This document shows, one piece after another, positions 1-64,000 of a stretch of DNA of 64,000 nucleotides (positions are counted from its first letter, which is position 1; every line of letters begins with the position of its first letter). The position numbers and the translations under genes are program-made. The stretch covers positions 310,001-374,000 of the forward strand of contig JAHHGX010000065.1 in the NCBI GenBank assembly GCA_019359675.1. The letters are read 5' to 3'. The notes beneath the pieces are model-generated. The model saw only the letters and a program-made list of their open reading frames with translations, made no database searches and was not told the origin of the DNA. This stretch comes from Calothrix sp. FI2-JRJ7 (lineage in GTDB: Bacteria; Cyanobacteriota; Cyanobacteriia; Cyanobacteriales; Nostocaceae).

Positions 1-346
1 GCGTGATAGGTTATTTTCACAAATATTAGATATACCTGGCTTAATGCCAACAGGAGATTTATTGCATCGTTTACCACATCACGTTAGCGTTTGTATAGAA
101 ACAGGAGATAAAGAAAAAACTAATGGAAGAAATTTAGTTAGACAAATGAACTTAGCAGGAATAGCAATTAGTGCAGGTTCAGCATGTAGCAGCGGCAAAA
201 TTAGCCCCAGTCCCATACTTTTAGCAATGGGCTATTCAGAAAAAGCAGCCGTCGCAGGTATTAGAATGACACTAGGAAAAGACACCACACAACAAGACAT
301 AGATTGGGCAGCAATGGTATTAAAACAAATTTTATCAAGACTCTAA
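1..346 (+). CDS. Cysteine desulfurase (IscS/NifS family), C-terminal part
   Basis: Only the last ~114 residues are in the window; frame 2 is open from base 2, so the gene starts upstream. The motif SAGSACSSG carries the catalytic cysteine (codon 185-187) that takes sulfur from the PLP-bound cysteine as a persulfide. The following residues (ILLAMG, then GIRMTLGK) match the end of class V aminotransferase-fold desulfurases. Such enzymes supply sulfur for Fe-S clusters and thiolated tRNA. Whether this is the housekeeping IscS-type copy or a NifS copy of a nitrogen-fixation cluster cannot be told, as the PLP lysine and the upstream neighbours are outside the window. A dispersed palindrome follows the stop. 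Confidence 0.93.
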   Translation, partial: RDRLFSQILDIPGLMPTGDLLHRLPHHVSVCIETGDKEKTNGRNLVRQMNLAGIAISAGSACSSGKISPSPILLAMGYSEKAAVAGIRMTLGKDTTQQDIDWAAMVLKQILSRL

Positions 347-364
347 AAATTGAGACTCTAAAAA

Positions 365-389
365 TTGTGGAACAGGCATCCCTGCCTGT
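365..389. repeat. Dispersed TTGTGG..CAGGCATCCCTGCCTG hairpin
   Basis: Hairpin CAGGCATCCCTGCCTG preceded by TTGTGGAA, just after the desulfurase stop. Related copies lie near 2022-2048, 57746-57772 and (as GGGC variants) 8614-8644, 21369-21395 and 33313-33339. It probably acts as a 3'-end hairpin between convergent genes; no clear T-tract follows. Confidence 0.6.
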
Positions 390-409
390 CCATACTATAA
401 GGGAAGTAT

Positions 410-1054
410 TTAAGAAGCTTCAAGTAAAGAAACATCTATATTTTGATTTTCATTCTTATCGACAATTTCCCACGCACTCTTAACAGCAGTATTTAACCAC
501 CAAGACCAAAATTCTAAACGCTTTGCAGAATCTGATTTTCCAGAAATACTTTCCCATACAGCACCATTAGCATATGCACAAGCCGCAAAGAAAGCAGCAT
601 CATTACCTTCTGTATCTAGACTATCTGTCAAACTTAAATTAATCTCATCCAAGTCAAAAATTTCATCATCAATAGCAGTATAAAGTGATGCAACTGCTGC
701 ACACCCAACAGTAAAAGCCATACCCGAACCTTCATAACCCAATTGTTGCATTTCTCGCCACAGACGTTCGGCTTCTTTTTCAGCAAAAGCTTTACTAACA
801 TCTCCAGAAATTACTTCTTCTGCGAGGGTAAGAACTTGTTGCGGCCTATCATCATGAGGAAATTTTTGATTCCAAATGGGGAGTACATGACGAACTGTGG
901 AGAGTGCCAATACTGTACGCTTCAAATGACCATTATCACCAAATGCTGCCCAAATAGCTTGACGATAACCTAAATATAAATCATGTTGAGGATGATGATA
1001 CACTGACTCTAAAGCCTCTTGAATCAGTTTTTGTAGCTGAGAGGGAACCGCCAT
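410..1054 (-). CDS. Putative immunity protein, Imm5-like
   Basis: 214-residue soluble, mostly helical protein without signal peptide or membrane segment. The stretch HVLPIWNQKFPHDDRPQQV (around residues 57-75), with 'DDRPxxxL' followed by a long helix, resembles the Imm5-like immunity family seen next to polymorphic toxins. This is recognition by eye, not a profile hit. It starts 29 bases downstream of the deaminase-like gene on the same strand, the usual toxin-then-immunity order, so it most likely neutralises that protein. Alternative: a cyanobacterial protein of unknown function that shares the fold. The region has no GGCGCC sites. Confidence 0.5.
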   Translation of the reverse strand: MAVPSQLQKLIQEALESVYHHPQHDLYLGYRQAIWAAFGDNGHLKRTVLALSTVRHVLPIWNQKFPHDDRPQQVLTLAEEVISGDVSKAFAEKEAERLWREMQQLGYEGSGMAFTVGCAAVASLYTAIDDEIFDLDEINLSLTDSLDTEGNDAAFFAACAYANGAVWESISGKSDSAKRLEFWSWWLNTAVKSAWEIVDKNENQNIDVSLLEAS

Positions 1055-1083
1055 AAAGCACCTTCCTTTACTTAACTATATAT

Positions 1084-1686
1084 TTATAGTAGACGATAAA
1101 CGAATTTAACTTGACCATGAGGATAAAAGACCCAGATACCGTTAGGGTCAGCAATAATAATATTTTTTTGTCTTATTTGCGCGGCAGCATAAAAATAAGG
1201 ATAACAGTCTTCTTCACACATACCCCTTGACACACCAACAGGCTTATCAAGATTGATAACTGATATTTGTTTTTCAGCATGAGAACGATAGTGCTTTCCC
1301 AAATCGTCTTTAGGGTCTAAATCCCATACTCTTGTTTGATAACCATATTGATTAAATTCTGTTTTTAAATTTAGATAATAATTTTTAACTTTACTTTCAT
1401 CCTGTTCCAAAGATATACCATTATTTTGTTTAATAGCCTGCTTCCATTTTATATTTAAAGAATCCCAACCACTAATCGTGGCAATATCGTCACTTACTGC
1501 AATAGTTTTGCGCTTACTCATTTTTGGCTTAACTAATTCACCACTGGTCAAAATAGAATATATTTCTTGAGCCTTTTTTTGAAAAAGCACTGCTTTCTCA
1601 ATATGTGTAACTATTTGTGCAGCAACAACTACATCAAGATTGAACACTAAATCTTGAATATTTGCTACAACTTCTATACTCGGCAT
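1084..1686 (-). CDS. Putative nucleic-acid/nucleotide deaminase toxin
   Basis: 200 residues. The C-terminal half has a cytidine-deaminase-like signature: H136-A-E138 (zinc ligand plus catalytic glutamate) and a pair C157/C161 in GMCEEDCYPYF (zinc ligands, spacing Cx3C rather than the classical CxxC), then a hydrophobic strand (NIIIADPNGIWVFYP). This HAE...CxxxC layout is found in bacterial polymorphic-toxin deaminases. The N-terminal ~75 residues are helical; there is no RHS, LXG or signal-peptide delivery domain, so export is not evident. The immunity-like gene follows 29 bases later. Alternatively it could be a cellular deaminase, but the small size and partner gene favour a toxin. Confidence 0.55.
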   Translation of the reverse strand: MPSIEVVANIQDLVFNLDVVVAAQIVTHIEKAVLFQKKAQEIYSILTSGELVKPKMSKRKTIAVSDDIATISGWDSLNIKWKQAIKQNNGISLEQDESKVKNYYLNLKTEFNQYGYQTRVWDLDPKDDLGKHYRSHAEKQISVINLDKPVGVSRGMCEEDCYPYFYAAAQIRQKNIIIADPNGIWVFYPHGQVKFVYRLL

Positions 1687-1795
1687 GTCTAAAAAATATT
1701 TTATTATACTAAAATATAGATTATCACTAATTCAGGTACAAATTAATAAAGAATAAAAACATTTTTTAACAATTCTTAATTTTGGAGTTTTAAAA

Positions 1796-2083
1796 ATGAC
1801 TAAACCTGACTTCAACAAAATGACCAGGCAAGAAATAAGAGCTTATTTACTAGCTAATCGAGATGACGATGATGCTACTGATGAAGCCATTGATGTACTC
1901 GTTAAAACGGGAAATTTTAGCGAGAAGTATCCATACCCTCAAACCGATGAAGATTTAAAAAATATGAATGAAATCTTAAAAAATTATCTCAAAAAAAGCA
2001 AGGCAATTAATTTTTGTACATCTTGTGGAACACGCATCCCTGCCTGTTTCTTAATTGTTCATATCATGACAACAAATCCCTAA
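1796..2083 (+). CDS. Small DUF6887-like protein with repeat-derived tail
   Basis: 95 residues. The N-terminal ~45 residues (MTKPDFNKMTRQEIRAYLL, then an acidic RDDDDATDEA stretch) look like a widespread cyanobacterial small protein family (DUF6887-like) of unknown function. The last ~25 codons read through a dispersed CAGGCATCC-type palindrome at about 2022-2048, so the natural C-terminus appears replaced by repeat-encoded sequence. The gene is preceded by GGAG 5-10 bases before the ATG. Its end overlaps the convergent Uma2 gene by 20 bases. Function unknown. Confidence 0.6.
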   Translation: MTKPDFNKMTRQEIRAYLLANRDDDDATDEAIDVLVKTGNFSEKYPYPQTDEDLKNMNEILKNYLKKSKAINFCTSCGTRIPACFLIVHIMTTNP

Positions 2084-2684
2084 CATTAAGCCTCCCAACC
2101 TCACATCCCTCAATCATCACACTAACCTGCGAAGATAAATCATAACAGGAGCGCCCTATATACGTAGCTTCTTCACCCGAAACATCAGGTTGTGTATAAA
2201 CTTCGATTTGTTGTTCAATCAAATTAACTATCCAATAAACAGGAATACCCGCACATGCATAAATACGTTTCTTATAAGTTCTATCACGTTCTAGTGTCGA
2301 GTCAGCTATCTCTACAACTAAAGCCAAATCATTAGAACCGGGATGACGTTCAGTATAATCACGAGTATCGCATTGTACAATTACAACATCAGGCTCAGGT
2401 TCACTATCTTTTAAAGTAACAGGTTCTTGAGCATCAACGTACCAACCAGCAGGAACGATTTCTTCCAAAGCATTACGAACTAACTTATTCGCAACCCGAT
2501 GCGGAGGATTTTTTGGCATTTTCTGAATTATCCACCCTTCGAGTAATTCCACAGGGTCGTCTGAAGTAAGTATACCAAGCCGAATCATCTCATGATATGC
2601 AAAAACACTAAAACGCCAAACAGGTTCAGTTGGTACTGGCGCCAAATTTTTGCTATCTGCATCAGAACGAGTAGAAATTGACAC
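2064..2684 (-). CDS. Uma2 family endonuclease-like protein (DUF820)
   Basis: 206 residues, typical for the Uma2/DUF820 family, which is greatly expanded in cyanobacteria and has a PD-(D/E)XK nuclease fold. Visible motifs: LLEGWIIQKMP near residue 48, EPEPDVVIV near 95 (active-site Asp), LVVEIADSTLERDRTYK near 121 (the ExK pair) and IPVYWIVNL near 148. No signal peptide. The catalytic residues look intact. The biological role of these proteins is not established; they are often near mobile or accessory genes. It overlaps the convergent small gene at its 3' end. Confidence 0.88.
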   Translation of the reverse strand: MSISTRSDADSKNLAPVPTEPVWRFSVFAYHEMIRLGILTSDDPVELLEGWIIQKMPKNPPHRVANKLVRNALEEIVPAGWYVDAQEPVTLKDSEPEPDVVIVQCDTRDYTERHPGSNDLALVVEIADSTLERDRTYKKRIYACAGIPVYWIVNLIEQQIEVYTQPDVSGEEATYIGRSCYDLSSQVSVMIEGCEVGRLNVRDLLS

Positions 2685-2816
2685 AACTTTATTTGAAGAG
2701 CGCGGTTAAAACGATTTTAACACCCAGCACTATTCACAGGTCAGGCGGCTGCCTCCAAGCTATAAAATAAAAAGTTGACGATTCAAATCTAATATAGATT
2801 CTTTATTAAAAACAAA

Positions 2817-3557
2817 ATGGCTGAATTACCGAAGACTTTAGAAGACGCTGTTATTCAAGCGCAGCAAGCAGCTCAAGCTGCAATAGCCGATGGTCAGACA
2901 CGCTTACAGGTTGAGTTACTGTTTTCCGAACTCAAGTTTATGCCTGTAGCCGAGCAATTTATTCCGGGTTTTGAATCTTACGGTGATAAACTCAAAGTTT
3001 TGTTCGCAGATGCAGGCGCCAGTGCGCTTGCACGTCGTGACTGGGGAAGCGTACCATATAAAATTGAAGACATTGGTACAGGTAGAGCAGCTTCGCTTGA
3101 ATCTAAAATTCAGCCCGAAGATGAACTTTTCTTATTTATCTCCCCAACTACGCAAGAAGTACCCCAATTAGAACAGCTTTGTCAAATAATTGGTGACGCA
3201 CGTCCCTTTGTAATGTTAAACCCACGTCTCGAAGATGCAGGAACCGTAGGTATTGGCTACGCTGCCCGTCAAATTCGTGAAAGATTTATCAAAACTATTG
3301 AATCATGTTACTACCTGCGTCCAATTTTTGAAGAAGCAGCAGTCTTTCGATGCTATCCAGGAATGTGGGAAATATGGGTACAAAACAGCGGTAACTACGA
3401 AAAAGTTGCAGAATTACCCCAAAGACCCACGGGTGAAGAAATTGATGCAATTATTGCCAAAGGACAACGCACTACTGCCAACGGCGAAAAGGCGCCTGTT
3501 AAAAAACCTAACATGTTTAGAGATTTACAACGGTTTTTAAAAGCGTTGAGTAGCTAG
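2817..3557 (+). CDS. DUF1995 family protein (LPA3-like)
   Basis: 246 residues, soluble. Starts MAELPKTLEDAVIQAQQA and shows DUF1995 hallmarks: an N-terminal helix, VELLFSELKFMP, a Rossmann-like segment (KVLFADAGASALARRDWG) and a C-terminal tail ending in a lysine/arginine-rich helix. The plant homologue LPA3 is needed for photosystem II assembly; in cyanobacteria the role is only inferred. Stands alone, followed by a long hairpin repeat that could end transcription. Confidence 0.85.
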   Translation: MAELPKTLEDAVIQAQQAAQAAIADGQTRLQVELLFSELKFMPVAEQFIPGFESYGDKLKVLFADAGASALARRDWGSVPYKIEDIGTGRAASLESKIQPEDELFLFISPTTQEVPQLEQLCQIIGDARPFVMLNPRLEDAGTVGIGYAARQIRERFIKTIESCYYLRPIFEEAAVFRCYPGMWEIWVQNSGNYEKVAELPQRPTGEEIDAIIAKGQRTTANGEKAPVKKPNMFRDLQRFLKALSS

Positions 3558-3560
3558 CTT

Positions 3561-3625
3561 GCAACGGATGGGAACGGATGTAACGGATAGGTTACTCATC
3601 TGTTACATCCGCGCTCATCCGTTGC
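3561..3625. repeat. Long imperfect inverted repeat (CAACGGATG family)
   Basis: Arms of 24 bases (3561-3584 and 3602-3625) pair with about three mismatches around a 17-base loop; GCAACGGATG begins one arm and CATCCGTTGC ends the other. A degenerate second copy lies at 46753-46793. It sits right after the DUF1995 stop, so it may serve as a terminator or be a small MITE-like element. Confidence 0.7.
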
Positions 3626-4056
3626 CAGTTACCAATTGTAAACAAATATGAATTATTTTCTGAATAACTGCTCATAGATATTTGTCTATGTGTTACATGT
3701 ATTTAATATAATGTAATAATTACATTGTAAAAATAAACATTTGCCCGTACTACTAATATTTGCTACCGTTTTCCGACATTAAACGGGCAACAAAATACCA
3801 TCAAAATGAGAATTGTCTTTTATAAAACAATAATTACTTAAGTGTACGTGCATATTTTTTAACATCAACTAAGTGATATCACATACATAAAACCCTTAGT
3901 AAGCTAATTTAACAGTGTTATTACTTATTTTGATATCTGAAAAATGAACTATCCTTTTATTTAGTACAGAGACATCTCGTTATAAAAAGGTTGTAGCGAG
4001 CCAAATATTTCACAAGGTGCAGCTTTGTATAAATTTATATACAGTAGCTATAAAAA
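3626..4056. other. Intergenic region upstream of the GTPase cluster
   Basis: About 430 AT-rich bases with no convincing gene on either strand. It is the 5' region of the DUF4388 gene and presumably holds the promoter of the cluster, but no clear -35/-10 pair or ribosome site stands out. The CDS start at 4057 has no good Shine-Dalgarno sequence. Confidence 0.5.
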
Positions 4057-4902
4057 ATGAGTCTATCTAGTTCTTTCACAGATTTTTCTTTAGCTGAACT
4101 ATTTCAGCTGATTGACCAAGGAAAAAAGTCAGGTTGTTTGACGGTTTGTACTTTACCTAACCTGAAAGTTATTGGCTCAAAATCGCAGCACTACTATATC
4201 TGGTTTCGACAAGGAAATGTAGTTGCCGCGACAAGTAAATTAAATGGACTTGGGTTAGTCGAAAAGATTGTGCAGCGAGGTTGGGTAAACGAACGAACAT
4301 TAAAAAGACTTCGTTTGCAAGCAGCAACAGATACACCTTTAGGTTTATATCTCAAAACTTTAGAAATTTTAAGCGCAGAGCAATTAAACTTGTTGTTTGC
4401 AAGTCAGTTACAGCAAGTTAGACAGTTATTTGAAATCCAAAAGGGTGTTTTTAAGCTCGATAGTAAAGCAATTTTACCTACGAGCGAAATGACTGGGATA
4501 AGTTTACGTGCTACAGAAGTGGCTTTAATGGCTTTACGAGTAATCAAAAATTGGGCAGCTTTGGCTGATGCTTTACCCAACGCGACTTCGGCAATCGAAG
4601 GAATTACACTCGCTAAAACCCAACTTCATCTACATCCCCTTGAATGGCAGTTATGGGAATTTGCTGATGGTTTTGTTAGTTTAAACACACTTGCATCTCA
4701 ACTTAACCAACCTATTGCTACTATCCAGCAAGTTGCTTTCCGATTGATGGTTGCTGGTTTGGTTGAAGAAATTCCGTTATCATCGCATTCACAGAGCTTT
4801 GATGGTTATATGTCCACTTACAGTCCTCAAAAGTCTCAACCGTTAAAAGTGAGTACTTCGTTTTTACAAAACCTAGTTGGTTTTCTGAAGAGTAAAGCTT
4901 AA
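4057..4902 (+). CDS. DUF4388 (PATAN-like) domain protein
   Basis: 281 residues. The N-terminal ~110 residues (FTDFSLAELFQLIDQGKKSG, YYIWFRQGNVVAATSKL, LGLYL) match DUF4388, the domain also called PATAN in cyanobacterial PatA-type response regulators, where it mediates protein-protein contacts in motility and cell-differentiation control. There is no receiver domain here, only a helical middle (second DUF4388-like unit, LRATEVALMALRVI) and a winged-helix-like segment near 190-240. Only 21 bases separate it from the downstream GTPase, so the two are likely co-transcribed. By family analogy it could be an effector or scaffold of the GTPase/roadblock switch; that is inference. Confidence 0.82.
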   Translation: MSLSSSFTDFSLAELFQLIDQGKKSGCLTVCTLPNLKVIGSKSQHYYIWFRQGNVVAATSKLNGLGLVEKIVQRGWVNERTLKRLRLQAATDTPLGLYLKTLEILSAEQLNLLFASQLQQVRQLFEIQKGVFKLDSKAILPTSEMTGISLRATEVALMALRVIKNWAALADALPNATSAIEGITLAKTQLHLHPLEWQLWEFADGFVSLNTLASQLNQPIATIQQVAFRLMVAGLVEEIPLSSHSQSFDGYMSTYSPQKSQPLKVSTSFLQNLVGFLKSKA

Positions 4903-4923
4903 CGACTCTATAAATTAACTGTT

Positions 4924-5460
4924 ATGGAAATTCTACGGATTGTAGTCACAGGAAGTGTTGCTGCGGGAAAAACAAGTTTCATTCGCACTATTAGCGAAAT
5001 AGATGTTGTTGACACCGATAAGCGTGCAACTGATGAAATGGCAGAAATTAAAGCTAACACTACTGTAGCTTTAGACTTCGGGCGCCTAACAATCAGTCCA
5101 AAACAATCGCTTCACTTATACGGTACACCCGGACAAGCGCGGTTTGATTTTATGTGGGATATTTTAATTCAGAAAGCCCATGCTTATATTTTATTAATTG
5201 ATGCCCACCGTCCTGAACATTTTCGCCACAACCGTAAAATTCTTCAATTTTTTAAAAAAAGAGTAGATATACCTTATTTAATTGGCATAACACATTCTGA
5301 TTGCGAAGGCGCCTGGGAAGCGTCGGATATTGCCCTGAGTTTGGGAATGGTAGACGAACAACCACCCATTGTAACTGTTAACGCAACAGAAACAGCATCA
5401 GTCCGAGAAGCTTTAATTAATGTTGTTGAGCTATTGACAAATTGCTATCAACATCATTAG
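4924..5460 (+). CDS. Small Ras-like GTPase 1 (MglA/CvnD type)
   Basis: 178 residues. G1 (P-loop) is GSVAAGKTS at residues 10-18; switch II is GTPGQARFDFMW (67-78), the form seen in the actinobacterial conservon GTPase CvnD and related MglA-like proteins, with Pro in place of the Ala of DTAGQ; G4 is THSD (123-126) instead of NKxD. No lipidation site or membrane segment. Roadblock/LC7 proteins usually act as GAPs or regulators of this GTPase class, and one is encoded just downstream. A second copy lies at 7230-7730, with clear similarity along the whole length. Confidence 0.9.
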   Translation: MEILRIVVTGSVAAGKTSFIRTISEIDVVDTDKRATDEMAEIKANTTVALDFGRLTISPKQSLHLYGTPGQARFDFMWDILIQKAHAYILLIDAHRPEHFRHNRKILQFFKKRVDIPYLIGITHSDCEGAWEASDIALSLGMVDEQPPIVTVNATETASVREALINVVELLTNCYQHH

Positions 5461-5634
5461 TAAAAAAATCATTGAAAGAAAAATTGTAATATATAGCACA
5501 TTCATTATTATTTCTTAAAGTATTTTCACCTTAATATTGTTGAGTTTTGCTCACTATATCGAGATAATACTGCTAATGTATATGTGGTGATAAAAACATC
5601 GGATTCAGCACAAAAAATCAGTACATAAACCGCT

Positions 5635-6201
5635 ATGGCTTTAGGCATAATCCTGAAGCTACTCATGGGTGGGTTTCAGCAGTCTCCATTTTCCATTTTG
5701 CCGGAGCCACAGAAAACTTCGTCTGACATCAAATCAGACGAAGTAGAAGCAACTGTTATTCCAACTCCAGCCATTGAGTTACAATCGCTTGATTTAACAG
5801 CTATTGAATTACCAACTTCTCTAGGACAAGACATGATTAATATTTCGATGTTGCAACAAGAGTTGCAAAACTTTGTCACAGGCGCCTCAGATGTTCAAGG
5901 TGCTGCATTAGTAAGTCCAGATGGTCTTGCCTTAGCATCAGTACTTCCTGGTGGAATGGATGAAGAACGGACTGCCGCCATGTCAGCTTCAATGCTGTCG
6001 CTTGGTGAGAGAATTGGGCGTGAGCTAGCACGCGGAAACGTTGAACGTATTGTAGTTGAAGGCGAAAAAGGTTACGGTGTTTTAATTGGATGCGGTAGTG
6101 AGGCTGTATTACTAGTGCTAGCAGGCGCCGCGGTCAAACAAGGAATTTTATTTTTGGAACTCAAACGGGTGGTGGCAAGAATAGCCCCTTTGTTGGCATA
6201 G
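5635..6201 (+). CDS. Roadblock/LC7 domain protein 1, possibly N-terminally extended
   Basis: 188 residues if started at 5635. The Roadblock/LC7 domain covers about residues 67-188 (FVTGASDVQGAALVSPDG, then GYGVLIGCG) and is about 86% identical to the 122-residue paralogue at 7760-8128. That paralogue starts exactly at the residue equivalent to the internal ATG at 5833, which has AGGAC upstream. The extra 66 residues are low-complexity and proline-rich and may be a real linker or an unused upstream frame. MglB/CvnB-like proteins form dimers that control a cognate small GTPase. Confidence 0.88.
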   Translation: MALGIILKLLMGGFQQSPFSILPEPQKTSSDIKSDEVEATVIPTPAIELQSLDLTAIELPTSLGQDMINISMLQQELQNFVTGASDVQGAALVSPDGLALASVLPGGMDEERTAAMSASMLSLGERIGRELARGNVERIVVEGEKGYGVLIGCGSEAVLLVLAGAAVKQGILFLELKRVVARIAPLLA

Positions 6202-6352
6202 TTAACAATCCTTACTCAGATGCTTGGATTACTGAGTTTAAGTGATGGTGACATAGCGTAAAAATATTAAAGTTTTATCAGTGGAAAGCATCGAATAATT
6301 TAAAGCAACACAAACAATTTATTTTGATTAGCAGTCAGGAGTTTATTACATC

Positions 6353-6910
6353 ATGGCCTTAGACCCACATGTCTTTATGTCCACCCTTGAAAAGCGCGTT
6401 GGCTTAACAGATGCTGACAAAGCTTTATTAAAATCTGAGGCAGAGTGGGGTGCAAAATTAGCTCCAGAAATGGCCGACCACTTTTATGGTTATCTTGGAC
6501 GTGACCCAGAAATGAACAGCATACTTAATGATGATGGCAACGGACGAGTTCATCGTCTACACGAAACCTTCATTCACTGGTTCCAAGAAATGTTTACAGG
6601 TATGGACGGATGGGGTAATGCATACGCAGACCGTCGTTGGAGAATTGGTTTAGTTCACGTCCGTCTTGGTATTGGACCCCAGCATGTCGTTCCAGCAATG
6701 GCTACAGTTGTACACGAAGTTGGCAAACGTCTCAAAGTTGATGGTAAAACCGAAGAACTTAAAGACGCGCTAGGACGAATTTGTATGATTGATTTAGCTT
6801 TTATTGAGCAAGCATATGTAGAAGTGTCTTCCTCCGCAGTCCTTCAAGAAACTGGTTGGAGTGAAGGTTTGTTCAGACGCTTAATTGCTACTGGCGCCAA
6901 ATCAATGTAA
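6353..6910 (+). CDS. Protoglobin-domain protein (haem sensor globin)
   Basis: 185 residues. Globin-coupled-sensor/protoglobin pattern: VGLTDADKALLKSEAEWG at the A/B helices, HFYGYL, ETFIHWFQEMFTG, and the F-helix region RRWRIGLVHVRLGIGPQHV with H102 as the likely proximal haem ligand. The protein ends shortly after the globin fold, so it is a single-domain sensor globin with no output domain; signalling would need a partner. Good start: CAGGAG before the ATG at 6353. It lies between the two GTPase/roadblock cassettes, which suggests it feeds gas (O2, NO, CO) or redox information to them (inference). Confidence 0.85.
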   Translation: MALDPHVFMSTLEKRVGLTDADKALLKSEAEWGAKLAPEMADHFYGYLGRDPEMNSILNDDGNGRVHRLHETFIHWFQEMFTGMDGWGNAYADRRWRIGLVHVRLGIGPQHVVPAMATVVHEVGKRLKVDGKTEELKDALGRICMIDLAFIEQAYVEVSSSAVLQETGWSEGLFRRLIATGAKSM

Positions 6911-7161
6911 TATTTACTTTCATCCCCCTTGTGGGGAATATACGCAATTTTTTTTAAACATGTATCACAAGATACTAGTAAATTGTCGGAATATATATAA
7001 ATATTTATCTATATATAAGTAAATATCTAGCAAATATAAATAAAATGAAACAAGGGTAAAGACTTTAAAAGATAGATATTATATACACACTATATTTGTG
7101 TAAGCAGGATGTATTTGCCAATGTAGTTAATAATGTAAGCTATAAAAATTAAGGGAGTTTA
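6911..7161. other. Intergenic region upstream of second GTPase cassette
   Basis: AT-rich, with repeated TATATA/AAATATTTAT stretches and no gene. Probably the promoter region of the second cassette; the SD AAGGGAG at 7151-7157 serves the short ORF that begins at 7162. Confidence 0.4.
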
Positions 7162-7233
7162 ATGTTTTCAAGTCAATTCGCTGTGGCTAAAAGTTTACAG
7201 GCGCCAAGTTCACAGTCTAATCAAAATAGATGA
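7162..7233 (+). CDS. 23-residue leader ORF coupled to GTPase 2
   Basis: ATG at 7162 follows a strong Shine-Dalgarno sequence (AAGGGAG, 7151-7157). The frame runs 23 codons (MFSSQFAVAKSLQAPSSQSN, then QNR) and its TGA (7231-7233) overlaps the GTPase start as ATGA. The GTPase ATG itself has no ribosome site, so translation of GTPase 2 probably depends on ribosomes ending this ORF. The peptide resembles nothing I recognise and may matter only for coupling. Confidence 0.5.
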   Translation: MFSSQFAVAKSLQAPSSQSNQNR

Positions 7234-7730
7234 GAATTTTACGTGTTGTAGTTACGGGTAATGTAGGTGCTGGAAAAACAACCTTTATCCGCACAATTAG
7301 CGATACCGATGTCATCGATACTGATAAAAAAGCTACTGATGAGACTGCTAAACTCAAACCAAAAACGACGGTAGCAATGGACTTTGGTACTTTAGCGCTA
7401 TCTAACAAAAATTCATTGCATCTGTATGGTACACCGGGACAAGCTCGGTTTGAATTTATGCGAGATATTCTAATAGAAAACGCAACTGCTTGTGTTGTAC
7501 TAGCAAATGCAACTCGTAAAGCTGACTTATTATATGCGCGTGCGGTAGTTGAACTTATTGATGAGCAATTGCAAATTCCATATATAGTTGGACTGACGCA
7601 TACAGATTCGCCTTCTCAAGAATTATCGGATATTTCTGCTTTAGAAGCAAAGGCGCCCATAACTCTAGTCAACGTTACCGACCGAATTTCAATCAAGACA
7701 GTGCTAACCAAATTATTAGAGCAATTGTAA
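7230..7730 (+). CDS. Small Ras-like GTPase 2 (MglA/CvnD type)
   Basis: 166 residues. P-loop GNVGAGKTT at 10-18, switch II GTPGQARFEFMR at 67-78 and G4 THTD at 123-126, all aligned with GTPase 1 without gaps over the first ~85 residues. After G3 the two copies diverge more (AHAYILLIDAHRPEH against ATACVVLANATRKAD), so their effector surfaces may differ. The start overlaps the short leader ORF by ATGA. Roadblock protein 2 follows 29 bases later in the same operon. Confidence 0.9.
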   Translation: MRILRVVVTGNVGAGKTTFIRTISDTDVIDTDKKATDETAKLKPKTTVAMDFGTLALSNKNSLHLYGTPGQARFEFMRDILIENATACVVLANATRKADLLYARAVVELIDEQLQIPYIVGLTHTDSPSQELSDISALEAKAPITLVNVTDRISIKTVLTKLLEQL

Positions 7731-7759
7731 TAACAAATAAATCGTGTGGGAGGATAACC

Positions 7760-8128
7760 ATGATTAATACTTCAATGTTACAAGATGAAATACAAAACTT
7801 TGTTACTGGTGCATCGGATGTTCAAGGTGCAGCATTAGTAACTCCAGATGGTTTAGCACTTGCATCAGTACTACCAGGACCAATGGATGAAGAACGCACA
7901 GCAGCAATGTCAGCGTCAATGCTTTCGCTTGGTGAACGCATTGGACGCGAACTCGCACGTGGTAGCGTTGAACGTATCGTAGTCGAAGGTGAAAAAGGTT
8001 ACGGTGTGTTAGTTGGTTGCGGTAATGATGCCGTATTACTCGTGCTTGCTGGTGCAGGAGTCAAGCAAGGTATTTTATTTTTAGAAATCAAGCGAATTAT
8101 TAGTAGATTGGCGCCATTAATTGGATAA
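7760..8128 (+). CDS. Roadblock/LC7 domain protein 2
   Basis: 122 residues, the whole protein being one Roadblock/LC7 domain. Strong ribosome site (GGGAGGA, eight bases before the ATG). Only about 17 positions differ from the domain of copy 1, mostly conservative, so the pair is a recent duplicate or held under common selection. Probable partner or GAP-like regulator of GTPase 2, and able in principle to form mixed dimers with copy 1. The V4R-like gene follows 24 bases downstream. Confidence 0.9.
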   Translation: MINTSMLQDEIQNFVTGASDVQGAALVTPDGLALASVLPGPMDEERTAAMSASMLSLGERIGRELARGSVERIVVEGEKGYGVLVGCGNDAVLLVLAGAGVKQGILFLEIKRIISRLAPLIG

Positions 8129-8152
8129 CAAATTTTTATAGGAGTCTTAACA

Positions 8153-8611
8153 ATGTTACGTCCCAATTTGGGTGATTTTAGCAGTATTGTTTGCTTTAAA
8201 GCTGCGATTGTGGGAATGGAAGATGCTTTAGGAGACAAAGCAACCGCAATTGCTCTAACAACAGCAGGTCGCAGTCGCGGTAGACAGCTTGCAACTGAAC
8301 TTGGTTTAAGTGGTTCAATGTCTCTTGATGATATCGCTTACAAACTTGGTTATGCCTTGGGTAAAAGCGGTACATGTTTATGTAGCGTAGAAAAAATTCT
8401 TTCCGAAGGTGATGTCATTAAAGTCTACACCAGCGAAACTTTATGTTCAGCAGGAGAACCCCAAGGTTCTGAACGTAAATGTACATATACTCTTGGGGCT
8501 GTTTGGGGCGCCTTAGAACAAACTCTCGGCAAACGCTTACAAGGTAAACACACCGAGTCAGTGCTACGTGGTGGCACTCATGATGTATTTGAATTTACTG
8601 AATTCAAATAA
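8153..8611 (+). CDS. V4R-like (4-vinyl reductase-type) sensor-domain protein
   Basis: 152 residues, good ribosome site (AGGAG). The middle (ATAIALTTAGRSRGRQLATEL; DDIAYKLGYALGKSGTCLCS) followed by a cysteine-containing strand region (TLCSAGEPQGSERKCTYTLG, then a WGALE helix and GTHDVFEF at the end) resembles V4R domains, which bind small hydrophobic or tetrapyrrole-like ligands. This is assignment by pattern; it could instead be an unnamed cyanobacterial family. Its tight spacing behind roadblock 2 places it in the GTPase operon, so a ligand-binding input role is plausible. Confidence 0.6.
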   Translation: MLRPNLGDFSSIVCFKAAIVGMEDALGDKATAIALTTAGRSRGRQLATELGLSGSMSLDDIAYKLGYALGKSGTCLCSVEKILSEGDVIKVYTSETLCSAGEPQGSERKCTYTLGAVWGALEQTLGKRLQGKHTESVLRGGTHDVFEFTEFK

Positions 8612-8613
8612 TT

Positions 8614-8644
8614 CTTGTGGAGCGGGCTTAAGATTGCCCGCCCC
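8614..8644. repeat. TTGTGG..GGGC/GCCC palindrome
   Basis: CTTGTGGAGCGGGC followed by GCCCGCCCC: a GC-rich hairpin between the convergent V4R-like and HutX-like genes, of the same family as 21369-21395 and 33313-33339. Probable two-way terminator. Confidence 0.6.
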
Positions 8645-8650
8645 AGACAT

Positions 8651-9055
8651 TCAAAGCACAACAGGCGCCGTTTCCCACATTTCACCATACTCATCACGCA
8701 ACGCTTGCCAAGCTTCCACTTGTCCAGGTTCATATTCTCCTGGTTTGCCCCATTGTAAAAATAAGCTCAATGCTGACTCTTGCTTCTCATCTAAAAATCT
8801 AATTGCGTAGGTTGTAAAGTTACCACGCTTTGCTTCACCTGTTTCAAACTTTACGTGCTTAATTAAGTCCATATTCAAATGAAACTCAAAACCTTCGGTG
8901 TGCATATTCGCGTATTTGCCCTTCGCCAACTCCGCATAGAATATTTTTTCGACTTTTCCGCGCGCTTCTAATACTGCTGCACTACTGGTAACAATTAAAC
9001 GCAAAGTACCTAAGCTCTCACAAGCTTCCAAAAACTCTTTTAGTGGTTTAGCCAT
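8651..9055 (-). CDS. ChuX/HutX-like haem-utilisation-fold protein
   Basis: 134 residues, soluble. The central part (FEFHLNMDLIKHVKFETGEA, then TTYAIRFLDEKQESALSLFL) resembles the ChuX/HutX/HemS fold, in which 'HLNM' precedes a strand and 'xYAIRFFD' is a conserved strand; those proteins bind or traffic haem. Convergent with the GTPase operon rather than part of it. With a protoglobin 2 kb away, a haem-related role is attractive, but binding residues cannot be proven here. Confidence 0.6.
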   Translation of the reverse strand: MAKPLKEFLEACESLGTLRLIVTSSAAVLEARGKVEKIFYAELAKGKYANMHTEGFEFHLNMDLIKHVKFETGEAKRGNFTTYAIRFLDEKQESALSLFLQWGKPGEYEPGQVEAWQALRDEYGEMWETAPVVL

Positions 9056-9195
9056 TTTTTAATAGTCCTTTTTATAAAACTGCCATTTCCACAATACCGG
9101 GTTTACTGTACTTATTGAAGAAATGTAACGAAATGAATAAATCTCAAGACTTACATTTGTAATAGAGATGTAATACCTTAAAAGTCGGCGTAACA

Positions 9196-10683
9196 ATGGC
9201 AGATCAACTTTTAACTGATGCGAACCAAAAGCTGCACGACCGTTACATCGTAATTAGAAAAATCGCAGAAAACGGAAACCGACGCACGCTGCTTGCGTTA
9301 GACTCTCATCATGGTAACGAAGTAGTCATAAAAATTTTGTTATTTAATGAGGAATTTCGCTGGGAAGATTTAAAATTATTTGAAAGAGAAGCAGAAACGC
9401 TTAAGCATCTGTCGCACCCAGCTATTCCTCAGTACCTTGATTATTTTGAGCTAGATACACCTGAAATAAAAGGATTTGCGCTTGTACAGACTTATTGCAA
9501 CGCAAAATCGCTTCAAGAATATATAGACACAGGGCGAAATTTTAGCGAGTCAGAAATAATTCAATTAGGTAAATTATTATTAGGGATATTGCATTATTTA
9601 CATTCACGACACCCAGCAGTTATTCATCGTGACATCAAACCCAGTAATATCTTACTCAATAATACTTCTGGTAATAGTGTTGGGGATGTATATTTAGTTG
9701 ATTTTGGCTCTGTACAAACTAGTATTAAAGCACGTGGTACCAGGACTGTAGTTGGTACTTATGGCTACATGCCACCTGAACAGTTTGGTGGAAGAGCTTT
9801 TCCTGGGTCTGATTTATATAGTTTGGGAATGACGTTAATTTACTTAGCTACCAAAAAACACCCCTCTGAATTACTTGGTGATGATTTAAATATTAAATTT
9901 GAGCAAATACCAAATATCAGTGCTGACTTAAAAGCTTGGTTGAATATTATAATACAACCTAGTGTTAATCGTCGTTTTGACTCAACGACCGCAGCATTAC
10001 ATGCTCTAGATAATTTATCTAATTTACTATCAAATGACGAATATAATTTGTACTACAGAGATAATGATTTGTCAAAACTTAAAAAACCAGCACATAGTAA
10101 AATTAAAATCAAGAAAACCGTAAATAAGTTAGAAATGATATTCCCAACAAAGACAATAAAGCAAATTGTTGGTAATATATTCAATGCAATAATACCAAGT
10201 TCAATTATATTATTTATTGGATATCATTTTTTATTTTACCCGATTATACACATAATTGGGTCATTACTAAAAATATTTATAATTAATTACATAGTCATAT
10301 TTTTATGCATATCACTGGCATTATTTATAATTTCCTGCTTACTAATTAACTTATTCGGTAGAACAAAATTATTAATTGAAGAAAAGCGTTTAATTATAAC
10401 TACAGAAGTATTTGGCAGTCAAACATTAACAGGCGCCCCGCGAAGAATTATTGCCAGAGAGCATATCTGGAAGCTAGTATCCAGCGCACAAGAATATAAA
10501 TTAATTAACTTAAAAAATGATATTGAAAAAATAGTAAAATCACCAAGTTTAATTATATGGGAAGGTACATTTAGCAATCATGATTTGAGTCAATATTTAA
10601 ATCAACCTTTAACGTTACAAGAACGCGATTGGTTAGCGCAAGAAATTAGCGACTTTTTGGATATACAGATAATTCAAGAGTAA
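9196..10683 (+). CDS. Membrane Ser/Thr protein kinase 1 (Hanks type)
   Basis: 495 residues. N-terminal kinase domain (~16-280): degenerate glycine loop (NGNRRT instead of GxGxxG), K46 in VVIKIL, HRDIKPSN with D146 and N151, DFGS (D169), GTYGYMPPEQ as activation-loop end. Then a basic linker, two or three hydrophobic segments (about 325-390) and a C-terminal cytoplasmic ~100 residues with a conserved end (LTLQERDWLAQEISDFLDI). The catalytic residues are present, so it is probably active despite the odd P-loop. A paralogue follows 127 bases later. The nearest input candidates are the GTPase/globin genes upstream. Confidence 0.92.
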   Translation: MADQLLTDANQKLHDRYIVIRKIAENGNRRTLLALDSHHGNEVVIKILLFNEEFRWEDLKLFEREAETLKHLSHPAIPQYLDYFELDTPEIKGFALVQTYCNAKSLQEYIDTGRNFSESEIIQLGKLLLGILHYLHSRHPAVIHRDIKPSNILLNNTSGNSVGDVYLVDFGSVQTSIKARGTRTVVGTYGYMPPEQFGGRAFPGSDLYSLGMTLIYLATKKHPSELLGDDLNIKFEQIPNISADLKAWLNIIIQPSVNRRFDSTTAALHALDNLSNLLSNDEYNLYYRDNDLSKLKKPAHSKIKIKKTVNKLEMIFPTKTIKQIVGNIFNAIIPSSIILFIGYHFLFYPIIHIIGSLLKIFIINYIVIFLCISLALFIISCLLINLFGRTKLLIEEKRLIITTEVFGSQTLTGAPRRIIAREHIWKLVSSAQEYKLINLKNDIEKIVKSPSLIIWEGTFSNHDLSQYLNQPLTLQERDWLAQEISDFLDIQIIQE

Positions 10684-10689
10684 GAAACC

Positions 10690-10806
10690 AGAAACCAGGT
10701 TTCTCGTGACTAAGTATAAATAATTTTGATATTAACGAACAGAAACCTGGTTTCTTTTGACTAGATATGAATAATTTCGATATTAACAAACAGAAACCAG
10801 GTTTCT
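10690..10806. repeat. Three palindromes in two tandem 51-bp units
   Basis: Palindromes AGAAACCAGGTTTCT (10690-10704), AGAAACCTGGTTTCT (10741-10755) and AGAAACCAGGTTTCT (10792-10806) lie exactly 51 bases apart. The two 36-base spacers are similar to each other (both end in GATATTAAC.AAC). The array fills the gap between the two kinase genes and ends four bases before the second start codon. Same family as 13829-13895, 15019-15085, 49106-49171 and 63216-63282. Confidence 0.9.
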
Positions 10807-10810
10807 AAAT

Positions 10811-12391
10811 ATGACAAAACTCCCAAAAGAATTATTTAACAATCGCTACCAAATTCAAGAAGAATTAGGACGCAACACTGGGCGCCGTACCTTTTTAGCC
10901 CAAGATTTAGAAACTAAACAACTAGTAGTAATTAAACTACTAATATTTAACGAGAATTTTCGTTGGGATGATTTAAAGTTATTTGAGCGCGAAGTGGAAA
11001 CACTCAAATCTTTATCACATCCAGCAATCCCTAAATATATCGAGTACTTTAGCGTTGATATACCTAGCATAAAAGGATTTGCATTTGTACAAAGTTATAT
11101 AAATGCTCGACCTTTACAAGAATACTTAGACAGTGGTCGAACATTCAGTGAAAGCGAAGTTAAACAGTTAGCAAAATCTTTATTGTTAGTATTAGATTAT
11201 CTTCACTCACACCAACCGCCCGTTATTCATCGAGATATTAAACCAAGTAATATTCTATTAGTTAATTGCTCTGCCCATCATATAGGTGATGTTTACTTAG
11301 TTGATTTTGGCTCAGTGCAAACCGCAACTCCTCATGATGGAACCATGACTATAGTTGGCACTTACGGTTATATGGCGCCGGAGCAATTTGCTGGTAAAGT
11401 ATCTTGTGCCTCCGATTTATATAGTTTAGGAGCAACGTTAATTCATTTAGTAACAGGTATCGAACCAATCGATTTACCTTCATCTAATTTACAAATTCAA
11501 TTTGAAGAAGCTGTAAATATTAGTTCAACATTTAGAGACTGGCTCAAGTTAATGACTCATCCCAGTCTCAACAAGCGGTTTAACTCGGTACAATCTGCTA
11601 ATACAGCTTTAGAATCTGGTGAGTTAACCATCAAAAAGCCACCCTTGAGTAATATTACTCTTACAAAAATAGCAGATTGTATCAATATTTGTATCCCTTA
11701 TGGCTCATTTCCATCTACAAAAAAATCTTATTGGCAAGTCATTAATAATATCAAAAGAGATTATCGGCAAGCTTGGTATACAAAAATCTTTGATATCGTC
11801 AGTCTTCGTGGTTTTTGGACATGGTTAATTTGTGTTTTCATTTGTTCAGTTATAGCAATAATATGTGTTGGATTTCCAATCATAGCATTCTTAATGGTAT
11901 TGCCAGAATCGATACGCTACCTATTTATATTTTTAGCTGCTGGCTCTGTAATTATGTCCCTAACAACTCCAAATTTATCTTTTAATATTAAGGATTTTTA
12001 TAAAGGTACCATACCTGATGACAATATTCGATTCGACATAAAAAATTTAAGATATGTAGATGCATTACATCTAAACATCAATCAGCAAGATGTTACATTA
12101 GCATTTACTTATCCCAGTCAAGCTCAAACAACAGAAAATTATATCATTTTTAAACAGCCTCGACAAAACATTTCTAAAATAACTTTTGAAAACAAGAGTT
12201 ATAAAATAATTGAAACTGGAACCGATGAGAACGGTAAAAAGCAAACGGAACAAAAAGAAATACCACCTCGCTTATATATACAGGTAGCTCAAAAAAGATA
12301 TGGATTGAATTATAAGCTGACGGCGCCAGAACTTTACTGGTTAGCAGAAGAACTTAGTTATTTTTTAGATATACCTATCACTTGGGAGTAA
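10811..12391 (+). CDS. Membrane Ser/Thr protein kinase 2 (Hanks type)
   Basis: 526 residues, paralogue of the upstream kinase with the same order: kinase domain (~10-275; RNTGRRT in place of the glycine loop, VVIKLL lysine, HRDIKPSN, DFGS, GTYGYMAPEQ), linker, membrane segments (about 335-395) and a C-terminal region ending LTAPELYWLAEELSYFLDI. The last ~20 residues match kinase 1, so the C-terminal domain is shared too. The middle between them differs, pointing to different signals. The ATG lies only four bases after a palindrome, and no ribosome site is visible. Confidence 0.92.
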   Translation: MTKLPKELFNNRYQIQEELGRNTGRRTFLAQDLETKQLVVIKLLIFNENFRWDDLKLFEREVETLKSLSHPAIPKYIEYFSVDIPSIKGFAFVQSYINARPLQEYLDSGRTFSESEVKQLAKSLLLVLDYLHSHQPPVIHRDIKPSNILLVNCSAHHIGDVYLVDFGSVQTATPHDGTMTIVGTYGYMAPEQFAGKVSCASDLYSLGATLIHLVTGIEPIDLPSSNLQIQFEEAVNISSTFRDWLKLMTHPSLNKRFNSVQSANTALESGELTIKKPPLSNITLTKIADCINICIPYGSFPSTKKSYWQVINNIKRDYRQAWYTKIFDIVSLRGFWTWLICVFICSVIAIICVGFPIIAFLMVLPESIRYLFIFLAAGSVIMSLTTPNLSFNIKDFYKGTIPDDNIRFDIKNLRYVDALHLNINQQDVTLAFTYPSQAQTTENYIIFKQPRQNISKITFENKSYKIIETGTDENGKKQTEQKEIPPRLYIQVAQKRYGLNYKLTAPELYWLAEELSYFLDIPITWE

Positions 12392-12417
12392 GTAGGGTGG
12401 GCACTGCCCACCTTACT
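12391..12417. terminator. GTAGGGTGGGC hairpin after kinase 2
   Basis: GTAGGGTGGGC / GCCCACCTTAC with a short loop, overlapping the kinase 2 stop codon. Same family as 26047-26072, 54114-54138, 54163-54186 and 56866-56890. Lacks a clear T-run, so the terminator role is inferred from position. Confidence 0.55.
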
Positions 12418-12420
12418 ACA

Positions 12421-12711
12421 TTATGATTTTTGATTGACAGGAATTTCGATTACAAATTCAGCACCTTGACCCGGCGCGGATTAGCAATAAATTTTACCAT
12501 TGTGTTTATTAGTAAGTATTTGATAGCTAATTGATAAACCTAGTCCTGTACCTTTACCTACAGGTTTAGTAGTAAAAAATGGGTTAAATATCTGATTCAC
12601 TACTTGTTCACAGATTCCAAGTCCATTATCTGCAATAGAAATTGCAACCCAATTATTATCAATGGCAGTTGTTGAAATTCTAATTGTGCTTGGTTTTGCT
12701 TCGATTACTTT
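12421..12711 (-). pseudogene. Histidine kinase remnant (ATPase domain only)
   Basis: On the minus strand about 95 codons encode a HATPase_c fragment: WVAISIADNGLGI (G1 box), NPFFTTKPVGKGTGLGLSIS (F and G2 boxes) and APGQGAEFVIEIPV. A TAA at 12481-12483 interrupts it between GKIYC and SAPGQG, and everything upstream of the N box is missing. It is the 3' end of a lost sensor kinase like those common in cyanobacteria. Confidence 0.85.
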
Positions 12712-12792
12712 TTATGTCAAATAACAAACAATTTAATTACTGGTATGATAATAAGTAAGTAGGGCATAGCCCCACCTAGAAATGTAACAATG

Positions 12793-13746
12793 CTACTTTT
12801 CGTATTTTTCATACGCAGCAACAATTCGCTGCACTAAAGCATGACGCACAACATCTTTTTGTGTAAATTCACTGAATGCAATTCCTTCAACGCCTTTTAA
12901 AATGCTTAATGCGACAGCTAGTCCCGATTGTTGGCTAGGTAACAAATCTGTCTGCGTCATATCTCCTGTAATAACCATGCGTGAACGAAAACCCAAGCGC
13001 GTTAACACCATTTTCATTTGCGCTGGTGTTGTATTTTGAGCCTCATCTACTATTACAAAGGCGTTATTTAGAGTTCGTCCTCGCATGTAAGCAAGCGGTG
13101 CCACTTCAATAATACCCCGTTCAATCAAACCAGGTACTTTCTCAGAATCAATAAATTCATTAATTGCATCATAAAGCGGACGCAAGTAAGGATTGACTTT
13201 TTGCTGCAAATCCCCAGGTAAAAAACCAAGCTTTTCACCTGCTTCTACTGCTGGACGAGTTAAAATTATTTTCTCAAATTGACTGGCTAATAATGCCTGT
13301 ACCGCAACAACTACCGCCAAAAATGTCTTACCAGTACCCGCAGGCCCAGTACAAAATATTAAATCATCAGTACGCAACGCTTGAATATACTGCCGCTGAC
13401 GAAACGTTTTAGCTCGAATTTCTTCACCACGACGAGTTTTTGCAACAGTATCGCGCTGTAATTCGTGCAAATCATTTTCACGGTGTGTATCAAGTGCTTG
13501 AATTGCAGCTTGTATATCTGTACTGTACACATTTTTACCATGAACCCATAACTCTTCTAAAGAGTGAACTATTTGTGAGGCACGGTCAACTTGATTTTGT
13601 GTACCAGAAATTAGTAACTCTTGCCCACGCAGTGCAACACTTGCTCCTGTATGGCGCCCAATCAGTTTAAGATTTTCTTCATAGTTACCCGCAAGTGCGA
13701 GTGCGCTTTCAATACTGGGCAGTTGAATTAGAGAGGCGCCTGCCAT
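12793..13746 (-). CDS. phoH: PhoH-family ATPase
   Basis: 317 residues. N-terminal KH-like part (NLKLIGRHTGASVALRGQEL) then the PhoH P-loop domain: Walker A GPAGTGKT at ~134-141 and Walker B FVIVDEAQN at ~229-237, plus MVITGDMTQTDL. Cytoplasmic ATPase/putative RNA helicase family linked to RNA metabolism and, in some bacteria, phosphate response. Last gene of the ffh-rpsP-KH-rpsU-phoH string on the minus strand, an order that fits an RNA/translation role. A repeat dyad separates it from rpsU. Confidence 0.93.
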   Translation of the reverse strand: MAGASLIQLPSIESALALAGNYEENLKLIGRHTGASVALRGQELLISGTQNQVDRASQIVHSLEELWVHGKNVYSTDIQAAIQALDTHRENDLHELQRDTVAKTRRGEEIRAKTFRQRQYIQALRTDDLIFCTGPAGTGKTFLAVVVAVQALLASQFEKIILTRPAVEAGEKLGFLPGDLQQKVNPYLRPLYDAINEFIDSEKVPGLIERGIIEVAPLAYMRGRTLNNAFVIVDEAQNTTPAQMKMVLTRLGFRSRMVITGDMTQTDLLPSQQSGLAVALSILKGVEGIAFSEFTQKDVVRHALVQRIVAAYEKYEK

Positions 13747-13781
13747 AATTAATTTTAAAAATAAATCATAAAAAATTGGAA

Positions 13782-13806
13782 GCAGAGACGCAATTAACGC
13801 CTCTAC
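13782..13806. repeat. GAGACGC hairpin
   Basis: GCAGAGACGC ... GCCTCTAC forms a small stem upstream of the phoH start, related to the GTAGAGAC palindromes at 36572-36599 and 62723-62744. Confidence 0.45.
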
Positions 13807-13828
13807 TTACTTCAAACTAATCAATCCT

Positions 13829-13895
13829 AGAAACCCGGTTTCTTGATCGATAACTTGTAATAATCACGATGATTGTAAATAGAAACCGGGTTTCT
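13829..13895. repeat. Paired palindrome (REP-like dyad)
   Basis: AGAAACCCGGTTTCT (13829-13843) and AGAAACCGGGTTTCT (13881-13895), 52 bases apart start to start. Lies between rpsU and phoH within a same-strand gene string. Confidence 0.9.
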
Positions 13896-13959
13896 TCTAC
13901 AGAACAGATAGTAAAACTGAAACGCAACGACTAGGAATATATCTAAGAAATATATCTAG

Positions 13960-14139
13960 TTAGGGAATGCGTCCACTTTTACGTGCGGCTTCCGCTTTGA
14001 GCTTACGGCGCAAACTGGGTTTTTCATAACGTTCTCGGCGCCGGACTTCAGATAAAATTCCAGCTTTCTGAATTTTTTTCTTAAAACGTCTCAACGCGGA
14101 GTCAATTGTTTCATTTTCACCCAAACGGATTTCAGCCAC
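13960..14139 (-). CDS. rpsU: 30S ribosomal protein S21
   Basis: 59 residues, GTG start at 14139 preceded by a perfect AAGGAGGT (12 bases upstream). The protein begins [20 protein letters not shown] and ends in a very basic helix with [20 protein letters not shown], the S21 signature. S21 binds the 30S subunit near the anti-SD region. The gene is short and uses a non-ATG start, so simple ORF finders miss it. It sits between the KH-domain gene and phoH on the same strand. Confidence 0.95.
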
Positions 14140-14237
14140 TTTCTGCTTTCACCTCCTTGAAGATCAATTTAATTGAATCAAAATTTAATCAAGATTGAAT
14201 TAATTAACTTTCACGGTTTTTCAGAAACTAAATTTAG

Positions 14238-14693
14238 CTAAACCTGGCGAGAGCGAGGTTTAATGAAGGGGCGCTGCCCATTAGTGCCGCTGCTACTACT
14301 GCTGCTATTGGTGCTAATAGTACGTCTATCTCTTGTATCTCTTGAGCGAGGGGGTGCATATCGCTCTTCGTTGTCTTCATCAAAGGACATTTCGTCACGA
14401 CTACCACCGCTACCAAAAATATCTAAGTAAACGGATTGTCCAGTTAATTGGGCAAAAGACATTAGACACGTGCGAATCGCTTGAATATTGCGTCCGCCTC
14501 GTCCAAATACTTTGCCTTTGTCTGCACTTGAGAAGGCGACACGAATCCAAATTCGATTACGGTTATTAGACAGTTCGCAATCGATACTCAAAGACTCAGG
14601 AGACTCTAAAAACGGTTCTATGAGATACCTGACTAAATCAGTATAGTCAGGAGCGCTTGAATTAATTGCTACGTTATGACGCGGGTTTTGCAC
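14238..14693 (-). CDS. KH-domain RNA-binding protein (KhpA-like)
   Basis: 151 residues. A single KH domain at ~18-95 with the GxxG loop in [15 protein letters not shown], typical of the small KhpA/YlqC proteins found next to rpsP. The C-terminal ~55 residues are a disordered tail rich in Arg, Asp and Ser, an extension beyond the usual ~80-residue family length. Overlaps the end of rpsP by 20 bases, so the two are translationally linked. Confidence 0.9.
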
Positions 14694-14934
14694 TGGCCTT
14701 TTCCAAGACGTTAGCTTTCTCTAAAATGTAACGCACAGTATCTGTAGGTTGGGCGCCTTGCTGTAAGCGCCTACGGATTCCATCTTCATCCAATTTTACT
14801 TCTTTGGTTCTGGGGTTGTAAAATCCCAATTCTTCTAATGGTCGTCCATCGCGACGGGACAAACTATTCATGGCGACAATACGGAAAGAAGCTTCCCTCT
14901 TTTTACCGAATCGCTTCAAGCGCAATTTAATCAT
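14674..14934 (-). CDS. rpsP: 30S ribosomal protein S16
   Basis: 86 residues from the ATG at 14934, giving [20 protein letters not shown], the exact S16 N-terminus. A longer frame from 14988 adds 18 residues that do not match the family, so the shorter start is chosen. Contains [19 protein letters not shown], diagnostic for S16. Early-assembly protein of the 30S body. Lies between ffh and the KH gene, a conserved bacterial order. Confidence 0.96.
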
Positions 14935-15018
14935 AGCTGAGGTTTTGTCGTTTGCAGTTATTTGATACTGAAATGCTAATTTTAGCATTGGATATGGATT
15001 ATTGGGTACCGAAATGCT

Positions 15019-15085
15019 AGAAACCTGGTTTCTTATTCAAATCTTGTAATGAAAATAGCGATTTTGCGAGCGAAACCAGGTTTCT
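15019..15085. repeat. Paired palindrome (REP-like dyad)
   Basis: AGAAACCTGGTTTCT (15019-15033) and CGAAACCAGGTTTCT (15071-15085), 52 bases apart. The spacer shares the pattern TCTTGTAAT..AAAATA followed by GATTTTGCG with the reverse complement of the copy at 63216-63282, showing a true repeat family. Lies between ffh and rpsP. Confidence 0.9.
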
Positions 15086-15094
15086 TCGGTTTCT

Positions 15095-16567
15095 TTAAAG
15101 CGTTCCAAAACCCTTTTTCTTTTTATCCTTTTTCTGTTTCTTTTTGCCAGCAGCAGCGCCACCATTATATCCACGCCATCCAGGTGCTGCTGGACGACCA
15201 CCAGCTGCATACGGGTCTGGCATACCACCACCCATACCGCCAAACATTCCTCCAGGCATTCCAGGAAAGCTTCCTTGACCCATTTGCTGCATCATCGAGC
15301 GCATTCGCTGAAAATCACTGACTAATTTACTCACATCAGGTTCTTTATACCCCGAACCACCCGCAACACGGCGCCGACGACTAGGAGAACTCGCAAGTAA
15401 ATCTGGGTCGCGACGTTCTTTAGGGGTCATTGAATTTATCATCGCTTCGCAGCGCTTCAACTGAACTTCACCCTGTTTAAGCTGGTCGTCGCTTATTTTG
15501 CCCATACCGGGAAGCATTTTCATGATTCCCCCCAGCGACCCCATATTCTTCAACAAACGTAACTGTTTGAGAAAGTCGGTAAAATCAAACTTCGCACTGA
15601 GAATTTTTTCTTGCATTTTCTCAGCGTCAGCGAGGTCAATTTCTTCCTGCGCTTTTTCCACGAGCGTTAAAACGTCACCCATTCCCAAGATTCGCGATGC
15701 CATCCGGTCGGGATAAAATGGCTGTAACGCTTCGACTTTTTCCCCTACACCAATAAACTTAATCGGCTGTCCAGAAATTCGCCGTACCGACAACGCCGCA
15801 CCACCACGGCTATCACCATCCATCTTGGTTAAAATGGCGCCTGTTATTCCAATTTGTTCGTGGAAGGTACGAGTTAAAGAAGCAGCTTCTTGCCCCGTCA
15901 TCGCGTCCACTACTAATAAAACTTCGTCGGGTTTGACGGTTTCTTTAATACTGGCAAGTTCCGCCATCATATCCGCGTCAATAAACAGGCGCCCAGCAGT
16001 ATCTACAATAACAGTATCAATACCTTCTGCCCTAGCTCGCTCAACACCTTGACGCGCAATTTCTACGGGGTTGGCATCGCTACCCATATCAAATACGGGC
16101 ACATCGATTTGCTTACCCAAAGTTATTAACTGGTCAATCGCGGCAGGACGATAAACGTCGGTCGCCACCATCATACAAGTACGATTGATTTTACGTAAAT
16201 GCAACGCTAACTTTGCCGTGGCTGTGGTTTTACCAGTACCTTGTAACCCAGCCATTAACACTACTGTCGGAGCAGAAGACGCCTGTGCCAAAGGAACATT
16301 TTCTTCCCCCATGACCGCGAGCAGTTCGTCGTAAACAATCTTAATAAACTGCTGGTCGGGCTTAACACCAGCTAGGACTTCGGCGCCTTGCGCTTTTGTT
16401 TCAACGTCGTTAATAAAGTCCTTGACAACCTGGAGGTTAACATCAGCTTCCAACAGCGCGCGGCGCACTTCCCGCAAAGCATCTTGAATATTCGATTGAG
16501 AAATTTTATCTTGACCTCGAAGTTTCTTCCAGGCTGATTCTAAACGGTCTGATAGTGCGTCAAACAT
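15095..16567 (-). CDS. ffh: Signal recognition particle protein Ffh (SRP54)
   Basis: 490 residues. N domain (1-90), G domain with GLQGTGKTT (~107-115), DTAGR (~190) and TKMDGD (~248), then a methionine-rich M domain (KNMGSLGGIMKMLPGMGK, MRSMMQQMGQG) that binds 4.5S RNA and signal sequences. The C-terminus carries a Gly/Met/Pro-rich stretch and a lysine-rich end. GTPase that delivers nascent membrane proteins to FtsY. First gene of the minus-strand string with rpsP. Confidence 0.97.
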   Translation of the reverse strand: MFDALSDRLESAWKKLRGQDKISQSNIQDALREVRRALLEADVNLQVVKDFINDVETKAQGAEVLAGVKPDQQFIKIVYDELLAVMGEENVPLAQASSAPTVVLMAGLQGTGKTTATAKLALHLRKINRTCMMVATDVYRPAAIDQLITLGKQIDVPVFDMGSDANPVEIARQGVERARAEGIDTVIVDTAGRLFIDADMMAELASIKETVKPDEVLLVVDAMTGQEAASLTRTFHEQIGITGAILTKMDGDSRGGAALSVRRISGQPIKFIGVGEKVEALQPFYPDRMASRILGMGDVLTLVEKAQEEIDLADAEKMQEKILSAKFDFTDFLKQLRLLKNMGSLGGIMKMLPGMGKISDDQLKQGEVQLKRCEAMINSMTPKERRDPDLLASSPSRRRRVAGGSGYKEPDVSKLVSDFQRMRSMMQQMGQGSFPGMPGGMFGGMGGGMPDPYAAGGRPAAPGWRGYNGGAAAGKKKQKKDKKKKGFGTL

Positions 16568-16886
16568 ACAAGGATTTTTACAAGTTGGCTATATATCCAG
16601 CTTAGTAGTTTTTGAGCCAGAGTGTCATCGAAGCGCAACGCTTAGACCTTCTTACCAGTGATTAACTCATCCCAAACCACCAGTTCTACTCTTAACTCCC
16701 GACATTAAAAGATTTATCAAATATTTGTAACAAATTCCCCAATTTTGTACAGTCTTTACACTTTTTTGAGTATTAATAAAAATAATTGGTATGTATTTTA
16801 GCAATACAGCAAATAAGCATCTGGTAAGATATACTCCTTCATAGACTTGAATATAGGCTGTTTACACTAAGGGCAATTACTAAGGT
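16568..16886. other. Divergent intergenic region, ffh / pentapeptide gene
   Basis: Some 319 bases carrying the promoters of both divergent genes. A TAAGATATACT stretch near 16825-16835 is a possible -10 for the plus-strand gene. No RNA gene or repeat recognised. Confidence 0.4.
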
Positions 16887-17876
16887 ATGGCTATCGTAAA
16901 TGGTAATAAAATTAACTTATATAGTGTTCGAGCATGGCTGATTATTTTGTTTAAATATTGGACTATTACTAGTACATTTTTATTGCTAAGGCAATTGTTG
17001 ACTAATAATGAACCATCAACGTTAACGATTGTCGTATGTTTATGTTTGGGCGTTATTGGAATTTTGGACAATATTAATACACTATTTGAGCAAAGAAGGA
17101 AGACTTTAAATCTACTTGAGAATGATTCTAATATTCAGTTAGAGACTGTTGCGAATTTAAACGATGCTCAGTTAGCGGGTGCAAATCTGAGTGAAAAATA
17201 TTTAAGCGGCGCCAATCTCATAAATGCTAATCTTAAAGGCGCCAAGCTAAATTGTGCAAACTTGAGCAATGCCAATTTACAAAAAGCAGACCTGAGTGAT
17301 GCCATCTTAATAAAAGCCAATCTTGGTAGTATCAAACTAACTCAAGCCAATCTCAGTAATGCGAATTTAGCAAATGCAAATTTAGCAAATGCGAATTTGA
17401 ATAAAGCTAATTTAGCATCTGCAATTCTAAGTGATGCGAATTTAAGTGGGGCTGATATAGTTAATTCTAATTTAAACGGCGCCAAGCTTAGTAATGCTTA
17501 TTTATGGAATGCCAACTTAAGTGATGCTGAATTAATTAATGCTGACTTTAGTTTTGCTTATATGAACAGCGTCAAACTTAAAAACGCCAATTTGAGCGGT
17601 GCTTTTTTAAACAATGCACAACTAAGCAATGCAAAATTTAAAGACGCTTGTTTAGTGAATGCAAATTTTTCTAACGCACAGTTAGAATTTGCTTCTTTAG
17701 AGAATACTAACCTTTGCGGAGCAAATTTAGAAAATGCTTGCCTTAGTGGCGCCAACTTGACTGGAGCTTGCCTTAGTGGCGCCAATGTAAAAAATGCTTT
17801 CTTTGGATACAATCAAGGAATATCTGAAGGAATGAAACTTGATTTAATCGAGCGTGGAGCTATTTTTAAGAACTAA
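16887..17876 (+). CDS. Membrane-anchored pentapeptide-repeat protein
   Basis: 329 residues. Two hydrophobic segments near the N-terminus (about 12-33 and 45-62), then roughly 45 consecutive A(N/D)LxX pentapeptides from ~85 to 310, predicted to fold as a right-handed quadrilateral beta-helix. No enzymatic domain. Such proteins are abundant in cyanobacteria and mostly of unknown role. The repeats use GGCGCCAA(T/G/C) several times (17207, 17239, 17478, 17747, 17777). The last 33 bases overlap the convergent aminopeptidase gene. Confidence 0.93.
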   Translation: MAIVNGNKINLYSVRAWLIILFKYWTITSTFLLLRQLLTNNEPSTLTIVVCLCLGVIGILDNINTLFEQRRKTLNLLENDSNIQLETVANLNDAQLAGANLSEKYLSGANLINANLKGAKLNCANLSNANLQKADLSDAILIKANLGSIKLTQANLSNANLANANLANANLNKANLASAILSDANLSGADIVNSNLNGAKLSNAYLWNANLSDAELINADFSFAYMNSVKLKNANLSGAFLNNAQLSNAKFKDACLVNANFSNAQLEFASLENTNLCGANLENACLSGANLTGACLSGANVKNAFFGYNQGISEGMKLDLIERGAIFKN

Positions 17877-19223
17877 AGTTTCGATATTAGTAGCAGTGGT
17901 GGGTAGTGCTTTTGTTAAAACATCGGCGCCTGTATCTGTAACTAATACATCATCTTCGATGCGGATTCCTCGGACATCAGCAAACTGTTCCAAACGCTCC
18001 CAGTTAATTAAATACTGGTATTGTTCGCGTGCAGAATTTAAAATTGCTGGCACTAGGTAAAATCCTGGTTCGATGGTTACTAACATTCCCGGACGTAGGG
18101 GACGACTCAATCTGAGATACCCTAAACCGAACCGTGCGCTTCTTTCTCTTCCTTCTTCATACCCCGCTAAATCTCCTAAATCTTCCATATCATGCACGTC
18201 TAACCCTAGTAAATGTCCTATACCATGAGGAAAAAACACTGCATGAACATCTTTTTCGACTAAATCATCAGGTTTACCCTGTAAAATTCCCAAATCTACC
18301 AACCCTTCGGCAATTGTTTTACAAGCTAAAAGGTGAATATCAGCATACTCTACACCTGGACGTATAGCAGCAATACAAGCATCGTGGGCTGCTAGCACTA
18401 CATTATATATATCGAGTTGGGTAGAAGAAAATTTCCCAGACACAGGAAAAGTACGAGTAATATCTGCTGCCCACCCGTTTCGAGTTTCGGCACCAACGTC
18501 AGCTAACAGTAAATCACCTGGTTGAATGGTATGATGATACTCTTCGTTATGTAAAACTTCACCATGAACAGTCACTATACTGTTGTAAGAAGTTTTCATA
18601 TTATGGGCAATAATCACCGATTCCATTGCCGCTCGAACTTCGGCTTCAGTTTTAGCGCTTTTTACTGCTGCCATTCCCGCTTCATGTGCCTTTACACTAA
18701 CAGCAGCAGCAGAACGTAATTCAGTTAAGGCGCCTTCATCATGAGTCAAGCGCAGCTTAATAACAGCTTTAGCTAATTCTAAATCAATACCTTGCGGTGG
18801 TAATTGTGGCAAAACCATCCGGTCGAATATTTGTGTTTGACTAGTCCATGTTGCAGCATCTTGAACCGCAATAGTAGCTGCACCCTCAACTCGATAAGGT
18901 AATTCTGCCATTGGGTATGCAGCCGAAGCACCAATTTTATTTGCAATTTCATCACGTGATGGTGTAGCACCATGCCAAAGTGCGTTGCTTGGTTTGGGGT
19001 CATCAATGAAAAGTTCCAGCTTACCTGCTTCCAGACGAATTACTGCATTCGGTAAGGGCAACCCAGCAAAGTATAGAAAATGACTACTTGCACGGAAAGG
19101 AAAAACATTGGCAGGAAAATTGCGAGGACTGCTGTTTCCTGCCCAAAGTATTGCTGGAAAATCAATTAAGTCGGCAAGACGCTGGCGCCGATTTCTTAGA
19201 GTGTCAATTAAAGATAGAGTCAT
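17844..19223 (-). CDS. Xaa-Pro aminopeptidase (M24B family)
   Basis: 459 residues. N-terminal AMP_N domain (1-~150) and a creatinase-fold peptidase domain with metal ligands visible in LLADVGAETRNGWAADITRT (two Asp), FFPHGIGHLLGLDVHDMED (His), GMLVTIEPGFY (Glu) and GIRIEDDVLVT (Glu). Releases N-terminal residues preceding proline, in the cytoplasm. Overlaps the convergent pentapeptide gene by 33 bases; the downstream lipoprotein gene is on the same strand but upstream in transcription, seven bases away, so they may be co-transcribed. Confidence 0.93.
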   Translation of the reverse strand: MTLSLIDTLRNRRQRLADLIDFPAILWAGNSSPRNFPANVFPFRASSHFLYFAGLPLPNAVIRLEAGKLELFIDDPKPSNALWHGATPSRDEIANKIGASAAYPMAELPYRVEGAATIAVQDAATWTSQTQIFDRMVLPQLPPQGIDLELAKAVIKLRLTHDEGALTELRSAAAVSVKAHEAGMAAVKSAKTEAEVRAAMESVIIAHNMKTSYNSIVTVHGEVLHNEEYHHTIQPGDLLLADVGAETRNGWAADITRTFPVSGKFSSTQLDIYNVVLAAHDACIAAIRPGVEYADIHLLACKTIAEGLVDLGILQGKPDDLVEKDVHAVFFPHGIGHLLGLDVHDMEDLGDLAGYEEGRERSARFGLGYLRLSRPLRPGMLVTIEPGFYLVPAILNSAREQYQYLINWERLEQFADVRGIRIEDDVLVTDTGADVLTKALPTTATNIETLVLKNSSTLD

Positions 19224-19229
19224 AACAGA

Positions 19230-19481
19230 TTAATCTTTATCTTCTTTACTACTATCCTTATCATCGTCGTTATCATCGTCTTTGTCGTCATTATTAACTT
19301 GATTCGGCTGTTGGTTAGATTGATTATTTAACGATTGGGGTTTTTGAGGTTGAGTTGGTACTTCTGGTTTTTGAGCTTCTGGAGTACTACAACCGCTAAG
19401 TATGGTAGAAGTGACTATAAACACGGTAGCTGCAAAGAATTTTCCTACTAACACAGCCATCTTCACATTTTTGTGCAACAT
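19230..19481 (-). CDS. Small Asp/Lys-rich lipoprotein
   Basis: 83 residues. Signal peptide (KNVKMAVLVGKFFAATVFIV) ends in the lipobox ILSGC, so the mature protein is a lipid-anchored ~53-residue tail, rich in Pro/Gln then Asn and finally Asp/Lys (DDKDDDNDDDKD). The very acidic end could bind cations. No known family. It has AAAGGAGAAAT before the start and lies six bases upstream of the aminopeptidase gene. Its upstream region holds a dense GTAC cluster. Confidence 0.8.
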   Translation of the reverse strand: MLHKNVKMAVLVGKFFAATVFIVTSTILSGCSTPEAQKPEVPTQPQKPQSLNNQSNQQPNQVNNDDKDDDNDDDKDSSKEDKD

Positions 19482-19588
19482 TGAGATTTCTCCTTTGCTT
19501 ATTTAAAGAGAGATTTTTTAGAGAGAGGAAACTAAGAGAATATCAACTACCCAAATTTTATGATACATACCATTAGCTATTAAATATG

Positions 19589-19933
19589 GTACACAAAACC
19601 AAATTTGTTGGTACAGTAATTAATTTACTCATTATTAATAGTTTAATAATATCACTCTAATTCAATATTAAACTAACTTAATCTCATTGCCGTACCATAA
19701 AAATAAGGGTTTCGTACACAAAAAAGGCTAATTTCGTACCAAAAAACAACGAAAAAACGTAATTTTCTGCTTTATATGCCCAAGTTGGTACCAGAATTTT
19801 AGAATTTTTCTTTGTTCGTTGGTACAATTTTCTGTAGTTCGTACCTCAAAAGTGGGTACGAAACTGTAGAAAAAATGGTACGAACTCGTCTTTTGGTACC
19901 ATTCACCGTACCATTGTAAGTATGAAGCGGTAC
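19589..19933. repeat. Cluster of 13 GTAC motifs upstream of the lipoprotein gene
   Basis: Within 345 AT-rich bases GTAC occurs 13 times, mostly as TTGGTAC, TTCGTACC or CCGTACCAT. Some copies form inverted pairs, for example TTCGTACC and GGTACGAA around 19838-19861. The remaining parts of the 19482-19990 gap hold nothing recognisable. Could be a multi-site operator or the decayed relic of a repeat array. Confidence 0.75.
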
Positions 19934-19990
19934 CAATGATTTTTGGGTAGTCAATTACCAATTTTACTTAATATAATCTTGACTGAAATA

Positions 19991-21346
19991 TTACTTGTGT
20001 GCGTGAATATAATCGATGAAGTAAAATTTAGGTTCTAGCCATAATTTAAGTCCTGCGTAAGCTCCTAAACCCAAAAGTGCCAAAATTATCAGCGGAATAC
20101 CTAATGTCTGTCGAGGAGCATCGGGAAGCACTGCAACAATTGATACTGAAATTGCAAAGTAGGCTAAAAGAAAAATTTGTAAACGTTGGATATTTTTCAA
20201 GGCACCTCTACAGCTACTACAATTTTGAGTATGTTGCGTATAACGATTGATAATTTCTTGACGGTTAATATTAATACTCGTATTTCCCAATGGGTTAATA
20301 CCGACTTTTTCCCAAGGTAATTTGCCTTGGCAATACTTATCAAACCAATTACGAAATTCTATAACTAAACGGTCAGCACTGGTTGGCATTTTGTAGGCAC
20401 TTTTCCAACTTTCAGGATTTTGCTTTAGTAGATACTCTTGGGTTTGTAAAAGTACCATATCACCATCCAGAATTTGGTTGCGCTCCATAATATGGTTCCA
20501 CCAGCGAGGTGTAATTTTGTGAAGCGTTGGGGCAAAATTTCGTGCAAATAAAGCGACTATCCGCGATTTACCAGGACTGACAGGAATACAGTAAGTTATT
20601 AACCCTAATTGTTTGCCTTCACCAAACGGAATTGCATATTCTAACCGACAAGGCGCCTCAAATGTAATTGTAGTCTTAAAACCTCTTTCGACAGTCGCCT
20701 CAATTAAATCAGGCGTACTAGTAGCAATTATGATTGGAACAGGACAAGCTTTGTCGCGGTTTCCTTGAACACCGTGATGAGCAAAAGGGACATGACTGGG
20801 GTCTGCGACATTTTCGATTAAAGTTTGCCAATCATATTCCAAATCGCGTACCATAGAACTCCAAAAGAAGCCCTTGCTTGTGTCAGCATAAGGCGATAAT
20901 GGTAATGGAGTATTATCTGCCAACTCTCTATTATTTGCATCAAGCCATACCCAAAGTAAATCGGTTGCTTGACGAACTGGTAAAGATACAACACAAAACT
21001 TGTCTTTATTTTTACTAACTATATCAGTACTTTCTGCTTGAGGAATATTAGTGCAAATGCCATGCTCATCAAATTGCCAACCGTGGTAACTGCACATCAA
21101 GTTACCCGTTTTATCATCAATTCTACCTTCACTCAAAGGCGCCAGGCGGTGGGGGCATTGGTCTAAAAACACCTGGTATGTATCAGATGATTTAGGTTTC
21201 CAAATTACAAGTCGAATACCTAGAACAGTAACAGCAGTAGGGCATTTAGAGTCTAAGTCTTCGACTGGAGTTAATGGATACCAATGCTGAAAAAAGTTAA
21301 ATTCTGATGACATTGCTTGCTTGTTTACCTTATTTAGGACTTCCAA
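19991..21346 (-). CDS. PAO-like Rieske [2Fe-2S] oxygenase
   Basis: 451 residues. Rieske cluster ligands C64-x-H66 in DQCPHRLAPL and C85/H88 in MCSYHGWQF; the mononuclear iron site follows in ENVADPSHVPFAHHG. After the catalytic domain come CSSCRG (a CxxC redox motif) and two C-terminal hydrophobic segments (about 390-435). This order (Rieske, PAO-type domain, CxxC, membrane anchor) is that of the pheophorbide a oxygenase / Tic55 / PTC52 group. The substrate is unknown, probably a chlorophyll-derived or other tetrapyrrole ring. Stands alone. Confidence 0.9.
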   Translation of the reverse strand: MEVLNKVNKQAMSSEFNFFQHWYPLTPVEDLDSKCPTAVTVLGIRLVIWKPKSSDTYQVFLDQCPHRLAPLSEGRIDDKTGNLMCSYHGWQFDEHGICTNIPQAESTDIVSKNKDKFCVVSLPVRQATDLLWVWLDANNRELADNTPLPLSPYADTSKGFFWSSMVRDLEYDWQTLIENVADPSHVPFAHHGVQGNRDKACPVPIIIATSTPDLIEATVERGFKTTITFEAPCRLEYAIPFGEGKQLGLITYCIPVSPGKSRIVALFARNFAPTLHKITPRWWNHIMERNQILDGDMVLLQTQEYLLKQNPESWKSAYKMPTSADRLVIEFRNWFDKYCQGKLPWEKVGINPLGNTSININRQEIINRYTQHTQNCSSCRGALKNIQRLQIFLLAYFAISVSIVAVLPDAPRQTLGIPLIILALLGLGAYAGLKLWLEPKFYFIDYIHAHK

Positions 21347-21368
21347 ATTAAAAAATATACACTCATTT

Positions 21369-21395
21369 CTTGTGGGGTGGGCATCCTTGCCCGCC
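21369..21395. repeat. TTGTGGGGTGGGCATCC palindrome
   Basis: CTTGTGGGGTGGGC and GCCCGCC around ATCCTT; the GC-rich variant of the dispersed palindrome, here upstream of the Rieske gene. Confidence 0.6.
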
Positions 21396-21572
21396 TCAAC
21401 TCTTTAATTATAAATATTAGAAACAGTTATAAAAGTTAACACATAATTAATATATTATTCAAATTATTCAATGAAATTGTTTATATTTATCCAAATCATC
21501 AAAACTATAAAATTGCATTCTGCTATTTAGTTGCCACAATAGTAAAAAGAGTGTTTATTTGAGCTTTATAAA

Positions 21573-22022
21573 ATGACTGTGCAAAAACAAACCAGGATGA
21601 GCCGTATCTCGTCCTGCAATTGGTCAGTTGAAGAATTACCAGGGTTAAGCGAACAAGATAAATTACAACTACAAAACTGTGGAATACACAGTACAAAAGA
21701 ACTTGTAAAAGAAGGTAAAACGCTGCAAACGAGGACAGAGCTAGCAAGTAAACTGCAAATGCATCTAACTTATATAAACAAGTGGATAGCTTTAGCTGAC
21801 TTAGCACGTGTACCAAGCATTGGAACGAAGTACTGCGGGTTACTGCTTCATGCAGGTGTTGGTTCGGTAGTACAGCTAGCACAAATACCTACACACCGTC
21901 TTCATAAACAAATTGTGCGGTTACAGGTAGCTACCATGCAACGAAGTGATTTATGTCCTGCCGTTGATATAGTCCAACAATGGATTCAAGAAGCACAACT
22001 AGTGTTGAGTGAAAAGTGCTGA
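21573..22022 (+). CDS. DUF4332 (helix-hairpin-helix) protein
   Basis: 149 residues. Two helix-hairpin-helix-like units: WSVEELPGLSEQDKLQLQNC with GIHSTKELV, then LARVPSIGTKYCGLLLHAGV with GSVVQLA. This matches DUF4332, a small HhH protein group in cyanobacteria that may bind DNA. No membrane segment. Convergent with the TetR gene 19 bases away. Confidence 0.82.
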   Translation: MTVQKQTRMSRISSCNWSVEELPGLSEQDKLQLQNCGIHSTKELVKEGKTLQTRTELASKLQMHLTYINKWIALADLARVPSIGTKYCGLLLHAGVGSVVQLAQIPTHRLHKQIVRLQVATMQRSDLCPAVDIVQQWIQEAQLVLSEKC

Positions 22023-22041
22023 AGATTCAGCACTAAATTAT

Positions 22042-22653
22042 TTATTTTGCCAGTACACCATTTAAGAAAATGTCAGCTAAACCTTCAGCCATTGATTGCA
22101 TTTCTTGAGGTGAGGCATTAGGTGATGCAATTGTTTCGTTTGAGAAGCCTGCAACTGCAAACATTCCCAGAAAGACCTTCGCAACTAAATTGGCATCCAT
22201 CTTGCGATAGATTCCTTTATCCATTGCTTCTTGAAAAAATGCTTCGGCAACACCAGTCATTTTTTCAATGACTTCTTGCTGAATTCTTTCGCGTAAGTCA
22301 GGATGAAATTGTGCCTCCATAAAGCAAACTCTCATCATGTCAGCGTTCTTACGCATGTTCCACATTCGACGCTTCATGACTTGAGCAACAGCTTTGTAGC
22401 TACCCATTTCGCTCAACTCGGTTAGTAAATCAGTAAGAATTTCTACCCATCCTTGGGTTGCGACTTCGACTAAAATAGCTTTTTTATTGGAAAAATGACG
22501 AAATAAGGTTCCTTCTGCAACTCCTGCGGCCTGCGCTAAGTCGCGCGTTGTGGTGCCGTCGAAACCTTGGGCAGCAAACAAACGTTGCGCTGCTTGTAAA
22601 ATACGATCACGAGTTTGTGCTTCAGAAGATGGGGGGGAATTGAAGACGCGCAT
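22042..22653 (-). CDS. TetR/AcrR family transcriptional regulator
   Basis: 203 residues. HTH at ~15-60 with RILQAAQRLFAAQGFDGTTT, then RDLAQAAGVAEGTLFRHF, the canonical TetR signature. The C-terminal ligand domain has no family-specific feature I recognise. Divergent from the M16 peptidase gene, so it may control itself and that gene; no clear operator palindrome was found in the 200-base gap. Confidence 0.92.
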   Translation of the reverse strand: MRVFNSPPSSEAQTRDRILQAAQRLFAAQGFDGTTTRDLAQAAGVAEGTLFRHFSNKKAILVEVATQGWVEILTDLLTELSEMGSYKAVAQVMKRRMWNMRKNADMMRVCFMEAQFHPDLRERIQQEVIEKMTGVAEAFFQEAMDKGIYRKMDANLVAKVFLGMFAVAGFSNETIASPNASPQEMQSMAEGLADIFLNGVLAK

Positions 22654-22794
22654 AGAAGTTATCGTAGTATTTTCGGAACTGGGTGTGTAGCATTATTGTC
22701 TAACGATAAAAAGCGAAAGCCGAGAAAGCTTAATACAAGATTAAGGCTCTAGCTGTGCAAAACATGATTTTCGTAAGGAGGTTTTCATTTTTTG

Positions 22795-22842
22795 ATGAGT
22801 AATAACGCAGTAATGCAATTGCGAATTAGTTTAATGTCTTAA
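22795..22842 (+). CDS. Possible 15-residue leader ORF
   Basis: AAGGAGG at about 22774-22780 has no matching gene except an ATG at 22795 opening a 15-codon frame (MSNNAVMQLRISLMS) that stops 15 bases before the M16 start. The SD-to-ATG distance (14 bases) is long. Weak candidate. Confidence 0.25.
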   Translation: MSNNAVMQLRISLMS

Positions 22843-22857
22843 GGTTAGAGAACAGTT

Positions 22858-24492
22858 ATGAACCGAATAAATGGCTTCCGGCTAAATGTGAGTTTTCAAA
22901 ACGCGCTTATTATTAATGGGATATTCGCAAGGATAAACCAATTATTGAAGCAGCGACAGCAGTTACTGTTAATTTTTGTAACTGTCATCTTTTTTTCCTG
23001 GGGATTTTTACCCGAAATTGCCCTTGCCAAAACGGCGCCACCAACTCAAGCAAATTCAGCTTCAATTCAGCCATATTTAGACCGGGTAGTTAAAAACCTT
23101 ACCGAGTTTCGTCTCGACAATGGCTTGAAGTTTATTGTTTTGGAGCGTCATCAGGCGCCTGTAGTTTCATTTGTAACTTATGCTGATGTCGGTGGTGTCG
23201 ATGAACCCAAGGGACAAACAGGTGTAGCACACTTTTTAGAACACTTAGCATTTAAAGGCACAACTCGTATTGGTACAAGCGACTATAAAGCCGAAAAACC
23301 GCTACTTGATAAATTAGAACAGCTAGACTCACAAATTCGTGCTGCAAAAGCTGCGAAAAACACCTCGGAAGTGGAAAAACTACAAGCACAGTTCAACTCT
23401 GTAGAGTCACAAGCAGTTAAACTCGTTAAGCAAAACGAATTAGGGCAAATAGTTGAACAAGCAGGTGGAGTTGGTTTAAATGCCAATACCTCTACCGAAG
23501 CGACTCGTTATTTATACAGCTTTCCTGCAAATAAATTAGAGTTGTGGATGTCGTTAGAGTCAGAAAGATTTTTAGAACCTGTACTCGGTCGCGAATTTTA
23601 CAAGGAGAAACAGGTAATTTTAGAAGAACGTCGGTTACGGGTAGAGAATTCACCTATCGGGTTAATGATAGAGAAATTCGTTGACGCTGCTTACAAAGTT
23701 CATCCTTATCGGCGCCCTGTAATTGGTTATGACGAAGATATTCGCAATTTAACACCTGCTAATATTAGAGATTTCTTCGCAACATATTATGTGCCAAGTA
23801 ATTTGACAATAGCTGTGGTTGGTGATGTTAACCCAGCACAGGTAAAACAATTTGCACAAATTTACTTTGGACGCTATAAGTCTAGCCCTAAACCAAAGTC
23901 TAAAATTGCTGTTGAACCAAAACAAACCCAAACACGCGAAGTAACAGTCAATTTCCCTTCACAACCTTGGTATTTAGAAGGATATCACCGTCCAGCTATT
24001 ACGCACCCTGATGAAGCGGTATATAACATTATTGGCAGGTTGTTAAGTGATGGGCGTACTTCAAGGTTGTATAAATCTTTGGTTGAGGAGAAAAGATTAG
24101 CGCTTGCGGCACAAGGTTTTAGCGGTTTCCCTGGCGATAAATACCCAAATTTGATGTTATTTTACGCGCTTACTGCTCCTGGACGTTCGGTTGATGAGGT
24201 TGCAACTTCGTTGAGAGCAGAAATTGAGCGTTTGAAAACTGAACTTGTAACTGAAGCTGAGTTAAAGCGGGTGAAAACTCAAGCGCGTGCTGAGTTGATA
24301 GAGGCGCTTGATTCTAATATGGGTATGGCGCAACAGTTGTTGGAGTATGAAGTCAAGACTGGTTCGTGGCGAAATTTGTTTAAACAGTTGGGACGATTGG
24401 AAGCTGTAGGTGCTAGAGATGTGCAGAGAGTTGCGCTTCGTACTTTTACAGCGCAGAACCGAACTATTGGTAAGTTGTTGCCGAAAAGTTAG
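22858..24492 (+). CDS. M16 zinc peptidase, catalytic subunit type
   Basis: 544 residues. Signal/anchor segment near 37-57 (LLLIFVTVIFFSWGFLPEIA) suggests periplasmic or lumenal location. M16 domain with the inverted zinc motif HFLEH (HxxEH) and a downstream glutamate in the EATRYLYSFP region, then the C-terminal M16_C domain. An insertion of ~60 coiled residues (LLDKLEQLDSQIRAAKAAK) follows the zinc motif. Degrades short peptides; probably works with the M16 protein encoded 59 bases downstream. Confidence 0.93.
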   Translation: MNRINGFRLNVSFQNALIINGIFARINQLLKQRQQLLLIFVTVIFFSWGFLPEIALAKTAPPTQANSASIQPYLDRVVKNLTEFRLDNGLKFIVLERHQAPVVSFVTYADVGGVDEPKGQTGVAHFLEHLAFKGTTRIGTSDYKAEKPLLDKLEQLDSQIRAAKAAKNTSEVEKLQAQFNSVESQAVKLVKQNELGQIVEQAGGVGLNANTSTEATRYLYSFPANKLELWMSLESERFLEPVLGREFYKEKQVILEERRLRVENSPIGLMIEKFVDAAYKVHPYRRPVIGYDEDIRNLTPANIRDFFATYYVPSNLTIAVVGDVNPAQVKQFAQIYFGRYKSSPKPKSKIAVEPKQTQTREVTVNFPSQPWYLEGYHRPAITHPDEAVYNIIGRLLSDGRTSRLYKSLVEEKRLALAAQGFSGFPGDKYPNLMLFYALTAPGRSVDEVATSLRAEIERLKTELVTEAELKRVKTQARAELIEALDSNMGMAQQLLEYEVKTGSWRNLFKQLGRLEAVGARDVQRVALRTFTAQNRTIGKLLPKS

Positions 24493-24504
24493 TAGTAAGA
24501 GGGA

Positions 24505-24541
24505 ATGAACCACAAAGAACACAAAGAACACAAAGGACATA
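24505..24541. repeat. Tandem AACACAAAG repeats
   Basis: About three imperfect 9-base units (CACAAAGAA) in the 59-base gap between the two M16 genes; short tandem repeat of the kind scattered through filamentous cyanobacterial genomes. Confidence 0.6.
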
Positions 24542-24551
24542 AAGTAAGAGT

Positions 24552-26030
24552 ATGAGATTTAGAGTGAAGAAGCGTTTTGTTTATACGTTGGTTTTGACTT
24601 TTAGCTTTTTGCTTTTGACTTTTAATTATTCTTGGGCAGCTAGTGGAGAGGCGAAGCATTATACTGATTTGCAGTTACCACCGTTGCCGGAAGTGAAGTT
24701 ACCAAAGTATGAGCGGTATGTTTTGAGTAATGGCATGGTCGTTTATTTGATGGAAGACCATGAGTTACCTTTGGTAAGTGGAACTGCGGCCATTAGAACT
24801 GGGGATCGGTTTGAACCAGCAGAAAAAGTTGGGTTAGCTCAATTTGTTGGCACTGTGATGCGAACAGGGGGAACGAAAGAACATACTCCTGACCAGCTTA
24901 ACGAACTACTCGAAGCACGTGCTGCTGAGGTAGAAACGGGTATTGGTGAGAGTATGGGAACTGCTAATTTCCAAAGTTTGAGCGAAGATTTAGAATCTGT
25001 GTTTGGGTTATATGCTGAGGTGTTGCGAACTCCTGTTTTTGCTCCTGAAAAGTTAGAGTTAGCAAAGACTCAAGAAAGTGGTAGTATTTCTCGTCGTAAT
25101 GATAGCCCAGATGAAATTGCCCAACGCGAGTTTAAGAAGTTGGTTTACGGTAAAACTAGTCCTTACGCACGCATTACAGAGTTTACAACGCTATCTAATA
25201 TTACTCGTGATGATTTAGTAAAGTTTTATAACTCTTACTTTTATCCCAATAATATGATTTTGGGAATTGCTGGAGATTTTGATACACAAAAAATGAAATC
25301 GTTAATCCAAGCAAAATTTGGCGATTGGAACAAGAGTGCAACACCTATTAAACCTCAATTACCTGAAGTTAAGCAAGCAAGTAGCGGTGGTGTATACTTT
25401 GTTAACCAGCCCCAGTTAACACAAAGTAATGTTTTAATTGGTCATTTAGGTGGACAATTTAATAGTCCTGATTATGCAGCATTAGATGTACTCAACGAAG
25501 TGTTAAATGGATTTGGTGGGCGCCTGTTTAACGAAGTACGTTCGCGCCAAGGTTTAGCATATTCTGTATACGGATACTGGAATCCTAAATTTGACTTTCC
25601 GGGAATGTTTATTGCTGGAGGACAAACTCGTAGTGATGCAACAGTACAATTTGTCAAAGCCATCCAAACAGAAATAAAACGCTTACAAAGCGAACCAGTG
25701 ACAGCGAACGAATTAGCATTTGCTAAAGATTCGAAGCTCAACTCATTTGTATTTAACTTTCAAGACCCAGCGCAAACTCTATCGCGCTTAATTCGATACG
25801 AATACTACGGATATCCTGCCGACTTTCTATTTACTTACCGTAAACAAGTAGAAGCAACAACAATTGCCGATGTGCAAAGAGTCGCACAAAAATATCTCAA
25901 ACCAGATAATTTAGTTACACTTGTAGTAGGAAACCAAACAGCAATTAACCCTCCACTTTCACAACTTGCTACCAAAGTAACACCTATTGATGTGACAATC
26001 CCCAGCGCAACATCAACATCACCCTCGTAG
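24552..26030 (+). CDS. M16 peptidase-like protein lacking the zinc motif
   Basis: 492 residues with a signal peptide (LVLTFSFLLLTFNYSWAAS). Two M16 lobes are recognisable (ERYVLSNGMVVYLMEDHELP; GGRLFNEVRSRQGLAYSVYG), but the place of HxxEH reads LAQFVGTVMRTGG, so zinc binding and catalysis are lost. In M16 pairs such a subunit supports the active partner, as with the alpha subunit of mitochondrial processing peptidase. Follows the active copy, same operon. Confidence 0.92.
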   Translation: MRFRVKKRFVYTLVLTFSFLLLTFNYSWAASGEAKHYTDLQLPPLPEVKLPKYERYVLSNGMVVYLMEDHELPLVSGTAAIRTGDRFEPAEKVGLAQFVGTVMRTGGTKEHTPDQLNELLEARAAEVETGIGESMGTANFQSLSEDLESVFGLYAEVLRTPVFAPEKLELAKTQESGSISRRNDSPDEIAQREFKKLVYGKTSPYARITEFTTLSNITRDDLVKFYNSYFYPNNMILGIAGDFDTQKMKSLIQAKFGDWNKSATPIKPQLPEVKQASSGGVYFVNQPQLTQSNVLIGHLGGQFNSPDYAALDVLNEVLNGFGGRLFNEVRSRQGLAYSVYGYWNPKFDFPGMFIAGGQTRSDATVQFVKAIQTEIKRLQSEPVTANELAFAKDSKLNSFVFNFQDPAQTLSRLIRYEYYGYPADFLFTYRKQVEATTIADVQRVAQKYLKPDNLVTLVVGNQTAINPPLSQLATKVTPIDVTIPSATSTSPS

Positions 26031-26046
26031 CATAACCTGGTTCGTT

Positions 26047-26072
26047 GTAAGGTGGGCTTCGGCCCACCCTAC
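26047..26072. terminator. GGTGGGC-TTCG-GCCCACC hairpin
   Basis: Strong stem GTAAGGTGGGC/GCCCACCCTAC closed by a TTCG tetraloop, followed by GTTATTTT, between the convergent M16 and GT4 genes. A good two-way terminator, member of the GTAGGGTGGGC family. Confidence 0.75.
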
Positions 26073-26073
26073 G

Positions 26074-27168
26074 TTATTTTAAAATATCTTCAAACCACTG
26101 AAGAAATCTGGCGCCCAAAGCGTCGAGTGAAAATTCTGTCTCAGCTTGTTTTCTACACTCATAACGGTCGATACTATCTAAACGTTTAACAGCGTCTATT
26201 AACCCTGTTACACTATCAGGTTCTACTAAAAAACCTGTTTTGCCATCTTTGACTATTTCCGCAGGACCACCACGCGCGTAAGATATTACCGGAACACCAC
26301 ATGCAAGCGCTTCTATTGCTACATTACCAAATGCTTCTACCCACCTTGGCGCCATTAATAACCCTTTGCACTCACGCACAACTTGCTGCATTTTATCAGT
26401 TGATAGAAATCCTAAATACTCAATAGGCGCCCCTTGATAATCGTTTATGATTTTTTGCCAGTATGCTTCATCTTGAATTTTACCCATTATTTTTAACGGT
26501 ATATTCGTCTGTGCTGCTACTGCTACCGCATCTTCTAAACCCTTTTCAGGTGAAATTCTTCCTAAAATTGCCAATTGTTCTTTGGGTTCGGCGCAAAATT
26601 GATATAGCGATAAATCAATACCACTGCTTAAGTAATATAACGGAGGAGTTAATGAAGGAAAAGTGGTGCCTTGTGAAGGGGTGTAAAATCCAATTGTGCC
26701 AGGATATAACTTGGAGATTTGAGCAATAACTGTGTCGAGAGCATTACTAAGCGAACCCATACTCACAAAGTGAGCTATCGGTGTTTGGAAAAACGGTGTT
26801 AAGTAAAATGGCAACCAATCGTAAGCAAAATTTACAATTAAGTCATATTCGTTTTGAACTGAGCGTGCGTATTCCCACATATTCGCCAATAGCGAGTTAT
26901 CAGGCATAGTTATAGGGGTATCGCGTTCCTGAATTTGAGCAATAATCTGTAAATTGCCAGTAATTTCAACTATATTGAAAATATCCCGATTCCACAATGA
27001 ACCTTCGGGAGCAACAATTTGCAGTGTATGACCTTGCTCTATAAAGTATTTAGCAATGTTGTATAAACTTAGTTCAACACCTCCACCCAGTCCAGTTCCA
27101 AGTCCTCCGACTGGGGTTGAGACGAAAAGTAACTTTAAACGCTTAGGTGATGGTGATATATTCTGCAT
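26074..27168 (-). CDS. Glycosyltransferase family 4
   Basis: 364 residues, GT-B fold. N-terminal GGLGTGLGGGVELSLYNIAK binds the acceptor side; C-terminal motifs LGRISPEKGLEDAV (~206) and APRWVEAFGNVAIEALACGV with PVISYARGGPAEIV (donor-nucleotide EX7E region). Retaining transferase acting on a surface polysaccharide or glycolipid; acceptor and sugar not predictable. Cytoplasmic, no membrane helix. Confidence 0.9.
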   Translation of the reverse strand: MQNISPSPKRLKLLFVSTPVGGLGTGLGGGVELSLYNIAKYFIEQGHTLQIVAPEGSLWNRDIFNIVEITGNLQIIAQIQERDTPITMPDNSLLANMWEYARSVQNEYDLIVNFAYDWLPFYLTPFFQTPIAHFVSMGSLSNALDTVIAQISKLYPGTIGFYTPSQGTTFPSLTPPLYYLSSGIDLSLYQFCAEPKEQLAILGRISPEKGLEDAVAVAAQTNIPLKIMGKIQDEAYWQKIINDYQGAPIEYLGFLSTDKMQQVVRECKGLLMAPRWVEAFGNVAIEALACGVPVISYARGGPAEIVKDGKTGFLVEPDSVTGLIDAVKRLDSIDRYECRKQAETEFSLDALGARFLQWFEDILK

Positions 27169-27201
27169 GGTACTTGAAACGTCAAGGTAAACTTTAATTT
27201 T

Positions 27202-27663
27202 ATGACGAAACGATTCGGAATTAACTTGGCATGGGCGCCATTGTTAGGGTTGTTATTCTCTACAAATGCAAAGGCTGATTTTAAAGGTAGTCTTAATGTT
27301 GAAATCGACGGATTGAGAAATAACGCAGGTCAAGTTTGTATCACTCTTTATGGCAGCAGCAAAGGATTTCCAGATGAGGGGAAAAAAGCTCTACAAGATA
27401 AATGCTTCAAAATTACAGAAATTCCCTTAAATATTAAATTTAACCAACTAAAAGCAGGTAGTTATGCTGTTGTTTTATTGCACGATGAAAATGGCACTAA
27501 AACTATGGAAATGGACAGCTTAGGAATGCCACGCGAAGGTTTCGGATTTTCTCAAAACCCAGAAATTACAAATCGGGCGCCGAAATTTAGCGAATCAGCA
27601 TTCTTTATCGCCGGTCCTGAAACTAACATCAAAATCAATATGAAATATATGTCAGGATTTTGA
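27202..27663 (+). CDS. DUF2141 domain secreted protein
   Basis: 153 residues with a signal peptide (APLLGLLFSTNAKA). The rest matches DUF2141: LNVEIDGLRNNAGQVCITLY, CFKITEIPL, GSYAVVLLHDENGTKTMEMD and a C-terminal GFSQNPE. Exported beta-sandwich protein of unknown role. Divergent from the GT4 gene by 33 bases. Confidence 0.88.
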   Translation: MTKRFGINLAWAPLLGLLFSTNAKADFKGSLNVEIDGLRNNAGQVCITLYGSSKGFPDEGKKALQDKCFKITEIPLNIKFNQLKAGSYAVVLLHDENGTKTMEMDSLGMPREGFGFSQNPEITNRAPKFSESAFFIAGPETNIKINMKYMSGF

Positions 27664-27717
27664 GCGCTTACCCCTAACAGTTAAAATTCGTCTAACTTAG
27701 ATAATTTAGACGTACTA

Positions 27718-28326
27718 ATGTATCAAAATGAATGCGAAGCAAAAACAGCCATACAGGAGGTTGAAAAGTTTTTAGATAGTTTGGAGCAGTTGCTTATTGC
27801 AGAAAAACTAGCTCCAAATTTTATCTATAAAATAAATGCATATAAAAATGAACTTAACCAAGTTAAAAATAAATGGGAAAATATTAAAAGCGTAGCAGAA
27901 ATTACAGATTTATCTGATATTGCCCAAGAGGAATTTAAGCAGGTAACGAGGGAAGCAGAAGAACTTAGATTACAAATCGAACGGCAAATACTTACTACAG
28001 AAGAAACTCAGACGAACGTTTTACCTGATGTATGGGAAGATATAAAACCTGATACCGTTTATCAAACAAAGTCCGGAATGCTTGTATCTTTCAGTAAAAA
28101 ACAGATTTTTTTTGCTAAAACAAAAGATAGAGAAGCTAATCATATTAGAGCTATTGAAAAAGGAGAAGTTCCTCCCCAAGGAAATCAGGGATTAGTTCGC
28201 TCTGAGGAACCTGGATTTGATTTTAAATCAAAAGCATTGGGTAAAGGAACAGCGCACTATCGTTTTCATGGAAAAATCATTAATGGAGTTTTGCATTTTC
28301 CAGGTAAAGTCACCAACAAAAAATAA
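27718..28326 (+). CDS. Hypothetical protein, coiled coil plus small basic domain
   Basis: 202 residues, not recognised. Residues 1-100 are two long charged helices (VEKFLDSLEQLLIAEKL; FKQVTREAEELRLQIERQ); the last ~75 residues (KSGMLVSFSKKQIFFAKTKD through GTAHYRFHGKIINGVLHFPG) are basic with several His and aromatic residues, as in compact toxin-type nuclease domains. An acidic ~147-residue gene follows after 15 bases, and antitoxin-like genes lie beyond. A toxin role is inference only. The 2-kb patch lacks GGCGCC. Confidence 0.6.
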   Translation: MYQNECEAKTAIQEVEKFLDSLEQLLIAEKLAPNFIYKINAYKNELNQVKNKWENIKSVAEITDLSDIAQEEFKQVTREAEELRLQIERQILTTEETQTNVLPDVWEDIKPDTVYQTKSGMLVSFSKKQIFFAKTKDREANHIRAIEKGEVPPQGNQGLVRSEEPGFDFKSKALGKGTAHYRFHGKIINGVLHFPGKVTNKK

Positions 28327-28341
28327 GGATAAGTAATTCTG

Positions 28342-28785
28342 ATGACTATTAACTTAAGTAACCATCCAATCTGGCAAGAATTTACCGAAATACTTAATAA
28401 AATTGATTTAAATGCACTTGTTGTAAACCATCTGAAAGCTTGCAATTATAAAGTGATTGGATACCAAGATAAAAATGATTTTTATGAGGAGATTGAATTT
28501 ATTACCCCCATCGAAGCAGAGTTTATCAGTGGCTCCTTAAATGTAACCAGCGAAAAAAAAGATGAGTCTGGCTGGATAACAATTAATTTTATGCTCAAAG
28601 CAGCTACATTAACTCAGGATGGTAAATCACTTCATCACCAAGATGAAATAGATGAAATAGCTGAATTAACATTGATTTTTGATTCAAATATGAAATGTAT
28701 CGATGAAAATTGGCTAATTTATATAGAATCTCCTTTTATTGTAACCAAAGCTAAAAACTGTATGCAGGAATTAAGCCCAGCTTGA
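28342..28785 (+). CDS. Hypothetical acidic protein, possible immunity partner
   Basis: 147 residues, acidic, soluble, no known motif; a cystatin- or SUKH-like alpha/beta mix seems possible (ITPIEAEFISGSLNVTSE; EIAELTLIFDSNMKCIDE). AAGGAT precedes the ATG at 28342. Position 15 bases behind the basic-domain gene suggests a two-gene unit. Ends inside the convergent HicB-like gene by 15 bases. Confidence 0.6.
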   Translation: MTINLSNHPIWQEFTEILNKIDLNALVVNHLKACNYKVIGYQDKNDFYEEIEFITPIEAEFISGSLNVTSEKKDESGWITINFMLKAATLTQDGKSLHHQDEIDEIAELTLIFDSNMKCIDENWLIYIESPFIVTKAKNCMQELSPA

Positions 28786-28998
28786 GATTGTTATTAATTG
28801 CGGCAACGGTTTTTCTTGTGCTTGGTAATCTTCTATCAATAACTCTAGAACTTCCTCAGCATTTTTAAGCGCTGAAGCATACGTATCTCCATGAGTGTGT
28901 GCATATGGGCCAAACTCAGGTAAGCTTACAATATATTTGTTGTCTTCCGTTGAGCTGTTAAAACAATATCTCCTAAAAAGAAATATACCCATATTCAT
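28771..28998 (-). CDS. HicB-like antitoxin, orphan
   Basis: 75 residues. The HicB core is clear: STEDNKYIVSLPEFGPYAHT, then HGDTYASALKNAEEVLELLI. The N-terminus (MNMGIFLFRRYCFN) lacks the usual short beta strand start, and no HicA gene (double-stranded RNA-binding toxin) lies next to it. In cyanobacteria many such proteins are single genes. Start uncertain. Confidence 0.75.
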   Translation of the reverse strand: MNMGIFLFRRYCFNSSTEDNKYIVSLPEFGPYAHTHGDTYASALKNAEEVLELLIEDYQAQEKPLPQLITISSWA

Positions 28999-29037
28999 AC
29001 AGGAGATATAGTCAAGTTTGAGTTAAAAAAGCCTGCG

Positions 29038-29262
29038 ATGACTAAAAGCAACAAGAAAAAAGGAATTGAAAGTGTAGTTAAGGTTAAGGCTCGTCATTAT
29101 ACAACAAGGGTGAAGACCCCAACCCAATTTGGTTTTGAAGTACTGATAAATAAACATCATATTACAGTTTCTACAATGACTGATGTACGTTTTACGTATC
29201 GTGCAGACGGATACAATTATCAGTTTAATTCGCACAGATTTGTTACGTTTAACCATAATTGA
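29038..29262 (+). CDS. Small basic hypothetical protein
   Basis: 74 residues, Lys/His/Thr-rich (KKKGIESVVKVKARHYTTRV), no recognised family and no good ribosome site. An overlapping frame on the other strand has similar length. Kept as doubtful because residue composition (VLINKHHITVSTMTDVRFTY) looks protein-like. Confidence 0.3.
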   Translation: MTKSNKKKGIESVVKVKARHYTTRVKTPTQFGFEVLINKHHITVSTMTDVRFTYRADGYNYQFNSHRFVTFNHN

Positions 29263-29320
29263 CTACGTTACACAGCTATTAGGTAACACGACCACTGAAT
29301 AACAATGCTATATTGCTGAT

Positions 29321-29569
29321 TCATTCGGCATCAATTCTACTCCACAGCTCGCTGATTGGTCTAGTTTGCCCAGCTTTTGCTTGGTGAAATCCTCTTCTTA
29401 AAGAAGCCTTAACATCTTCTATAGGCGTATCATCAGGATCATTTTCTTCTTGTTCTGTAAACAATACTATAACTCGAACGCGATTCGAGTTATTTTCTGT
29501 TTGAATGGGTTCATCCAGAATTAGGTTTCCGTTTTGGTCAATACTGGCATTTACTTCAACAGCTTTCAT
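29321..29569 (-). CDS. Antitoxin-like small protein, orphan
   Basis: 82 residues. MKAVEVNASIDQNGNLILDE is the start of a large cyanobacterial family of small AbrB/Phd-like antitoxin-type proteins usually found before a RelE/ParE or PIN toxin; a C-terminal acidic helix follows (IEDVKASLRRGFHQAKAGQT). No toxin gene follows on the same strand, so it is an orphan. Confidence 0.7.
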   Translation of the reverse strand: MKAVEVNASIDQNGNLILDEPIQTENNSNRVRVIVLFTEQEENDPDDTPIEDVKASLRRGFHQAKAGQTRPISELWSRIDAE

Positions 29570-29620
29570 ATAAAGTAGGCGCCTCTATTTTTCAATATTT
29601 TAACTTGTGAAAAGTTAAAA

Positions 29621-30856
29621 TTATTCTTCGGGGGAAGTATCAGGCGCCAGCGAGCGAATTCGATTCATTTGTGATAGTGCGTACTTTGCTGTTGCTTGTA
29701 CATTCGCGTCGTTATCGTGGCTGGCGTGATATAACATTTGACTTAATTGTGTCATCATGTCGTATACGCGCGTTAAATCACGAATTGCGTTTTGTCGAAC
29801 TTCTGGACTTTCATCTTGGAGTGACATTGCTAACGCGCGGTTCATTGGTTTAAGGGTACGAGTACCAATTTCAGATAAAGCTGCTAATATCAAGCTGCGC
29901 TGTTGCGAGTCAGCGTCTATCATTATATCTACGAGCGGTTGAATTGCGCGTGAGTCTCCTTGCTGTCCTAAATCCCAAATTGCTTTGCGTCGTTTGCTTG
30001 GGTCAGTACTACCAAGGTCTTTAACTAATTCGTCAACAATATTAACTTTGGCAAGACGAGAAGTTGTTTCTGGTGCCAGTAACTCGCTTGAAGTTATATT
30101 TGGGTCATGCAAACCGTTATGCAGAGCATTTTGTGGTTCTGGCTCAACTGTTGACTCAATAACTGGCTCAAAATCTTGGATAATTGCTTGTTTTTGTGGT
30201 GGTAAAGCTATTACTTTGGGTTCTTGGGCTTCGATATGGCTTAAATCTTTGTAAGGAAGCACTCCTTCACTATAGTCTGTGCTTAAAACTTCTGAGTTTA
30301 AAACTTTGAAACCACCTATATCTGGTTTTGGTTGCCTAAATTTTCGTAATAAGTAAGCAATGGCGCCACTTGTTCCTACTAACCCCAGTCCAACTAGTGC
30401 CCACCAAAATATACCTCTTTCACCATTTGCAGGCGCCTTGGTAGTTGCAGTTGGACTAGCTGTTGGTGTCGGTTGTGTTTTCTGTAAAACGGCAGCATCA
30501 AGTTTTGTACGAGTTGTGACGCCGAAAATACCATCTGCGGTTAAATTATTGTCTGCTTGAAACCTCGATACTGCTATCCGCGTACTAACACCATAATCGC
30601 CATCTATATCATCAGTATATAACCCTAACTGTTTGAGTTTGGTTTGCAATGCTTTAACTTCCGCACCTGAACTACCAGGTCTTAATAAACGCTGGTTACT
30701 TGTTTCAGCATTTGTGCTGCTTGGTGAATTCGTTGGTGTTGCTTGTGCTAATTTGACAGCATCAGGCAGCTTTTGATTCGATAGGGCAATTTGACTTGTG
30801 CTAAACCCAGCAAGCAAACAGCTAGTAATCAGGATGGAAGAACCGCATAGCCTCAT
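29621..30856 (-). CDS. Membrane protein: peptidoglycan-binding domain outside, HEAT repeats inside
   Basis: 411 residues. Signal peptide, linker, one PG_binding_1 domain (RPGSSGAEVKALQTKLKQLG to FGVTTRTKL, ~58-122), Thr/Pro linker, one TM helix (~148-167, FWWALVGLGLVGTSGAIAYL), cytoplasmic linker, and three HEAT-like repeats at ~270-400 (DPSKRRKAIWDLGQQGDSRA; ESPEVRQNAIRDL). The topology would link cell-wall sensing to a cytoplasmic protein-binding scaffold. Partner unknown. Confidence 0.88.
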   Translation of the reverse strand: MRLCGSSILITSCLLAGFSTSQIALSNQKLPDAVKLAQATPTNSPSSTNAETSNQRLLRPGSSGAEVKALQTKLKQLGLYTDDIDGDYGVSTRIAVSRFQADNNLTADGIFGVTTRTKLDAAVLQKTQPTPTASPTATTKAPANGERGIFWWALVGLGLVGTSGAIAYLLRKFRQPKPDIGGFKVLNSEVLSTDYSEGVLPYKDLSHIEAQEPKVIALPPQKQAIIQDFEPVIESTVEPEPQNALHNGLHDPNITSSELLAPETTSRLAKVNIVDELVKDLGSTDPSKRRKAIWDLGQQGDSRAIQPLVDIMIDADSQQRSLILAALSEIGTRTLKPMNRALAMSLQDESPEVRQNAIRDLTRVYDMMTQLSQMLYHASHDNDANVQATAKYALSQMNRIRSLAPDTSPEE

Positions 30857-31054
30857 ATCAGAAAGTTTGAGTCAGTACATGTATTGTAAATTACCGATTA
30901 ACACGATAACTTCATTTGTAAGTAAATGTTAACTTTTATCTGGATAGAAAAATCTTATTGGCGCTTTGAATCAAATAAATCATCAGATTTATGATTTTGG
31001 AACTTAGAATCGCCCGTGCGTAATCAAGATATCACCCTAACTCAGTAGCTACAC

Positions 31055-32107
31055 TCAAGAACGCATTACTTCCGATTCTGTATGCTTTACAGACACGGTT
31101 AAAGTACTTTGCTGTGCTGCGCTTATTTCCTTGACGGGGATTTTTGTTTTAGTTCCCGCTAGGGTATCACGTTGGTTAATCAGGTAGATACTAATTAACG
31201 TTAAACCGACACCTGTCCATTGTATAGGGTTTAGAACTTCTCCGAGCAATAAATTACCGAAACATAAGGCAAATACTGGCGTTAGAAAAGTTAACGAACT
31301 CAAAGACGTCAAATTACCGCTTGAAGCAAAATAGAAAAACAAAGCGTATGCTATTGCACTTCCAAAAACTGTAGCGTAACTGAGCGCTATCCAATCAGAA
31401 CTTACTAAGTTAGACCATTGGTGTGTTTCAGTAACCGCAGAAATTCCCCATAATGGCAAGCCACCTATAATCATATGCCATCCAGTTGCCATTACTGGGT
31501 CTGCATGTTTTGTGACGTACCTAATCAAAACTGTTCCCACTGCCATTGATAAAGCGGCAAGCAGCATCAACCATTCTCCACTTTCAAACAGTGAGTAAGG
31601 TGATAGTAACAATGATGTCGGCTCAAAAGTAACGTTACTTGAAATTAGCGAGAGAATTAATTGCTCAGGTAAGCCTATAAAACTAATACCCGCAACACCT
31701 AGACTTAAACCCAACCATCCCCACAGTCCTATGCGTTCTTTGAATAGCCATAGTGACATTAGCGCAACTGCCAAGGGTTGTGAGTCAATCATCACCGAAC
31801 CTAAGCCGGCGCCTGTCCGTACTAATCCTTGAGCGAGGAATCCTTGAAACATCGCTCCATCTATCAAGGCAAATAATGTAATCCATAACCAGGCTTTTAA
31901 ACCACGTGGTTGAGGTTTACCCATTAGGGCGCCTGCAATTAAAATCATTACACCTGCTGGTATTATTCGTACCCCAGCCATAAACATCGGCGTAGTATGG
32001 TCAATTACACCTTTCATTGCCACCATCGCCGTTCCCCAGAGGAAAAACGGCGCAATTAAAAGTATTGGAGCTAGGGGAAGGCGTGATGCACGCTCGTTCA
32101 GTTGCAT
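31055..32107 (-). CDS. EamA/DMT family transporter
   Basis: 350 residues with about ten hydrophobic helices in two EamA repeats (PFFLWGTAMVAMKGVIDHTT; LMLLAALSMAVGTVLIRYVT). Drug/metabolite-transporter superfamily; inner-membrane exporter of small metabolites, substrate unknown. C-terminal ~40 residues are a cytoplasmic tail. Monocistronic. Confidence 0.92.
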   Translation of the reverse strand: MQLNERASRLPLAPILLIAPFFLWGTAMVAMKGVIDHTTPMFMAGVRIIPAGVMILIAGALMGKPQPRGLKAWLWITLFALIDGAMFQGFLAQGLVRTGAGLGSVMIDSQPLAVALMSLWLFKERIGLWGWLGLSLGVAGISFIGLPEQLILSLISSNVTFEPTSLLLSPYSLFESGEWLMLLAALSMAVGTVLIRYVTKHADPVMATGWHMIIGGLPLWGISAVTETHQWSNLVSSDWIALSYATVFGSAIAYALFFYFASSGNLTSLSSLTFLTPVFALCFGNLLLGEVLNPIQWTGVGLTLISIYLINQRDTLAGTKTKIPVKEISAAQQSTLTVSVKHTESEVMRS

Positions 32108-32266
32108 GGGATTGGCAAAGCCTTTATTTTAACGACGCATAATGATTGCTTTACCTAATTTTACCGGGCACATTGCGATTTGTGAAGAAATTTGTACTTA
32201 GAGGTTGTGAGAATCGCTTGGTTAGGGGGAACTATATCTATCATGTGTGAGTTTACCTAGAAATCG

Positions 32267-33277
32267 ATGAAGATAGAAAGAGACAACAGATTAGACGCTT
32301 TAAAGGCAATTAGTATTATTTTTGTCTTAATTTGGCACTTACGCCCTATTAGCTTTTTTGTCAATAACGATACGCATATAATAATTGTCGTTATTGCTCG
32401 GATAGTTCGAGATTTGGAACTACAACTGTCTTTATTAGCTGTTCCTCTTTTTTTCCTTGTTTCCCTTTACTTATTTTTAATCAAAAAGCCAGACAAAGAA
32501 TACCTAAAAATTAGATTAATCAAGATTTTTAAGCTATTTACCTTCTGGTCTATATTTCATAATATTTTTCTGTTTGCCGTCACTAGAGAAGTTCCTGATT
32601 TTTCTTGGGATATTATTACAGGCTTAAAGCCCAGCTTACCCTTTGCTGGCGATTCTGTATTTTATTTCTTATTTAATTTAATGGTGCTAACTATCATTAG
32701 CTTTTTGTTTTGTCAAATTAATTCAAATAAATTTATTAAGTTATTATCGTCTGTAACTATCATATTTACTTTGTTATACTTTGAGACTGTTAATATAGCA
32801 AATTCTAGTATCCCCTATCATTGGCTATCAAATTTTATTGTTTATATTCCAATAGCTTTTTACCTTGCAAATTACTCAGATAAAGTATTAAAATTTAGAT
32901 TTTATTATTTAGTGGCTTACATTTTATTTTCACTTCATGATATATATTTACGTATTTATGGTTACAACCAAAGTATCTATGGAAGAATTTCTATAGTATG
33001 CGCCGCCTTAACTCTATTCTGCTATGTATACACTCTCAAAATTCCCGAAAATTGGTACATCCAAAAATTATCTCAATACTCACTGGGATTATTTGCAATA
33101 CATAAATATTGGCAATCTTTGCTATTTTTGTTAGTTCAACATTATCAAATAAGTTTACTTCCAAGTCTAGTCCCTTTAAATATAATGTTTCCTTTAATGG
33201 GCGCCTTGGTTGTGTTGTTAACTATAGTATCTATTTATTTGTTAAAGTCAACTAGTTTGAAGCAGTTTATAGGTTAG
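32267..33277 (+). CDS. Acyltransferase family 3 membrane protein
   Basis: 336 residues with ~10 hydrophobic segments. RDNRLDALKAISIIFVLIWH at the N-terminus holds the R-x10-H signature of acyltransferase-3 (OatA/NodX-type) proteins that O-acylate sugars in cell-wall or surface polymers. The C-terminal part has YSLGLFAIHKYWQSLL, another family feature. Strongly AT-rich compared with neighbours, possibly acquired. Confidence 0.85.
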   Translation: MKIERDNRLDALKAISIIFVLIWHLRPISFFVNNDTHIIIVVIARIVRDLELQLSLLAVPLFFLVSLYLFLIKKPDKEYLKIRLIKIFKLFTFWSIFHNIFLFAVTREVPDFSWDIITGLKPSLPFAGDSVFYFLFNLMVLTIISFLFCQINSNKFIKLLSSVTIIFTLLYFETVNIANSSIPYHWLSNFIVYIPIAFYLANYSDKVLKFRFYYLVAYILFSLHDIYLRIYGYNQSIYGRISIVCAALTLFCYVYTLKIPENWYIQKLSQYSLGLFAIHKYWQSLLFLLVQHYQISLLPSLVPLNIMFPLMGALVVLLTIVSIYLLKSTSLKQFIG

Positions 33278-33312
33278 CACAGGCTTTCTGCGTGGGATGG
33301 TCTTGTTGGATA

Positions 33313-33339
33313 GGCGGGCAAGGATGCCCGCTCCACAAG
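33313..33339. terminator. GGCGGGC palindrome between convergent genes
   Basis: GGCGGGCAAGGATGCCCGCTCC then ACAAG, reverse orientation of the TTGTGG palindrome family, between the acyltransferase and Ppx/GppA stops. Confidence 0.6.
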
Positions 33340-33343
33340 AAGC

Positions 33344-34993
33344 TTAACTAACTCTGACTACAGTTGGTTCCAAAATGGCAGAGACTTTGAGATTAAACTC
33401 TTGCTCAAACACTTCTTTGCTGTAATCTAAGCTCCAAAGTTCGAGCGCACAATCATCGCTAGGGTTTGATGGATGAATTCTTAACTTAAGAAGCTTTGCT
33501 TGTTGGTTGTAGTCGCAATGAACGCGGGATACTGCTCCAATTTGTCTACGGTCAAGGGCAGTTGCTAGACGCAATATAGCACTTAATTGATTTACCATTA
33601 AACGATGCTCTTTGTTTACCAAAATGCGGTAGTTTTCATGCTTTTTCTTTGGTGGAGATTTTCGGTGGTAGCGCGCTATATTGGCGATAATTTCAATTTC
33701 GGTTTCGCTGTAACCTAGTAATTCGCTGTTGCGAACTAAGTAGTATGAGTGTTTATGGTGGGCAGAATGGCTAACGTAGTGACCACAATTATGCAAAATT
33801 GCTGCTGACCAAAGTAGCTGACGTGTTTCGTTATCCCAGTTGTGTAATATCACTTTTGTTTGGTCGAATATACTTGTCGCAAAGTTTGCTACACGGTCGC
33901 TATGAGATAAATTAACGTGATACTTCTTGGCTGTTTTGAGTACGTTACGTTGACGTACCGAACCTTGGTAGCGCAGACGGTCTTCTATTAAACCGTGAGT
34001 TAGCATCCAGTCAACAATTACACCTTCACGCAAGGAACGTTCACAAACAGTAATGGCTTCACACCCTAGCAGCGTCATTGCTTCCTGCAAAATAACTGCT
34101 CCTGCGAGTATTACTTCCGAACGCTTTTCTGGCATTCCCGGAACTGTTGCGCGCTCGACGTAGCTCATGGTTTGTAAACGAGTTACTAACTCACGTAAGT
34201 CTCGCAATGGAAACTGATAACCGTTGAGCGTTGAAGGAATAAAACCTAAATGTTCGCGCGCATGAATTGCTGCTAGTGTCTCGATAGTTCCTGCTGTCCC
34301 TACTAAACGTGGAGACTCACCTAGTCGTAAGTCTGCTCGTACTTCTTCTACCGAACGTTCGAGCATTCCTCTTGAATATGCTTGGAGGTAGTCAAACTCT
34401 GCTGTAGAAATTGGGTCGGTGGTAATTAGTTCACTTGTTAAGCGCACGGCGCCTATTTTTGTACTAGTAAGAACTCGTTCTTCGTGGCTATCACCCAAAA
34501 TAATCTCGGTAGAACCACCACCAATATCGATTATCATGTGGGGCTGGTTGTTAAATTCCATTCCCGACAGCACACCCAAATAAATTCGTCGCGCTTCTTC
34601 AGTACCGGATATTAAATCAACCTCTAACGCTAACTCAGTTTCGATTTGATGTAGAAAATCTCTACCGTTAGGCGCCTCACGCACAGCAGAAGTCGCCACA
34701 GCTATAATAGTTTCGGCGTTGAAGGTTTTCGCGACATCCTGAAACCTTCGCAGTGCAGCAATTGCCCGCTTCATAACTTCAGGCTTTAAATTACCCGTCT
34801 CTAAATCACGGTCACCAAGTCGAACCGTTTCTTTTTCTCTGGCAATAATGCTAAATGCTGGTAATGTCGGTTCAATCCGTACAATTACCATGTGCAATGA
34901 ATTTGTTCCCAAATCAATTGCAGCAATTATCCGTTGTAGGTCAGTTGTTGTTAATCCAACTGAAAAGCTAGCCGACGTAACTGTATCCACCAT
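33344..34993 (-). CDS. ppx: Ppx/GppA phosphatase (exopolyphosphatase family)
   Basis: 549 residues. Actin-fold ASKHA motifs: IAAIDLGTNSLHMVI (phosphate 1), IDIGGGSTEIILG (phosphate 2) and LVGTAGTIETLAA; then an HD-type C-terminal domain (WSAAILHNCGHYVSH). Removes terminal phosphate from polyphosphate and/or pppGpp; full-length bacterial type. Cytoplasmic. Confidence 0.94.
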   Translation of the reverse strand: MVDTVTSASFSVGLTTTDLQRIIAAIDLGTNSLHMVIVRIEPTLPAFSIIAREKETVRLGDRDLETGNLKPEVMKRAIAALRRFQDVAKTFNAETIIAVATSAVREAPNGRDFLHQIETELALEVDLISGTEEARRIYLGVLSGMEFNNQPHMIIDIGGGSTEIILGDSHEERVLTSTKIGAVRLTSELITTDPISTAEFDYLQAYSRGMLERSVEEVRADLRLGESPRLVGTAGTIETLAAIHAREHLGFIPSTLNGYQFPLRDLRELVTRLQTMSYVERATVPGMPEKRSEVILAGAVILQEAMTLLGCEAITVCERSLREGVIVDWMLTHGLIEDRLRYQGSVRQRNVLKTAKKYHVNLSHSDRVANFATSIFDQTKVILHNWDNETRQLLWSAAILHNCGHYVSHSAHHKHSYYLVRNSELLGYSETEIEIIANIARYHRKSPPKKKHENYRILVNKEHRLMVNQLSAILRLATALDRRQIGAVSRVHCDYNQQAKLLKLRIHPSNPSDDCALELWSLDYSKEVFEQEFNLKVSAILEPTVVRVS

Positions 34994-35192
34994 TTTTAGT
35001 TATCTCTATGAACGAACCGCAAGCTTTAAACCAACAAAATATGACATCCACTTAGCTGCTTATCATCAACACAACAAATTTTATGTATTTAAAAGGTCAT
35101 TGTTGATGAATCATCTTAATCAATAACAAAAAAAGTTATCCTATAAATGTGAAGATGTATTAAATATTGTTCGCAAATCATTTTTCCTGTTC

Positions 35193-36074
35193 ATGCTAAA
35201 GTCACTCGAAAACCACCAAAACACGGCTGTTGCCGTAATTCAGCTTTTGAGGTGGCACAAGCCCGAAGGAAGATTAATCTTAATGATTCCTGCCTTGTGG
35301 GCTGTATTCCTAGCAGCAGCGGGAAAACCTCCACTACCTTTAGTTGGCGTCATTGTCCTTGGCACTCTTGCTACTAGTGCTGCTGGTTGTGTAATTAATG
35401 ATTTATGGGATAGAAACATTGACCCAGAGGTTGAGCGCACTAAAAACCGTCCTCTAGCTTCACGCGCACTTTCTGTAAAAGTTGGTATCGCTGTTGCTAT
35501 TATTTCTTTAGTTTGTGCGGCAGGTCTGGCTTTTTATCTTAACCCGCTCTCATTTTGGTTGTGTGTTGCTGCCGTTCCAGTTATTGTTCTTTACCCAGGC
35601 GCCAAAAGAGTATTCCCCGTTCCACAATTGGTACTATCCATTGCTTGGGGTTTTGCCGTTCTAATTAGTTGGAGCGCTGTTACAAAAAATATAATGCAGC
35701 CGACTTGGTTATTATGGGGCGCCACTGTACTATGGACTTTAGGGTTCGATACTGTATACGCGATGAGCGATAGAGAAGACGATAAACGTATTGGCGTAAA
35801 TTCTAGCGCTTTGTTTTTCGGCGCCTATGCCCCTATTGCAATTGGTCTTTTTTACATTGGTACTGTTGCTCTGCTTGGCGTTTTAGGTTTTACTGTTCAC
35901 CTTCATATTGCTTTTTGGCTAAGTCTTGTACTTGCTGCACTAGGCTGGGCTTGGCAATTAATGCGTCTAAAAGATGACAGTCTCACTAGTATAGCATATG
36001 CTGAAATGTTTAAGCAAAATGTTTGGATAGGATTTATTTTGCTTGCAGGCATGATAGCTGGTAATTTGATATGA
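35193..36074 (+). CDS. UbiA prenyltransferase, 4-hydroxybenzoate type (plastoquinone pathway)
   Basis: 293 residues, ~8 membrane helices. First Asp motif NDLWDRNIDPEVERTKNRPL (~70-90) and second AMSDREDDKRIG (~190-201) bind Mg and the prenyl diphosphate. Closest in layout to the cyanobacterial 4-hydroxybenzoate solanesyltransferase that starts plastoquinone synthesis. Located 18 bases before the CRR6 gene, so both serve photosynthetic or respiratory electron transport. Confidence 0.9.
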   Translation: MLKSLENHQNTAVAVIQLLRWHKPEGRLILMIPALWAVFLAAAGKPPLPLVGVIVLGTLATSAAGCVINDLWDRNIDPEVERTKNRPLASRALSVKVGIAVAIISLVCAAGLAFYLNPLSFWLCVAAVPVIVLYPGAKRVFPVPQLVLSIAWGFAVLISWSAVTKNIMQPTWLLWGATVLWTLGFDTVYAMSDREDDKRIGVNSSALFFGAYAPIAIGLFYIGTVALLGVLGFTVHLHIAFWLSLVLAALGWAWQLMRLKDDSLTSIAYAEMFKQNVWIGFILLAGMIAGNLI

Positions 36075-36091
36075 AAAGCGCGAGAAGGTAA

Positions 36092-36562
36092 ATGCCAACT
36101 ACAATTACAGTAAATATTGACCAAATTAATACTTTGGACATTTCACCCGCTGTTGAGGTGATAGAACAAATAAGTTTAGGAAACGCAATTCTGTCAAACG
36201 AGCAGCAGCTAATTTTCAATATTGACTATCCAAGGGAAGACGGTGACCCACGCGAACTTTCAGAAATACCCGAAATTCGTTTATGGTTTGTTCGTTTAGA
36301 TACACGTTATCCGTGGTTGCCATTTTTTTTAAATTGGCAAGAAAAAGAATTTACTCGCTATGCGGCAATGTTAGTACCGCACCAATTCACAAAAGAAGGA
36401 ATACAATACAACCCAGAAGCACTAGAAATATTCTTGATGAGCAAGATTTTTATTTTAACCGACTGGCTTAAAAAACAAGAAATACCGCACCAATCTAGAC
36501 TTAAAGCAATGGCGCAGTTATTAGGATATGACCTAGAAGATGGTCTATTTTCAATGTTTTAA
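36092..36562 (+). CDS. CRR6 family NdhI maturation factor
   Basis: 156 residues. Contains YPREDGDPRELSEIPEIRLW and FVRLDTRYPWLPFFLNW, the pattern of CRR6 (DUF1817), needed for assembly of the NdhI subunit of NDH-1 in plants and cyanobacteria. Soluble. Likely co-transcribed with the UbiA gene. Confidence 0.9.
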   Translation: MPTTITVNIDQINTLDISPAVEVIEQISLGNAILSNEQQLIFNIDYPREDGDPRELSEIPEIRLWFVRLDTRYPWLPFFLNWQEKEFTRYAAMLVPHQFTKEGIQYNPEALEIFLMSKIFILTDWLKKQEIPHQSRLKAMAQLLGYDLEDGLFSMF

Positions 36563-36571
36563 TCGATTGTT

Positions 36572-36599
36572 GTAGAGACTAAACATGTTTAGTCTCTAC
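36572..36599. terminator. Perfect 28-base palindrome (GTAGAGAC family)
   Basis: GTAGAGACTAAACA and its exact reverse complement, centred at 36585/36586, between the convergent CRR6 gene and the unknown gene. No T-run on either strand. Related hairpins: 13782-13806, 37613-37639 and 62723-62744. Confidence 0.7.
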
Positions 36600-36620
36600 G
36601 ATGATGCAAATGGGTTTAAT

Positions 36621-37373
36621 TTATGCGATGCGACTCAAGGCACTATTAAAAGCATATTCAACAGCTTTTGATTCACTTGGTAATAAAGCTTGCCAAATAC
36701 GATAATCATTTAAATCTAAGATTAGATTAGCTATATCATCAATTTTAACTTGTCTGAGAATTTCGTGCTGTATGTACTCAAATTCAAGAGAGTTCCCACC
36801 CGTTTCTACAATAGATGTAGCAGCTTTAATAAATTTTTTCATAACCGCTTGCATATATTTTTCACCTGCGGTTTCGGCGAAAATTGCTGAGGTATGAAGT
36901 ACTTGATATTCTCTATATAATAAATTAGAAATTTTTCTACCTTCAGTATTATCCCAGCCCAGTGGCAATTGAACATCAAGATACTTGCCTTCTTGATAGC
37001 GATACTGAAGGTACTGATTAATGTCTATTGTTTCTTGAGCGAGTTTATCACCTGCTAAAAGTCGATAGAGGGGTTTTAGACTTGTGTCAATTCCAGAGTC
37101 CGGGAATACATTTTCTTGACCATCTGGACATTCATATAACATGTATGTCCATATTCCAGGACGCTCTACTTCCGATTTATCTGCCTGATAGAAGGTAACT
37201 GTACCATCTTCTTCACAATAATAATAAGCGTTATGAATATTATAAAGGCTACATTTACGTAATTTAATCAACTCCGCAATTTTTCTTAATATGCCAGTGA
37301 TATGAAGTGGTTGGCTGTCAACTTGGATGTATCGTTTTCTGGTAATAACAAAGCTATGTAATTTAATTGCCAT
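36621..37373 (-). CDS. Hypothetical protein, 250 residues
   Basis: Not recognised. Soluble, no signal peptide; N-terminal half looks alpha/beta (LHSFVITRKRYIQVDSQPLH; NAYYYCEEDGTVTFYQADKS), C-terminal ~100 residues helical (AGEKYMQAVMKKFIKAATSI). Isolated between a hairpin and a large gene-poor region. Composition resembles ordinary genes of the window, so likely real. Confidence 0.65.
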   Translation of the reverse strand: MAIKLHSFVITRKRYIQVDSQPLHITGILRKIAELIKLRKCSLYNIHNAYYYCEEDGTVTFYQADKSEVERPGIWTYMLYECPDGQENVFPDSGIDTSLKPLYRLLAGDKLAQETIDINQYLQYRYQEGKYLDVQLPLGWDNTEGRKISNLLYREYQVLHTSAIFAETAGEKYMQAVMKKFIKAATSIVETGGNSLEFEYIQHEILRQVKIDDIANLILDLNDYRIWQALLPSESKAVEYAFNSALSRIA

Positions 37374-38575
37374 TATATTGTCCCCTTGAGAATATCAAAT
37401 CTATGAGTAAATGCACGCCAATCACTGTAATTTCGTCAATCAGCAATTCAACCCCATACATCTCCCTTTAGGAGTATTCCAAATTCTCTAATTTTATATT
37501 TTTAGATAGATGTTACTTGGATTGAATCTGGATAATCTGTCAATTGTTAAATGCTATACTTGACAAACTAGGGTTGAGAATATAACCACAATGTTAATTT
37601 AGATAACAATGTGTAGAGACTCACTTTGTAGTCGTCTCTAATTTCATTCTTATATAGTGTTCCCTAACAGTTGCCGTAACTAACAGATTAATTAAAAAAA
37701 TTTCTATTTTTTTGGATGCTTTCCTGAAACCCTTACGGTATAACCTTTTTAAACTCAATGTTAGTGTCATGTTTTACAATTAGTACTTATGTAAGTAAGC
37801 TAAAAGGGCGCCTTAATGCTACAAAGAGTTAATATACATGAACTCTCTAACAGGAAAGAAACGCTATAAAGCTGATAACAACTTAATGCACTAACCTCAG
37901 AACCAAAACCTTCGTTGAAAGATCAATATATTACTTAGTTCTACTTAGATTTGTACAGAGGGGTCAGACCACTCATTTGATTTTTTTAGGTATTATAAAT
38001 TACAATCATCACAAACTTTCAATTCGCTAGTCTAATGTTACGCTGCACACTTGATTATGAGCATTAGAATATCTTACGCTCAGTAAAGTAGTATACATAA
38101 AAGTTGCTTTCCTCGCAAAACATGCAATTTCAATCCCTGAAAGTTTTTTAATTAGTAAAATCACCCTAGGAACGTATTTGAGATACCACCATCAAATACA
38201 ACTCGATATTCTATCAATTCTCGTCAACCTAGCTTTAATTAACCGAATTGAAAAATTTACTGTTAACTTAGTTTGTAACTTGATTAAAGAAAATTCAAGT
38301 AGTCGCAATATACTTTTTATCCCATTTAACCAAATATCAGCCTTTAGGTATAGACTTATCTGTCCTCAAGCAGTTGTAGTTAGCTTTATTTATTTTCAAT
38401 AAACTAAATCAAATATTAAATTAAAAGAAAATGTTAAACTGTTTGCTTAACTACAACAACCCAGTTTCTGGTTTTTAAATAGATAAATCTTTCAAATGAC
38501 TTGAGGTTGTAAAGAAAAATATTAAATAATGTAATTTGTATCAAGGCAGACTAGTTTGCCTGCCTATAGAACTAA
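37374..38575. other. 1.2-kb gene-poor region
   Basis: AT-rich region between the unknown gene and GT9. It holds one GTAGAGAC-type hairpin (37613-37639), one GGCGCC (37808) and a possible promoter (TTGACA at 37560, TATAAC at 37581). A 74-codon frame at 38178-38402 has no ribosome site or protein-like features. No tRNA found. May contain small RNAs or be decayed DNA. Confidence 0.55.
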
Positions 38576-39532
38576 TTAACCACCCCAGATTTTTTCTAAG
38601 ACGGTTTGACTTGAAATATCCGCTATATTACCAGTGGGTGATTGAATGGCGAGGAATTTATCGTTTTTTGGTAACAGCTTGGTGCTATTATCGGCGCCAA
38701 ATAAGGCAACAGTGAAGGTTTGAACCGCGACGCTTAGATGCATTGGGTAGCTAGAGTCACATACCATTAAATTGGCGCCTGCAATCATGGCAGCTAGTTT
38801 ACCAATATTGTCAGGGACAGTAACCTTGAAATTTGGCGCCGACTCTTTCAAGGTACGTATCAACTCTTCGCTTTCTGAGGTAGCAACTGCAATTAATGGC
38901 ATATCAGGTTGTTTGAGTTGCCAATTTTGAATTATTTGCAACCAATTTTTCGTTGGGTAAATATTATTCAATCCAGTTTCAGACGAAGACGAGGAGGTAC
39001 CGTATAACAGTACGTACCCAGTATCTTTGATACCAAGGCGTTTTTGTTCATTCGTTGCCCATTCAATATCTGGCTTTAGAACGTTGAGTGTTAATTCTGG
39101 GCAAGGTAATTTAATACCCAAGCCTTGAACAAGTTCATGATATGTACTAGCAAGGTACTGTTCGGAGTTCATAGGTATTTTATAAGTTAAAAACCCAGAA
39201 CCTTTACTTTGAAAGCCAACGCGGGTAGGAATTCCGGTTAACCATAGCATTAGACCAACAGCCCAGCTTTGTTCAAGGGTAATTGCAATATCGTACTCAC
39301 GGTCACGAATTGTACCAACTAAGTTACCCCAGTCAGCTAAACTATTACGGTCTTCAAAATCAAACGTTAACACTTCTGACACTGACTTACTTACCCGGTA
39401 AGCAGCCTTTGAACGGCTTGATGCAACGACATCGATTTGCGCGTCTGGATAATGGCGCCTAATTGTATCAATTGTCGGGAAAAAGAGAATTTGGTCGCCT
39501 ATTCCACCTGAGACAAGGGCTACTACTCGCAT
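38576..39532 (-). CDS. Glycosyltransferase family 9 (heptosyltransferase-like)
   Basis: 318 residues. MRVVALVSGGIGDQILFFPT at the start, then YVLLYGTSSSSSETGL and a C-terminal MVCDSSYPMHLSVAVQTFTV with FGADNSTKLLP: the GT9/ADP-heptose transferase pattern. Acts in the cytoplasm on lipopolysaccharide or other surface glycan; sugar unknown. Confidence 0.9.
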   Translation of the reverse strand: MRVVALVSGGIGDQILFFPTIDTIRRHYPDAQIDVVASSRSKAAYRVSKSVSEVLTFDFEDRNSLADWGNLVGTIRDREYDIAITLEQSWAVGLMLWLTGIPTRVGFQSKGSGFLTYKIPMNSEQYLASTYHELVQGLGIKLPCPELTLNVLKPDIEWATNEQKRLGIKDTGYVLLYGTSSSSSETGLNNIYPTKNWLQIIQNWQLKQPDMPLIAVATSESEELIRTLKESAPNFKVTVPDNIGKLAAMIAGANLMVCDSSYPMHLSVAVQTFTVALFGADNSTKLLPKNDKFLAIQSPTGNIADISSQTVLEKIWGG

Positions 39533-39639
39533 AATTATTTTTAAGGCTCTTAGGGCTACTCGCTAATCATTTTATAAGAAATTAAGATGAAAACCCCCCC
39601 GTTTACGGGGGGAATGAAAGCTGTTTGGCTCCTTAAAAG

Positions 39640-39990
39640 GAGCCAACTTGGCTGTCTATTCACGCTTATAGTGGCAATATATCTTTTAACTGTCTCGCTA
39701 CTTATATTTCCAGCAGTGCGAATACAGTAACGCTTGTGTCCACATTGTCGGCAGCTTTAAAATTTGAGGAAATTCTCTTGTAAGGTGATGAGAAGCACGC
39801 CCAACCCAAGTCCTGCGGTTCATGATTGTAGAAGGGCAATGTGTTGGTTTTACGTTTAAAAATAAATGCACATGGTCAGGCATAATTTCCATTGCAATAA
39901 TTTTCGCGCCGATGCTCTGGGGCAAACATCACATATAATTTGCTGCAATATGAAGCCTATAGCACCAATAAGTACTTTTTTACTGAGTTT
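39640..39990 (-). pseudogene. tnpA: tnpA, Y1 HUH transposase remnant
   Basis: IAMEIMPDHVHLFL gives the HUH metal site and its context; then AGNISSETVKRYIA near the end carries the usual C-terminal sequence, but in another frame: a shift lies near 39725, after MWTQA. A second shift lies near 39920 (QQIICDVC against SIGAKII). The N-terminal third and the tyrosine region cannot be read as one frame. Confidence 0.8.
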
Positions 39991-40060
39991 AGGTATCCAA
40001 ACAAACAAAGTGGTAGTTAATTAAAGAGACTGCCGCAGCCTTCGTGCCATGCGACTAAAA

Positions 40061-40143
40061 CAGGAAAAATTGGACAGCCCTCAAAGTCAATATCTCGTTG
40101 ATAACGAGGATTCGCTGTAACGTCAGCTGTCCAATTTTTCCTG
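40061..40143. repeat. 18-bp perfect inverted repeat inside the IS
   Basis: CAGGAAAAATTGGACAGC at 40061-40078 and its exact reverse complement at 40126-40143, with a 47-base interior that itself holds a small hairpin (CTCGTTGATAACGAG). Lies between the dead tnpA and tnpB; could be a nested small element or regulatory structure. Confidence 0.8.
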
Positions 40144-40266
40144 ACAGCAGGTTACGCCTATATTCATCGGGATCAAACGAGCGCCATATGTCTTTAGATA
40201 GATTGTTTTGTCGTATTTATAAACTGTATTTTAAACAGATACAACAACGCGCGGAGGTGATGCAAC

Positions 40267-41826
40267 TTGCTCTTGGGATATGTTTACAAGCTACGTCCAA
40301 GTGATGAGCAAGCAGTCAAAATAGATAATTGGTTGGACATGCTGCGTTCATCATATAACTGGTGTTTGAATGACAGGATTGAGCAATACAATCAACAATA
40401 TGTTTGTGGCGATTACTGTGATTTAAGAACCAAGAGCGAAGCTTGCGCTTTAACATGTTTTGTTAGCAAGAATGGAGCGTCTGGGGAACCTTGGAAGTTA
40501 GATAATTCCGAATTGGAAATACAAGGCGAATGTTGTTTACTACCTTATAACTTGAATAATTTACCTTATAGCGGTAAAACACCACGTCGTAGTGCTGGCG
40601 GCATTCAAATTACACAATTACCAATTTTAAAGATATCTAGACCTTGGTACAAAGACTTAGATTCAACTGTATTACAACAAAATATAAAACGCTTGGATAC
40701 AGCGTACAAAAACTTTTTTGAAGGCAAAGGATTTCCGAACTTCAAAAATAGAAGTAATTTTAGGAGCTTTACCTACGCAAGTGGTATAAGAGTAGATAAA
40801 AATAAAATCTATTTACCCAAGCTGGGGTGGATGAGATTTTATAATTCACGCCCTATACCAGATGGATTTAAGATTAAATCTGTCACGGTCAGAAAGAAAG
40901 CTGATGGGCACTACGTTTCTATTCGGATTGAAGATAATAGTGTACCAGATTACATACCTTTACCAATAGAGCGAATTAACACTGCGGTTGGTTGTGATGT
41001 AGGTATTAAAAAGCTTGTAAGCTTAAGCGATGGTTCGCAAATCAAAAATCCGAGATTTTCTAGAAACAAAAAAATGCGTCGCCGACTGAAGATTAGGCAA
41101 CGTAGTTTGGCTAGAAAGAAAAAAAGAAGCAAAAATCGTAAAAAAGCAAGTAATGTTGTGGGTAGATTGCATCAAAAAATCTCAAATCAACGTACTGCTT
41201 ATCAATGGAAAGTAGCTCATAAAGTTACAAGTAAAGCCGATTTAGTAGTGTTTGAAGATTTAAAAGTCTCAAACATGAAAAAACGTTGTAAACCTAAACT
41301 TGATGAAGCCACAGGAAAATATTTAAATAATGGACAATCCCGTAAAGTGGGTTTGAACCGTTCAATATCTGATGCTGCATGGTATGAACTTCGATTAAAA
41401 ACCGAGTACGTAGCTGGGAAGTTAGGAAAGCGTTTTGAAGTTGTACCACCGCATCATACATCTCTTGAGTGTCCAGAATGCCATCACGTTGATAGCCCAA
41501 ACCGGGACGAAGAGAAATTTTTGTGTTCTGTTTGTGGCTATGCTGCGGACGCAGATAATAATGCCGCTCGTAATATTAAACAGCGTTGTTTAGACAAATT
41601 TAATATTAAATTGACGCTCAAACCACATATTAAAAAAGACAAATCGGTACGGAGGGACTTGCCGGAACCGGAGCAATTAACCCTTGGGTTAATATTGCTC
41701 GAAACGCCCACCTGTCAATCAACGCAGGGTAAAAGGAGATATGTGAGTGCTAGAAATAGCAAACGCTCACAGCCTGGGAACCTCTCGAAACAGCTGAGTC
41801 TGTTTGAGGATATTAAGGATGCATGA
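40267..41826 (+). CDS. tnpB: TnpB RNA-guided nuclease-type protein
   Basis: 519 residues. RuvC residues appear intact: Asp in GCDVGIKKLVSL (~240), Glu in ADLVVFEDLKVSN (~335), Asp in AADADNNAARNIKQR (~432). Zinc finger CPEC...CSVC near 405-423. A long insertion (~45-130) separates the first helices, a subtype seen in cyanobacteria. Start is probably the in-frame TTG/ATG at 40267 after CGGAGGTG. TnpB proteins cut DNA guided by an omega-RNA from the 3' end of the element. Confidence 0.93.
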   Translation: MLLGYVYKLRPSDEQAVKIDNWLDMLRSSYNWCLNDRIEQYNQQYVCGDYCDLRTKSEACALTCFVSKNGASGEPWKLDNSELEIQGECCLLPYNLNNLPYSGKTPRRSAGGIQITQLPILKISRPWYKDLDSTVLQQNIKRLDTAYKNFFEGKGFPNFKNRSNFRSFTYASGIRVDKNKIYLPKLGWMRFYNSRPIPDGFKIKSVTVRKKADGHYVSIRIEDNSVPDYIPLPIERINTAVGCDVGIKKLVSLSDGSQIKNPRFSRNKKMRRRLKIRQRSLARKKKRSKNRKKASNVVGRLHQKISNQRTAYQWKVAHKVTSKADLVVFEDLKVSNMKKRCKPKLDEATGKYLNNGQSRKVGLNRSISDAAWYELRLKTEYVAGKLGKRFEVVPPHHTSLECPECHHVDSPNRDEEKFLCSVCGYAADADNNAARNIKQRCLDKFNIKLTLKPHIKKDKSVRRDLPEPEQLTLGLILLETPTCQSTQGKRRYVSARNSKRSQPGNLSKQLSLFEDIKDA

Positions 41827-41874
41827 GTACTGCTCTTTAAGAATCCCTCCTCATCGACGGGGAGGGAGCGTCAA
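41640..41874 (+). ncRNA. Predicted omega-RNA (reRNA) scaffold
   Basis: In IS605 elements the guide RNA overlaps the 3' end of tnpB and the right end of the element, with the guide taken from the flanking DNA. Here the tail of tnpB (GTGAGTGCTAGAAATAGCAA and hairpins) and the right-end hairpin fit this. Placement is inferred from the family; the guide would start at about 41875. Confidence 0.4.
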
Positions 41875-41956
41875 TAGTTGTTTGCTGCTAATGGTAACTT
41901 CCGCAGCGATTAGGCATTATATTAAGTATTCCTGTTTTATTTGGCGTTTATTAACT

Positions 41957-42643
41957 ATGTATCTACTAATACCTGCTGCGGGTATGGGTAAGCGGATGGG
42001 AAGCGACCGCAATAAACTTTTACTATCGCTTCTAGAGCGTCCTATTCTTGCTTGGACGTTATTAGCAGCACAAGCATCTGTGGAAATTAATTGCATTGGC
42101 ATTATATCGCAGCCTATAGACTACGAAGCAATTAATACAATTTTAGAATCATTAAATTTGAGCAAACCAGTACAATTGATTCAAGGCGGCGTCACTCGTC
42201 AAGAATCTGTATACAATGGCTTAAAGGCTTTGCCACCAGAAGCACAACAGGTATTAATCCATGATGGCGCCAGATGTCTTGCGACTCCAGGCTTATTTGA
42301 TAGATGTGCTTTTTCAGTACGTGAATGTGCTGGTTTAATCGCAGCAATACCCGTAAAAGATACGATTAAAGTTGTTGATTCTAGTGGGATAATTACTAGC
42401 ACACCCGACCGTAAAAATTTATGGGCGGCGCAAACTCCACAAGGGTTTGATGTTAAATTACTTCTTGAGTGTCATCAGTTAGGAGTTGAAAACGGCTGGG
42501 AAGTTACCGATGATGCGGCTTTATTCGAGAAATGCGGTTACAAAGTCAAAGTTGTAGCTGGGGAGGAAACCAATTTGAAAGTTACTACACCCCAAGACTT
42601 AGCTATTGCAGAATTTATACTTAACCAAAGAGGTATTAATTAG
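41957..42643 (+). CDS. ispD: 2-C-methyl-D-erythritol 4-phosphate cytidylyltransferase
   Basis: 228 residues from the ATG at 41957 (MYLLIPAAGMGKRMGSDRNK), the usual IspD start; the longer frame from 41804 runs into the IS end and is rejected. CTP-binding motif AAGMGKRMG, then VLIHDGARC and ETNLKVTTPQDL. Third step of the MEP isoprenoid pathway. The IS ends 82 bases upstream, so it may have altered the promoter. Confidence 0.96.
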   Translation: MYLLIPAAGMGKRMGSDRNKLLLSLLERPILAWTLLAAQASVEINCIGIISQPIDYEAINTILESLNLSKPVQLIQGGVTRQESVYNGLKALPPEAQQVLIHDGARCLATPGLFDRCAFSVRECAGLIAAIPVKDTIKVVDSSGIITSTPDRKNLWAAQTPQGFDVKLLLECHQLGVENGWEVTDDAALFEKCGYKVKVVAGEETNLKVTTPQDLAIAEFILNQRGIN

Positions 42644-42726
42644 TCTTAATTGCGAATTGGAGTTGACGTTACCAGTATATAATGGTAAAATCCGTGCCAC
42701 TCACTTGTTATTTGTCTTAGAAGCCA

Positions 42727-43260
42727 ATGAGTATAGCAGCGGCAAAAATCGAAGCAATTCTCTATTTAAAGGGTAGACCCTTGTCTATTGGCGAAATAGC
42801 CGAATATGCAGCGTGTGACCGAATGACGGCACAAGAGGGAGTTATTGAGTTAATTGATGAATATGCCCATCGTGATACTGCTCTAGAAGTAGTTGAAACT
42901 TCAGGTGGTTACTGTCTGCAAGTGCGTTCAGATTATCAAGATTTAGTGCAAACGCTGATTCCTGTAGAGTTAGGTGTAGGCGCCTTAAGGACTCTAGCAG
43001 CGATTGCACTTCATAGTCCAATTAAACAAAGCGATTTAATCAACGTGCGTGGTTCTGGAGCATATCAACACGTTCAAGAATTAGTTGAGCAAGGCTTTAT
43101 TCGTAAACGTCGTGATAGCGATTCTCGCTCGTACTCGCTACAAACAACTGCAAAATTTAACCAGTACTTCCAAATCGACCAACTTCCACAGCCTTTTGTA
43201 GCACGACAAGAAGAGCGTCAGTTAGAATTAGAACTCTTACCACAAGCAGAAGCAAGTTAA
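42727..43260 (+). CDS. scpB: Segregation and condensation protein B
   Basis: 177 residues with two winged-helix domains: SIAAAKIEAILYLKGRPLSI at the start and LGVGALRTLAAIALHSPIKQ in the second, ending in IRKRRDSDSRSYSLQT. Partner of ScpA and SMC in chromosome compaction. Tail of ~20 Glu/Gln-rich residues. Confidence 0.94.
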   Translation: MSIAAAKIEAILYLKGRPLSIGEIAEYAACDRMTAQEGVIELIDEYAHRDTALEVVETSGGYCLQVRSDYQDLVQTLIPVELGVGALRTLAAIALHSPIKQSDLINVRGSGAYQHVQELVEQGFIRKRRDSDSRSYSLQTTAKFNQYFQIDQLPQPFVARQEERQLELELLPQAEAS

Positions 43261-43379
43261 TAACTGCACGCTCGCTCATTGGGACACTTTCAATAGTGCC
43301 TTTCACACCTTGGAATGTGGCTCACTCTTAATGCTATGGTTTAGAGTAGAATTAGCAACTCAGCTAAAAAAAATAGCCA

Positions 43380-43727
43380 ATGGTATTTGACCCTAACTTT
43401 TTAAATGACAACTTCGATGGCCGCACTTCGGAGCTTCCTTTTGAGAGCTTTGAGGAACATCCAAATCCGTTACTCAATTACCTCCAGCACCAATCGCCGG
43501 AAGTTCTAGCGCGCGTCGCCCAGTCAGTCAGTCCTGAAATTAAGCAAATCATATCGCAAAACGTCCAAGGCTTAGTAGGGATGCTGCCTCCCGACAACTT
43601 CAACGTACAAATTACAACCGACCGCGACAATTTAGCCGGACTGTTGGCATCGGCGATGATGACGGGATATTTTCTCCGCCAGATGGAGCAGCGGATGCAT
43701 TTAGACAATTTAAATAGCAGCCATTAA
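43380..43727 (+). CDS. DUF760 family protein
   Basis: 115 residues. FEEHPNPLLNYLQHQSPEVL and LAGLLASAMMTGYFLRQMEQ mark DUF760, a plant and cyanobacterial family of unknown function. Soluble, helical. The stop codon lies inside the hairpin that ends the transcript. Confidence 0.85.
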   Translation: MVFDPNFLNDNFDGRTSELPFESFEEHPNPLLNYLQHQSPEVLARVAQSVSPEIKQIISQNVQGLVGMLPPDNFNVQITTDRDNLAGLLASAMMTGYFLRQMEQRMHLDNLNSSH

Positions 43728-43749
43728 TTCAAATTAATTAATTAATGGC
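43720..43749 (+). terminator. GCCATTAAT/ATTAATGGC hairpin with T-run
   Basis: Stem GCCATTAAT (43720-43728) and ATTAATGGC (43741-43749) followed by TTTT; it overlaps the DUF760 stop. Confidence 0.7.
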
Positions 43750-43783
43750 TTTTCTAACGGCACTTAAAATTGCCCTTCCGCAA

Positions 43784-45004
43784 TTAACGAAGCGGGTAAG
43801 TACCCGACTGGATTTTAAAAGCCTGAATTTTATCATTACGGTTGACTTCTATTTCTAGAATGTCGCCGACCGAGCTTGATTCTACGAGCTTTTGAACTTG
43901 AGCGGCCGTTCTTACGGGTTTGCGATTAACCTTGACAATTAAATCGCCTACTTGAAGTCCGCCTTTCTGTGCTGGAGATTTTTCTGTAATTCCTTTAATC
44001 AATATCCCCGTATCTTGCTTGATACTTAGGTTATTTTCCTGATTAATTTGCTGTTTTTTGTTTGGAGTTAAATCTACCATTTCAATTCCCAGAAAGGGAT
44101 GTTCGACGCGCCCTTTCGTGAATAGTTCGCCAGCGATACGCGCAGCAGTTTCGATGGGTATAGCAAACCCTAAACCTTGTGCATCAGCGCGAATGGCAGT
44201 ATTTACACCAATTACCTCACCAGTAGAATTGAGAAGTGGGCCACCTGAGTTACCAGGGTTGATAGCAGCATCAGTTTGAATAAAGCTGACTCGTTTTTCT
44301 GGCACACCAACTTGGGCGCTTGTACGGTCAGTTGCGCTAATAATGCCAATAGTCACGGTATTATCTAAACCGAGTGGATTACCGATTGCAATTGCCCATT
44401 GTCCAGGAATTAAATTTTGTGAGTTACCTAGTTTTACCGTTGGTAGCTTAGAACCTTCAATTTTGACAGCAGCAACATCCGTAACAGAATCAACCCCTAC
44501 AACTTTTCCCTCAAAAGTCCGACCATCTTTGAGTGTCACCTGCACTGTGTCGGTATCAGCGACAACATGAGCATTTGTAAGTAATTGACCATCTTGACTC
44601 AAAATAAAACCAGAGCCAGTACCTCGTTCAATTCTTTCTTGGGGTACTGGTTGCTCATTTTCACCAAAAAAGCGTTTTAATATTGGATTTTGGAATGCGC
44701 TCGAGATGGGGTTTGCGACTTTACGAGTGGCATTAATTCGTACAACTGATGGGCCTGTACGTTGAACCGCAGCAGAAATAAAATTGACATCTTGCTCTCC
44801 AACTGCCCCAATTACACCTCCTACAGAAGGCGCCACTATTGTATCTGGGGTTGAGGTAACTGTAACATTTCTTAACTCTTGAAACTGGCGCCTTGCTTGT
44901 GGAGCAAGGAAAGAATTAGCAAACATTGCCGTACTACCACCGAACATTCCGCCGACCGTTACAAGAGAAAAATAAACAATTAGTTGTTTTAAGGATAATT
45001 TCAT
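43784..45004 (-). CDS. HtrA/Deg-type serine protease (HhoA/HhoB/HtrA group)
   Basis: 406 residues. N-terminal signal/anchor (~10-28), trypsin-like domain with H in TNAHVV, D in SVTDVAAVK and S in NPGNSGGPLLNS, then one PDZ domain near 315-400 (FLGIEMVDLTP; GLQVGDLIVKVN). Single-PDZ layout is typical of cyanobacterial HhoA/HhoB/HtrA. Periplasmic or lumenal quality control under stress. Confidence 0.94.
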   Translation of the reverse strand: MKLSLKQLIVYFSLVTVGGMFGGSTAMFANSFLAPQARRQFQELRNVTVTSTPDTIVAPSVGGVIGAVGEQDVNFISAAVQRTGPSVVRINATRKVANPISSAFQNPILKRFFGENEQPVPQERIERGTGSGFILSQDGQLLTNAHVVADTDTVQVTLKDGRTFEGKVVGVDSVTDVAAVKIEGSKLPTVKLGNSQNLIPGQWAIAIGNPLGLDNTVTIGIISATDRTSAQVGVPEKRVSFIQTDAAINPGNSGGPLLNSTGEVIGVNTAIRADAQGLGFAIPIETAARIAGELFTKGRVEHPFLGIEMVDLTPNKKQQINQENNLSIKQDTGILIKGITEKSPAQKGGLQVGDLIVKVNRKPVRTAAQVQKLVESSSVGDILEIEVNRNDKIQAFKIQSGTYPLR

Positions 45005-45297
45005 AGTAGTAACACGTAAGAGACAATAATTTTAAGAAGAAAGCTGCAAGTACTAATTTATAAGTTTAATCAAGCAAAAAGCTTGTTGTCAGATAGAAAT
45101 TGACGTATAACACCCGCGCTTACAAGGTTTTGAGGTTTTATTGATGTAAAAATCGTCCACGAAGCGACTCGCATGGTACTAGTCATAGCCATGTATTCAT
45201 TGGTTCTATGGCAATAACCGTATTATATGAAGGCGCCGAATATCAAATCGCAATCTAAAATCTGAAATAAAACCTAAAATTAATAAGACTGCTGCAC

Positions 45298-46185
45298 TTG
45301 GATTCATGCATGAAATCTCCTATCTACTTACCGATAATTTGTTACGTATTTAACATATTTGCCGTATTACTAGCACTTTCATCAAATACGCTAGCTCAAA
45401 GTAGTAGCAGTTGTCCAAGAGCTGCATTATCGCGGTTTTTGCGACATACGGTATCGAGTGGTGAAACCCTTGAAACAATAGCCCAAACTTACAATCTCAC
45501 GTCTAAATCAATTCTTACCATGAATCCGGGGCTGCAAAACCGTGCAATTAAAGCAGGTACTCAAATCTTGATACCTCCCTATAACGGTATCATCGTTGAA
45601 GTCCCGCGCGGAATGACCTGGCGTGATATCGCAAAGCAATATAAAATTCGTGCCGATGTACTATATGAAATTAATGGTTGCCAATCCATACCCCAACTAG
45701 TATTCATTCCATCAAGGCGCCCTTCTGAGCAATCCGACCAAATATCAACAGCCAATACAAATAATTCTACTTCCACACGCTTCGCTGTTTATCCGCTTGC
45801 TTCATTGGCAACAATAGCTTTACCCTACGGATGGCAAAATAATCGTAAAAACGGCGAAGTCTTTTTTCACAGTGGAATAGACCTACTGGCGCCATTAGGA
45901 ACCGAGGTACAAGCAACAGGAGACGGAACCGTAGCATTTGCGGGTACACAAGGTAGCTATGGAAACTTAGTAATAATCAACCACGCAAAAGGAATACAAA
46001 CTCGTTACGCTCAATTAGAAACCATCAAAGTCACAGCAGGTCAAAAAGTCCAACAAGGTGACATCCTTGGAACCGTCGGTACCACAGGAAAACCAACATC
46101 ACCCCAACCTCATTTACACTTTGAAGTCCGTACCAGTTCTGATTTAGGTTGGAAAGCCCTAAACCCTCAAGATTATTTAAAATAA
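45298..46185 (+). CDS. LysM-M23 peptidase (murein hydrolase type)
   Basis: 295 residues. Signal peptide (~1-34), two LysM domains (RHTVSSGETLETIAQTYNLT at ~50; VEVPRGMTWRDIAKQYKIRA at ~100), then an M23 domain with FHSGIDLLAPLGTEV (His and Asp ligands) and PHLHFEV (HxH). Zinc endopeptidase acting on peptidoglycan cross-bridges, or an activator of amidases. The catalytic set looks complete. Confidence 0.93.
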   Translation: MDSCMKSPIYLPIICYVFNIFAVLLALSSNTLAQSSSSCPRAALSRFLRHTVSSGETLETIAQTYNLTSKSILTMNPGLQNRAIKAGTQILIPPYNGIIVEVPRGMTWRDIAKQYKIRADVLYEINGCQSIPQLVFIPSRRPSEQSDQISTANTNNSTSTRFAVYPLASLATIALPYGWQNNRKNGEVFFHSGIDLLAPLGTEVQATGDGTVAFAGTQGSYGNLVIINHAKGIQTRYAQLETIKVTAGQKVQQGDILGTVGTTGKPTSPQPHLHFEVRTSSDLGWKALNPQDYLK

Positions 46186-46354
46186 CAACCTAGCAAGCTG
46201 TGGCAAATTGTGGCACAGGCATACGAACTCTGCAAGCAAATTCTTCTAAATGTACTAAATGCACTTAAATGACTCTAGGACTTACCACCTTCTGCATCTT
46301 TAGGCTGGAATTCTATTTGCACTATTGTTTTGCGCTTAAATACTGGTTCTGTTA

Positions 46355-46530
46355 CTTCTTCCAACTCATCCTCCCAGTTTTTTATGATGAAGTTAAAAAA
46401 GGGCACGAAATATTGTTGACGGATACTACTTGGAATGAACTAAAACTTAGAGCTAAGGATAAGAAGCTCAGAAGAGCGTGAATATGTTGAAAGGTGGGTT
46501 AGGGAAACTAGGGATTCAAAACTTCCTTAA
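46355..46530 (+). pseudogene. Small DNA-binding-like gene remnant with a frameshift
   Basis: The frame LPVFYDEVKKGHEILLTDTT (then WNELKLRAKDKKL) continues after a shift near 46470 as SSEEREYVERWVRETRDSKL to a TAA at 46530. Together these resemble short cyanobacterial ribbon-helix-helix/antitoxin-type proteins. No start codon is preserved. Confidence 0.5.
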
Positions 46531-46752
46531 AATGAAGAAATATAATAAAGTTTGGTGATGTTTTGGCAACTAGGCATTCTCAAAATCTGTTAAATAATGA
46601 GTCTGCTAAAATTCGGCTAACTTCTTAATAGAACGAGTTTGTGGAAGCTTATGATTTTTGATCTTTCGTTATTATTTATAGCAATATTATCAATTCTAGA
46701 GGTTGGCGCCAATTTTATATCTCCCCAACTCCGTCTCTGTGGTAAAAATAAA

Positions 46753-46793
46753 GCAACGTATGTAACGGATGTAAGAATAACGCATCCGTTGCA
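46753..46793. repeat. Second copy of the CAACGGATG inverted repeat
   Basis: GCAACGTATGTAACGGATG and CATCCGTTGC pair partly; degenerate relative of 3561-3625. Confidence 0.55.
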
Positions 46794-46813
46794 AACTTTG
46801 CTGACAAATGAGA

Positions 46814-47065
46814 TTAATTAAGTACGAATTGACTTAGGTATGAAATAGGTTCGTGAAGTAGAAGCATTAATTGTTGAGATGTTAGGTTAAGTTCGGCAAA
46901 AGTTTGTCCAGATGTGTCACTAAAATCGACTTCAAACACATCAGGCGCCACTATATCAGTAACAGTACCTACTTGACCGCGATATATTCCATACTCAGGT
47001 AAATCTTCGACCAAAGCGACAATATCGAGTAGTCTAATGGACGCGTTCATTGTTCCAATTTTCAT
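46814..47065 (-). CDS. DUF4926 domain protein
   Basis: 83 residues. LLDIVALVEDLPEYGIYRGQ, VGTVTDIVAPDVFEVDFSD match DUF4926, a small SH3-like-fold family often beside toxin-antitoxin or DUF6883 genes. No partner gene nearby. The start may be Met6. Function unknown. Confidence 0.8.
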   Translation of the reverse strand: MKIGTMNASIRLLDIVALVEDLPEYGIYRGQVGTVTDIVAPDVFEVDFSDTSGQTFAELNLTSQQLMLLLHEPISYLSQFVLN

Positions 47066-47110
47066 AATTTTCAGTCTTTTTGTTGAAGTAAAAAGTTGAA
47101 GTAAATAAAT

Positions 47111-48841
47111 TTATCCTTCTGCCATAAGTGGTAAACTAACTGTGAAAGTGGAACCGTTACCAGGTTCACTTTTAAGCAGAATTTCACCACCCATCATTTG
47201 GCAAAAATGACGGCTAATAGCTAACCCTAAACCAGTACCACCGTACTTTTTAGTAGTCGAAGCGTCGCCTTGGGTAAATGGCTTAAATAATTGCTGCTGC
47301 TGATGGTACGTCATGCCAATACCAGTATCGCTAACGGTAAAGATTATTTTTTCCTGTGGGTATTCGCCACCTCTATCTTCTTTTTCCGTGCGTACTCTCA
47401 AACATACTTTGCCATTCGTTGTAAATTTAGCAGCATTACTGAGCAAATTCAATAATACCTGACGGACGCGCGTTTGGTCAGCATACATTGTTCCAAGTTG
47501 CGGGTCGCAGTCTATCTCAAAAACATTACCATTTTTTTCAATTGATGGTTTGACTGTTAGAACAACATTATTTATTAACGTTGCAATTTCAAACGTTTCC
47601 GGATAAAGAGTCATTTTACCCGCTTCAATCTTCGATAAGTCGAGAATGTCGTTAATTAGTTCGAGTAAGTGTCTACCTGCGGAATTAATAGTTTCTAGGT
47701 CAGTAGCAAAATCTCCTTCTAACCCCATGTCGGCAGCGTCGTCTTGTAGCAACTGACTCAAACCAATAACGGCATTGAGTGGGGTACGCAACTCGTGGCT
47801 AACGTTGGCAAGAAATTGACTTTTTGTTTTGCTCGCTGCTTCGGCTTCTTCTTTTGCCTGCTGTAGTTCTTTCGTTCTTTCTGATACTCTTTCTATCAAT
47901 CTGTTAAGGGATTTTGCTAGTAACCCTATTTCATCTTCGGTTGTTACAGGCGCCCTTAAATCGAAGTTAGATTTTCTTGCGACCTGTTCGGCGACCTGGG
48001 TAACAATAATAACAGGTTCGGCGATATCACGTGAAGTTCTCCAAGCTACGATAGCAGCAACAGCAACCGAAGCTAACATACTCAAGATAGTAATTAAACG
48101 TTCATAAGTTCTGGCATTTTCAACATCTTTATAACGTTTCTCGCTTTCAATTTGAGCAGCTTCAGCAGTTTCAAGCAACCTTTGTGACAATTGGTCTAAC
48201 TGTATAGCAGTTTCTCCGCGCATCACCGAAAGTAACTCGTTCGTAACTGTCGCAGCAGATTGTCCTTCGAGTGGTTGAAGAGCTTCTACATTTTGTAAAA
48301 TTGACTCAACTTGCCCAACGTAAGATTTTAAGTTATCAGCGTACTCACTTAAAAAAGTACGTAACGCTTTTGGGCGTGAACTGGAAGAGCGCGACTTATC
48401 ATCAAGGAAAGAGGCTAGTTTTTGCTCGGATTTTTGCGCTCTAGTAAAATTATCCCGAAAGCCATTTTGCCCCTCGAGTAATTGCTGTTTATCTTTTACG
48501 ACAGCAGGTAGCTTATAGCTAATAAGCAGTGTCCGCATTGCCGCATCTTTATAACTAGCTAAAAGTTTAGATTGGTCACTAGCTTGCTTTAACTGTGTAA
48601 TTTCGTGTCCTCGGTAATAGTTAGCTGTGATAAATCCAGTTAAAGAACCCAAAAATCCAATGCCAATTGCCAGAAAATAACCGTAGCCGATTTTTTGGTG
48701 AATCCGCCATGAGCTAGCTTTGAGTTTCCCGCGTGTGGGAAATTCAATCGTCGGCAGTTCATCGGTTGAGGGCTGATTTGGTGGCACTGTTTTAGTTTCG
48801 GAACGTTTATTGAAAGCGGTCGGCTGAAGCTTCGTTCGCAT
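47111..48841 (-). CDS. Sensor histidine kinase with HAMP domain
   Basis: 576 residues. TM1 ~54-74 ([20 protein letters not shown]), a periplasmic four-helix-type sensor region to ~248, TM2 ~249-267, HAMP ~268-320, short coiled coil, HisKA with [16 protein letters not shown] (phospho-His near 350), HATPase_c with N, G1 (SDTGIGMT) and G2 ([13 protein letters not shown]) boxes. No receiver domain and no response-regulator gene beside it. Complete, unlike the remnant at 12421. Confidence 0.94.
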
Positions 48842-49105
48842 CCCTCAATCCTCCCTTGCCCTCCCGCTAATGACATTTATATATAAGCGTAAATTTGCTG
48901 CTTTGTGTGAATTTCTTATATTGATACTTATTAACTTAAATTAGAAAGCAAATAATGCCAAAATTTCTTATTTTTGACCAAAAATAAGTATTAATGACTA
49001 ATTACATACTTTCAGCACAAATGCACCTGCGCTTTATCCATGATTCTCAAATCAACAAAGCAAGTATTATGATATCAAAAGAATTTAGTTTTCTGAAAGA
49101 AACCC

Positions 49106-49171
49106 AGAAACCCGGTTTCTTGTTCATGTGTATGTTACTAAATGACAATTTCGCGTAGAAACGGGGTTTCT
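49106..49171. repeat. Paired palindrome (REP-like dyad)
   Basis: AGAAACCCGGTTTCT (49106-49120) and AGAAACGGGGTTTCT (49157-49171), 51 bases apart; spacer ends in AATTTCGCGT, like the other copies. Confidence 0.88.
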
Positions 49172-49182
49172 GATACATCAAA

Positions 49183-49208
49183 GGGTATGCAGGAGCTGCT
49201 GCATACCC
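49183..49208 (-). terminator. Hairpin downstream of metK
   Basis: GGGTATGCAG and CTGCATACCC pair around GAGCTG, 50 bases after the metK stop. On the minus strand it is followed by TTTGATG, a weak T-tract. Confidence 0.6.
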
Positions 49209-49259
49209 TGTTGTTGCCATCAAACTACAGCAAGCGTCCTCGCGGCGAACATCAAAGCT

Positions 49260-50522
49260 TTACACAACTGCTGTTAACTGCAAATTGGTAGCGGCAGCTT
49301 TGAGTATTTCGGCTTTGTCGGTTTTTTCCCAAGGTAAATCTAAATCGTCTCGACCAAAGTGACCGTAAGCCGCGACGTCCTGATAAAAACGTCCGCCTCG
49401 TTCGTTTGGCAAGTTTTTGAGATTTAAGGTGTGAATAATTCCTGCTGGGCGCAATTCAAAGTTCTGCTTGATGATTTCTAGCAGGATGTCGTCGCTAACT
49501 TTGCCTGTGCCGAAGGTTTCAACAAAAATACTTGTTGGTCTTGCTACACCAATAGCATAGCTTAACTGTACTTCGCATTTTTCTGCCAAACCAGCAGCGA
49601 CAATATTTTTAGCAACATAGCGACAAGAATATGCTGCACTGCGGTCTACTTTTGTGGGGTCTTTTCCTGAGAAGGCGCCACCACCATGTCGAGAGTAACC
49701 ACCGTAGGTGTCAACGATAATTTTGCGTCCGGTCAAACCAGCATCACCTTGTGGTCCACCAACAACAAATTTGCCAGTGGGGTTGACAAGAAAGCGTGTT
49801 TCTGAATCTGGCTTAATTTCTAAATCGCCAAACACAGGTTCAACGACGGCGCCCCATAAGTCTTCTTTAATTTTGGCTTGAACAGCTAGTTCATCGGTGA
49901 TATCACCAATTACAGCATCGTGCTGAGTTGAAATTAGAATAGTGTCAATGCCAACTGGGCGCCCGTTTTCGTAAATAACAGTAACTTGGGTTTTACCATC
50001 TGGACGAAGGTAAGGGAGTAGTTTTGTTTTACGAACAACAGCTAAACGACGCGCGACACGGTGAGAAAGTGAGATTGGCAAAGGCATGAATTCTGGAGTT
50101 TCGTTACATGCGAAACCGAACATAATACCTTGGTCGCCGGCGCCAACTTTATCAAAAAGTTCATCGCTGCTTTGTTCGCGAGTTTCTTGAGCAGTGTTTA
50201 CACCTTGAGCAATGTCAGGTGACTGTTCATCTAACGCGACTAAAACCGAGCAACTTGTAGCAGAAAAGCCATTATCAGCATCGTTGTAGCCAATTTCAGC
50301 GATTTTCTGACGCACTAATTTAACGTAGTTGACGTTAGCTTTAGTTGTGATTTCACCTGTAATCACTACCATGCCAGTATTGACGACAACCTCAGCAGCT
50401 ACACGGCTTTGCGAGTCTTGTGCAAGCAGTGCATCCAAAATAGTATCTGAGATTTGGTCGCAAACCTTATCTGGATGCCCTTCGGTTACAGACTCAGAGG
50501 TGAATAAATTTCTACGTGACAA
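49260..50522 (-). CDS. metK: S-adenosylmethionine synthetase
   Basis: 420 residues from a TTG start at 50522 giving [20 protein letters not shown], with GGAGGA nine bases upstream. An upstream ATG at 50579 would add 19 residues unlike the family. Motifs: [24 protein letters not shown] (~120), [12 protein letters not shown] and [18 protein letters not shown] at the C-terminus. Makes the methyl donor SAM from methionine and ATP. No riboswitch recognised in the upstream region. Confidence 0.96.
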
Positions 50523-50744
50523 ATGAACATTCCTCCAAAATAGGTTTATACTAAGCTGCCATATTAAGCCTGTATACACAACCTTTATTTAGCCGCTTTA
50601 ATCAGCAATCATAACAACATTTCTACTTTGACAACGAGCGAGTTTTGTTATCTTCATCAAAATCAAGTGTTTTCACGGAATAAATTTAATCAATATATGA
50701 CTTTTGGTAGATACAAATTTAATTAGATAGTGATGTTACGTAAA

Positions 50745-50772
50745 AAAGGGCACCCAGAAAGGCGCCCTTGAT
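50745..50772 (-). terminator. Intrinsic terminator of prk
   Basis: On the minus strand AAGGGCGCC, loop, GGGTGCCCTT followed by TTTTTT, 27 bases after the prk stop: a classic rho-independent terminator. Confidence 0.88.
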
Positions 50773-50798
50773 TTTGTATTGATTTTTTATGTATTTAG

Positions 50799-51803
50799 TT
50801 ACACATTAACGGCTAATTTTGCTTCTTTTGCAGTTAAGCGTTCGTAAGCGGCACGCATTTTCAAGCCAGTCAGAACTTGGAACAAGCCAGTGCCGTTGTT
50901 GGAGCCAGGATATTCACGGTGTTGAACCAATAAGTGCGTCATTTCACCCTCATACTTGGTTGAAGTCTTACTGAGGTGAGTTTCTATATAAATCACTTCG
51001 TCGAGATTATCGAACTGACCATCAACCTCTAAAACAGAGACGTAGCGACCGTAGTATACATCTGAACCGTAGTACAGTTGCATACCTGGGTAAGAACAAG
51101 ACAACTTGCGTCCACAAGGAGTCCAGTTAATAGTTGAGCCTTCATCGAATAGATACACTGGCTCAAATCCTTCTTTACCTTCGCGTTGTAGCATTCGCAC
51201 ACGCAGAACTTTACGCTCTTCGTCGTTTTTAATTAAGTTGGTGGGCAATACTTGAAGAACTACATCCGCGAATTCGCGTTGAGGTTCGATATATTTTTGG
51301 AAATCTGGTCTACGCGAGTTGATGGCTTGTAAAACATCTTCGTAGCTATGACCACGTTCAGCCATATCGCGCTGAACTTTCCAAGCAATTTTAACTTCAT
51401 CGCTTATATCAAAATAAACGCTGAAGTCAATTAGTCCGCGTACCCGCTCGTCATATAAAGGATGTAAACCTTCAACCACAATAATGTGATTTGGTTCGAT
51501 TTTTTCCGGCGGGTCAATCATGCCGGTTTCGTGGTTGTAGATAGGCTTCATAATTTCCTGACCATCTTTGAGCGTTTTGATTTGCTCATACATCAGGTCA
51601 AAATTATTTGCTCGTGGGTCAAGTGCAGTTATTCCTGTTTCTTTGCGTTGTTTACGGTCGAGACAATGATAGTCATCCAAACAAATAACAGTCATTAATT
51701 CTTCACCGAACAAATCTGTCAGGCGACGCAAAAACGTAGACTTACCACACCCAGAGTCTCCAGCAACTCCAATCAGCACCACACGTTCCGGCTTACTTGT
51801 CAT
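50799..51803 (-). CDS. prk: Phosphoribulokinase
   Basis: 334 residues. P-loop GVAGDSGCGKSTFLRR (~12-27), VICLDDYH, IVVEGLHPLYDERVRGL and the two N-terminal regulatory cysteines (C19 and C41 region) match the cyanobacterial/plant type that makes ribulose-1,5-bisphosphate and is inactivated in the CP12-GAPDH complex. GGAG precedes the ATG. Confidence 0.97.
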   Translation of the reverse strand: MTSKPERVVLIGVAGDSGCGKSTFLRRLTDLFGEELMTVICLDDYHCLDRKQRKETGITALDPRANNFDLMYEQIKTLKDGQEIMKPIYNHETGMIDPPEKIEPNHIIVVEGLHPLYDERVRGLIDFSVYFDISDEVKIAWKVQRDMAERGHSYEDVLQAINSRRPDFQKYIEPQREFADVVLQVLPTNLIKNDEERKVLRVRMLQREGKEGFEPVYLFDEGSTINWTPCGRKLSCSYPGMQLYYGSDVYYGRYVSVLEVDGQFDNLDEVIYIETHLSKTSTKYEGEMTHLLVQHREYPGSNNGTGLFQVLTGLKMRAAYERLTAKEAKLAVNV

Positions 51804-54079
<2,276 letters not shown>

Positions 54080-54113
54080 TTAGTAGAAAGTGCGCTCGTT
54101 TTGAGTGCTGAGT

Positions 54114-54186
54114 GTAAGGTGGGCAGTGCCCACCGTACCAGTGATAAATTTGTTTGAAGTGCGTAGGGTGGTTTATACCACCCTAT
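54114..54186. repeat. Two GTAGGGTGG-type hairpins
   Basis: GTAAGGTGGGC/GCCCACCGTAC (54114-54138) and GTAGGGTGG/CCACCCTAT (54163-54186), close after petH. The tandem pair is followed by 17-base repeats CAGCACTCATTACTCAG near 54257-54295. Confidence 0.65.
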
Positions 54187-54316
54187 AATATTTTTTATTG
54201 TTGATAAAAATTATCGAGTTCTTTTTTCTGACTTCTGATTGTTGACTTTATCAAAAACTTAGCACTCAGCACTCATTACTCAGCACTCATTACTCTATAT
54301 ACGGGGTGTTTTATTT

Positions 54317-55612
54317 GTGGGTATAAAATTAGGAATATTAGGATTAGGTACAGTTGGAACTGGAACTGTACAACTACTTCAAGATAATGTCGGGCGCCAT
54401 TCACTGTTACAGTTAGTTGAAATTCATCGAGTTGGTGTAAAGTCCCTCGATAAACCTCGTGATGTCACATTACCTCAATCGGTAATTACTACAGATTTAG
54501 AGTCAATTGTCAATGACCCAGAAGTAGATATTGTCGTTGAATTAATTGGTGGATTAGAGCCTGCACGCGAGTTAATATTAAAAGCAATTCAAAACGGTAA
54601 GCACGTAGTCACAGCAAACAAAGCTGTAATATCAAGATTCGGCGCCGAAATTTTTACTTTGGCAAACCGTCAAGGTGTATACGTCATGCTCGAAGCTGCG
54701 GTTGGTGGTGGTATTCCAGTTATACAACCGTTGAAACAATCTTTAAGTGTTAACCGAATTCATACAGTAATAGGTATTGTCAACGGTACCACTAACTATA
54801 TATTGACGCGGATGCAAACTGAAGGCAGTAGCTTTGACGTAGTTTTAGCAGATGCCCAAAAATTAGGTTATGCCGAAGCAGACCCTACTGCTGACGTTGA
54901 TGGATGGGATGCTGCTGATAAAATCTCAATATTGGCATCATTAGCTTTCGGTGGACGCATCAACCGCGAAGAAGTAAGCTGTGAAGGTATTCGACAAATT
55001 AGTAAAACAGATATTACTTATGCCAACAATTTAGGCTTTGTAATTAAATTACTCGCTATCGCCAAAAAAGTTTCTCCCACGGATTGTACGCTATCTGTTC
55101 GCGTTCACCCTACACTTGTCCCCAAAACTCACCCGCTCGCTAATATCAACGGTGTATATAACGCAATACTTGTAGAAGGAGAACCTTTAGGACAAGTAAT
55201 GTTTTTTGGTCCCGGTGCAGGTGCAGGCGCCACAGCTAGCGCAGTATCATCAGATATTCTAAATTTAGTAGCGCGGTTACACAAAGGAGAAATTTCGGCA
55301 CCGTTAGACCCACTTTTAGGTTGTTCGCATCAAGATTACTGTACAATAGCCCCTCAAAGCGAACTAACAGCAAGATTTTATACAAGATTCTTAACTTTAG
55401 ACCAACCAGGAGTAATAGGTAAACTCGGAACCAGCTTTGGAAAACACGGTGTAAGCTTAGAATCTATAGTACAAACAGGATTTCAAGATAAACTAGCCGA
55501 AATAGTAGTCGTAACCCACGACGTAAAAGAAGGAGACTTCAAACAAGCGCTAGAAGAAATACGTACATTCGAGGCAATAGACAGTATCCCTAGTAAATTA
55601 AGGGTACTGTAA
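54317..55612 (+). CDS. hom: Homoserine dehydrogenase
   Basis: 431 residues, GTG start (VGIKLGILGLGTVGTGTV), NAD(P) Rossmann loop GLGTVGTG, then GIVNGTTNYILTRM and DPTADVDGWDAADK, diagnostic for the family; C-terminal ACT domain (~350-430, LDQPGVIGKLGTSFGKHGVS). Converts aspartate semialdehyde to homoserine for Thr and Met. The ACT domain implies feedback control by threonine. Confidence 0.96.
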   Translation: MGIKLGILGLGTVGTGTVQLLQDNVGRHSLLQLVEIHRVGVKSLDKPRDVTLPQSVITTDLESIVNDPEVDIVVELIGGLEPARELILKAIQNGKHVVTANKAVISRFGAEIFTLANRQGVYVMLEAAVGGGIPVIQPLKQSLSVNRIHTVIGIVNGTTNYILTRMQTEGSSFDVVLADAQKLGYAEADPTADVDGWDAADKISILASLAFGGRINREEVSCEGIRQISKTDITYANNLGFVIKLLAIAKKVSPTDCTLSVRVHPTLVPKTHPLANINGVYNAILVEGEPLGQVMFFGPGAGAGATASAVSSDILNLVARLHKGEISAPLDPLLGCSHQDYCTIAPQSELTARFYTRFLTLDQPGVIGKLGTSFGKHGVSLESIVQTGFQDKLAEIVVVTHDVKEGDFKQALEEIRTFEAIDSIPSKLRVL

Positions 55613-55828
55613 CATACAAAACACCCGCCCCCACCATATCGGCGGGTCAACCAAAACAAAAAATAAAAATAAAAATATTGTTCCGATTGTTACATTTGCC
55701 CAGCAACCTAGTACGCTGTAATTAATATTCGCGTGGCTATTTACATGTAACTAATTTTTAGTTACTCAGATTTTTTATACAAAGTACTTAATGTACAACA
55801 CTTAACACTCAGCCCAATATTTGGTAAT

Positions 55829-56863
55829 ATGACAAATTTACCTCCTAGTGGTCCTAGGTCGCCTCAACGAAGTCCCCTTGACTTTGATGAGTTTATTGGA
55901 ATAATAGTTGCATTTACAACTATCGGCGCCATTTTATTCTGGGCATTTTCGCGTCGAGACACAGGTTGGAATTTGGGGTCATTACTTCCAACCCAACCAA
56001 CTCCAGGTGTACAAGTTTCACCAGGTGCCTCTAATAATGTAATACCTGGATTACAAAATCCAGACGGCAAAGTAACATTACCTGTCATTCCACCAGTTGG
56101 CAGCAACCCAGATTCAAATATCTTACCTCCAGTAAATAACGAGCAAAATCTTGAACCCAACGTTGGAGTGGCGCCTCCTATAGTAACTGGTGTAGTAGTA
56201 CCAGTACCCAACATTAACCCGGCGCCTCAAATTACAACACCAGTAACAGGTTTACCTGTAACTCCACCACCAAGAGCATTTACAGATGTACCCGATAACT
56301 TTTGGGCTAGACGCTTTATTGATGTATTGTCGTCGCGTAAAATTATTGAGGGATTTAAAGATTATTCGTTCCGTCCAGACCAACCAATTACACGCGCTGA
56401 ATTTGCTGCTATTGTAGAGCGCGCTTTTAATAAAGACATTGGACAAACAAAGCTCCCGTTTACCGACGTTCCGGGAAATTACTGGGCAACTGGTGCAATA
56501 AATGATGCCATAGCCACAGGTTTTTTGAAGGGATATCCTGATAAAACCTTTAAACCTGAACAAAAAATTACCCGTGTTCAGGTATTGGTTGCACTCATTA
56601 GCGGTTTAAACCTCAAAACACCAACGGCGCCAGATAAACTAGTTAGTATCTACTCTGATGCCAAGGACATTCCCAAATACGCCATTGATAGAGTCGCAAC
56701 AGCAACCACAGAAGGACTGGTAGTCAACTACCCCGACCGAAATGCTTTTGCACCAAACCGAGAAGCAACGCGCGCAGAAGTCGCAGCAATGATTCATCAA
56801 GCATTAGTACGAGAAGGTAGATTACCAGCAATCAAGTCAGAAAATATCGTTCAAGTCAAATAG
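55829..56863 (+). CDS. SLH-domain membrane protein
   Basis: 344 residues. One TM helix (~24-40, FIGIIVAFTTIGAILFWAF), Pro-rich linker (~50-140), then three S-layer-homology domains from ~150 (FTDVPDNFWARRFIDVLSSR; FTDVPGNYWATGAINDAIAT; and a third near 265-330). SLH domains bind secondary wall polymers or peptidoglycan. Anchored in the inner membrane with the SLH part in the periplasm. Confidence 0.9.
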   Translation: MTNLPPSGPRSPQRSPLDFDEFIGIIVAFTTIGAILFWAFSRRDTGWNLGSLLPTQPTPGVQVSPGASNNVIPGLQNPDGKVTLPVIPPVGSNPDSNILPPVNNEQNLEPNVGVAPPIVTGVVVPVPNINPAPQITTPVTGLPVTPPPRAFTDVPDNFWARRFIDVLSSRKIIEGFKDYSFRPDQPITRAEFAAIVERAFNKDIGQTKLPFTDVPGNYWATGAINDAIATGFLKGYPDKTFKPEQKITRVQVLVALISGLNLKTPTAPDKLVSIYSDAKDIPKYAIDRVATATTEGLVVNYPDRNAFAPNREATRAEVAAMIHQALVREGRLPAIKSENIVQVK

Positions 56864-56865
56864 AT

Positions 56866-56890
56866 GTAGGGTGGGCAGTGCCCACCTTAC
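56866..56890. terminator. GTAGGGTGGGC hairpin
   Basis: GTAGGGTGGGC/GCCCACCTTAC between the convergent SLH and CAAD genes. Confidence 0.6.
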
Positions 56891-56899
56891 CATCAGTAC

Positions 56900-57331
56900 T
56901 TAGTTGGTAGCTTCTTTACCAACTACTTGCTTTTTAATCGTTGTGATTTCAGAAGTTAACTCTTGACGACTCGAAGCTTTGAGTAAATAACGGTAGACAA
57001 ACCAACCTGAGTAGCCAATTCCAATTAGCTCAAAAGTGGGCGCCACTAAAGGAATATCATTTAATGCATCTAATACAGCAAGTACTACCTTTAAAGTCAC
57101 AATGGCAGCAACAATTAAGCCCAAGACGGTTAAAGGCTGTTTATATTTGTTAAAAATTGTTCCAGCATATTCGGGAAGGGTTGCTAGAAAGCTAGAAATC
57201 TGCTCTCCATACTTGAGCCATTCGTCCTGTGACGGTGAGGGCTGGATTTTGGTAATCGTTCCCGTTTGGTTATTTAATTCTTGCATCTTAGTTTCTGGAG
57301 ATTGAGTTTCCATGATTTCCGGTTCTTGCAT
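56900..57331 (-). CDS. CAAD domain membrane protein
   Basis: 143 residues. N-terminal disordered Gln/Thr-rich part, then the CAAD region: YKQPLTVLGLIVAAIVTLKV (TM1) and PTFELIGIGYSGWFVYRYLL (TM2), ending in SSRQELTSEITTIKKQV. CAAD occurs in plant CURT1 proteins and appended to cyanobacterial aminoacyl-tRNA synthetases as a thylakoid anchor; here it stands alone as a CURT1-like protein that may shape thylakoids. Confidence 0.88.
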   Translation of the reverse strand: MQEPEIMETQSPETKMQELNNQTGTITKIQPSPSQDEWLKYGEQISSFLATLPEYAGTIFNKYKQPLTVLGLIVAAIVTLKVVLAVLDALNDIPLVAPTFELIGIGYSGWFVYRYLLKASSRQELTSEITTIKKQVVGKEATN

Positions 57332-58123
57332 TGTGAGCTTCCATTAATGATGACACGTCTAATCACAATAATTGCCTCTAAACTACTACATAATCACCCG
57401 ATAAAACAGAAGATATGCAGTAAGGTAGAAGTCAGTCTTACCCTTTGGAGATACAATACGCAACTGCAAGTTCGTTATTTGTAATCTCAAATTTCCTTGT
57501 TCGTATCGATTTTAAGCTGTGTCAGTAGACATTTACAGCAATATCACAAAACAAGGCGAGAAAACTTGTTCACTTTTCTTTTATACAAGTCATCATGCCG
57601 ATTTTGTTCGACATTAAGCTATATTAAGATACTTTTAATAATTTAAATCCTTGTCCTGTGTATATTTACTTAAGTAAACAAGTATTTGTTTCTATAATTA
57701 CCATTTGTTAAATATTGGCTTTTTGTAGCCAGCATTACAATTTATCTTGTGGAACAGGCATCCTTGCCTGTTATAAGGGCTTCTTTGTCTGTTCTAAGAG
57801 GTGTTTGCTTGGATGCTTGTTTTAAGAGGTGTTTGCTTGGATGCCCACCCCACAAGAGTATTTTTAATTTTCTAATTATGCTGCACTAATTTTTCTTTTT
57901 TGGGAAGATTTCTCAGGCGCCTTCGCTTCAGTGCTTGACTTTTTAGAACTAATGTTCGCTCCCGCAAAAGATAAATTAAATGATTTTTTGGCGCGATTGT
58001 GAAAAGATAATATTTAGTAGTATTAAATTTAATCCCCCCAACCCCCCTTGATAAGGGGGGCTAAGAATAGCTCTTTTTCCCCCCTTCCACGCGGGGGGTT
58101 AGGGGGGATTTTAAAATGGGCAT
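57332..58123. other. Repeat-rich intergenic region
   Basis: Nearly 800 bases without an intact gene. It contains a TTGTGGAACAGGCATCC palindrome (57746-57772), a 22-base direct repeat with a 28-base period (57795-57816 and 57823-57844), a minus-strand 45-codon tail without a start (KKSSTEAKAPEKSSQKRKIS to a stop near 57877) and the C/G-run repeat at 58031-58110. Confidence 0.6.
58031..58110. repeat. C/G-run inverted repeat
   Basis: AATCCCCCCAACCCCCC and GGGGGGTTAGGGGGGATT with two inner hairpins. Known type of cyanobacterial repeat; runs of six G could form a quadruplex. Downstream end of the PRC-barrel gene. Confidence 0.75.
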
Positions 58124-58954
58124 TTACATATTGGTCTTTTTGTCGTTGATATTTAAATCGCCTTGAGTATCAATGTCTAATTCTTCGCGACGAATTGTTT
58201 CTTTGGCTTCAAAGTTTTCTTGCTCAACTATTTTTTTGATTCGCACTTCTTCGCGTACATATGCTTCTTTACGAATTTCTGGTGTTTCTTCGTAAACTTC
58301 AATCCGCGCGATTTCTCCTTCTTGGAAGTCTATTATTGTAGAATCTACTACTGCTTCGCTAGATGGTGTTGAAACTCGTTCAATTACTACTCGCTCTTTT
58401 TCTAGCGGGACTGTAACTGTTGCGGTTTCTGTTTCGATGTGTTTACCAAGAGTGACTTCTCCAGCTTTGACACGATTTTTATTGGCAATTAATCGTTCTT
58501 CGTATAATTTGAATGTCTGATTGTCGCGCGCGTTCAAATCGTACAAGTTAGAGTCTTGTTGATAATTGTAGGTGTCACGGTTGTATGTTGTATTCTGGGT
58601 TGTTGGACGATACGCTTGTCGTACTCCTTCTTCGTAGTCGTAATCAACTACCATGCTGTCTTTATATTCTGGTAGATGTTCGACTTGTTCTTTACTCAGC
58701 CCATCGACATAGACGCGCGATTCGTTATAGGCAATTCGAGATAGTCCAATTGGTAATAAAATACTTTTATTTGTTGAGCCATGCATTGTATTGATAACTA
58801 AATAACGAAACTTTCCGTCGTCATCAACTAATGCATCATCAACTGAACCAATGTGAGTACCGCCTTCGGTATACAGTTCTAAGCCTTTAACGTCACCACC
58901 ACCAAATGTTTCTTTATAAGTTGGGTCGAAGCTAGCAAGTTTATGGAGAGGCAT
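58124..58954 (-). CDS. PRC-barrel and DUF2382 domain protein
   Basis: 276 residues. PRC-barrel at ~15-95 (GGDVKGLELYTEGGTHIGSV; DDGKFRYLVINT), linker, then DUF2382 (~155-265: RLIANKNRVKAGEVTLGKHI, VPLEKERVVIERV). Soluble, highly charged C-terminus. Stress-related in other bacteria; role unknown in cyanobacteria. Confidence 0.9.
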   Translation of the reverse strand: MPLHKLASFDPTYKETFGGGDVKGLELYTEGGTHIGSVDDALVDDDGKFRYLVINTMHGSTNKSILLPIGLSRIAYNESRVYVDGLSKEQVEHLPEYKDSMVVDYDYEEGVRQAYRPTTQNTTYNRDTYNYQQDSNLYDLNARDNQTFKLYEERLIANKNRVKAGEVTLGKHIETETATVTVPLEKERVVIERVSTPSSEAVVDSTIIDFQEGEIARIEVYEETPEIRKEAYVREEVRIKKIVEQENFEAKETIRREELDIDTQGDLNINDKKTNM

Positions 58955-59095
58955 ATTTTTAGCTACAATATTTTAAAGTTTGTTGTTATGAGCTTAAATT
59001 TTTATTTATGCCATTGCATCTTGCTCGCGACTGAATTGAAGGTAGTATCTTTTGTGATTTTTGGGGTGGACAATGTCACCCCACTCATAAAATAT

Positions 59096-60178
59096 CTATA
59101 TTGGTTGTAGGTCTATTAGGAATTGGGAGTTATAGGCGCCTCCACCATGTCCGATGGCTATGGTTTTACCGTCTGGGCTAAAGCGAACGCTGCTGGGGTA
59201 TATACGGTCTAGATTTTGGTTATTGGCAGCAGGGACAAGAGTTTTTACAAGTTTTCCTGAAGCTACATTCCATAGTCGTACTGATGCATCTAAGGAAGTT
59301 GTAGCTACTGTTGTACCGTCGGGACTAATCGCTATTGCTTTAATTCCTTCTGCTGATGGTGCTTTTATAGTATTTATTAACTCACCGTTTGAAACGTTCC
59401 ATGTTTTGATGGCGGTTTCATCACCACTAACTATAGTTTGTCCATCAGGTGTAAAATTTACAAAACTAACGGCATTAGTATTTGCTGTAATACTACGAAT
59501 CAGTTTTCCGGTGCGTAAATCCCATAGTTTAATAGATGTATCGGTATTCTCTGAAAGCGAACCACCTCCACTTACTAGGGTGTTACCGTCTGGACTAATT
59601 GCAATTACTCGCACCCAGGCGCCATGCCCCGTTAACGTATTAATTAGTTGACCTGTTTTTAAATTCCACAGTTTGATAGTTTTGTCATAACTTCCACTGA
59701 CGAAAGTTTGCCCGTCAGGGCTTATACTCAAAGAAGTGATACCTTGTTTATGACCTTTTAAAGTGTGAATCACTTTCCCTGTTTTTAAGTTCGTGATGCG
59801 AATAGAAGTATCAGTATTAGGTTTTGCCGAACCACCCGCATTTGCTAAAGTTAGTCCGTCAGGTGTTAGAGCTACGGCATTTACACCATCTTTATTACCG
59901 GGTAACGACCGTATTAATTTACGCTTCGATAAATCCCATACTTGAATCGTTTCGTCTAAGCTACCACTGACTAAAGTTTTTCCATCTTTTGTGAACGCTA
60001 AATCTGAGACATCCCATATATGTACTCGTAAGCTGTATGAATTGCTTAGAGCGATTTTTGATGTTGTCGGGGGTGTGATTTTTTGGGCTGGCGATATTGT
60101 TGGCACCAAGCTACAAGTTACCGCAATAAATAATACTATACTAATGCCTGTTTTGTCAAGTATTTTTTTTGCTATCAT
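59096..60178 (-). CDS. WD40-repeat exported protein
   Basis: 360 residues. Hydrophobic N-terminal segment (~10-30, SIVLFIAVTCSLVPTISPA), then about seven WD40 units with GH/WD dipeptides replaced partly (LVSGSLDETIQVWDLSKR, FVSGSYDKTIKLWNLKTG, LVSGGGSLSENTDTSIKLWD). A beta-propeller for protein contacts, probably in the periplasm. No enzymatic domain. Confidence 0.9.
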   Translation of the reverse strand: MIAKKILDKTGISIVLFIAVTCSLVPTISPAQKITPPTTSKIALSNSYSLRVHIWDVSDLAFTKDGKTLVSGSLDETIQVWDLSKRKLIRSLPGNKDGVNAVALTPDGLTLANAGGSAKPNTDTSIRITNLKTGKVIHTLKGHKQGITSLSISPDGQTFVSGSYDKTIKLWNLKTGQLINTLTGHGAWVRVIAISPDGNTLVSGGGSLSENTDTSIKLWDLRTGKLIRSITANTNAVSFVNFTPDGQTIVSGDETAIKTWNVSNGELINTIKAPSAEGIKAIAISPDGTTVATTSLDASVRLWNVASGKLVKTLVPAANNQNLDRIYPSSVRFSPDGKTIAIGHGGGAYNSQFLIDLQPI

Positions 60179-60292
60179 GCAAGCACAAATATAAACTGTT
60201 TTTTACGTGTATTTATTTAGAATACATTTGTAGAGAGAAAAATTAAACTAATGTAAATTGAATCAATAAGTTTATTTAATAGTTAAGAATTG

Positions 60293-60928
60293 ATGGTTGA
60301 TAATTGGTTATCGATATTACGTAAGAATCGTGCATTTGCTGTAATTAGAGCACCATTACTTGAAATGGGACGGCAAATGGCGCTTGCCGTTGCAGCATCA
60401 GGAATGCGTTTAATTGAAATTACTTGGAATAGTGATTCAAGTGCAGATTTAATTACTAAGCTGCGCTGTGAATTGCCAGACTGTATTATTGGTACAGGAA
60501 CAGTACTCAATTTACAAGATTTGGAATCGGCGATTAATTCCGGAGCGCAATACATTTTTACTCCACACGTTGACCCTGAACTAATTCGTGCTGGTATGGC
60601 TCAAAATATACCAGTTATTCCCGGCGCCTTAACTCCTACAGAAATTGTCACAGCTTGGAAAGCAGGCGCCGCATCGGTTAAAGTATTTCCCGTTCAATCA
60701 CTCGGTGGCGCCGATTATATTAAAAGTTTACAAGGGCCTCTCGGACATATCCCCCTCATTCCTACGGGAGGCATCACTATAGATAATGCGTTGCAGTTCT
60801 TTAAAGCAGGCGCCGTTGCAGTAGGGTTAAGTGGAGAACTATTTCCAAAAGCATTGATAGAAGCGCAAAATTGGGAACTCATTACTCAAAATGCGAAAAA
60901 ACTTCTCCAATCCCTAGATGTTGGCTAA
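60293..60928 (+). CDS. eda: KDPG/KHG aldolase (Eda family)
   Basis: 211 residues from the ATG at 60293 (a TTG just before is possible). Catalytic Glu in LIEITWNS, Schiff-base Lys in ASVKVFPVQSLGG, and GTGTVLN, PTGGI motifs. Splits 2-keto-3-deoxy-6-phosphogluconate to pyruvate and glyceraldehyde-3-phosphate in the Entner-Doudoroff route, which operates in some cyanobacteria. Four GGCGCC sites within 200 bases. Confidence 0.92.
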   Translation: MVDNWLSILRKNRAFAVIRAPLLEMGRQMALAVAASGMRLIEITWNSDSSADLITKLRCELPDCIIGTGTVLNLQDLESAINSGAQYIFTPHVDPELIRAGMAQNIPVIPGALTPTEIVTAWKAGAASVKVFPVQSLGGADYIKSLQGPLGHIPLIPTGGITIDNALQFFKAGAVAVGLSGELFPKALIEAQNWELITQNAKKLLQSLDVG

Positions 60929-61038
60929 TTTTGTATGTTAAAAATGAAACTTAGAATAATACTATGTAATTAGAGCTACCTCACACACCACGGCAATATG
61001 CCGATATTTGCTGAAAAATCATTAAAGATGTGCAAATC

Positions 61039-61551
61039 ATGAAAAATTGGATTCCTAACAATTGGGTGCGTCCCTTAACAGCAATATTTGTTGGTGCAGC
61101 AATAACTCTCGGTTCTCTGGGTGCAAGTTCTACAGAAGCTTTAGCGCAATCAAAGGGTTCTAGAATTCGTCAATCGATTCAAAGGCTCAAACAGTCAGAG
61201 CGTCGTTGGATTCAGGTAGACTTATCTGAACAAAAATTAGTGGCTTGGCGAGGTAGAAGTCCTATTTATTCGATGCGGGTTTCTAGTGGCAAAAAAGATA
61301 CACCTACACTAACTGGCGTTTTTAATATTCAAAGCAAACACCGCAAAGCGAGAATGCGTGGTGCAGACTATGACAGGCAAAATGTTCCTAGCGTTATGTA
61401 CTACGACGGTAGCTATGGTATTCACGGCGCCTATTGGCATAATAGCTTTGGCACTCCAGTTAGTCGCGGTTGTGTAAATTTACGACCCAGACAAGCAAGA
61501 GCATTATATAGTTGGGCATCGATTGGTACACCTGTAGTTGTACATCGTTAA
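61039..61551 (+). CDS. L,D-transpeptidase (YkuD family)
   Basis: 170 residues from the ATG at 61039 (a GTG nine bases earlier is in frame). Signal peptide (~10-40), YkuD domain with HGAYWHNSFGTPVSRGCVNL containing the catalytic Cys in SRGC. Forms 3-3 peptidoglycan cross-links in the periplasm. Confidence 0.92.
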   Translation: MKNWIPNNWVRPLTAIFVGAAITLGSLGASSTEALAQSKGSRIRQSIQRLKQSERRWIQVDLSEQKLVAWRGRSPIYSMRVSSGKKDTPTLTGVFNIQSKHRKARMRGADYDRQNVPSVMYYDGSYGIHGAYWHNSFGTPVSRGCVNLRPRQARALYSWASIGTPVVVHR

Positions 61552-61555
61552 GTAG

Positions 61556-61614
61556 GTGCGTGACGCTACGAAAAAATTTCAACGTAGTTATAACACTTAT
61601 AGCGTCACGCACCA
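61556..61614. repeat. GGTGCGTGACGCT inverted repeat
   Basis: GGTGCGTGACGCT just after the transpeptidase stop pairs with AGCGTCACGCACC around 61601-61614, across a ~32-base loop. Possibly terminator or a small repeat; it also opens a false upstream extension of hisA. Confidence 0.7.
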
Positions 61615-61699
61615 GCATATTTCTAGCACTGTAAAAAATATATGCAAAGGGGAGAGAATAAAAAAGAATGAAGAGTCCCCTTTTATTTATAGGAACGCT

Positions 61700-62473
61700 A
61701 TGGAAGTTATTCCAGCAATTGATTTACTCGAAGCGCGTTGTGTACGACTTTATCAAGGAGACTACGCGCAGTCGCAAGTTTTTAATGAAAACCCTGTTGA
61801 AGTTGCTCGCTTATGGGTTGCAGCTGGCGCCACTCGATTACATTTGGTAGACCTAGACGGTGCCAAACAGGGTAAACTAGTAAACCTCGAAGCAATACAA
61901 GCAATTACCCAAGCAGTCTCAATACCAGTAGAAGTTGGTGGAGGGTTACGCGACAGAGAAAGTGTTAAACAACTTTTTGATGTAGGTGTACGCTACTGTA
62001 TATTAGGTACCGTCGCAGTTGAAAAACCTGAATTAGTTCAAACGTTAGCACAAGAATATCCCGGTCAAATAATTGTTGGTATTGATGCTCGCAATGGTCT
62101 TGTTGCTACACGGGGTTGGCTGGAAACTTCAGAAATACAAGCAACCCAACTCGCAATACAAATGCAAGAATTAGGCGCCGAGGCTATTATATATACCGAT
62201 ATCCATCGTGATGGTACTATGCAAGGCCCCAACCTTGACGCACTTCGCGAACTTGCTAGTAAAATCTCAATTCCAATCATCGCTTCCGGTGGAGTTAGTT
62301 CTATCACCGATTTACTTAGCTTACTCGCTCTCGAACCCCAAGGTGTAACAGGTGCAATTGTTGGACGCGCTATTTACACAGGTGATGTTAACTTGCGTGA
62401 AGCCATAAAAGCAGTAGGCCCCGGACGCATTCAAGATATTCCTCCAAACCTAGACTTTTCTACCTTCGCATAA
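61700..62473 (+). CDS. hisA: ProFAR isomerase, histidine biosynthesis
   Basis: 257 residues from the ATG at 61700 ([20 protein letters not shown]), with AGGA upstream; a longer frame adds 48 residues reading the repeat and is rejected. TIM barrel with catalytic Asp in PAIDLL and in [10 protein letters not shown], and IASGGVSS phosphate motif. Fourth step of histidine synthesis. Confidence 0.96.
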
Positions 62474-62481
62474 TAAAGACA

Positions 62482-62510
62482 CGTGAAACAGGCATCGTGC
62501 CTGTTTTATA
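62482..62510 (+). terminator. Terminator after hisA
   Basis: AACAGGCA, short loop TCG, TGCCTGTTTTAT: stem followed by T-rich sequence, directly after the hisA stop. Confidence 0.7.
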
Positions 62511-62881
62511 AAATTCTGTTTGAATATTTCCGGATTTAGAAATTCCGTCGGTGTATCTCATGTTATGGATAGTTACCAAGCCTCTGTGTTCCCTATTTGA
62601 CTCCGAAGCTTCTGCTATCTACTAATAGCTACGCTCTTTCAATTGGTAATTTCAATATACAATTTCAATATCTTTTTCAATATATTTATAAATCAACAAA
62701 AATTTAATGGGTTTCCTCTTTATAGAGACGCAGTGCGTCTCTTTTTTTGTTTGTTATAACTCTAATATTTCAGCACTAATACATAGCAACTAATGTCAAA
62801 AAAAATATCTTTCATTTCCGGATTCAAGAAAACGACATATGTAGTAATACCTGTAACCAACCACAACAAAGGTAAACTAAA
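62511..62881. other. Intergenic region after hisA
   Basis: AT-rich; a hairpin GAGACGC/GCGTCTC with seven T's at 62723-62752 is a second good terminator. The rest is probably the leader of the small gene at 62882; nothing else recognised. Confidence 0.5.
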
Positions 62882-63004
62882 ATGTCACGAAAAAGACCAA
62901 CACCACCCACAAAAAATAGACCATTTAAAACAGATAACGGGTTTACTGTAGATACGAATAAACCCAATGAGAACAATACCAGAATCAAAAAATCAACTCC
63001 ATAG
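62882..63004 (+). CDS. Small Lys/Pro-rich protein 1 (40 aa)
   Basis: MSRKRPTPPTKNRPFKTDNG then FTVDTNKPNENNTRIKKSTP; ATG preceded by AAAGGTAAACTAA. Basic, disordered-looking, without membrane segment. A similar 40-residue gene follows at 63094; both share M-x-R-x-K-R, PP and a GFT core. No recognised family. Confidence 0.6.
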   Translation: MSRKRPTPPTKNRPFKTDNGFTVDTNKPNENNTRIKKSTP

Positions 63005-63093
63005 ATTATTTATTTACTAGCTTATTTCGTTTATTCAAAAATACGAAAAATAAAAATTATCAACTGTAAACACAAACTAACCAGGAGATTATT

Positions 63094-63216
63094 ATGGCAA
63101 GACCAAAACGACAAGACCCACCACCAGTAGGTCAACCAATAATTCGCGAAGCAGGTTTTACACCAGGAAATGATTCACCCAAACAAAATAATAATAGCAA
63201 AAAGAATAAGCCTTAA
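63094..63216 (+). CDS. Small Lys/Pro-rich protein 2 (40 aa)
   Basis: MARPKRQDPPPVGQPIIREA then GFTPGNDSPKQNNNSKKNKP. Excellent ribosome site (CCAGGAG, eight bases from the ATG). Same length and layout as the preceding gene, so a tandem paralogue. Its stop codon touches the repeat dyad at 63216-63282. Function unknown. Confidence 0.65.
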   Translation: MARPKRQDPPPVGQPIIREAGFTPGNDSPKQNNNSKKNKP

Positions 63217-63282
63217 GAAACCGGGTTTATACGCAAAATCCTTATTTTTATTACAAGACTTCAACAAAAAAACCCGGTTTCT
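63216..63282. repeat. Paired palindrome (REP-like dyad), reverse orientation
   Basis: AGAAACCGGGTTTAT (63216-63230) and AAAAACCCGGTTTCT (63268-63282); the spacer read in reverse matches that of 15019-15085. Downstream of the small genes and of the coiled-coil gene on the other strand. Confidence 0.85.
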
Positions 63283-63317
63283 AGGATTTGGGTTCCGATA
63301 TGACGGAACCCAATTAA

Positions 63318-64000
63318 TTATTTAGCTTTCATTTGACTTTTGGCTTGTTCTAAAGCAATTTCTTTCATTGCTTGATAAGAGTTTACACTCGAAGAACCTT
63401 CGATTGCCTTGACTGCCAAATCTTGAACTTGTTTTAATGCAGATTCAAGCTGTCTGGAAAGATTTTGAATGCGTGCGTCTTGGTTAGAAATAGTTTGCTC
63501 TAAAGATTGAAGTCTTTGTTCGTAGAAGCGCTTTTGTCCGTCTACGTCTTTTGCTAACAAGTCAGATTTAATTTTGGCTTGGTAATATGCAATTGCTTTA
63601 CCTTCTTCAGTTGCTTTCTTAATTGCTGCTTCTTTTTCTTTTGGCAAAGCTTCGACTTTCGCTTTTAATTCTTCAAATTGTTGCTCACGCTCAGAAATAC
63701 CTTTTTCGCGAGCTTCCCATTGTTTATTCGTTTCTTGCTGTAATTCTTCTAGCTGAGTATATAAAGTTTTTTGCTGCTGTTCGTACTCGTCTATTGCGAG
63801 TTTGCGTTGCAGTTCTAAGTCATATTTATACCCAGATTCTTCACGCTGACGAGTTCTAGAAAGATTATCATTACGTTCTTTAACTGTTAACTTGTGCGCT
63901 TCTTGTTCCTTTTGCCAAGAACTTCGCATTTCCTGAATTTGCTGCAATAGCATTTCTGACTGCTTTAAATATTCTTCTTGGTAAGTTTTAGAGTTATTTT
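63318..64000 (-). CDS. Long coiled-coil protein, C-terminal part
   Basis: The frame stays open to the window edge, so the gene starts outside. The visible ~227 residues are almost entirely Glu/Lys/Gln heptads (YEQQQKTLYTQLEELQQETN; RLQSLEQTISNQDARIQNLS) with a short C-terminal tail (AVKAIEGSSSVNSYQAMKEI). A structural or scaffolding coiled coil; I cannot assign a named family with confidence. Confidence 0.75.
   Translation of the reverse strand, partial: NNSKTYQEEYLKQSEMLLQQIQEMRSSWQKEQEAHKLTVKERNDNLSRTRQREESGYKYDLELQRKLAIDEYEQQQKTLYTQLEELQQETNKQWEAREKGISEREQQFEELKAKVEALPKEKEAAIKKATEEGKAIAYYQAKIKSDLLAKDVDGQKRFYEQRLQSLEQTISNQDARIQNLSRQLESALKQVQDLAVKAIEGSSSVNSYQAMKEIALEQAKSQMKAK

What the first reader, a model, noticed from the sequence alone, without database searches (positions are those of the whole stretch)
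4057..9055. Candidate haem/gas-responsive small-GTPase switch: DUF4388, two GTPase/roadblock cassettes, protoglobin, V4R-like, HutX-like
Seen: seven genes within 4.6 kb on one strand plus a convergent haem-fold gene. GTPases have the GTPGQ switch II of the CvnD/MglA-like class, roadblock proteins are their usual regulators, and the protoglobin has no output domain of its own. Known: conservons (roadblock + GTPase) and MglAB control signalling or polarity; PATAN/DUF4388 proteins act in cyanobacterial motility. Inference: the protoglobin and V4R-like proteins supply the input and the GTPases the output, a sensor unit I do not know as a described system.
Basis: partly seen in the sequence, partly recalled or inferred. 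Interest (0 to 1): 0.82.

Follow-up and report, generated by a model that had tools for sequence, protein, structure and literature searches.

The report
Globin-linked GTPase operon in cyanobacteria
Many cyanobacteria carry a block of neighbouring genes that joins a haem protein likely to sense oxygen or nitric oxide to a small GTPase switch and its regulator, which would be a way, not described in the papers we searched, for these oxygen-producing cells to react to gases.

Summary
Window 4057-8611 encodes DUF4388/PATAN, GTPase, roadblock, protoglobin, GTPase, roadblock and a V4R-fold protein on one strand; a HutX-like gene faces them. The neighbourhood is not unique. The globin occurs in 84 of 388 genomes of the class. 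Of 92 whole globin genes in 82 genomes, 78 (75 genomes, 13 of 14 families) have roadblock and GTPase genes within 4 kb, co-oriented; neighbours of the five partner families lie on the globin's strand 293 times, opposite 0. The commonest order is globin-roadblock-GTPase-PATAN-hemerythrin; V4R may join, or stand there without globin. Across 62 distinct gene orders, sensor-roadblock, roadblock-GTPase and GTPase-PATAN adjacencies are enriched and the shortcuts depleted. Proximal His102 and distal Tyr45 are invariant in 154 distinct globins. Best reading: globin, V4R and hemerythrin-like proteins signal to roadblock dimers that set a Ras-like GTPase, with PATAN as output. The linkage is shown; ligand, binding and output (perhaps the type IV pilus motor) are inferred. 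HutX is not a member. Precedents exist for pieces (MglAB, conservons, PATAN near MglB, one globin-roadblock fusion); none was found for the whole.

The parts
4057..4902 (+). DUF4388/PATAN protein, 281 aa; inferred output or effector
   Evidence: Pfam DUF4388 2.7e-24; AF2 mean pLDDT 87.3; Foldseek no hit at E<=0.001, weak matches to MshE (60 columns) and winged-helix proteins; only full-length match to alignment A2 in the own genome
4924..5460 (+). Ras-like small GTPase 1
   Evidence: Pfam ATP_bind_1, Roc, Ras; P-loop, YGTPGQxRF and THxD invariant or nearly so; profile hits Arf-like, KRas and MglA structures
5635..6201 (+). Roadblock/LC7 protein 1 (true start perhaps 5833)
   Evidence: Pfam Robl_LC7 7.8e-18; 87% identical to roadblock 2 over 121 aa
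6353..6910 (+). Single-domain protoglobin (S-family globin), 185 aa, with conserved C-terminal tail; inferred gas sensor
   Evidence: Pfam Protoglobin 5.6e-21; closest solved structure 8h17 Tlr1989, 3.1e-82; Tyr45 and His102 invariant
7230..7730 (+). Ras-like small GTPase 2, a divergent copy also seen in near Calothrix-type relatives
   Evidence: Pfam; 51% identical to GTPase 1; present in L031, L032, L033, L035, partial in L034
7760..8128 (+). Roadblock/LC7 protein 2
   Evidence: Pfam Robl_LC7 2.8e-17; PDB roadblock hits, best 1.8e-23
8153..8611 (+). V4R-fold protein (Bet3/TRAPPC3/H-NOX-like fold); inferred small-ligand sensor
   Evidence: AF2 mean pLDDT 93.8; Foldseek MopR/PoxR 6e-6, Bet3 1.8e-5, Nostoc H-NOX 9.3e-4

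Best explanation
This is one member of a widespread cyanobacterial signalling operon. A soluble haem protoglobin, alone or with a second sensor (V4R-fold or hemerythrin-like), signals to roadblock dimers. Those dimers act as GAP and/or GEF for a Ras-like GTPase that resembles MglA in its operon partner. The GTP-bound switch is passed on through a PATAN protein, most plausibly to the type IV pilus motor. Shown here: the families, the conserved co-oriented linkage, the gene-order logic, the conserved haem-pocket residues. Inferred from family knowledge: gas binding (O2, NO or CO), globin-to-roadblock contact, GAP/GEF action. Least certain: the PATAN output and its target. In the window the module is doubled: PATAN-GTPase-roadblock-globin followed by GTPase-roadblock-V4R.
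For: Co-occurrence: 80 of 84 globin genomes have the GTPase against 44 of 304 without globin, Fisher p 3e-45, genomes not independent. 78 of 92 whole globin genes have roadblock+GTPase within 4 kb on the same strand, 68 of 79 where both flanks are at least 3.5 kb; opposite-strand count 0 for all five partner families. 13 of 14 globin-bearing families. Linkage outlives internal rearrangement: 62 distinct orders in 205 runs; sensor-RB adjacency 72 against 49.3 expected, RB-GTP 48 against 34.8, GTP-PATAN 35 against 19.6; sensor-GTP 15 against 33.7, sensor-PATAN 11 against 24.8, RB-PATAN 10 against 21.7. Sensor-RB pairs stack before one GTPase (V4R-RB-GLB-RB-GTP-PATAN, V4R-RB-V4R-RB-GTP-PATAN). 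The recurrent extra member is a hemerythrin fold (24 of 24 scanned hit Pfam Hemerythrin); no other family in the contiguous same-strand flanks reached 6 genomes. The own genome's only roadblocks and only GTPases of this family, at the thresholds used, lie here. Tyr45/His102 invariance. A Methylacidiphilum protein fuses a different globin to a roadblock domain and its authors propose signal relay (PMC4476040, passages). PATAN regulators bind PilB1, and PixG also PilC (PMC9090330 and PMC12288463, passages). In Myxococcus a kinase with a protoglobin domain regulates type IV pilus genes (PMC6211767, passages).
Against: No binding, haem, ligand or phenotype data. 14 of 92 whole globins lack an adjacent roadblock+GTPase pair: some at contig ends, several second copies in genomes with a cassette, but G193 has the globin with 6 kb flanks and no GTPase hit, and G002 and G027 have globin and cassette apart. 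Cassettes exist without globin (37 of 104), so globin is not essential, and 9 of 104 have none of the three sensor types. The hemerythrin-like protein has Asn in place of one usual ligand His in all 24 aligned, so O2 binding is doubtful, and its adjacency to PATAN is no more than expected over distinct orders (5 against 4.6). No match to it was found in the own genome (the tool warns that an empty answer alone shows nothing). In wider flanks of up to 6 kb on either strand other families recur too, e.g. a response-regulator-like family in 20 genomes and a DeoC-like one in 15 (names read from sequence). Distinct gene orders still share ancestry, and some are cut by contig ends.
Confidence: 0.6

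Rival explanations
1. Tetrapyrrole or redox sensor rather than gas sensor: globin and V4R bind haem or a pigment intermediate and report pigment status to the GTPase.
For: V4R proteins occur beside bilin-binding globins in cyanobacterial clusters of another kind (PMC10151467, passages); V4R and TRAPPC3 folds have ligand cavities (PMC10933270, passages).
Against: The globin is of the protoglobin family with distal Tyr and proximal His as in AfGcHK; the other recurrent partner is a hemerythrin fold; the ligands named for TRAPPC3 and PoxR are palmitic acid and phenols (PMC10933270, passages).
Confidence: 0.15
2. Protective enzyme: the globin (and hemerythrin) scavenge NO, peroxynitrite or O2 and are only co-expressed with a polarity or motility GTPase.
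For: Methanosarcina protoglobin has nitrite-reductase and peroxynitrite-isomerisation activity (PMC4020757, title and start of abstract in listing).
Against: No other family, hence no reductase, recurs in the contiguous same-strand flanks in 6 or more genomes; sensors sit next to roadblocks more than expected; the conserved tail beyond the globin domain suggests a docking surface (inference).
Confidence: 0.12
3. The globin has a role separate from the GTPase; linkage reflects shared regulation only.
For: Globin loci without cassette genes within 6 kb exist (L114, L115, L121, L123, L125, L144, L148, L160, L168) and cassettes without globin exist.
Against: Linkage persists over 13 families and many rearrangements; 80 of 84 globin genomes hold the GTPase; the seven of those nine orphan globins whose tail was printed keep the tail motif, with small changes, which fits action in trans.
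Confidence: 0.1
4. Chance or lineage synteny.
For: The HutX and PhoH part of the neighbourhood does look lineage-bound.
Confidence: 0.02

Closest known systems
MglA/MglB polarity switch (Myxococcus, Thermus)
   Same: Ras-like GTPase coded beside a roadblock regulator; the GTPase profile hits MglA structures 3t12 (1.5e-7) and 6hjh (8.5e-7); PATAN genes occasionally near group 1 and 5 mglA (PMC4316618, passages)
   Different: MglA scores no better than Arf-like or KRas structures; soluble globin, V4R or hemerythrin partners are not mentioned in the passages read
Actinobacterial conservons (CvnABCD)
   Same: Roadblock plus GTPase in one operon with a sensor
   Different: CvnA is a histidine-kinase-like sensor and CvnC a further protein (PMC4316618, passages; PMC13343842, start of abstract); here no kinase family stands in the same-strand flanks of more than 4 genomes
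HGbRL of Methylacidiphilum
   Same: A globin joined to a roadblock domain, by fusion (PMC4476040, passages)
   Different: Globin of the HGbI/HMP group lacking helix D, one genus, fused; ours is a protoglobin coded separately
Tlr1989 of Thermosynechococcus (PDB 8h17) and bacterial protoglobins
   Same: Same globin family; the 8h17 stretch is 100% identical over 184 aa to the first gene of a GLB-RB-GTP-PATAN-HEM run in L165; a T. elongatus protoglobin was listed in 2006 (PMC1457004, passages)
   Different: No paper linking it to a GTPase system came up in our searches
TRAPP (Bet3 plus longin subunits, Rab GEF) and Asgard counterparts
   Same: V4R/Bet3 fold, roadblock and small GTPase together
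   Different: In Asgard MK-D1 small GTPase genes generally do not lie in operons with such partners (PMC10933270, passages); no GEF activity shown here

Membership tests
Protoglobin / sensor (S) globin family | Match to the Protoglobin profile over the globin domain | tested here: met
   Pfam PF11563 5.6e-21, residues 14-158
Protoglobin / sensor (S) globin family | Proximal His and distal Tyr | tested here: met
   His102 and Tyr45 invariant in 154 distinct sequences; their roles assigned from the alignment to the AfGcHK globin domain and recalled motif
Protoglobin / sensor (S) globin family | Haem and gas binding | not testable with these tools
   needs protein
MglA-type GTPase | Small GTPase with complete G1 to G3 motifs | tested here: met
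MglA-type GTPase | Coded near a roadblock gene (PMC4316618 uses within four genes) | tested here: met
   101 of 104 cassettes with room have RB within 4.5 kb on the same strand
MglA-type GTPase | Groups with MglA rather than other Ras-superfamily members | tested here: inconclusive
   profile E-values: Arf-like 2.6e-9, KRas 6.4e-8, MglA 1.5e-7; no tree with MglA was built
Conservon (Cvn) | CvnA sensor kinase and CvnC in the operon | tested here: not met
   no such domain among the 10 window proteins scanned; kinase-like flanking family in 4 genomes at most
V4R domain | V4R fold | tested here: met
   by sequence only 9 of 41 members match PF02830, best 6.8e-4
Bacteriohemerythrin (relatives, not the window) | Five His, one Glu, one Asp di-iron ligands (recalled) | tested here: not met
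   H21, H58, E62, H81, H119, D124 kept; Asn77 in all 24 where DcrH has His
TRAPP-like GEF | V4R/Bet3 and roadblock or longin subunits in one complex that exchanges nucleotide | not testable with these tools
   genes adjacent (V4R-RB 34 against 21.6 expected); complex and activity untested

The most novel reading that the evidence does not exclude
A modular bacterial G-protein receptor system in which interchangeable soluble sensors (haem globin, V4R, hemerythrin-like) pair with roadblocks to form ligand-gated exchange or activating factors, several of which converge on one Ras-like GTPase. The V4R-roadblock pair would be a bacterial counterpart of the TRAPP exchange factor, kept in operons together with its GTPase.
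Probability: 0.2. Interest if true: 0.9.

Novelty: new variant of a known kind. Interest (0 to 1): 0.72.

Why it matters
Bacterial protoglobins have been known for two decades largely without an assigned signalling partner (recalled). This gives the cyanobacterial ones a partner that can be tested in laboratory strains such as Thermosynechococcus, where the globin already has a solved structure. It would show how oxygen-producing cells could link O2 or NO to polarity or motility, and it places V4R proteins, relatives of a eukaryotic Rab exchange-factor subunit, in an operon with roadblock and GTPase.

Tried and rejected
Rejected: chance neighbourhood; HutX as a part; conservon membership. V4R as a replacement for globin: inverse in raw counts (19 of 67 globin cassettes have V4R against 23 of 37 without globin, Fisher p 0.0015) but only 7 independent pairs on supported branches, median p 0.5, so not established. 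V4R and hemerythrin never together (0 of 42 V4R cassettes against 26 of 62 others, p 1e-7), again not independent of descent: 6 pairs, median p 1. Globin presence is scattered, not clustered, on the GTPase tree (12 changes, shuffled mean 12.5, FastTree with long-branch warnings). PATAN fold search gave no hit at E<=0.001. The V4R profile against PDB sequences gave no hit under E 0.1 and no V4R protein. Promoter-like and terminator-like sites did not exceed shuffles. Rfam and tRNA scans of the window were empty. No fusion of two cassette families was found among the ORFs called in the loci held then. Residue co-evolution was not attempted: I judged the pairs too few.

Rows dropped: the globin fragments of G289 and G296 before the count of 92; cassettes with under 3.5 kb on either side before the count of 104 (138 in 119 genomes examined); of the 124 GTPase genomes G009, G045, G276, G313 and G315 were not fetched. 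A 39-residue globin-like piece in G066 and a second small piece in G297 were not counted as genes.

Nine papers were opened by term search; eight gave passages and PMC2253512 gave none. No paper was read whole. Most subscription papers are absent from that library, so 'not described' is limited to it.
Full report
What is there. The window belongs to a cyanobacterium close to Dulcicalothrix desertica PCC 7102: the globin is 96% identical to that strain's. Seven ORFs run on the + strand from 4057 to 8611. Pfam names six of them DUF4388, GTPase, Robl_LC7, Protoglobin, GTPase and Robl_LC7; the seventh has no hit, and a ChuX_HutX gene faces them at 8651-9055. The nameless protein folds confidently (mean pLDDT 93.8) into the V4R fold, nearest MopR/PoxR/DmpR phenol sensors, then Bet3/TRAPPC3, and further down the Nostoc H-NOX domain.

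Census. The globin is found in 84 of 388 genomes drawn from the class, and the GTPase, at E<=1e-10, in 124 of 388 with the same handles. They overlap in 80; globin without GTPase is seen in 4 (G193, G289, G297, G309). G289 holds a fragment; G297 (68% complete) and G309 have the globin on contigs of 6.2 and 3.8 kb, where V4R or roadblock genes still lie beside it. G193 is the one clear exception. I fetched the globin places listed except one 39-residue piece and annotated ORFs with profiles built from the loci. Of 92 whole globin genes in 82 genomes, 82 have a roadblock within 4 kb on the same strand, 78 a roadblock and a GTPase, 70 these and PATAN; 25 have V4R and 22 a hemerythrin-like gene. 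Neighbours of the five families are on the globin's strand 293 times and never opposite (RB 89, GTP 83, PATAN 74, V4R 25, HEM 22). Median gaps are 72 to 93 bp for globin-RB, RB-GTP and GTP-PATAN. The arrangement spans 13 of 14 families with globin. Of 80 named loci, which overlap with these genomes in part, 61 have 3.5 kb on both sides; 50 of the 61 have RB and GTPase, and none has a core gene on the opposite strand. Away from globins one mixed-strand case was seen: in L253 a GTPase-roadblock pair faces another GTPase.

Without globin. I fetched 20 GTPase loci from globin-less genomes, 20 more, and 20 further GTPase loci of globin genomes. Of 104 cassettes with room on both sides, 67 carry globin, 42 V4R, 26 hemerythrin-like, and 9 none of the three; RB is in 101 and PATAN in 97. 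So RB-GTPase-PATAN is the core and the sensors are additions that come and go. On a FastTree GTPase tree the globin label needs 12 changes at least, 7 on well-supported branches.

Order logic. Over 62 distinct co-oriented orders (205 runs), shuffling gene order inside each order shows that sensors (globin, V4R) lie beside roadblocks (72 against 49.3; 0 of 5000 shuffles as high), roadblocks beside GTPases (48 against 34.8; 6 of 5000) and GTPases beside PATAN (35 against 19.6; 0 of 5000), while sensor-GTPase, sensor-PATAN and RB-PATAN contacts are rarer than expected (0 of 5000 as low for each). Globin-RB alone is 38 against 27.7 (20 of 5000). Hemerythrin-PATAN is not enriched (5 against 4.6) (all). 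Several loci repeat sensor-RB pairs before one GTPase. I read this as the order of signalling, which is an inference; orders share ancestry and some are cut by contig ends.

Residues. In 154 distinct globins Phe44, Tyr45 and His102 never vary, and a tail beyond the Pfam domain (E166 T167 G168 W169 L173 F174 R176 G181 A182) is conserved at 95% or more. The nearest solved structure is 8h17, Tlr1989; an identical globin heads a GLB-RB-GTP-PATAN-HEM run with gaps of about 76, 38, 28 and 17 bp in L165. Gene numbers after Tlr1989 were not checked. The GTPases keep P-loop, Thr46/47, YGTPGQxRF and THxD. The hemerythrin-like proteins have Asn77 in all 24 aligned where DcrH has a ligand His, so they may not bind O2 in the usual way.

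The window's own version. The second GTPase-roadblock pair is a duplication of near relatives: L031, L032, L033 and L035 have it, L034 keeps only part of the GTPase, L036 lacks it. The two roadblocks are 87% identical, the GTPases 51%. These are the genome's only hits of both families at the thresholds used. The hemerythrin profile found nothing in this genome, an empty answer that by itself proves little.

What is known. PATAN genes near mglA or mglB homologues were noted by Makarova 2006 and by Wuichet and Sogaard-Andersen 2014 (PMC4316618, passages). Conservons join roadblock and GTPase to a kinase-like sensor (same passages). Methylacidiphilum HGbRL fuses a different globin to a roadblock domain (PMC4476040, passages), an independent hint that globins can act on roadblocks. 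A T. elongatus protoglobin was listed in 2006 (PMC1457004, passages). In Myxococcus a protoglobin kinase, NmpU, regulates pilus genes (PMC6211767, passages). No paper held cyanobacteria, roadblock, GTPase and protoglobin together, and the listings of other combinations showed none on this operon.

Verdict. A real and widespread operon, not described in the library searched: a new variant of the roadblock-GTPase kind with a haem-globin partner. Linkage is shown, the sensor mechanism plausible, the output open.

Noticed in passing
window 8651-9055 (-) and 12793-13746 (-): A ChuX/HutX-like gene converges on the operon and a PhoH-like gene lies beyond; both recur in this orientation in a number of related named loci.
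   Followed up: partly
window 9196-10683 and 10811-12391: Two adjacent serine/threonine-kinase-like genes with hydrophobic stretches in their C-terminal parts follow the cluster here and in L031-L033 and L035 (the second gene was matched by blast only).
   Followed up: no
L146, L153, L165, L198 and others (alignment A3): Hemerythrin-like proteins of this operon have Asn77 in place of one di-iron ligand His and an invariant Cys71.
   Followed up: partly
L144, L148, L160, L168: Second globin copies in one genus sit between a kinase gene and genes that look like a thiamine-diphosphate enzyme and an aldehyde dehydrogenase (names read from sequence, recalled), with no cassette gene within 6 kb.
   Followed up: no
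L170 (G289), L203 (G296), L202 (G029): Globin remnants: a fragment in G289, a fragment with a stop beside a V4R-RB-GTP-PATAN set in G296, and a globin with one internal stop in G029.
   Followed up: no
L113, L172, L246, L269: A large ORF of roughly 625-660 aa with an NTPase-like stretch follows the cassette on the same strand in 5 genomes.
   Followed up: no
window 5635-6201: Roadblock 1 carries 66 codons before homology starts; it may be a wrong start.
   Followed up: no
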